From a virus: a stretch of DNA of 23,847 bases. This document shows positions 1 through 23,847 of this stretch, piece by piece (position 1 is the stretch's first letter; each line of letters opens with the position of its first letter). The DNA lies in IMG/VR virus record IMGVR_UViG_3300030419_005446, positions 1 to 23,847 of that record; one strand, 5' to 3'. The position numbers and the translations under genes are program-made. The notes below the pieces were generated by a model, which was given only the letters and a program-made list of their open reading frames with translations, ran no database searches and was not told the origin of the DNA.

Positions 1-385
1 GGTAGGTGGTGCGGGAAAAGCCCCACCAGCGAACGCCCTTGTCTTCCTCGCCACGAACGACGATGGGGGCGAAGATACGCATCTTAGGCCAGAAGCGTTT
101 TGCTGCTTCCTTAGAACCATCAGTGCCCTCGTTCCAAAGGCGGGTTCCCCACTCTGCGATGGGATCAGCATCACCGTTGGTCCGTGGACTGAGAACGGTG
201 GTCTTTCCTTCTGCGCCCATACCATAGTGGTAGTACGCTTCAAAGAAGGGGTCGCCGTCTGGCGGACAAACCAAACGAATTTGGTGCGTGCCTTCATCAG
301 GCTTCCAAAAGTTATCAGAGGCATCACCGCCTCGGTTGGTAAGAGCGGCGTGCTTTTGCCGCATTTTATCAAGATCAATACCCAT
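1..385 (-). CDS. gp32-like single-stranded DNA-binding protein (N-terminal part, cut by window edge)
   Basis: The ATG is at 385 with a strong AAAGGAG Shine-Dalgarno site just upstream; the frame stays open to base 1, giving about 128 residues. The protein resembles the T4 gp32 type that coats single-stranded DNA in replication, recombination and repair. The start MGIDLDKMRQK, the run WKPDEGTHQIRLVCPPDGD (residues 27-45), YYHYGMG (51-57) and a later Trp/Phe-rich stretch match the usual gp32 layout: basic N-terminus, then OB-fold core. In T4 the core holds a zinc through one His and three Cys. Here His53 is plausible, but the region that should carry the Cys residues (about 64-80) has none, so zinc binding is probably lost. 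It follows the Hsp20 terminator, so it should have its own promoter. The C-terminal acidic tail lies outside the window. Confidence 0.8.
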   Translation of the reverse strand, partial: MGIDLDKMRQKHAALTNRGGDASDNFWKPDEGTHQIRLVCPPDGDPFFEAYYHYGMGAEGKTTVLSPRTNGDADPIAEWGTRLWNEGTDGSKEAAKRFWPKMRIFAPIVVRGEEDKGVRWWGFSRTTY

Positions 386-421
386 TGTATTCTCCTTTAC
401 TGGTTAGTTGACCGTGAATCT

Positions 422-450
422 ACTATAACACACCCTGGGATGGTTTATAG
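422..450 (-). promoter_or_regulatory. possible promoter for the gp32-like gene
   Basis: The gp32-like gene is cut off from upstream transcription by the terminator at 481-508, so a promoter is expected in 386-480. On the minus strand a TATAGT hexamer (427-422) matches a sigma70-type -10 box and equals the -10 of the Hsp20 promoter. No good TTGACA-like -35 lies 16-18 nt upstream; a TATAAA is there instead. The site may need a phage activator or may be wrong. Confidence 0.3.
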
Positions 451-480
451 TAATTTGGAATTTTTTTTGATTTCCTAAGA

Positions 481-508
481 AAAAGGAGGGGGTTGCCCCC
501 CTCCTTTT
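481..508 (-). terminator. strong intrinsic terminator after the Hsp20 gene
   Basis: A near-perfect inverted repeat has a 12-base arm (481-492, A-rich then G-rich) and a matching C/T arm (496-508) around a short loop. Read on the minus strand, it ends in a T-rich run (CCTTTTTCTT). It starts 22 nt past the Hsp20 stop codon and should end that transcript. The arms are flanked by A on one side and T on the other, so it could work in both directions. Confidence 0.85.
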
Positions 509-530
509 GGCTGTGCGTATTTTTGATACC

Positions 531-947
531 TTAGTTGATATCAATAATAACAGGCTGGACTTCAGCCTTCCGAGGGATAGTGACTGTCAATAGCCCGTTG
601 TGAAAGTCAGCAGTACTCGCCGTGAGGTCAAGGTTGCTGTCATAGTTCACAAAAGTCTTTTGGAAGCTCCGGCGGGCAATACGTCTATTGCTGTCCCCAT
701 CGCCGTGGGCTTCCGCACGCACAGTTAGACTGCTTTTCTCTGGTTGAATCTCAATGCTAAGATCCTCTTTACTAAAACCTGCGAGAGCGAACTCAAGAGT
801 TGTACTCCCGTCTTCGTTAGAGAAGATGTCAGCCACAGGATAACCCGAGGTTGACTTTCTCGCTAGTGATTGGAAGTCTCCGAACAGTTCATCAAAGATG
901 CTGCGTCCAAGAAGACTAGGTGTGTTGTATCGTACTAAATTGCTCAT
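531..947 (-). CDS. Hsp20-family small heat-shock protein
   Basis: The 138-residue product carries an alpha-crystallin domain, the ATP-independent holdase that keeps unfolding proteins soluble. The domain runs from about residue 36 (YPVADIF) to the end. Hallmarks are an A-G-F-x-x-E-D-L type segment (AGFSKEDLSIEI), the conserved ADFHNGLLTVTIPR near residues 114-127, and a short C-terminal Ile-rich tail (VIIDI) able to dock a neighbouring subunit. A longer frame opens at a TTG (971), but the ATG at 947 has an ideal AGGAGG 7 nt upstream and matches the family's usual length. The gene has its own sigma70-like promoter (1039-1066), a structured leader (955-1026) and its own terminator (481-508), so it is a single-gene unit. 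Related genes are known in marine T4-like phages, where they are thought to aid virion protein folding; that role is inference here. Confidence 0.93.
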   Translation of the reverse strand: MSNLVRYNTPSLLGRSIFDELFGDFQSLARKSTSGYPVADIFSNEDGSTTLEFALAGFSKEDLSIEIQPEKSSLTVRAEAHGDGDSNRRIARRSFQKTFVNYDSNLDLTASTADFHNGLLTVTIPRKAEVQPVIIDIN

Positions 948-954
948 TTTGTTT

Positions 955-1026
955 CCTCCTTTAATAAGCAAGGTTGTTGTGACTCCCGAAGGCAGTCAAG
1001 AATGCAAGCACCGCACAGCCACTTGC
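955..1026 (-). promoter_or_regulatory. putative ROSE-like RNA thermometer in the Hsp20 5' leader
   Basis: The leader between the predicted transcription start (about 1032) and the ATG (947) folds by eye into three hairpins. The first pairs 1026-1020 with 1010-1004 (GCAAGTG with TGCTTGC, two wobble pairs). The second pairs TGACT (998-994) with AGTCA (984-980), plus CC and GG around a UUCG tetraloop and one bulged G. The third pairs CCUUGCUU (973-966) with AAGGAGG (961-955), leaving one bulged G and an AUUA loop, and buries the whole Shine-Dalgarno site. UUGCU facing AGGA with a bulged G is the signature of ROSE elements, which control small heat-shock genes in rhizobia and enterobacteria. The temperature response is inferred. 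Confidence 0.6.
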
Positions 1027-1038
1027 TTTCTGTATATA

Positions 1039-1066
1039 ACTATATCTTATTTTTTTATTTCGTCAA
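1039..1066 (-). promoter_or_regulatory. sigma70-type promoter of the Hsp20 gene
   Basis: On the minus strand TTGACG (1066-1061) and TATAGT (1044-1039) are separated by a 16-nt AT-only spacer except for one G. This is a good host sigma70-like promoter. Transcription should start near 1032, just ahead of the three leader hairpins. The -10 does not resemble a sigma32 box, so heat control, if real, would come from the leader RNA rather than the promoter. Confidence 0.75.
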
Positions 1067-1133
1067 GGAATAAAATTAAAAAATATACCGGGGCGTATAG
1101 AATGGCCGCCAGGAGATTGCCGTATTTTTGCAT

Positions 1134-1562
1134 TCATTCACTTTCTACTTTGTATATTTTTACAACGTCAACTTTGTGAACTTTAAGCTCTTTTCCTGTC
1201 AAAAGCATGATGGAGTTTTCATAGTTTTCCCAATTTAGTTTCAAGTGGCGGCCTGTTTGTCCATTGTTTTCTGAAGCGACAGCCGCATTGAGGGCGTTAA
1301 TCGTGTAAAGAGTGTTAGATGCTTTTTTCCTGTGAACTCTCATAGTAAAAAGGCGGCTATTTAATGGTTTGCCTTTTTCAAGATAAGCATTGTAAGTGAT
1401 TATTTTTCTGTCTGGGTCATCGGGCATGCCCAGAAGAAAAATTAAATTGTTTGTGAGATCGACAGTGGCAGCAATGTGCTCGACTTCGGTCAGTATCCTG
1501 TCCTCATCGCTTGTTGGTATAAATGACGCCAACAGTATCCCACGTTTTTTATCTGAACTCAA
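1134..1562 (-). CDS. hypothetical protein, 142 aa, TTG start
   Basis: I do not recognise the family. The frame starts with TTG at 1562, preceded by AGAGG at a 9-nt spacing; no ATG or GTG is well placed, and the first internal Met is near residue 46, so the TTG is the best start. The product is soluble, with no signal peptide or membrane segment. It has an alternating hydrophobic N-terminal half (GILLASF, LTNNLIFLLGM) that suggests beta strands, a basic middle (RVHRKKAS), a YTINALN helix-like segment, and a strand-rich end (ELKVHKVDVVKIYKVE). The basic middle could bind nucleic acid, but that is a guess. It lies between the FtsZ-like and Hsp20 genes, with a CTATTTATA element 25 nt upstream, so it may have its own transcript. 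About 170 nt separate it from the Hsp20 start. Confidence 0.75.
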   Translation of the reverse strand: MSSDKKRGILLASFIPTSDEDRILTEVEHIAATVDLTNNLIFLLGMPDDPDRKIITYNAYLEKGKPLNSRLFTMRVHRKKASNTLYTINALNAAVASENNGQTGRHLKLNWENYENSIMLLTGKELKVHKVDVVKIYKVESE

Positions 1563-1587
1563 AATAAATTACCTCTTTTAAATACAG

Positions 1588-1596
1588 TATAAATAG
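1588..1596 (-). promoter_or_regulatory. CTATTTATA element, candidate phage promoter
   Basis: The coding strand reads CTATTTATA, 25 nt before the TTG start of the 142-aa gene and just past the FtsZ-like stop codon. Near-identical elements precede other genes at 11972-11980, 13645-13653, 16900-16908 and 22549-22557. The opposite strand reads TATAAATA, the T4 late promoter sequence, but no plus-strand gene lies beyond it. Confidence 0.45.
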
Positions 1597-1619
1597 ACTG
1601 TTGAAAAGGTAATATCAGA

Positions 1620-2522
1620 TTAGGACTGTATTCTCGGCGAATAAAATGAACAAAGAACGATAATACCATCTAATTCTGTCGAGTGGACCGAAAACCCGGT
1701 ATCGACCTCATTTTTGCCAAATCTTTTAACTTGTGCCTTTATCTTTTGCATTAATTTATTGTCAGTTGCCAGCATTTCATCTGGAATACCAAAGTAAAAA
1801 TGAGCACTCTTTTCATCTTTTATGGGGAAAAGAAATTTTATGTCTATATTTTTGTCAAGCGAGGCCAGTCCATATGTACCAATCCTACAAATTTTTGGGG
1901 GCTGGAGTTTTGTTTCTAGTATAGACCCAGTGTTTTCAAAATAGTTTATCATCGCCGGGATGTAGGAAACAAAATGATAAATACTTTTCTCGTACTGCGA
2001 GATCGGCACATCACCTACCATATCCTCCACCCGAGACCGATCAATAATAAGCATTTTTTCCAGAAGACCGCTGCGTGTATATTCTTGTAACACATTGTAT
2101 ACAATTCTGTCATCTCTTTTTTGGATCACGGAAACAACGTCCTCGTCAGGCCTAATATAGATTACCATTATTTTTGTGTGTTTAATTTTTTCCAACAGGG
2201 ACAGAGTGATTCCGGTCACTGGGTCACCACCTTGTAGTACAAAAATTATATTGTCATCTTTCTTAAACCGCCTACAGAAAAGATCTGCTTCAACGGTGTC
2301 GAAGTTTTTCTCGTATGCCTCAATGTTTTTTTCTGGTTGTACATAAAGACTATTCTTGACGCTGAGATCTGAGCTAATCCTGAAAACTTTATACTCTGGG
2401 TATTGCTTAAACTGGTCCGCTATGCCGCAGCCGACCTTTCCAAGTCCAATAACTTTGTAGTTGTCAGGTGTCCCATCCGCAACTATATCGGACAGACTCT
2501 CTTGATCAATTTCAATACTCAA
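1620..2522 (-). CDS. divergent FtsZ/tubulin-like protein
   Basis: The 300-aa product looks like a remote member of the tubulin/FtsZ superfamily of filament-forming GTPases. YKVIGLGKVGCGIA (22-35) fits the first strand and glycine-rich T1 loop. LQGGDPVTGI (96-105) sits where the GGGTGTG signature belongs but keeps only part of it. Next come a helix, a strand ending in RP (118-125, like the VVTRPF strand of FtsZ), a long charged helix, a strand with LIIDRSRVEDMVGD (158-171, like FtsZ IPNDKLL plus loop) and the helix to about 195. The last 90 residues could be the tubulin C-terminal domain. Start is TTG at 2522, overlapping the polymerase stop by 11 nt, so expression is probably coupled. The degraded signature leaves GTP binding or hydrolysis in doubt. 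Another glycine-rich nucleotide-binding fold (a Rossmann enzyme) is the main alternative. Confidence 0.55.
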   Translation of the reverse strand: MSIEIDQESLSDIVADGTPDNYKVIGLGKVGCGIADQFKQYPEYKVFRISSDLSVKNSLYVQPEKNIEAYEKNFDTVEADLFCRRFKKDDNIIFVLQGGDPVTGITLSLLEKIKHTKIMVIYIRPDEDVVSVIQKRDDRIVYNVLQEYTRSGLLEKMLIIDRSRVEDMVGDVPISQYEKSIYHFVSYIPAMINYFENTGSILETKLQPPKICRIGTYGLASLDKNIDIKFLFPIKDEKSAHFYFGIPDEMLATDNKLMQKIKAQVKRFGKNEVDTGFSVHSTELDGIIVLCSFYSPRIQS

Positions 2523-3714
2523 ACTTCTTAAGACTCCCTAGATTTTTTCCTCTACTAGTATTTACACCAAACTTACCAAATTTTGTCGAACTCATTAGAT
2601 CCCTGATGAGAACAAGCAGATGTTCATCTTGTTTGTCCAAGTCAATTACTATCGAGTCGTGTATTATACAAGAAATGAAAGACCGAGCCGCCCTCTCTTG
2701 TAGTAAGTGATTAATCTTAATAGCTTGTAACAGAGTTAATTCAGCGGTAGTCGATTGGATAATATAATTCAAGGCATGATGAAGGTCTACATCATTGATA
2801 ACTTTCCCTAACGGAGTTAGGACAGTGTTGCCATTCCAGAACTTCTGGATCACCTCTTCTTTGTTGTAAAAGCGTTGGAGCTTTTCGCCTTGAGTGCTTT
2901 GATTTATTTTCTTTGCACCGTAAAGCCAAGCAAAGAAAGCAGTCTTGCTTTCCTCTCTCGTTATCTTTTTGTCAAAAACTTCATCTCTGTGAAAGTCATG
3001 AATATCCACCAACGGCTGTGGCTTTTCTAAGACACCCATCAAAACCCTGGCCTCTGCGCCGTTAAAGTCAAATTCAACAAACTCATCATTAACTGGTTCG
3101 ACGACTGCTCTCATATCTTTTCTTATCGTGAGTATGGGAAAGGATTTTTTGCTGGTCGTGAGCCGCCCGGTGATTGTGCCGAATTGGTTATAAGAAATAT
3201 ATTGACTTGTGCCGAATTGCCTATTGAGCGCCTTCTCATAAGATTTTACTTTTCTATAATTAATGTTCAGACGTCTATTCGATATCTCCTCTAGCATTTT
3301 ACATACCTTCAGAAGGAATTCGTATCGACGAGGGCGCTTATAATTTTTAATGACATGCTCAGTAATACTATTCTTAATTCGGCAAAAGTCCATCAGAAAT
3401 CTCTGCGGAACTAAGTCATAAATGCAGTTCTCGGTCCTGTCCACTTTTGACAGACTTAGCGATCTCTGAAACGCTTGTATCTTTTGGGACACGTCCTGCC
3501 AGTCATCCTGCAAATATTCCGGTATAGCCGACTCCACCGGGGTGCCCTGCAAGTACAAATTAGCATACTCTATATTTGTCAGGTCTTTCAGGTAGGTGCA
3601 GTATTTCCAAGTGGCTGTCAGTTCCTCTGGGAACAGGTCCGGATCAAAAACCAACTTGTCATCACAGTAAATACCTACACACTCTGACTTATCGTCCAAA
3701 GTTTGAAATAGCAT
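2512..3714 (-). CDS. family A DNA polymerase, polymerase domain only
   Basis: The 400-aa product holds the palm, fingers and thumb of a Pol I-type polymerase, without the 3'-5' or 5'-3' exonuclease domains seen in full-length enzymes (900 aa or more in E. coli). TGRL at 182-185 is the conserved TGR segment. Motif A is DFNGAEAR from 216, with catalytic Asp216. Motif B keeps Arg253, Lys257, Phe261 and Tyr265-Gly266 at exactly the E. coli spacing. LHHALNYIIQ (311-320) matches the Gln849 region, with His in place of Arg841. Motif C is HDS at 352-354: Asp is kept but the usual Glu is Ser. The ATG at 3714 has an AAAGG site. It lies between a probable virion gene and the FtsZ-like gene, on one likely transcript. 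An exonuclease partner would have to be encoded elsewhere. Confidence 0.92.
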   Translation of the reverse strand: MLFQTLDDKSECVGIYCDDKLVFDPDLFPEELTATWKYCTYLKDLTNIEYANLYLQGTPVESAIPEYLQDDWQDVSQKIQAFQRSLSLSKVDRTENCIYDLVPQRFLMDFCRIKNSITEHVIKNYKRPRRYEFLLKVCKMLEEISNRRLNINYRKVKSYEKALNRQFGTSQYISYNQFGTITGRLTTSKKSFPILTIRKDMRAVVEPVNDEFVEFDFNGAEARVLMGVLEKPQPLVDIHDFHRDEVFDKKITREESKTAFFAWLYGAKKINQSTQGEKLQRFYNKEEVIQKFWNGNTVLTPLGKVINDVDLHHALNYIIQSTTAELTLLQAIKINHLLQERAARSFISCIIHDSIVIDLDKQDEHLLVLIRDLMSSTKFGKFGVNTSRGKNLGSLKKFEY

Positions 3715-3726
3715 CTCTACCTTTCG

Positions 3727-5178
3727 CTAATACTTATTTATATCGCCTACTGTGTCAATTGTTAAGGCCTTGGTTGTTACTGGACCTAGAACATCTTCTT
3801 GTAAGTATTTTAGTGCCAATAAGTATTTCTTGTCTGTGTTGCCAGCGATAAAATTGTAAACATCGATTACGTCTTTAAAGTTTTTCTTGACGACACGGTG
3901 GTGTGTCTTCAGCTTTCTTTCAGTTCTTCGCAAAAGATAATAGCACTTGAGATTCCATTTGTCCCCGTAAGATCCGTTAGCTCTAAACTCCTCAAAAGTT
4001 ATTATCTGCCTACGAATAAGCTCGCTGCGAGCCCTTAAGCAAATCCCGGTTTTATCAGGAGTATATATGCTTACGATTGGCTGCCTATTAACCAGGGCGT
4101 TATAAAAATCCAAGAAGTAAACCTTGACAATATCCATATCTGTTCTCCAACACTCAACATGAGCGGTGGCGAAAAACTTAGTAAATATTTCATTTGCATC
4201 TTGAGCATTTCGCAAGTCTGCATATTCGTTATATCCGACAGCGTGACGCTTGACATCCTCCAGGCCAGAAATTTGAGAAAAACCATACGGATCAATGCTT
4301 GGAAAACCTCCCTGTATTATGGGATTATCACAGTCATCAAGATTATTTTCATTGTTGAGGTTAAAATCATCGAGTGGAACACCAACCATATACTCTTTCA
4401 TCACTGCTGACTGTAGGTCGGCAACAAATCTCCACGGGGCGTTCTGGTCTATTCCAAACCCGTACTGCGTGGCCAACGAAGATATTAAATCAAAGTTGGC
4501 ATCTAAAAAATATTTTTGAGATTTTGGGAAGTCGTCATTGTGATCATCTTCACTAATACTAATAACAAGACCACTGTTAAGGGGCGAACAATAAAAACTC
4601 TCCACAAAACCAGACACTGTTATCGGTCCAGTTGTCTTTGTGTATTCCTCGACAAAACTAGTAAACACTCCCAAAAAGGAGTCAACATCAAGTATTTTTT
4701 GATTCTCGCTTGGAAAGGCTCCTAAGTATGTATTTGAAAAAAGCGGGAAGACGGTCTCTGTCATATATTGATGGTACCCAGAGGTAATACTTCTAAAGGC
4801 TTTTTTGGCTGAGATGTCGGCATATGGTCCAGAAGGCTCCATGATACCCTCTTCAACTAACTCCTTTACCTTATCTCCGAGGTCTCTCCAGGCGTCGGCA
4901 ACAAAGTTAATCGCATACAGAGTTTCGTCAGCAGCAGCGTGACGCAAAGGTTTTAAATATTGTTCGTTAACAACTGTTGCATTCCCAACACTGTTTATTT
5001 TGCCAAAAAAAGAATCTTTGCCCCAAAAATTAAACGATCTCTGTGGTCCTATCAGAGGCAAAACAGAATCAACATATTTTCTTCTTTGTTCATGAGCACG
5101 AGCAGCATTCGAGTTAATTTTTGCCACAGAGAAAAGGTATGGCTGATCTACTATAGATGGTTTTGGCGGCTGGGCCAT
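3727..5178 (-). CDS. hypothetical protein, 483 aa, probably virion or baseplate associated
   Basis: I cannot name this family. The ATG at 5178 has a strong AGGGGAGG site and lies one base past the stop of the large hub-like gene, so the two are very likely translated together; this favours a baseplate or other virion role. The next gene, 12 nt downstream, is the DNA polymerase, so a replication link is also possible. The product is soluble, with no signal peptide or membrane helix. It mixes aromatic-rich segments (NFWGKDSFFGK near 50-60), a long helical part (LYAINFVADAWRDLGDKV), a Pro/Asp/Asn-rich middle, and a basic C-terminal quarter (RRTERKLKTHHRVVKK) before a helical end. No catalytic motif stands out. 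It ends the long run of structural genes. Confidence 0.8.
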   Translation of the reverse strand: MAQPPKPSIVDQPYLFSVAKINSNAARAHEQRRKYVDSVLPLIGPQRSFNFWGKDSFFGKINSVGNATVVNEQYLKPLRHAAADETLYAINFVADAWRDLGDKVKELVEEGIMEPSGPYADISAKKAFRSITSGYHQYMTETVFPLFSNTYLGAFPSENQKILDVDSFLGVFTSFVEEYTKTTGPITVSGFVESFYCSPLNSGLVISISEDDHNDDFPKSQKYFLDANFDLISSLATQYGFGIDQNAPWRFVADLQSAVMKEYMVGVPLDDFNLNNENNLDDCDNPIIQGGFPSIDPYGFSQISGLEDVKRHAVGYNEYADLRNAQDANEIFTKFFATAHVECWRTDMDIVKVYFLDFYNALVNRQPIVSIYTPDKTGICLRARSELIRRQIITFEEFRANGSYGDKWNLKCYYLLRRTERKLKTHHRVVKKNFKDVIDVYNFIAGNTDKKYLLALKYLQEDVLGPVTTKALTIDTVGDINKY

Positions 5179-5179
5179 A

Positions 5180-7828
5180 TCAAACCTCCCCTGGTCTCTG
5201 CAAGAACATGCAAGTTAACCTAGTCTCAAACGTTGAAGCGTTTATTGTATTCTCAGACTTTACTATCATGTAATACCCGCCGATACCTAGCTTTCTCGCA
5301 ACCTCATTACCCAAAGCAAAACCAGCATCAATATATATAATACTCCCATTTCTAAAAAAAGTATTCCCAACCATAGTCAGTTCAACGTCTTGGGGCAAAA
5401 TTAAAGAGGACCCTTTGTTGTTATTTTCAATGTGCATCGCCCTGAGTTGTGGCATTTTCTTTTCGGAAAACGAGAAACTCTTAACTATGCCCCTGTCGCT
5501 CCCCAAAGAAACATGAAAAATACCGTTTGCTCTGTCTTGCACAATGTCGCCCTTTAGTTTTCCTTTGTCCTTGATTGTGGCGAAAACAAGAAAAAATGTT
5601 CTTGTCTCTTTGACTGTTACCATACTTTTATTGGCAGTGGCAGCTTTGGCAACTTCTGTCGCTATGGCGTTGCCGAACCTACCTCCGGTTGATTTGCCCT
5701 TTAGGTCAGTACCCGGTGTTCTGGGATAGGTCAAGGTCGTCATCGAAAAGTTTATTGATACTTTTTTGTCTGGTGTCTCAAAGGACTGGTTTATCAGCGG
5801 GGCTATTAGGTTTGATAACAACTTGTTTATAAAAGACCGGAGGCTTATTCTTTGTGGTGGAGGGTTGCCGCCTGTATAGTTATCAATAAACCATTGTCCA
5901 AACCACTCAACGTTAATCGGAATGTCCGCTATCGGTAAACTGCTATTTTCAGTAGTTATCCCTATGTCCTTGCCATTAAATGAACCAAGAACAATATTCC
6001 CATCAACAAGCTCTAGTAAAGTCTGTCTTTCGCCTTTGTCGTTTATCGAATTCGCAACGTCAATCAGATCTCCCAAAGTAAAAAATAAAACTCTCTTTTC
6101 TAAGTTTTCCCCACCAACTGTGGGGTTTGATGGGTCTAGGGCAAATTTTGCATCTGTTGGTTCAAGTCCAGCGTCTTTGGTTCTTTTGTTGGACATGGCT
6201 GAATTGAAGGCCGCTGTTCTTTTTCCTATACCTCCGCCGATTGAATTTGTGTCAACACGACCGACTGTTACTGACACACTGCGTCCGGACGTTGCAACGT
6301 CTTCGGGCCTAGATGCTTGAAAAATATTTGGGTTTATTTGCACAAATCTAACCTTACCAGACTCTAACAACTGAGTAATGAATTGGCTGTGTTTATTCGT
6401 ACTGACTCTGGAATCTATAACCCCTCTAACAAACCTACAGGCGTCTAATCCTTTGTCAATCTTGCTTATTTGGCCACTGTATTTATCGCCTTTGCCATCA
6501 TTCATCTCCAGCAAATACTGCCTTGCCATAAGAAGAGTTTTTTCCTCATACTTTACAGCATCCATACTGCTATTAAAGCCTGGCCCGTTTATGAACGGGT
6601 CTCTTTGCGATGGGCGATGAAGTTCTCTGGATATAAAGCCAACCAGTCCACCCAGATTTGCAACCTTGCCGGAACCAGCAGTGACTGGCTCGGCACCCGC
6701 TTGAAACCCAAAGGCTATATCAATTACTTCTCCTTGGCTTTCGTTGGCTTGTCCAAAATAACCGAAAGTTGCGTATTGCGTCCAGCCTTTCTCAAAGGAT
6801 ACCGCACGAGGCACGATAACACCCCTACCTGACTTAATGGCTGTTGTTCTAGTAAAAACATCCGAGGCTTCCGGGTCAGAAAGTAAAGAATCCAAAGACC
6901 CCACATATTCAACATTTAAAGTTACTTGCCCTTGTTGTCCAAATTCTAGTTTATATTTTGTAAAGTTCAAGAGAATTGTTTTTTGTGTTGCTGCCACAGC
7001 CTGGGCGAAATCTTCAATTTGCTCCTTGGAGCTTCCTGCAAGATATAGATCATCTATCGCCCGCTGCGGCATGCTCCAACCAACTTTTATTTTTAGCTGC
7101 TTGAAGTCTTTCCTGTCTTGAATTTTATTTTGCTGCGGGACCCTAGAGAGCGGTGCCGTTTTCATTACAGCAAAACGCTCGCCAATGTCCTTAAGCGTGG
7201 CTGTCTTGTCCTGATTTTCCTTGACAAGTTCCTCAGGTGAGTTAACGTTAAATATAAATCTTAAAAATTGTTGCGTTAAAAGTTCAGCGGCACTAGCAAA
7301 AGATAAAGTCACAGAGGCCTTGAGGGTCTTGTCCCCTTCGTGCTTATTATCAAACATCCAAGTAAACTCTTTAATTCCAACAGACGATCCTGCGGTTGAT
7401 GCATCAAGTATGCTTGTTTCGCCTTTTTTAACCTTAAGTTCTCCACGAAGTTTCTCCGACATAGCAACCATTCTTTCGCCACGAACGTGGTCACTAAAAA
7501 TAAATGGCTCCTCTCTGAGCTTGCCATTTTCCTCATGCACAAAGAAAAATTCTATACGAGGCACCAGAATACTTAATTGTGCTGGGCTCGCATCTATAAA
7601 ATTTTGTATCACTGGGGCGTTGGCAAGTTTAGAAACCAATCCAATACCAGAGCCTGCATCATTTTGTTTTGGCGTGTGTGCCAAAACCACGTCATAAGGT
7701 TCAGATCTAATCGCTCTGGATATTTGTTCATAAGCACCCAGAAGATAGGCTTGGGCGTTTGCTTGGATTCTGGCTACTTTCGCCTCAGCAGATTCTTCGC
7801 CCTTTTTTTCTTCTTCGTCTTCGGACAT
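5180..7828 (-). CDS. large baseplate hub-like structural protein
   Basis: This 882-aa protein is probably part of the baseplate. The start is a highly charged, Glu/Lys-rich stretch (residues 2-18). The body is strand-rich with many Gly/Ser/Asn turns, including repeated glycine patches (TNSIGGGIGKR). The end, GIGGYYMIVKSENTINASTFETRLTCMF, is the best clue: a YxI/V-x-x-x-xxxI-x-x-xFET-x-L pattern closes many hub proteins of contractile tails (the gpD/gp27 type). Gene order agrees: tape measure, a small tail protein and the gp53-like wedge protein come just before. The ATG at 7828 sits in a TAATG overlap with the wedge gene stop, with a GGAG site, so translation is coupled. The length is well above T4 gp27 (about 390 aa), suggesting extra domains or a fusion; the exact role is inferred. 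Confidence 0.6.
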   Translation of the reverse strand: MSEDEEEKKGEESAEAKVARIQANAQAYLLGAYEQISRAIRSEPYDVVLAHTPKQNDAGSGIGLVSKLANAPVIQNFIDASPAQLSILVPRIEFFFVHEENGKLREEPFIFSDHVRGERMVAMSEKLRGELKVKKGETSILDASTAGSSVGIKEFTWMFDNKHEGDKTLKASVTLSFASAAELLTQQFLRFIFNVNSPEELVKENQDKTATLKDIGERFAVMKTAPLSRVPQQNKIQDRKDFKQLKIKVGWSMPQRAIDDLYLAGSSKEQIEDFAQAVAATQKTILLNFTKYKLEFGQQGQVTLNVEYVGSLDSLLSDPEASDVFTRTTAIKSGRGVIVPRAVSFEKGWTQYATFGYFGQANESQGEVIDIAFGFQAGAEPVTAGSGKVANLGGLVGFISRELHRPSQRDPFINGPGFNSSMDAVKYEEKTLLMARQYLLEMNDGKGDKYSGQISKIDKGLDACRFVRGVIDSRVSTNKHSQFITQLLESGKVRFVQINPNIFQASRPEDVATSGRSVSVTVGRVDTNSIGGGIGKRTAAFNSAMSNKRTKDAGLEPTDAKFALDPSNPTVGGENLEKRVLFFTLGDLIDVANSINDKGERQTLLELVDGNIVLGSFNGKDIGITTENSSLPIADIPINVEWFGQWFIDNYTGGNPPPQRISLRSFINKLLSNLIAPLINQSFETPDKKVSINFSMTTLTYPRTPGTDLKGKSTGGRFGNAIATEVAKAATANKSMVTVKETRTFFLVFATIKDKGKLKGDIVQDRANGIFHVSLGSDRGIVKSFSFSEKKMPQLRAMHIENNNKGSSLILPQDVELTMVGNTFFRNGSIIYIDAGFALGNEVARKLGIGGYYMIVKSENTINASTFETRLTCMFLQRPGEV

Positions 7829-8187
7829 TAAACGACTCCATTAGATTGCTCAAAAAATTGCAACACTTGTGTAGTGTCAATTGGTACGGCAAAAACATCA
7901 CCAACCTTAAAGTGCGCTTCCGTTGGCTTCTGATTAAACCAGGCTATTAGCCACCACAAGGTTGGATCACCATAAAACTCGTTCGCTAAATTATAAAGCT
8001 TTGAAGTGGCGGTCCACACCAAGGTGCTTAAGGCCATCTCCTGTCTTTCCTCAAAAGTCGGATAATAAAACCTAGCAGTTTCATATTGAATTATTTTTTG
8101 TACATCCCTTTGGTCAAAAAACGCTTCTCTGTAAGACTCATTATCATTAATAATCAATCCTCTTGTGTTATATCTTGTAAATGCCAT
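7828..8187 (-). CDS. baseplate wedge protein, gp53-like
   Basis: The 119-aa protein has the compact pattern of T4 gp53-type baseplate wedge subunits, whose C-terminus is a LysM-like fold. The diagnostic run is FYGDPTLWWLIAWFNQ (about 72-87), followed by a VGDVFAVPI strand (96-104). This reproduces the usual order: a helix, a Trp-rich W-W-x-I-A segment, and a closing G-x-x-xxxP motif. The N-terminal half (FYYPTFEERQ) is also typical. In T4, gp53 joins wedges around the hub and helps close the baseplate ring. It lies between the hub-like gene (1-nt overlap at 7828) and the 265-aa tail protein (7-nt gap). The ATG at 8187 has an AGGT site close upstream. T4 gp53 is 196 aa, so this is a short version. 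Confidence 0.8.
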   Translation of the reverse strand: MAFTRYNTRGLIINDNESYREAFFDQRDVQKIIQYETARFYYPTFEERQEMALSTLVWTATSKLYNLANEFYGDPTLWWLIAWFNQKPTEAHFKVGDVFAVPIDTTQVLQFFEQSNGVV

Positions 8188-8194
8188 CTTTTAC

Positions 8195-8992
8195 CTACTT
8201 CTTTCTTCTAGCTTTTGTTATATCGCCCGAACCACCAGCCAGGGCTGAACTCTTGTTTTGGTTTCTGGGTTTTAGTGTTACATTTGATCCTGCACTTTGT
8301 TGTTCTGAGGGCAGCGGAGAGTCAGTCCTGTAAGGGAAGCCATTCTTCGACTCCCTGAGCACTGAATCGCCAGTTTTGCCCGTGGTCCAACCCATCAAGT
8401 GCTCGTGTAAAACATTTAGTTCAAAGTTTAAGGTTACAGTCTTTGGATAAACAGCGGGTATTGAGTGATCCATAAACATACCGTTTTCGCTGCGTACATC
8501 AACAGTAAAACCATTTATATACCCCAGTAGTCCCTTGTCCTCGTCCTTGGAGTTGTGTATCAGGTTTATAAATTTAACCCTTACCAAGGGTGACATATTT
8601 AAGACAGCGCCTGTAGTTTGCCCACCTTGTTGTTGATAGGTCGGATAATTAAAAGACATCAATACGTTTATTAAATCCATATTTCTTTTTGCCTGCTGGA
8701 TTGAACTGGCGGGAACGTTCCAAGACATTGCTATGGCTCGTCTAGTATTTTGATAAATAGCGATGGGGTCCATACGCCCATAAACATCCTCTGCGTTCCA
8801 ACTCTGTGTGTAAGCGTCGCTGAAGTTCTCTAAGTAAGCCGGAAACACCACCTTGTACCCAGTTGGCAAGTGCTCAATTTCGAGATTATATGCCGAATTA
8901 AACAGGTTTTTCTCACCGGGCATAGAGCCACTCTGGTCCATGTTGACCCCGTTAACTCCATTCTTAAGATTATCTGGCTTAAATACAGACAT
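8195..8992 (-). CDS. tail/baseplate structural protein, 265 aa
   Basis: The sequence is of a type I associate with myophage tail and baseplate clusters, but I cannot give it a T4 number. Recognisable parts are VVFPAYLENFSDAYTQSW (48-65), GRMDPIAIYQNTRRAIAMSW (72-91), SPLVRVKFINLI and the GLLGYINGFTVDV strand region, then a PKTVTLNFELNVLHEHLMGW strand. The strand pattern would fit a protein joining tail tube to baseplate; gp54-like tube initiation is possible but unproven. The C-terminal 50 residues are Ser/Asn/Lys-rich and probably disordered. The ATG at 8992 follows a GAGGT site formed by the end of the tape measure gene, only 3 nt away, so the two are translated together. There are no membrane segments. 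Confidence 0.65.
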   Translation of the reverse strand: MSVFKPDNLKNGVNGVNMDQSGSMPGEKNLFNSAYNLEIEHLPTGYKVVFPAYLENFSDAYTQSWNAEDVYGRMDPIAIYQNTRRAIAMSWNVPASSIQQAKRNMDLINVLMSFNYPTYQQQGGQTTGAVLNMSPLVRVKFINLIHNSKDEDKGLLGYINGFTVDVRSENGMFMDHSIPAVYPKTVTLNFELNVLHEHLMGWTTGKTGDSVLRESKNGFPYRTDSPLPSEQQSAGSNVTLKPRNQNKSSALAGGSGDITKARRKK

Positions 8993-8995
8993 GGC

Positions 8996-11590
8996 TTACC
9001 TCGGTGTTAAGTCGTAGCGTTCTTCCATTATATTAACTACGACGTCTCCCAGTATTCTATCATTTACTTTGAGTTCAATTGTTTTTTCTTTTCCGCCACC
9101 GTCGCCGCCAGCAGCAGGAGCAACCGCATCAGCAATCGCTGTCAAAGCCGGCACATTGGCATTGTTTGATTCAAGCATTACTGTGGTTATTTTTTCAAAA
9201 ACAGCGTCTATCTTTTCCATCCCGCTATCGTCAACCCCTGTGACCACCTCGACAACTCTCGTGATCTTTTCAAACCCCTCTGCCGCTACACTGATGCCAG
9301 AACCTAATTCGGCAAACGAGGCAATGAACTGAGCGAAGCCGATAGCCACAGCGGCAATGCCGATCCCTATTAAGGCAATCGCAGCACCAAAGGCCAACAA
9401 AACAGGATAAGCGATGACCATGGTAGGTGCCAAAGCTAGCAGCGCTTTTGTCAGGAAGAAAAGACCAAAACCAAGTGCTACTGCCCCTAGCCCAGCGCCA
9501 ACCATCTGCTCAACATTTAGTTCTGCGAAAGCTGCTACAAATGCTGCCATACCGAAGGCAGCGATACCAATCCCGGCACCAATCATAAGTATAGCGGCTG
9601 CCAAAGCCAACATTGGAATAGCAGCAGCAAAAGCGACGCTTGCAGCGGTGCCAGTAGCGGCAGAATTAACTCCCTGAGCGGTAGCAAGTCGAACCTCTGA
9701 CTGAGCACGAGCATCATTTGCCCCAGAGGCGAGGAGGTCGGCATTAGCGCCAGCCACCTCTGCGCCCGATTCAGCCAATGTAGCCGCTGTCTTAGCTTTG
9801 CTTGCTGCTATTTCTACGATCGTTTGTTTAATTCCTTTTTCTGTCATAGCCATTTTAACAGCCATCATTGTTTGCCGCATCGTCTCAAGAGCTATAATCG
9901 TCTTTCCAATACCAACCAACGTCAGTAAGCCGGCCATGGCGATTGCGAAGCCTTTACCAAAAGGTCCCGTAAACATCTCAGTGATCGCAGCGAAGAATTT
10001 TGTCACGGGAGCCATGGTTATAGATAGGTTGTCAAGAATGGCTGCCTGTTTTTCTTGTATCTTTGTCAGTTCCTCGGCACGGGCTTTAGCCTTTATTTGT
10101 TCTGAGGCAGCCTTTTGATATTCAATTTCAGATCCAAACAATTTAGATGCCATGCTTTCGTCGATGCCTAGCATTTCAGCGACAGCCTGCCGTTGGCGGC
10201 GGTGCATACCTGCAAAACCACCCTCAACTGTCTTAAACTGATCTCTTAGTAATTTAATCCTGTCGGCATGCGATTCTGCCCCCAACATAGCAACAGAATT
10301 TATTTGCAACCCTAACTGAGCGTTTAGCTTACCTGCCATATCGGCAGCGCCTTCAAAAGTATCAAACTTTTCAGCTATGTCAAATGCTTCTGAGACATCA
10401 ATACCAAGTTCCCTTGCTTTTTTCTGTAGGTTCGCAAACTCGGCTTCGGCCTGGTCGCCGAATCTTGCTAATTTTGGGCCCAATTTAGTAAAATCATCGA
10501 ACAGTTTGCCGGTTGGCAAAGCTAAACTTTGACCTAAATTAACCATTCTGTCCGTCGCTTCCAAGGCTTCGGTTTCATTCATGCCCATTCCACGAGTTAA
10601 CAAATCAAAGGATTTAGTTCCAGCATCAGCACTGGCACCGAGCCTCATCAAAGCAACAACCTGATCTTCGGTTGCTGTTTTAGCTTGACCCGTCATGCCA
10701 ACAAAAGATCCCATATTTGCTCTGAGAGCGCCTATCGCTTGGGTTGACTCTGCCGTTGTGATGCCCAGTTTTATATTTCTCTCGACAAGCTCTTCCATCT
10801 GCACAACTTGTTCTAGTCCTGCTCCAGTAGCTCTTTGAAACTCTATTCTAGAGCCGTCAAGTGATAATCCAAGCGTAGTTAGTCCCTTTATGGCACTCCC
10901 TATTCCATCCGAAAAATTAAGTGCAGAGAAGCCCGCAAAATTCATAATTCCAGACAGCGAGTTTATTGCAAGACCTGTCTTTCGGGTATTACTAGCCAGC
11001 AGCTTGTTTAATTCATTAAGATTCTCTAGTTTTTTCTCTCGCTCTGCCAGGATTTTAGCATTGTCGAGGTAGGCGGCGGATGACTCAACAAGTCCCCTGA
11101 CCATCTTGGCTTCCCCTTCGGTCGCCTCCATGGTTAATTTATTGACCTCTATTTGGGCCTCAATAAATTCTTGTCTTGCCGTGTTTCCCTGCCCTTCTGC
11201 TTGTGCTCTTTCTCTTTCTAGTGCGCCGATATTTAAAACTGCGGCTTGGTATTCTTTTGCTCCTCCGCTAAGGTTGTCGTATGCAGCGACCTGATCCCGC
11301 AAAACGCCGAGAAATTCTCGTGACTGCTCGACATCAAAAGTTCCTTTGAGTTTGCCGAGGGCATTCTTAAGCTTGTCCATTTTGCCGGCAGCCTTCTCCG
11401 ATTCCTCTCCTTGTTCTTTGACGGCTTCAGTATTTTCTTTTACGGTATCACCGTATTCCTTAAGTTCCTCCAAAAGCCCTGGTGGCACACCTTGGTATTC
11501 ATCATCTTGAAACACACGAACCCTTTTCTTTCCGTTTTCTGGAAAGAGCTTTGTCCCTGGTTGTATGATGATAAATTTCTTTTTAGCCAT
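8996..11590 (-). CDS. tail tape measure protein
   Basis: An 864-aa, Ala/Gly/Glu/Lys-rich protein with all the marks of a tape measure, which fills the tail tube, sets its length and is ejected ahead of DNA. Residues 36-200 are charged and helical with coiled-coil character. Residues 200-520 are a long helical region. Strong hydrophobic stretches lie near 545-570, 650-690 and 695-760; these match the membrane-inserting part of tape measures. A short Gly-rich linker precedes a beta-like C-terminus (about 835-864). At roughly 0.15 nm per residue the tail would be about 130 nm, longer than T4. Gene order fits: after the tube and chaperone genes, before baseplate genes. The ATG at 11590 has only a weak AGGG site about 10 nt away. 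Confidence 0.9.
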   Translation of the reverse strand: MAKKKFIIIQPGTKLFPENGKKRVRVFQDDEYQGVPPGLLEELKEYGDTVKENTEAVKEQGEESEKAAGKMDKLKNALGKLKGTFDVEQSREFLGVLRDQVAAYDNLSGGAKEYQAAVLNIGALERERAQAEGQGNTARQEFIEAQIEVNKLTMEATEGEAKMVRGLVESSAAYLDNAKILAEREKKLENLNELNKLLASNTRKTGLAINSLSGIMNFAGFSALNFSDGIGSAIKGLTTLGLSLDGSRIEFQRATGAGLEQVVQMEELVERNIKLGITTAESTQAIGALRANMGSFVGMTGQAKTATEDQVVALMRLGASADAGTKSFDLLTRGMGMNETEALEATDRMVNLGQSLALPTGKLFDDFTKLGPKLARFGDQAEAEFANLQKKARELGIDVSEAFDIAEKFDTFEGAADMAGKLNAQLGLQINSVAMLGAESHADRIKLLRDQFKTVEGGFAGMHRRQRQAVAEMLGIDESMASKLFGSEIEYQKAASEQIKAKARAEELTKIQEKQAAILDNLSITMAPVTKFFAAITEMFTGPFGKGFAIAMAGLLTLVGIGKTIIALETMRQTMMAVKMAMTEKGIKQTIVEIAASKAKTAATLAESGAEVAGANADLLASGANDARAQSEVRLATAQGVNSAATGTAASVAFAAAIPMLALAAAILMIGAGIGIAAFGMAAFVAAFAELNVEQMVGAGLGAVALGFGLFFLTKALLALAPTMVIAYPVLLAFGAAIALIGIGIAAVAIGFAQFIASFAELGSGISVAAEGFEKITRVVEVVTGVDDSGMEKIDAVFEKITTVMLESNNANVPALTAIADAVAPAAGGDGGGKEKTIELKVNDRILGDVVVNIMEERYDLTPR

Positions 11591-11601
11591 TCAAATGAGC
11601 C

Positions 11602-11940
11602 CTATGGATTCTTGATCGGCCAATTTATCTTCGCCTCTCGCTCGAATCTTTTAATAGCAACATTAAGCTTTGATTTTTGCTTGTAGGTCATCGGATCATC
11701 AAGTCCATACTTCTTGATGTAATCCATATATCTTTTTTCGTTTACCAGTGCATCCGTAAATCGCTGGACTTCTATTCTGTTGCCTCTTACCTTGACAGGT
11801 ATTCTTCTGCCTTTATACATCTTTGCTAGCAGGTATTCAATCCAAGCAGCAAAAACATGAAGTATGTTTTCGTTAAGCTCACCCTTACGGGCGGCACCCA
11901 AATCAAACACCATATCCTTCAATTGATCTTCAGTAAGCAC
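11602..11940 (-). CDS. hypothetical tail-cluster protein, 112 aa, GTG start
   Basis: The start is GTG at 11940 with a GAGGT site 6 nt upstream. The product is helical and charged, with no membrane segment: LKDMVFDLGAARKGELNENI, then an aromatic helix (HVFAAWIEYLLAKMYKGR), a short strand pair (IPVKVRGNRIEV) and a basic C-terminal helix (KLNVAIKRFEREAKI). I do not recognise the family. It sits between the chaperone frames and the tape measure gene (11-nt gap), where phages often carry small tail assembly factors, so that is the most likely role. A CTATTTACT element lies 31 nt upstream and a weak six-pair hairpin at 11989-12003 lies above that, suggesting a fresh transcript that also drives the tape measure gene. 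Confidence 0.75.
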   Translation of the reverse strand: MLTEDQLKDMVFDLGAARKGELNENILHVFAAWIEYLLAKMYKGRRIPVKVRGNRIEVQRFTDALVNEKRYMDYIKKYGLDDPMTYKQKSKLNVAIKRFEREAKINWPIKNP

Positions 11941-11971
11941 AGGTACACCTCGGCAATATAGACAGTTGCCT

Positions 11972-11980
11972 AGTAAATAG
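11972..11980 (-). promoter_or_regulatory. CTATTTACT element, candidate phage promoter
   Basis: The coding strand reads CTATTTACT, 31 nt before the GTG of the 112-aa gene, in a 66-nt gap. It shares the CTATTTA core with the elements at 1588, 13645, 16900 and 22549. It would drive the tape measure and baseplate genes. Confidence 0.4.
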
Positions 11981-12006
11981 GTTGCAAATAACTATTTTAG
12001 TTATAT

Positions 12007-12246
12007 TTAGCGACGCCCGGATTTGGCTTTCCTCATAGCGTCTTCGTGCGATTTGGCTTCTTTTTCTTTTTGGCTCACGAGCCTCTTCAAAAACCATCTT
12101 CGCAGAACAATAGGCAAGTTGTACGCCTCAAAGAAACTCCAGCCCCCATAATATTTAAGGTTAAAGAATTCCTCGTAAATGCTAACGTTATATTCGTCAC
12201 TTAGGCCAAAGAAAGGTTGCGCCGAGCGGCACCTCCAGGGCCGCAT
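12007..12246 (-). CDS. small tail protein, probable second chaperone frame (possible +1 frameshift product)
   Basis: The frame holds 79 codons from an ATG at 12246 and overlaps the end of the chaperone gene by 50 nt in the +1 frame. The first 14 or so residues (RPWRCRSAQ region) look like an out-of-frame readout of the chaperone gene. From FFGLSDEYN onward it looks like a real protein: IYEEFFNLKYYGGWSFFEAY, then LPIVLRRWFLKRL and a charged tail. The LPI-x-x-RRW-F motif is typical of small phage tail assembly proteins. The ATG has a poorly spaced GGAG (3 nt), so independent start is weak. The more attractive reading is that ribosomes shift +1 near the chaperone stop to make a roughly 350-aa fusion, as for the G/GT proteins of other phages. 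Free initiation remains possible. Confidence 0.7.
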   Translation of the reverse strand: MRPWRCRSAQPFFGLSDEYNVSIYEEFFNLKYYGGWSFFEAYNLPIVLRRWFLKRLVSQKEKEAKSHEDAMRKAKSGRR

Positions 12247-13063
12247 CTGCTCCGCACTTGGGGCACTGAAAATCAGTGGTCATATCGACGTTTGGAGTAA
12301 TCTCTCCCATGAGGTTTCTCAGGTGACGAGAATCTCTGGCAGGCATTGCATTAATAAACTGAAGTTTGTTAACCTTATCAGTGTTGCCATTCACGGACAC
12401 AATCATCAGGGCCAACTGTGTTGTTAGTGTGTTTGATGTCTGATTTGTGCGACCCTTTCGCAGGGAATTTTTAGAGATAATTGTCTCATCCTTGCCATTT
12501 AGCATACGACACTCTACTGTCACTTTTGACATAGGAAGTGTTACTCTAAATGTGTTATTCTCTGTTTTTTCTACCTCTTGCTCCTCAAGAGCTTGTTCAA
12601 AATCAAGATGACCAAGTTGTTCAAGATCAAAATTATGATCCACAGCCTCAAGACACGATGGGCAAATCACCTTAGCTTCATAGTCAGCACCATAACCTGT
12701 CATTCTGGCTGTAACAAGAATAGCATTCTTGTCGCCGATTAGCAAATCATCAAGTTTAATTTTTTTATCCACAATTATGTTTTCCAGCATACGATCAACC
12801 GCAATACCCTTTTTAAGCAGCGCTTGGTCAGTGAGGATGTCCTCCTCTTTTGCCGTCATATACTTAATTTCAATTGTTTCCGCATTGTGGAGCGGGTGGC
12901 CGGGTGGATAGAACTTGCCTTTGCTTGGTAGTTCTACAAACTCAGTTGGGAGTGCCCAGTTAAATTGTGTATTTGCCGCAGATGCAGCAACAGCCGAAGA
13001 TCCCTCGTCCTCTGGAGTTGGGATACCCTCGGCTGCGTTGAAGCGTCCTTCATTTCTGCTCAT
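12197..13063 (-). CDS. tail assembly chaperone, gp26-like, with two CxxC pairs
   Basis: A 288-aa protein of the T4 gp26/tail-chaperone type, placed directly after the tail tube gene and ahead of the tape measure. The N-terminal 30 residues are disordered (Ala/Ser/Glu-rich). A typical segment follows: NWALPTEFVELPSKGKFYPP (35-54), then helices including TAKEEDILTDQALLKKGIA. Two CPxC pairs (134-137 and 267-270) could form a split zinc ribbon. The end is ATFLWPK. The ATG at 13063 has an AAAGG site. Codons near the stop read CTT TGG CCT AAG TGA followed by C. TGAC is a weak stop context and CTT-T resembles the slip site of E. coli prfB, so this may be a programmed +1 frameshift into the 12007-12246 frame. 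The protein would prevent tape measure aggregation and help tube assembly. Confidence 0.8.
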   Translation of the reverse strand: MSRNEGRFNAAEGIPTPEDEGSSAVAASAANTQFNWALPTEFVELPSKGKFYPPGHPLHNAETIEIKYMTAKEEDILTDQALLKKGIAVDRMLENIIVDKKIKLDDLLIGDKNAILVTARMTGYGADYEAKVICPSCLEAVDHNFDLEQLGHLDFEQALEEQEVEKTENNTFRVTLPMSKVTVECRMLNGKDETIISKNSLRKGRTNQTSNTLTTQLALMIVSVNGNTDKVNKLQFINAMPARDSRHLRNLMGEITPNVDMTTDFQCPKCGADAALEVPLGATFLWPK

Positions 13064-13097
13064 ATTTTAAAACCTTTCTAAAAAACTTCAGATGAAA

Positions 13098-13622
13098 TTA
13101 ACCTAGAGTTTTTTGAGCCCAATCAAAAGTAATTTCCATGGTCAACTCAAGCATCTCATCGGAAGTATAGTCTAGACTACCACCATAATCCACACTTGTT
13201 AAGAATGCGTTTCTGAGTGTCCACTCTTCGATAATATTTCCAGCGGTGTCTTGCGAGCCCACTAGTTGAAGCTTGGGATCGCCTCCAAAAGCAGTCTGAA
13301 AGGATGCCTTACTTAGAGAGAAGCCTGTAAGTCCAGGCTCGTCTGGAAAGAAGTACCCGGCAGTTCGGAGACCATCATAAAGAATATTTGTAGGGTCGCC
13401 ATCTTTGGTGGAAGGGGCCACAAGAGTAACACTAATTGGATCCCAGGTGACTCGACCGGGGAACTTAAAATTGTAATCAAAATAACTGTGCTCTACCGTA
13501 CTAACTGTCGCCTTAGGCATAGTAGCAGTTTTTACATAATACTCTGCGATGTCCCCAAATTTAAGCTTGAACTTAAATCTTCTTTTAGGGTCCACCCCAA
13601 TTTCTGCCCATCCGATGGTCAT
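13098..13622 (-). CDS. tail tube protein (gp19-like)
   Basis: At 174 aa this matches the size of T4 gp19 (163 aa), whose stacked hexamers form the inner tail tube. It is strand-rich: FKFKLKFGDIAEYYVKTATM (16-35), KFPGRVTWDPISVTLVAP (53-70), ILYDGLRTAGYF, and a last strand ELTMEITFDWAQKTLG. The tube-type core, with a GRVTWDPI turn and a closing MEITFDWA strand, is recognisable. It lies between sheath and chaperone, the standard myovirus order. The ATG at 13622 has an AGGGAG site. A CTATTTAAT element 22 nt upstream could give it a separate start, useful because many tube subunits are needed. No terminator is visible between it and the sheath gene. Confidence 0.9.
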   Translation of the reverse strand: MTIGWAEIGVDPKRRFKFKLKFGDIAEYYVKTATMPKATVSTVEHSYFDYNFKFPGRVTWDPISVTLVAPSTKDGDPTNILYDGLRTAGYFFPDEPGLTGFSLSKASFQTAFGGDPKLQLVGSQDTAGNIIEEWTLRNAFLTSVDYGGSLDYTSDEMLELTMEITFDWAQKTLG

Positions 13623-13644
13623 TTTTTATTTTCTCCCTTATATC

Positions 13645-13653
13645 ATTAAATAG
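13645..13653 (-). promoter_or_regulatory. CTATTTAAT element, candidate promoter of the tail tube gene
   Basis: The coding strand reads CTATTTAAT, 22 nt before the tube ATG, in the 46-nt gap after the sheath gene. It is the same as the copy upstream of the scaffold gene (22549). A separate start here would let the tube be made in larger amount than the sheath. Confidence 0.45.
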
Positions 13654-13668
13654 GTGCGAAACTTATTT

Positions 13669-16600
13669 TTAGTCCTCAAAACCGGCTCCGCTATTAGTGA
13701 CCACAAAGTCAATAGCGAAGAACTCGACGGCCCGAGTGGGCTTGACAAGCAACTTAGCGTAGATGATGTTTTGATCAATCAAGTCTGGCGTCGTTGTTGT
13801 GTTGTCAAGAACGAGCCTAAACTCTTCGATACCAAATCTTGCCTTAACATCATTGAGGACAACCTCTGCCTGGCGGCGGAAACGATCCCAAGTAACACTA
13901 GAGTTCGGATCAAAAATCAACCTTGAGGCGATAAAAGAGATTTCTCTCTTCAAGTAAATCATCAAGCGTCGGACATTAATACGATCAAGTGCCGAGCGTG
14001 TCTGTTGAAGTGTTTTCTGTCCGAAGACAACAATTCCTTCAGCAGGGAACTTAGCGATTGGATTAATGTTTGCATCATACAAGTTATCACGCTGATCTTG
14101 TGTATACTTTCTTGACACATCAAGGACCGGGATACCAGCAGCACCCTCAGTCAGTCCGCCCCTGGTAAATCCAGCGGGAGCGAACCAAGGACCTTGATTG
14201 TTGTCCGTGGTAGAAAGAACACCCAGAGCAGCCACCGATGGTGGAGCCCAAAGAGTTCTTTGGTTAACGGAATCTCTGATACGCACCCACGGTGCGTAAG
14301 CAGCGCCATAACTGTTATTGAGGTTTCTGTCTCTAAGTGTATCGACAGCCTGCTTCACCGTTGAGGCATTTCTGTTGGCGACACTTTCAGTGTTCTCTGT
14401 GTCTGGTGTATAGATATTATCAATGTCGATAATAGCTAATGCATCAGCACGATCCTCAACAACATCGAGGAGATGTTCAGTCACGTTGTTTTGGATAATT
14501 CCAGGCAATGTGATCACATTATATTGTGCATCTTCTGTGTCAGAAACGATGTTGATGGCTCGGCGCAGCGTATGCAGTTGATAAGATGTTTTCTCATCAT
14601 TTGCCGTGTTAAATCCAGTATTACGGAAAGGATCTTTTTCTTGGACATCGAACCCTTCGTAGCCGCCGTGAAGAACGGTAGTGAATCGATCCAACCCAGC
14701 ATCCAAGGCACCCGAATACGATGCGCTGGCCGCTGTGACGCTTTGAACGTTAGAACCAATATCCTCGCCCTGGCGTGAGCCAGACACGAATTCATATCCT
14801 TCAGCCGCCGAACCGGACACATCATCAAGAGTAAAGTGCCAGGCAATAACCAATGGGTCGTTAACTGCGCCTTTTTGCTGCGGGCTGAACTGCAAGTCAT
14901 GCATAGCAGCAGGGCTAGTCTGAAGTCCTTTGACTCTTCCCTTGATCATATCACGAATCGAGTCATTAAACAGAGTGTCTGTTGCACTTCTACCTGTCCA
15001 AGCACCCCAATATGTGCTCTTGAGATCTTTTGGTGTTCCCCAGTTGCTTTGGATACGCAACGGAACCGAGGGGAAAATCACAGAAGCGGTGAAGGCAGTT
15101 GCACTGCGAGCCGGACCACCGATCGGGTGATTCAACCCACCGAGCATACCTACACCAGCGACGGAGCCACTGTATGAACCAAAGCCACCCAGACCAAAGG
15201 TTGCAGCAGGGCCACCGTCGATCAACGAAGCAGCGGTGCCAGCAGCAGCACTCAGGTCAGTGGAGCGGCCAGCAACAGCAGAGGCCGAAACGCTGACCAT
15301 ACCCTGTGAACCACTCGTGATTGTCACGGAGCGGTAAGTCAAGGGACCAAACACACCGAATGGGAGCATTTCTGGATCAGTAACGCCGCCATCAACATCA
15401 TCATTCATCTCAACACGAATGTAGTTCGATTTGTTGGGGTATTGCCCATATTCTCTGTTTCTTTTCTCTGTTGTGTCGTACTGCATAAACTTATCGCCAA
15501 TCTTTTTGGCAACATAGTTTGGAGATGCAGGATTTAAGTCACAGTTATCATATCTTTCAAGAATGACTGGCTTGTTGTCAGTGTCTGTAAGCTTACGAAC
15601 CAAAACACTAAATGTTCCATACTTCTCGTACTCTCCTCTTGGTGCCTTAATGTCTGCAATAGAGATTTTAATCTCGTTCTGAACCCAATCACCCGGAGTA
15701 AGCGCTTCAAACCTGAACAGCTTTTGTTGGGTCAGCGCATCATATGACGCCGAAGCAGCGCCCTGATTTAGGTCTTGAGAGAAGTAAAACCCTGTCGTGC
15801 TTTTTTGTGCTGCATAGTTAAAATCATTGCCCACCTCTGACGTGTTTTCCTGATTTCTCAAGGGAAGAATGGCAGCGTAGCACTTAGAGTTTCTAAGATC
15901 AACACCGTCTGCATCGTTAGAACCAGTGAGCGAACCAGCTTCATTTTTAGAGCCAGAACCTATAATAACACCGATTGTATTTCGGCGCTGCCCAACAAGA
16001 CTGTATTCAAAGGTTTCACCAAGCCAGTATTTGCCACCTTGGTTTGCAGTAGCAGTGCCATCACGAGTAATGCTGGTATTTGTTATCGTTGGATTTGTGT
16101 TTAGAACTTTACGGATAAAGTTATTTTTATCTGGGTTTAAGCTAACAGTAACTTTCTCTAAGTTAGCAAAAGTTCCGTCCGAACTGATCATCAAATCAAT
16201 GTCGCCATTGGCGTTTGTTTGATACAATTCGCAAGCAGAGGCTGTGAGGTTATTATGATTTTGAGCCACTTCTCCTGAATCGGAAGTACCAATTCGTGTA
16301 CCAGAGAGAAGTATTCGACCCGCTGTCAGATAGAACGTAGCTGCTAGCGCTCCAGAGAGCACCCCGCCGCCATCTTGGTTTGCACTAGCGCCGTTTTGGA
16401 TGCCGCCGGATGGCCACAAGAAAAGACCGTAAGCACCACCCTCAGAAGGGGTGCTACTAATTGTGCCAGCTTTCCAGCCAGCAAGTCCAGTCGAGGATGC
16501 GTCAGGGTCTTGAACACCAACAGTACGCATAAAAGTCAAAGGACTTGAGTTTCTTAACCAGGCCTGGGCAGCATATGCTCCATATGTTGGACCCAGTGTG

Positions 16601-16836
16601 TTTCCATATCTGGAAATATCGCCTGTTTCGTTACCAGGCATCGGCTTGCCAAACACATCAATAAATTCAGAGAACGAACTAACTGTAACCGGCTCCATAG
16701 CCGGTCCTTTTCGTGCTCTACCTATAACCATTGGTCCAACAGATGCTGGTGTCGCAGGCAACTGGCTGTTGTCTATTTCATCAACAAAAACGCCTGGAGA
16801 AATAAATTTAAACTTCTTTGTGGGATCATCCGCCAT
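13669..16836 (-). CDS. tail sheath protein, enlarged (gp18-like)
   Basis: This 1055-aa protein is the contractile tail sheath. The N-terminal SPGVFVDEIDNSQLPATPAS (13-32) is the classic sheath opening. The C-terminal third carries the conserved core: LRRAINIVSD, later IVVFGQKTL, RRLMIYLKREISFIASRLIF and PTRAVEFFAIDFVVTN before GAGFED. T4 gp18 has 659 residues; about 400 extra here lie mainly between residues 90 and 700 in a Gly/Ser/Thr/Asn-rich, strand-forming region, likely surface domains on the sheath exterior. Sheath subunits pack around the tube and shorten on contraction, driving it through the cell envelope. The ATG at 16836 has a strong GAGGAG site. The neighbours, gp15-like upstream and tube downstream, fit. 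A CTATTTATT element lies 63 nt upstream. Confidence 0.93.
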   Translation of the reverse strand: MADDPTKKFKFISPGVFVDEIDNSQLPATPASVGPMVIGRARKGPAMEPVTVSSFSEFIDVFGKPMPGNETGDISRYGNTLGPTYGAYAAQAWLRNSSPLTFMRTVGVQDPDASSTGLAGWKAGTISSTPSEGGAYGLFLWPSGGIQNGASANQDGGGVLSGALAATFYLTAGRILLSGTRIGTSDSGEVAQNHNNLTASACELYQTNANGDIDLMISSDGTFANLEKVTVSLNPDKNNFIRKVLNTNPTITNTSITRDGTATANQGGKYWLGETFEYSLVGQRRNTIGVIIGSGSKNEAGSLTGSNDADGVDLRNSKCYAAILPLRNQENTSEVGNDFNYAAQKSTTGFYFSQDLNQGAASASYDALTQQKLFRFEALTPGDWVQNEIKISIADIKAPRGEYEKYGTFSVLVRKLTDTDNKPVILERYDNCDLNPASPNYVAKKIGDKFMQYDTTEKRNREYGQYPNKSNYIRVEMNDDVDGGVTDPEMLPFGVFGPLTYRSVTITSGSQGMVSVSASAVAGRSTDLSAAAGTAASLIDGGPAATFGLGGFGSYSGSVAGVGMLGGLNHPIGGPARSATAFTASVIFPSVPLRIQSNWGTPKDLKSTYWGAWTGRSATDTLFNDSIRDMIKGRVKGLQTSPAAMHDLQFSPQQKGAVNDPLVIAWHFTLDDVSGSAAEGYEFVSGSRQGEDIGSNVQSVTAASASYSGALDAGLDRFTTVLHGGYEGFDVQEKDPFRNTGFNTANDEKTSYQLHTLRRAINIVSDTEDAQYNVITLPGIIQNNVTEHLLDVVEDRADALAIIDIDNIYTPDTENTESVANRNASTVKQAVDTLRDRNLNNSYGAAYAPWVRIRDSVNQRTLWAPPSVAALGVLSTTDNNQGPWFAPAGFTRGGLTEGAAGIPVLDVSRKYTQDQRDNLYDANINPIAKFPAEGIVVFGQKTLQQTRSALDRINVRRLMIYLKREISFIASRLIFDPNSSVTWDRFRRQAEVVLNDVKARFGIEEFRLVLDNTTTTPDLIDQNIIYAKLLVKPTRAVEFFAIDFVVTNSGAGFED

Positions 16837-16899
16837 TTTTCTTTGTTCTCCTCATAAGCTAACAAATACAAAACGTAACCTAAATGCAGGTTTGCTAAT

Positions 16900-16908
16900 A
16901 ATAAATAG
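16900..16908 (-). promoter_or_regulatory. CTATTTATT element, candidate promoter of the tail sheath gene
   Basis: The coding strand reads CTATTTATT, 63 nt before the sheath ATG in a 100-nt gap. It shares the core of the other elements. Its greater distance from the start codon would give a leader of roughly 50 nt. Confidence 0.4.
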
Positions 16909-16922
16909 TAAGACAAACTTCT

Positions 16923-16938
16923 AAACTCCTTCGAGTTT
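16923..16938 (-). terminator. short hairpin after the gp15-like gene, weak terminator candidate
   Basis: A six-pair perfect stem (AAACTC and GAGTTT) closes a four-base loop and begins in the stop codon of the gp15-like gene. No T-run follows on the minus strand, so it may be only a weak terminator, or an mRNA-stabilising hairpin, before the sheath promoter candidate. Confidence 0.25.
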
Positions 16939-17818
16939 ATGGTCGATACTTATCTTTTCTGTTAGCGTTAAAGTCTGGCTGTTCACCGAGTTCAGATCTT
17001 TCTCTGCTAAACCTAATTTTAGCAGGACTTTGGCGCTTAACAGTGATCGGCGTATTTTGATTGTCTTTGTCGCCAACAATATAACCTAAAACCTTCAAGG
17101 ACAGCGAGGCTTTAAATATTCTCTCTGTTACGTCTAGACCATCGGCTTTAAAATCAATATTATAATTTGGATCAAGAAATGCCTCATAAGAATTTCTTTC
17201 GTGCGTTACTTTAAAAACACTTGGGTCACCCGTGAACGTATGGAACTTGGTCATTATCTGGTTCATCTGTGTTTGGTACTCAGTGACAATATCGATCGTA
17301 TAAGTCATCTCTACAAATGTTGGCATTGGTATCATCACAGTCTCATACACTATATTTTTATTTTCCCCAGGAAAAGTTTGTCTATTTACGTTTTTGCCAC
17401 CAGTTGATTTTCTTATGGTATTAGCATTAGCAAAATTTGCTGTCTTTTCTTGTTGCACCACTCTTGCAACGTTTATAGATCCGCCACGATTATAATAGTC
17501 AAAATATGGTGGAATATTTACTCCATATATGCCCTTGTTCGTGGGGTTTTGAACCACTGAGGTTTTATTGATCGCTATAAGTGGATACTTTAAGGTGCGT
17601 CCATTTGGCCGAAGATCAGGGTCGTTTTTTATCTGATAGGCTCTCTCCGGCAATGAGTATATAACTGGGACTTTCTCCCAACCCTCGTTAGAGTCTACAA
17701 AAATATCCATCTTGTCGTTAAGAAAGTTATAAACAGCGTAGTCAATGTCCTCAATCCTTGATGGGGCCAAAGAATAAGAAGAACTTAACTGGGTATTCAT
17801 CGGTGTTCTAATCGGCAT
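16937..17818 (-). CDS. tail completion / sheath stabiliser protein (gp15-like)
   Basis: The 293-aa product follows the plan of T4 gp15 (272 aa), the hexamer that caps the tube and sheath and joins tail to head. After a disordered start, YAVYNFLNDKMDIFVDS (28-44) is followed by EKVPVIYSLPERAYQIK (48-64), equal to the RVPITYASKEHF region of gp15. A strand then a helix, FVEMTYTIDIVTEYQTQMNQ near 170-190, matches its YELSIFTRYEDDMFQI. The end (DVTERIFKASLSLKVLGYIV) parallels the gp15 strand before its disordered tail. The ATG at 17818 overlaps the previous gene stop by 11 nt and has an AGAGGA site inside that gene, so the two are probably coupled. The sheath gene follows after 100 nt. Confidence 0.82.
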   Translation of the reverse strand: MPIRTPMNTQLSSSYSLAPSRIEDIDYAVYNFLNDKMDIFVDSNEGWEKVPVIYSLPERAYQIKNDPDLRPNGRTLKYPLIAINKTSVVQNPTNKGIYGVNIPPYFDYYNRGGSINVARVVQQEKTANFANANTIRKSTGGKNVNRQTFPGENKNIVYETVMIPMPTFVEMTYTIDIVTEYQTQMNQIMTKFHTFTGDPSVFKVTHERNSYEAFLDPNYNIDFKADGLDVTERIFKASLSLKVLGYIVGDKDNQNTPITVKRQSPAKIRFSRERSELGEQPDFNANRKDKYRP

Positions 17819-18320
17819 TGAACAATCCTCTTCTTGCTTGTTTTCCGACCAGCGTCACTTCCATAGAAGTTTCGTCATTTGTAAAAGCGCTGTCCTGTCC
17901 AAAAATATATCTTGGCTCAAAGATATCAACTATCTCAAAATACATATCGTCATACTGCATAAAGTCTCCAAGGCGAGCAAACAGGTCTTGGTCCTCTACC
18001 AGTCGGCGTTTATGAGTGTGAACATTTATATTGTACAAATTATCAAACCCATATTTTTGCTGAACCCTGTCTGACCCTACATACTCAACAAGAGCGTATA
18101 CACGGACTGGTGGGAGATATGTTTTACTTAAGGATTCCCCATACAGAGGGTGAAAATTTGATCGCTCAAGGTCTATTGGATAATATACGATTTGTTGCCC
18201 AACAATCTTTTCGACGATTTCGTCATTGATTTGCTTTACAAAGTTTCTCTCTGCCTGTCCAACAAAAAGTGGCGGCGGGGGAGAATTAGGCTGAGTCCAT
18301 TTGTTTTTTTGTCCTGCCAT
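17808..18320 (-). CDS. neck protein (gp14-like)
   Basis: A 170-aa protein with the recognisable neck signature: QINDEIVEKIVGQQIVYYPI (30-49), FHPLYGESLSKTYLPP, YALVEYVGSDRVQQKYGFD, then HTHKRRLVEDQDLF and DMYFEIVDIFEPRYIFGQDS. This is the pattern of myovirus gp14-type neck proteins that close the filled head below the portal and connect to the tail. It is shorter than T4 gp14 (256 aa). It follows the gp13-like gene by 4 nt, and gp15 follows with an 11-nt overlap, so gp13, gp14 and gp15 are contiguous as in T4. The ATG at 18320 has only a weak GGG site, so coupling to the gp13-like stop probably matters. The Pro-rich N-terminus (12-18) is probably disordered. Confidence 0.82.
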   Translation of the reverse strand: MAGQKNKWTQPNSPPPPLFVGQAERNFVKQINDEIVEKIVGQQIVYYPIDLERSNFHPLYGESLSKTYLPPVRVYALVEYVGSDRVQQKYGFDNLYNINVHTHKRRLVEDQDLFARLGDFMQYDDMYFEIVDIFEPRYIFGQDSAFTNDETSMEVTLVGKQARRGLFNAD

Positions 18321-18324
18321 TTAT

Positions 18325-19569
18325 TTACCCAACATAAATGCCGTGAGGTATAGTCTTGAAGACTGTATTAATGCTTTCTTGCATCGCTGCATCGCCTTCA
18401 GCCAACTTGCCATACACCATTTCGTCAAGAACTGTTTTCAACTCCTCCCTAAGAGAGCTTTGCTCCTCTTTTGCTTCAGATATAAGCGCTGAACCGTTAA
18501 GAGTAACATCATTACCCGGTATCGGAATCGATGCTAGTTTTGATCTTACTTGTCCCAACACTTCTTTACACAAAGCCAATGCATATCTTCTAATCCACTG
18601 TTTACCTATACTGTTAATATTTTTGTACGGAACATTAGGAAACGGCAAAGCGTTCATATTATTGACACCATCAGCGCCATAGGTTCTGTCTTCTTCTTCT
18701 GCAAATGCATCCTCTGCTACCCTAAACCTAACCCAGAACCTGTCAGGGTTGTCTCCGTCAGGTGTTGGATATATTCTTAATTTGTTGTTGTTTATCTGAA
18801 ACGAGTAGTGCGAAGCTCTAACTTTCATATCTTCCTCGTAAGCATAGGCTTGCAAGGTGTTTTGCCAGTTTGGAACTATTTGAAAGTTAGAATCATCTGC
18901 ATACATTCCATAGGTTGAAAGATTTCCAATGGTGCCGACACTGTATCCGCCAAAAAACCTCCAAGCTGCTCTTGGAGTCTTATAATAAACTTGCTGGATC
19001 ATCACAGAACTAGACCCAACCTTGTTATAGAACGGCTCTCCAGATTCCAAAGAGGCGCTGTAAATGACGGCCTGAAGATCATAATCCTGAACGTCTCTGG
19101 AAGCAGTAAACGATGCCGAGTAGATTGTTTGAGTTGCCCCTAGCCCTGCGTGAACTCCCACACCACGGCCAATGTGTGTTGCATACCCTAGTTGAAATCT
19201 TGGGAACTTCAGGTTTGCTGCTGTGGTGTATGAACCACTAAGCTCACCATCTTGGTCAAAGGTTCCCGTCGTATTCCCCAACATATCAGACAATACATTT
19301 TTTGCCTGGTGAGTATTCACAATATAGGAGTATTCTAAACAGGCCTCCTCATAAGCATTATAAACATTATCTGGCTGTATTTCTAAATCAAGAACATTGC
19401 CACCAAGCTTATTGTAAACATAGGTTACTTGATCTACAGCACCACTAATAAAATTTGTATCGCTGCTGTAGATACCATAAGCTAAAGCAGACGCAACATC
19501 ACCATGTGTACCTGTTGAAGGTAAAACCAAAGCACTTGTTTGACTGATTGGCTGTAAGTTTACAGGCAT
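18325..19569 (-). CDS. neck protein (gp13-like head-tail connector)
   Basis: The 414-aa protein resembles T4 gp13 (309 aa), the neck protein attached to the portal after DNA packaging. The clearest region is the C-terminal third: INSIGKQWIRRYALALCKEV, GQVRSKLASIPIPG, then LNGSALISEAKEE and a closing helix LREELKTVLDEM. This W-I-x-x-YALAL-x-KE-x-LG-x-x-R pattern is widely shared by neck proteins. A longer Tyr/Ser/Gly-rich N-terminal part (about 60-240) accounts for the extra length. The ATG at 19569 has a GAGGA site. It is the first gene after the terminator that follows the capsid gene, so it needs its own promoter; a CTACTTATA sequence lies 39 nt upstream. It begins the neck and tail transcript. 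Confidence 0.8.
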   Translation of the reverse strand: MPVNLQPISQTSALVLPSTGTHGDVASALAYGIYSSDTNFISGAVDQVTYVYNKLGGNVLDLEIQPDNVYNAYEEACLEYSYIVNTHQAKNVLSDMLGNTTGTFDQDGELSGSYTTAANLKFPRFQLGYATHIGRGVGVHAGLGATQTIYSASFTASRDVQDYDLQAVIYSASLESGEPFYNKVGSSSVMIQQVYYKTPRAAWRFFGGYSVGTIGNLSTYGMYADDSNFQIVPNWQNTLQAYAYEEDMKVRASHYSFQINNNKLRIYPTPDGDNPDRFWVRFRVAEDAFAEEEDRTYGADGVNNMNALPFPNVPYKNINSIGKQWIRRYALALCKEVLGQVRSKLASIPIPGNDVTLNGSALISEAKEEQSSLREELKTVLDEMVYGKLAEGDAAMQESINTVFKTIPHGIYVG

Positions 19570-19608
19570 TAATTGATCCTCGTTTTAAATTTTAAGACAC
19601 TTGGTCTT

Positions 19609-19617
19609 TATAAGTAG
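19609..19617 (-). promoter_or_regulatory. CTACTTATA element, one-mismatch copy of the promoter-like motif
   Basis: The coding strand reads CTACTTATA, one base different from the CTATTTATA at 1588, 39 nt before the gp13-like ATG. It lies just past the capsid terminator, where a new promoter is required. Confidence 0.35.
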
Positions 19618-19631
19618 TTTTAGTTACCATA

Positions 19632-19665
19632 TAAAAACAAAAAACCTCGCCACAAGGACGAGGTT
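19632..19665 (-). terminator. intrinsic terminator after the major capsid gene
   Basis: On the minus strand AACCTCG (19665-19659) pairs with CGAGGTT (19649-19643), with two further CC/GG pairs possible across a bulge and a short loop. A TTTTTTGTTTTT tract follows. It lies 31 nt past the capsid stop codon. It should stop most transcripts and uncouple the abundant capsid message from neck genes. Confidence 0.88.
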
Positions 19666-19695
19666 CTCTGCGTTGTTATTCAACCTTAAGGTTAA

Positions 19696-21477
19696 TTAGC
19701 CATTAAGATCGTAGCAAACAACAAGACCGTAGTAGTCAGGACGCACCATCTTCTTGGCATAGCGAGTCATCACGCCCTTGCGGGGCACGAAGTCTTCGGT
19801 ACCAAAAATGGTAGGCGTGACTTGCAGCGGCACATAAGGAGCATACACATAGCCACTTTCAAGGAAGCTATTACCCTTACGTCCAACCAAGACCACGTTA
19901 CGCAGGAAGTACGGATCAACGTAGATGTCCATCTTGCGGCTCAACGAACCGACATTGACAGCACCCCACGAACCCTGATCATCTTCAGGCTTAACGCTTG
20001 CCTTGAATCCAGCAGTGAACTCAAGAAGGCTGGCCACCTCTGGAGAGCAAACGATGAAGTTTGCGCCGCCACGAAGCGTCTTACGGTGCATACGAGCGCT
20101 GAGATCATTAATGGTCTCAAGCAGGGTTTCGTACCACTCACTCACGGTACCTGTAAAGGTCGGAGCCAAGCTGTTCGAAATATCTGCACCAGTTTCACGA
20201 TCAAGGAACTTACCAGGGCGACGGCTCCAGTAGAGCGTATCAGCCGTTGCACCAGCAACGAGATCCGAAAGGATTTCCTGATCAATTTCAAGAGCGATCT
20301 GCTCGGAAAGAATGCTTGTCAACTCAACTTCGGCGTCGAGGTTGTGATAAGCGTTCAAGTCCTGAGCAAGCTCGGGGCTCCACTTAGCCTTGAGCTTCTT
20401 AGTAACCGCTGTGACAGCGGTGCTGTCCACTTTGATGTCGATCTCTGGGATCTGCTGCTGGGATTCAAGTCCCCAACCTTGGTTATCGTTTGCACCCTTA
20501 AGGGCACCGAAAGGATCACCTGAGGCCACAAACTGGTCCGAAATCGGGAAGAACACCTTACCAACAGCCAGCGCACCACCAGTGGTAGTACCATCACCTG
20601 CCAACGAGTGAGAAAGCTGCACTGGTGTCAGAGTTGCGTTGCGACTAACACCAACAACAAGAACTCTGTCTGTTCTAGATCCGGAGAACTGAGTCAGGCG
20701 ACGAGCCTGATATGCTTCTCCGAGCGCAGTTGTGGTTGCTTGAGTACCAAGATCACCGGCACCATTAACACCCGAGACCACAAAAGCGGCAAGGTTGTCC
20801 AAGTTGGCACCATCAGAATTGGTAACATCAAACTCAGCAATAACATAAGTCGAGGTACCCGAAATAAGATCAGGGTCACGACGAAGAGTCTTCACATCAG
20901 CAGACGACTCGTTCGCACCGAACGTACCCGACGAAATAACTGTAAGACCTGTGATCGAACCTGTTGGGCTCGAAAATCCGTTGCCAAGGTTATAAAAACC
21001 TTTTTCGCCAGCGGAGTCGGCAAGATTAGCACCACTCATAATTTGGTTGGCGACACGGCCTTGACCGTAAATCGACTCATTGCCAATGGCACCGAGACGG
21101 TGAGCACTACCGCTACCATCAAGAGCGCCCATAGCGCTATCAGGACTATACACGAAGTCCATGAAGAAGATGAGTCCACTTGGGAGGCTCATCGGTTGCA
21201 CAGAAACGAGGTCCTGTGCTAACAACCCGCCGAATACACGACGTACAATTGGGAATGCGACCGAAGCGAATCCTTCAACGTCACCAGCTTGCATTGTGGT
21301 TTGCTCTTTGAGAAGTTGAGCAGCTTGGTTTTCCAGAAGACGAGCCATATTCGAACGACCATTGTCGTCGAGACCCTCCAGAAGACCAGTTCTGGTCCAC
21401 TTATCAAGTAGAGCTTCGCCTTCACGAGCGAGCGAACGTTGTCTGATACCTTCTGTCAAAGTTTCAATTACAGACAT
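19696..21477 (-). CDS. major capsid protein (gp23-like)
   Basis: This 593-aa protein builds the icosahedral head. The N-terminal third has the family pattern: a leader, then NMARLLENQAAQLLKEQ (43-59), GFASVAFPIVRRVFGGLLAQ (69-88) and SVQPMSLPSGLIFFMDFVY (92-110), the standard strand after the N-terminal arm. The C-terminal half (GGANFIVCSPEVASLLEF, YVYAPYVPLQVTPTIF) matches the HK97-type capsid core. T4 gp23 has 521 residues and loses a 65-residue N-terminus to the prohead protease; a similar cut is likely near residue 60, but no site is proven. A strong AAGGAG site precedes the ATG at 21477, fitting high expression. The scaffold lies directly upstream. The protease and portal genes should be beyond the right window edge. 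Confidence 0.95.
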   Translation of the reverse strand: MSVIETLTEGIRQRSLAREGEALLDKWTRTGLLEGLDDNGRSNMARLLENQAAQLLKEQTTMQAGDVEGFASVAFPIVRRVFGGLLAQDLVSVQPMSLPSGLIFFMDFVYSPDSAMGALDGSGSAHRLGAIGNESIYGQGRVANQIMSGANLADSAGEKGFYNLGNGFSSPTGSITGLTVISSGTFGANESSADVKTLRRDPDLISGTSTYVIAEFDVTNSDGANLDNLAAFVVSGVNGAGDLGTQATTTALGEAYQARRLTQFSGSRTDRVLVVGVSRNATLTPVQLSHSLAGDGTTTGGALAVGKVFFPISDQFVASGDPFGALKGANDNQGWGLESQQQIPEIDIKVDSTAVTAVTKKLKAKWSPELAQDLNAYHNLDAEVELTSILSEQIALEIDQEILSDLVAGATADTLYWSRRPGKFLDRETGADISNSLAPTFTGTVSEWYETLLETINDLSARMHRKTLRGGANFIVCSPEVASLLEFTAGFKASVKPEDDQGSWGAVNVGSLSRKMDIYVDPYFLRNVVLVGRKGNSFLESGYVYAPYVPLQVTPTIFGTEDFVPRKGVMTRYAKKMVRPDYYGLVVCYDLNG

Positions 21478-21503
21478 TGTTTTTTCTCCTTAATAAATCT
21501 GTT

Positions 21504-22517
21504 TTATTTGTTGTATATACCAGCTAGAGTAGACCAGCGCTTTAAAACCGGATTACTTTTACCATCGGATGTTTCAGACTCTCGTCTTCCGCTTAGAATA
21601 ACTGATGATTTTCTAGATACCACCTCAGACAACGATTGTGGGGCACTCTTAGAGCTACTGCCCGCCATTGTCTTTTGAAATGCTTCAAAAATCAATTCTG
21701 CTTCTTTAACCGATTGTGACTCAGTGACCATCTCAACAATTTTATTTTTTTGCTGCTCATTCAGGGAGGAGTCCTGTAGTACACGATTGGTATACAACAA
21801 CCTAGCGTTAGAGAGATTAACCTCTTCTAAACGATTCTTAACTTTTTTCATTAAATTTTTTAATTGCTTGTTTTCTTTTGTGAGTTCTTCGTTTTTCATC
21901 TCAAGCCTATCTGCCTTGTATTCCAAACTCTCAAGATCTTCTTTAGAAACGCCATCTGCGGCGGGCGAGGCAACATAAACACCAGCTTCTGCCTCTTCCT
22001 CAGGGACTGTTTCTTCGTCATACTCTTCGACCATCTCTTGGTCTTCTTTCGGTATGTCAACTGTTAGAATTTCTTTAAATATATCCACCAACTCTGATTC
22101 ATCGAGTTCTATCTCGTCGTCTCTGTTGCCCGGTTCGGAAACAGAGTCTTCAATACTGGTATCAAGACCAATCTCATCGGCAAGATCTTGACGATCAAGC
22201 TCAAAACTCTCTTCTTCTGGGTCTTCTTCGGCGTCGGCGGCCGCAATAATCTGATCTAGATCGACAACTACGACGTCATCGCCCTCGACATCAGGATCAT
22301 AGGCCATCGGAATGTCCAGTTCAATCTCCTCCTCGCCGGCACCCATTTCGTCTTCCATTCCAAGATCTAATTCGTCCTCTTGTTCTAGAATTTTCTCCAT
22401 GGCTTGTTCAACCTCGGCTGAGTATTTTTCAATGACGGCAGTTTCTGCGCTTTTAAGGGCGGCTTCCCGTAATTCGGAAGCATCAATAATCGCCTGTTCA
22501 AGCATTGAGTTAGACAT
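21504..22517 (-). CDS. prohead core scaffold protein (gp22-like)
   Basis: A 337-aa, very acidic protein immediately ahead of the capsid gene, as expected for the gp22-type core scaffold that templates head assembly and is then digested. Residues 1-48 are helical. Residues 49-180 are extremely Glu/Asp-rich, and about 192-240 form a Lys/Glu coiled coil (LESLEYKADRLEMKNEEL). Then comes the most conserved part, LSNARLLYTNRVLQDSSLNE (235-254), followed by KNKIVEMVTE and helices that match other marine T4-like scaffolds. The tail is Ser-rich. The ATG at 22517 has an AAGGGG site. A CTATTTAAT element lies 31 nt upstream, so scaffold and capsid may form one late transcript ending at 19632. Only 26 nt separate it from the capsid start. 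Confidence 0.88.
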   Translation of the reverse strand: MSNSMLEQAIIDASELREAALKSAETAVIEKYSAEVEQAMEKILEQEDELDLGMEDEMGAGEEEIELDIPMAYDPDVEGDDVVVVDLDQIIAAADAEEDPEEESFELDRQDLADEIGLDTSIEDSVSEPGNRDDEIELDESELVDIFKEILTVDIPKEDQEMVEEYDEETVPEEEAEAGVYVASPAADGVSKEDLESLEYKADRLEMKNEELTKENKQLKNLMKKVKNRLEEVNLSNARLLYTNRVLQDSSLNEQQKNKIVEMVTESQSVKEAELIFEAFQKTMAGSSSKSAPQSLSEVVSRKSSVILSGRRESETSDGKSNPVLKRWSTLAGIYNK

Positions 22518-22548
22518 ATGTTTGTCCCCTTCGAAGAGAGTTGATCAA

Positions 22549-22557
22549 ATTAAATAG
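22549..22557 (-). promoter_or_regulatory. CTATTTAAT element, candidate promoter of scaffold and capsid genes
   Basis: The coding strand reads CTATTTAAT, 31 nt before the scaffold ATG in an 80-nt gap. It equals the copy ahead of the tail tube gene. It would drive the scaffold-capsid pair up to the terminator at 19632. Confidence 0.45.
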
Positions 22558-22597
22558 TTGTGACAAATGGAAATAGGACTTTTTTCTATGTGTAATA

Positions 22598-23026
22598 TCA
22601 GTCCGAAACACCTGATCCAGTGGGTGTCAACATCTCACCAGAGGCAATATTTGTAATTTCGGCATAGATTTGATAATTCACAGTCTGTGCAGCAGTGGCA
22701 TTTGAAATGTAAACTTCTTTCATTCTGCCGTTCAAAGTAATTTGATTACTTCCTGTTAAACCACCGGGAGTTTGGGCACCAGAAACTGTTATAAAATGCC
22801 GGGTCGTCTCTGGAGTATTCATTGCGCCCGAGGGAGCAAAGGCAACTCTTAGTGCGTGGGCACCGTGGTTTATGACAGTGACAGATTTTGCGATAGGATC
22901 AAAAGAATGGGGATCTTCCTCGCCTGCGCCGAGGGCGTCAGTTCCAGAGAGATATGGCAGCCCGGCCATCTGATACGACCCAACGTTGTTAACCCCAGGG
23001 GTTCCCCAATTAGCGTTTCTACCCAT
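22598..23026 (-). CDS. probable virion protein, 142 aa, capsid-associated
   Basis: I recognise the general style but not a named family. The pattern is NNVGSYQMAGLPYLSG (14-29), then FDPIAKSVTVINHGAHALRV (43-62), ITVSGAQTPGG, ITLNGRMKEVYISNATAA and a closing YAEITNIASGEMLTPTGSG. This is an all-beta domain with exposed Gly/Thr-rich loops, of the sort found in phage decoration or structural proteins. It sits just upstream of the scaffold and capsid genes, which supports a head-surface role. The ATG at 23026 overlaps the bS21 stop by one base (TAATG), with a GGAGGAG site, so it is coupled to that gene. There is no signal peptide and no Cys. The exact function is unproven. Confidence 0.7.
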   Translation of the reverse strand: MGRNANWGTPGVNNVGSYQMAGLPYLSGTDALGAGEEDPHSFDPIAKSVTVINHGAHALRVAFAPSGAMNTPETTRHFITVSGAQTPGGLTGSNQITLNGRMKEVYISNATAAQTVNYQIYAEITNIASGEMLTPTGSGVSD

Positions 23027-23322
23027 TATTTTCTCCTCCGAGTCTTTTTAGCAAGTCTTTTGGTGCTAGGATTAATTAGTTCGGTCCTATCCTTATTGAC
23101 CTTATCGATGATTCTTTGTCTCTTAGCTTTGTTTTCGGATTTAACCACAGAGGGTTTTTTATATCGGGCTCTTGCTCTGTATTCCTCAATAACACCCTCT
23201 TTTTTTACCTTCTTGATAAACTTCCTAACCATTCGGTCAGCGTTATCCCCACACTCCTGGGCGGTAACCACTATGCATCCATTTATATTTTTTGAAAAAT
23301 TATTCTTTCTTTGTCTTTTCAT
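23026..23322 (-). CDS. phage-encoded ribosomal protein bS21 homologue
   Basis: The 98-aa basic protein matches bacterial small-subunit protein bS21, which in the ribosome lies near the anti-Shine-Dalgarno end of 16S rRNA and aids mRNA initiation. The core runs from about 17 to 70: IVVTAQECGDNADRMVRKFI, then KKVKKEGVIEEYRARARYKK and the PSV-x-x-S-E-N-K-A-K-R continuation. It parallels E. coli bS21 (71 aa) in order: a strand, a helix with RxFxKK, and a basic helix with the YxKP motif. It is longer by an Arg/Lys-rich C-terminal tail. A TTG at 23349 opens a longer frame, but the ATG at 23322 begins a more natural start and sits 4 nt past the upstream stop. Its own SD is weak, so translation is probably coupled. 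Such genes are reported in other phages; shifting host ribosomes to phage mRNA is an idea, not shown. Confidence 0.88.
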   Translation of the reverse strand: MKRQRKNNFSKNINGCIVVTAQECGDNADRMVRKFIKKVKKEGVIEEYRARARYKKPSVVKSENKAKRQRIIDKVNKDRTELINPSTKRLAKKTRRRK

Positions 23323-23326
23323 TTTT

Positions 23327-23728
23327 TTACTTTCTTGTTTTGGCGGCAACTGCTGCCCAGTTGCTCATCCCTGGTAAATTACTTATATCGACCCCAGAGT
23401 CCCCTGGGGCCACGCTGCCGAGCGGTCCTTTTCCAGACTCTGGTATTGGTCTTGTGCCCTCAAACAACTGAGGGTTTGAAAATTTATTTTTGACGTCTTC
23501 GTAAGCAGATCCGCCAATAGCATCCAATACTCTTCTTTTGGAATCTTTCATTTGTTTTGTTGCTTGCGGAGGTGCCTTATGGTGAGCATGCTCAAGCACC
23601 GGATTAACTGTTGTCGAAGTTGACAGCCCTTGAGCTACTTCTGTGATAATTCCAGAGAGAACCCCCTCTTCGAAAATCACTTCCTTAACACACTCTTTAA
23701 TGATATTCTTAAGTTCCGATTTCTTCAT
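23327..23728 (-). CDS. hypothetical protein, 133 aa
   Basis: I cannot name a function. The start is a helical, Lys/Glu-rich segment (MKKSELKNIIKECVKEVIFE) followed by a short hydrophobic stretch (GVLSGIITEVAQGL, 22-35). Short leaders like this open many small proteins of marine myoviruses. The rest is low-complexity, Pro/Gly/Ser-rich (residues 60-110), then an Ala-rich tail (NWAAVAAKTRK); this part may be disordered. The ATG at 23728 has an AAGGAAAGAG site. It ends 4 nt before the bS21 ATG, so the two are likely co-translated, and it belongs to the same short operon as the 142-aa virion protein. A structural or assembly role is plausible from the context, but the sequence alone shows no domain. 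Confidence 0.75.
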   Translation of the reverse strand: MKKSELKNIIKECVKEVIFEEGVLSGIITEVAQGLSTSTTVNPVLEHAHHKAPPQATKQMKDSKRRVLDAIGGSAYEDVKNKFSNPQLFEGTRPIPESGKGPLGSVAPGDSGVDISNLPGMSNWAAVAAKTRK

Positions 23729-23740
23729 CTCTTTCCTTTC

Positions 23741-23847
23741 TTATTTCACTTGGTGCCAGGCCTGGTGTGTGCCCTCGCTAATCCAGACATACTCTGTTGC
23801 GGTTACTCCAGCACTGTCACTAAGGGTATCAAAAGTCCCACTTATAA
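23741..23847 (-). CDS. C-terminal end of an unknown upstream gene (cut by window edge)
   Basis: The minus strand carries an open frame from the right edge down to a TAA at 23743-23741, giving 34 residues that end in EYVWISEGTHQAWHQVK. It comes 12 nt before the ATG of the 133-aa gene, a spacing typical of this cluster, which supports it being real. The segment looks like the last strands of a phage virion protein (SGTFDTLSDSAGVTATEY), but it is too short to assign. Confidence 0.6.
   Translation of the reverse strand, partial: ISGTFDTLSDSAGVTATEYVWISEGTHQAWHQVK

Follow-up and report, generated by a model that had tools for sequence, protein, structure and literature searches.

The question raised by this locus is what a protein resembling tubulin would do directly beside a phage DNA polymerase gene. 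The sequence analysed (the window) is a 23,847-nt stretch of a viral record (IMGVR_UViG_3300030419_005446), in which an open reading frame, whose product is here called Tub, overlaps a gene for a family A DNA polymerase (PolA) by 11 nt. The initial annotation had read this frame as a divergent FtsZ/tubulin-like protein, and both the frame and the overlap are present on the minus strand (Table 1). The loops quoted for this reading were found as well, GLGKVGCGIAD at residues 26–36 and GGDPVTG at residues 98–104, the latter at the place of GGGTGTG in FtsZ.

Table 1. Features of the tub locus, in window coordinates; residue numbers refer to Tub.
Feature	Position (nt)	Strand	Remarks
gp32-like SSB	1..385	(-)	N-terminal 128 aa, gene cut by window edge; PHROG SSB E 8.6e-8
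Hsp20 family small heat-shock protein	531..971	(-)	Pfam HSP20 E 1e-9; phrog_432 E 1.9e-15
g142, function unassigned	1134..1562	(-)	142 aa; directly downstream of Tub
Tub, predicted tubulin/FtsZ-fold protein	1620..2522	(-)	300 aa; TTG start, TAA stop
C-terminal domain	1623..1883	(-)	strands S7–S10 and helix H10, without H8, H9 and post-S10 tail (DSSP)
H7 guanine-side positions E178, Y182	1977..1991	(-)	family majority Y/F178, N182
T6 site D161-R162	2037..2042	(-)	family majority DN; aligned to FtsZ IPNDKLL
H5 segment YNVLQEYTRSG, residues 142–152	2067..2099	(-)	family NVLQEYARSG; most conserved stretch
Decayed T4 loop GGDPVTG, residues 98–104	2211..2231	(-)	family GxGx[IV][ST]G replaces GGGTG[ST]G
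T1-type loop GLGKVGCGIA, residues 26–35	2418..2447	(-)	consensus GLGxxGCxIA; hhalign to FtsZ T1
PolA, family A DNA polymerase	2512..3714	(-)	400 aa; Pfam DNA_pol_A E 1.4e-13
Protein of 483 aa, function unassigned	3727..5178	(-)	directly upstream of PolA; no family match

The tub gene is under strong purifying selection. A search with the protein returned two close relatives with 94% and 80% identity; compared to the nearest one (L002, 94%), pN/pS was 0.027/0.398, corresponding to a dN/dS of approximately 0.05, and towards L003 pN was 0.114 with synonymous sites saturated. Given these relatives, the low dN/dS and the at least 596 coding relatives described below, the frame is a genuine gene and not a chance ORF. 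Most family members start about 20 residues downstream of the TTG codon used here, and residues 1–20 were modelled with low confidence. Since these residues (MSIEID...) are kept in both closest relatives, the TTG start is plausible.

Homologues were collected via two routes. Among 372 relatives of PolA the best 80 were kept, and in nearly all of them the next gene was homologous to tub. A profile scan of IMG/VR with 71 Tub members, for which Tub alone served as query, yielded at least 596 confirmed coding stretches. After removal of sequences more than 90% identical, a working set of 123 Tub sequences was obtained (pairwise identity 39% on average, minimum 20%). The family is thus widespread in uncultured T4-like phages, with hundreds of contigs carrying it. 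No relative was found by tblastn with three members among 50,697 phage records, nor any match in the plasmid collection. With the window protein, neither phmmer against the PDB nor scans of Pfam and PHROGs yielded useful matches, and no convincing score was obtained for Tub from Pfam, PHROGs, NCBIfam or PADLOC; weak TrkA_N matches were seen in 14 of the 123 members. One apparent provirus was rejected. In the WOR-3 MAG CP070664.1, a UvsX-SSB-Tub-PolA island (L163, 2249311–2254350) lies between host genes and is bracketed exactly by gaps of 100 N (2249211–2249310 and 2254351–2254450). Most probably, a viral contig of 5,040 bp was mis-scaffolded here into a MAG called a chromosome, and the island is therefore uninformative on host or domestication.

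Since the 71-member profile matched no tubulin among the PDB sequences, the sequence evidence by itself is weak and the fold assignment rests on a structure model. AlphaFold, supplied with the 123 homologues, predicted Tub with a pLDDT of 93 and a pTM of 0.90, all five models reaching at least 91.7; a model built from only three sequences (pLDDT 46) was dropped. The two-domain tubulin architecture, consisting of GTPase domain, H7 and C-terminal sheet, is present in the predicted model. Foldseek against the PDB returned 376 matches at E ≤ 0.001, of which the best 50 were all FtsZ or TubZ, with 3wgm as the best among those listed (E 7.3e-12). The listed matches run over the full chain (about 310–364 aligned columns), mostly with TM scores of 0.6–0.7 and with 10–15% identity. 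Among viral models, the best match was A0A6J5RW92 (TM 0.77 by query, E 8e-12), with PhuZ-type proteins scoring lower. We consider the tubulin fold and membership in the tubulin superfamily nearly certain, and on the Foldseek result this part of the initial annotation stands.

Profile comparisons bore out the relation to FtsZ for one part of the family only. In hhalign, whose probabilities are single-pair values suited to comparative use only, the 86 sequences with asparagine at both residues 162 and 182 matched FtsZ at 78.6% (E 1.7e-5, 162 columns), and Rossmann controls at 10% and 41% over 32 columns. The other 37, to which the window protein belongs, gave 62–70% with Rossmann profiles and 1.2% with FtsZ. 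Because only the former part of the family matches FtsZ by profile, the window protein is silent in database searches; its clade has lost guanine-site residues and a T4 glycine, hence the fold is barely visible in the sequence. A Rossmann-fold protein of the NAD/KTN type, mistaken for tubulin, would account for the GxGxxG motif, the weak TrkA_N matches and the profile preference of the window's clade. The confident model, however, matches FtsZ over its full length, C-terminal domain included, and the Rossmann match shrinks to a short segment in the majority clade, which prefers FtsZ, so that we regard this alternative as extremely improbable. The kinship to PhuZ suggested initially held at the level of the superfamily and not beyond it: the Tub alignment (A5) gave 9.6% against 11 PhuZ sequences, compared to 93.7% for FtsZ versus PhuZ as positive control, and the folds closest to that of Tub were those of FtsZ, TubZ and A0A6J5RW92. 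Tub is a new, uncharacterised family of the tubulin superfamily, distinct from PhuZ.

The nucleotide-binding parts are conserved to very different degrees. In the T1 loop, G26 and G28 are invariant among the 123 sequences, and G31 and C32 are found in 119 and 117 of them, respectively. The T4 signature GGGTG[ST]G is absent from the window protein and from the family; of its residues, Gly 1, Gly 3, the Ser/Thr and the final Gly persist in most members, the central Thr and Gly having been lost. Residue 100, which corresponds to Gly 3, is mostly Asp or Glu in the window's clade. In H5, Q146 and S151 are invariant, Y148 is present in 120 and R150 in 122 of the 123 sequences. According to the profile alignment, Tub residues 162, 178 and 182 are equivalent to N165, F182 and N186 of E. 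coli FtsZ; we take them to correspond to N206, Y224 and N228 of tubulin. Asparagine at residue 162 occurs in 86 of 123 sequences, always together with N182 and never without it, so that about 70% of the family retains the base-site residues. The window protein lacks the guanine contacts (R162, E178, Y182), and its clade mostly carries R/K162, E178, S/A/Y182 and D/E100. In a FastTree tree, the guanine-site losses fall essentially into one clade of 35 sequences (support 0.66), with the window inside; separate partial losses were seen in L113 and L145.

No conserved T7 acid was found in residues 193–213 of the 123 sequences, the best candidate being residue 199 (acidic in 73). H8 and H9 were not found in the DSSP string of the predicted model, in which H7 (174–197) is followed by S7 (214–220) as the next full strand, and the final strand S10 ends at residue 295 of 300, leaving no C-terminal tail. 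As modelled, Tub is a protein without GTPase machinery, having neither a conserved T7 acid nor H8. Of the T4 and T7 residues that the initial annotation had singled out for checking, some Gly and Ser/Thr positions of T4 are mostly kept; the central Thr and Gly of T4 and the T7 acid are not. Support for the suggested dead GTPase comes from the lack of the T7 acid and of H8 and from the dismantled nucleotide site.

The polymerase encoded next to tub is very probably an active one without exonuclease, as judged from its motifs: TGR and the catalytic residues are kept in all 125 sequences compared (D216, R253, K257, Y265, H352 and D353 invariant), motifs A, B and C were recognised, and no match to a 3'-5' exonuclease domain was obtained for the window PolA. 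Motif C reads HDS or HDA, the usual form being HDE. A single PolA ORF was present in each of 22 viral records, contigs of 150–190 kb among them, and a family B polymerase in none, making PolA the sole DNA polymerase found in them. The polA gene is located right behind tail and baseplate genes. A tail sheath protein encoded in the window (13669–16836) is unusually long (1055 aa) and matches a PHROG sheath profile of 496 positions end to end.

The gene order of the block is PolA, Tub, gp32-like SSB, UvsX and gp41-like helicase. Counted over dereplicated loci with sufficient flank, PolA was encoded upstream of tub within 3 kb and on the same strand in 113 of 113 loci, a count biased for loci found via PolA, while the scan yielding at least 596 stretches used Tub alone. 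The distance was 50 nt or less in 93 and the genes overlapped in 76 of these 113 loci, the overlap counts being approximate because ORF starts were chosen mechanically. The SSB gene followed tub in 86 of 87 loci and uvsX in 62 of 62, and the helicase gene was located within 8 kb in 44 of 47. The window keeps the order of the family, the genes for g142 and Hsp20 being placed between tub and the truncated SSB gene, and has T4-like tail and head genes upstream of the block. In two contigs, 190 and 178 kb long, the full order can be followed from the major capsid protein to the helicase, with PolA-Tub in between. The proposed coupling to the polymerase is therefore real and general, extending beyond the window contig. 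No match to a gp45 clamp was found, and the controls gave none either. A homologue of the 483-aa protein was encoded near tub in 142 of 160 fetched loci; Hsp20 was found there in only 13 of these 160.

Within the window's clade, g142 was encoded in 33 of 34 loci, compared to 0 of the 88 loci outside it, i.e. the clade retaining g142 is the one whose Tub lost the guanine site; this coincidence may come from shared descent and not from function. A syntenic block of tail genes, a PolA-like gene, g142, SSB, UvsX and helicase is found in Microcystis phage Mel-JY01, where g142 directly follows the PolA-like gene, and the Tub profile matched none of the ORFs in 50 kb around this block. Accordingly, an older replication block either gained Tub or lost it, and the wider lineage does not need this protein. 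The PolA-like protein of Mel-JY01 (L293:30398–31624, annotated as hypothetical) was matched by the PolA profile with E 8e-14, but carries what look like degraded motifs (FDYDAFHIKLL as motif A, YDA as motif C).

The loss of the parts for GTP use, together with the adjacent PolA, suggests a role in replication and not in moving filaments. The best reading, to which we give about an even chance, is that Tub is a non-catalytic tubulin-fold component of the phage replication machinery, of which it would have become a fixed part in this phage group. Tub and the polymerase are probably produced from the same message, since their genes overlap. Tub would act as a protein-protein module whose invariant H5 face (NVLQEYARSG) probably binds PolA or another replisome protein, and at the replication focus it might hold the short polymerase in place or arrange it. 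Majority-clade members may use a bound nucleotide as structural cofactor or as switch, whereas Tub of the window's clade would manage without one. This reading is favoured by the predicted fold, the conserved PolA/SSB/UvsX/helicase context, the invariant catalytic residues of PolA and its place as the only DNA polymerase found, the lack of a conserved T7 acid and of H8 in the model, the strongly conserved H5 and the strong purifying selection on a protein that has lost its guanine site, and is opposed by the Mel-JY01 block without detectable Tub. A common gene neighbourhood is no proof of a physical interaction. That Tub is a true replisome subunit, namely a pseudo-GTPase that tethers a replicative family A polymerase lacking an exonuclease or assists its processivity, is a tentative proposal with the balance somewhat against it.

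Three other functions compete with this explanation. A role of Tub in filaments of the PhuZ kind, for the centring or organisation of capsids or of replicating phage DNA, agrees with the predicted fold, with the adjoining polymerase gene and with the base-site Asn residues kept in the majority clade. PhuZ positions DNA in nucleus-forming phages (PMC4244570, PMC10299810). Such a function is nevertheless unlikely for Tub in view of the decayed T4 loop, the absent C-terminal tail, the lack of a profile relation to PhuZ and the missing T7 acid and H8. In polymerising members of the superfamily, one subunit contributes the latter two to complete its neighbour's active site. Tubulin-fold proteins can also form filaments without hydrolysis, so that lost catalysis does not exclude assembly of Tub. 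Chimallin was not matched by tblastn in 12 long contigs, a search run without positive control.

Phage inhibitors of FtsZ are known, and Tub could be an antagonist of host FtsZ, a one-faced mimic of it that, by capping or co-assembly, would prevent division of the infected cell. FtsZ provides the closest solved folds among the listed matches, and a protein with the 'bottom' (T7/H8) missing and the 'top' kept in most members would suit a capper. We consider this quite improbable, because the nucleotide face, the top, is dismantled in the window's clade, and the position of tub is fixed within the replication block, with a neighbourhood that is unchanged though members fall to 20% identity. Still more doubtful is a nucleotide sensor, by which Tub of the majority clade would bind GTP or dGTP and tune the polymerase to nucleotide supply: the paired conservation of N162 and N182, the aromatic residue 178 and the PolA neighbour speak for it, but the window's clade keeps the gene despite the lost site, and the T4 phosphate loop is altered family-wide. 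If the replisome reading is true, a tubulin-superfamily protein would serve DNA synthesis instead of a cytoskeleton, and in one clade it would do so after loss of the nucleotide site. The two clades represent a natural experiment, the same gene in the same place with the same partners, with and without nucleotide site, and permit a direct test of the tubulin fold as a plain interaction module in replication.

Among open-licence papers, no description was found of a tubulin-fold protein encoded in a replication block with PolA; relatives in kind are PhuZ (PMC3678025, PMC4244570, PMC10299810) and the tubulin/FtsZ-like genes of Borgs (PMC12660748). The best viral structural match of Tub, A0A6J5RW92 ('FtsZ Cell division GTPase' of an uncultured Caudovirales phage), is unstudied; it is 452 aa long, compared to 300 aa for Tub, with 14% identity. 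FtsZl1 and FtsZl2 are divergent families of the FtsZ superfamily (Makarova and Koonin 2010, PMC2875224). FtsZl1 resembles Tub in that its T6-H7 parts are not recognisable, whereas both families keep the GGGTG(S/T)G loop and long C-terminal extra regions, neither of which Tub has (PMC2875224). PhuZ is likewise phage-encoded, of the tubulin superfamily and of similar length, with a possible link to replicating DNA in common with Tub, but it keeps the tubulin T4 signature and the catalytic T7 Asp (D198 in RAY) (PMC10299810). The phiKZ phuZ gene is not adjacent to a polymerase gene, unlike tub. PhuZ has a C-terminal tail that is used in filament assembly, whereas the Tub model ends five residues after S10. 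TubZ/RepX of plasmid partition share the fold (4ei7, TM 0.70 by query) and a link to replicon maintenance; TubZ is, however, a polymerising GTPase, and Tub has no match in the plasmid collection. With FtsZ, Tub shares the fold of GTPase and C-terminal domain and the alignable T1, T4, T6 and H7 positions, including, in the family majority, the base-contact Asn residues and the aromatic residue. It differs from FtsZ in the low identity, the replaced T4 signature and the missing T7 acid, H8/H9 and C-terminal tail peptide, and its gene is located in a phage replication block. The tubulin superfamily is known for GTP-driven filaments, whereas the Tub family is fixed in a replication block without a conserved catalytic loop.
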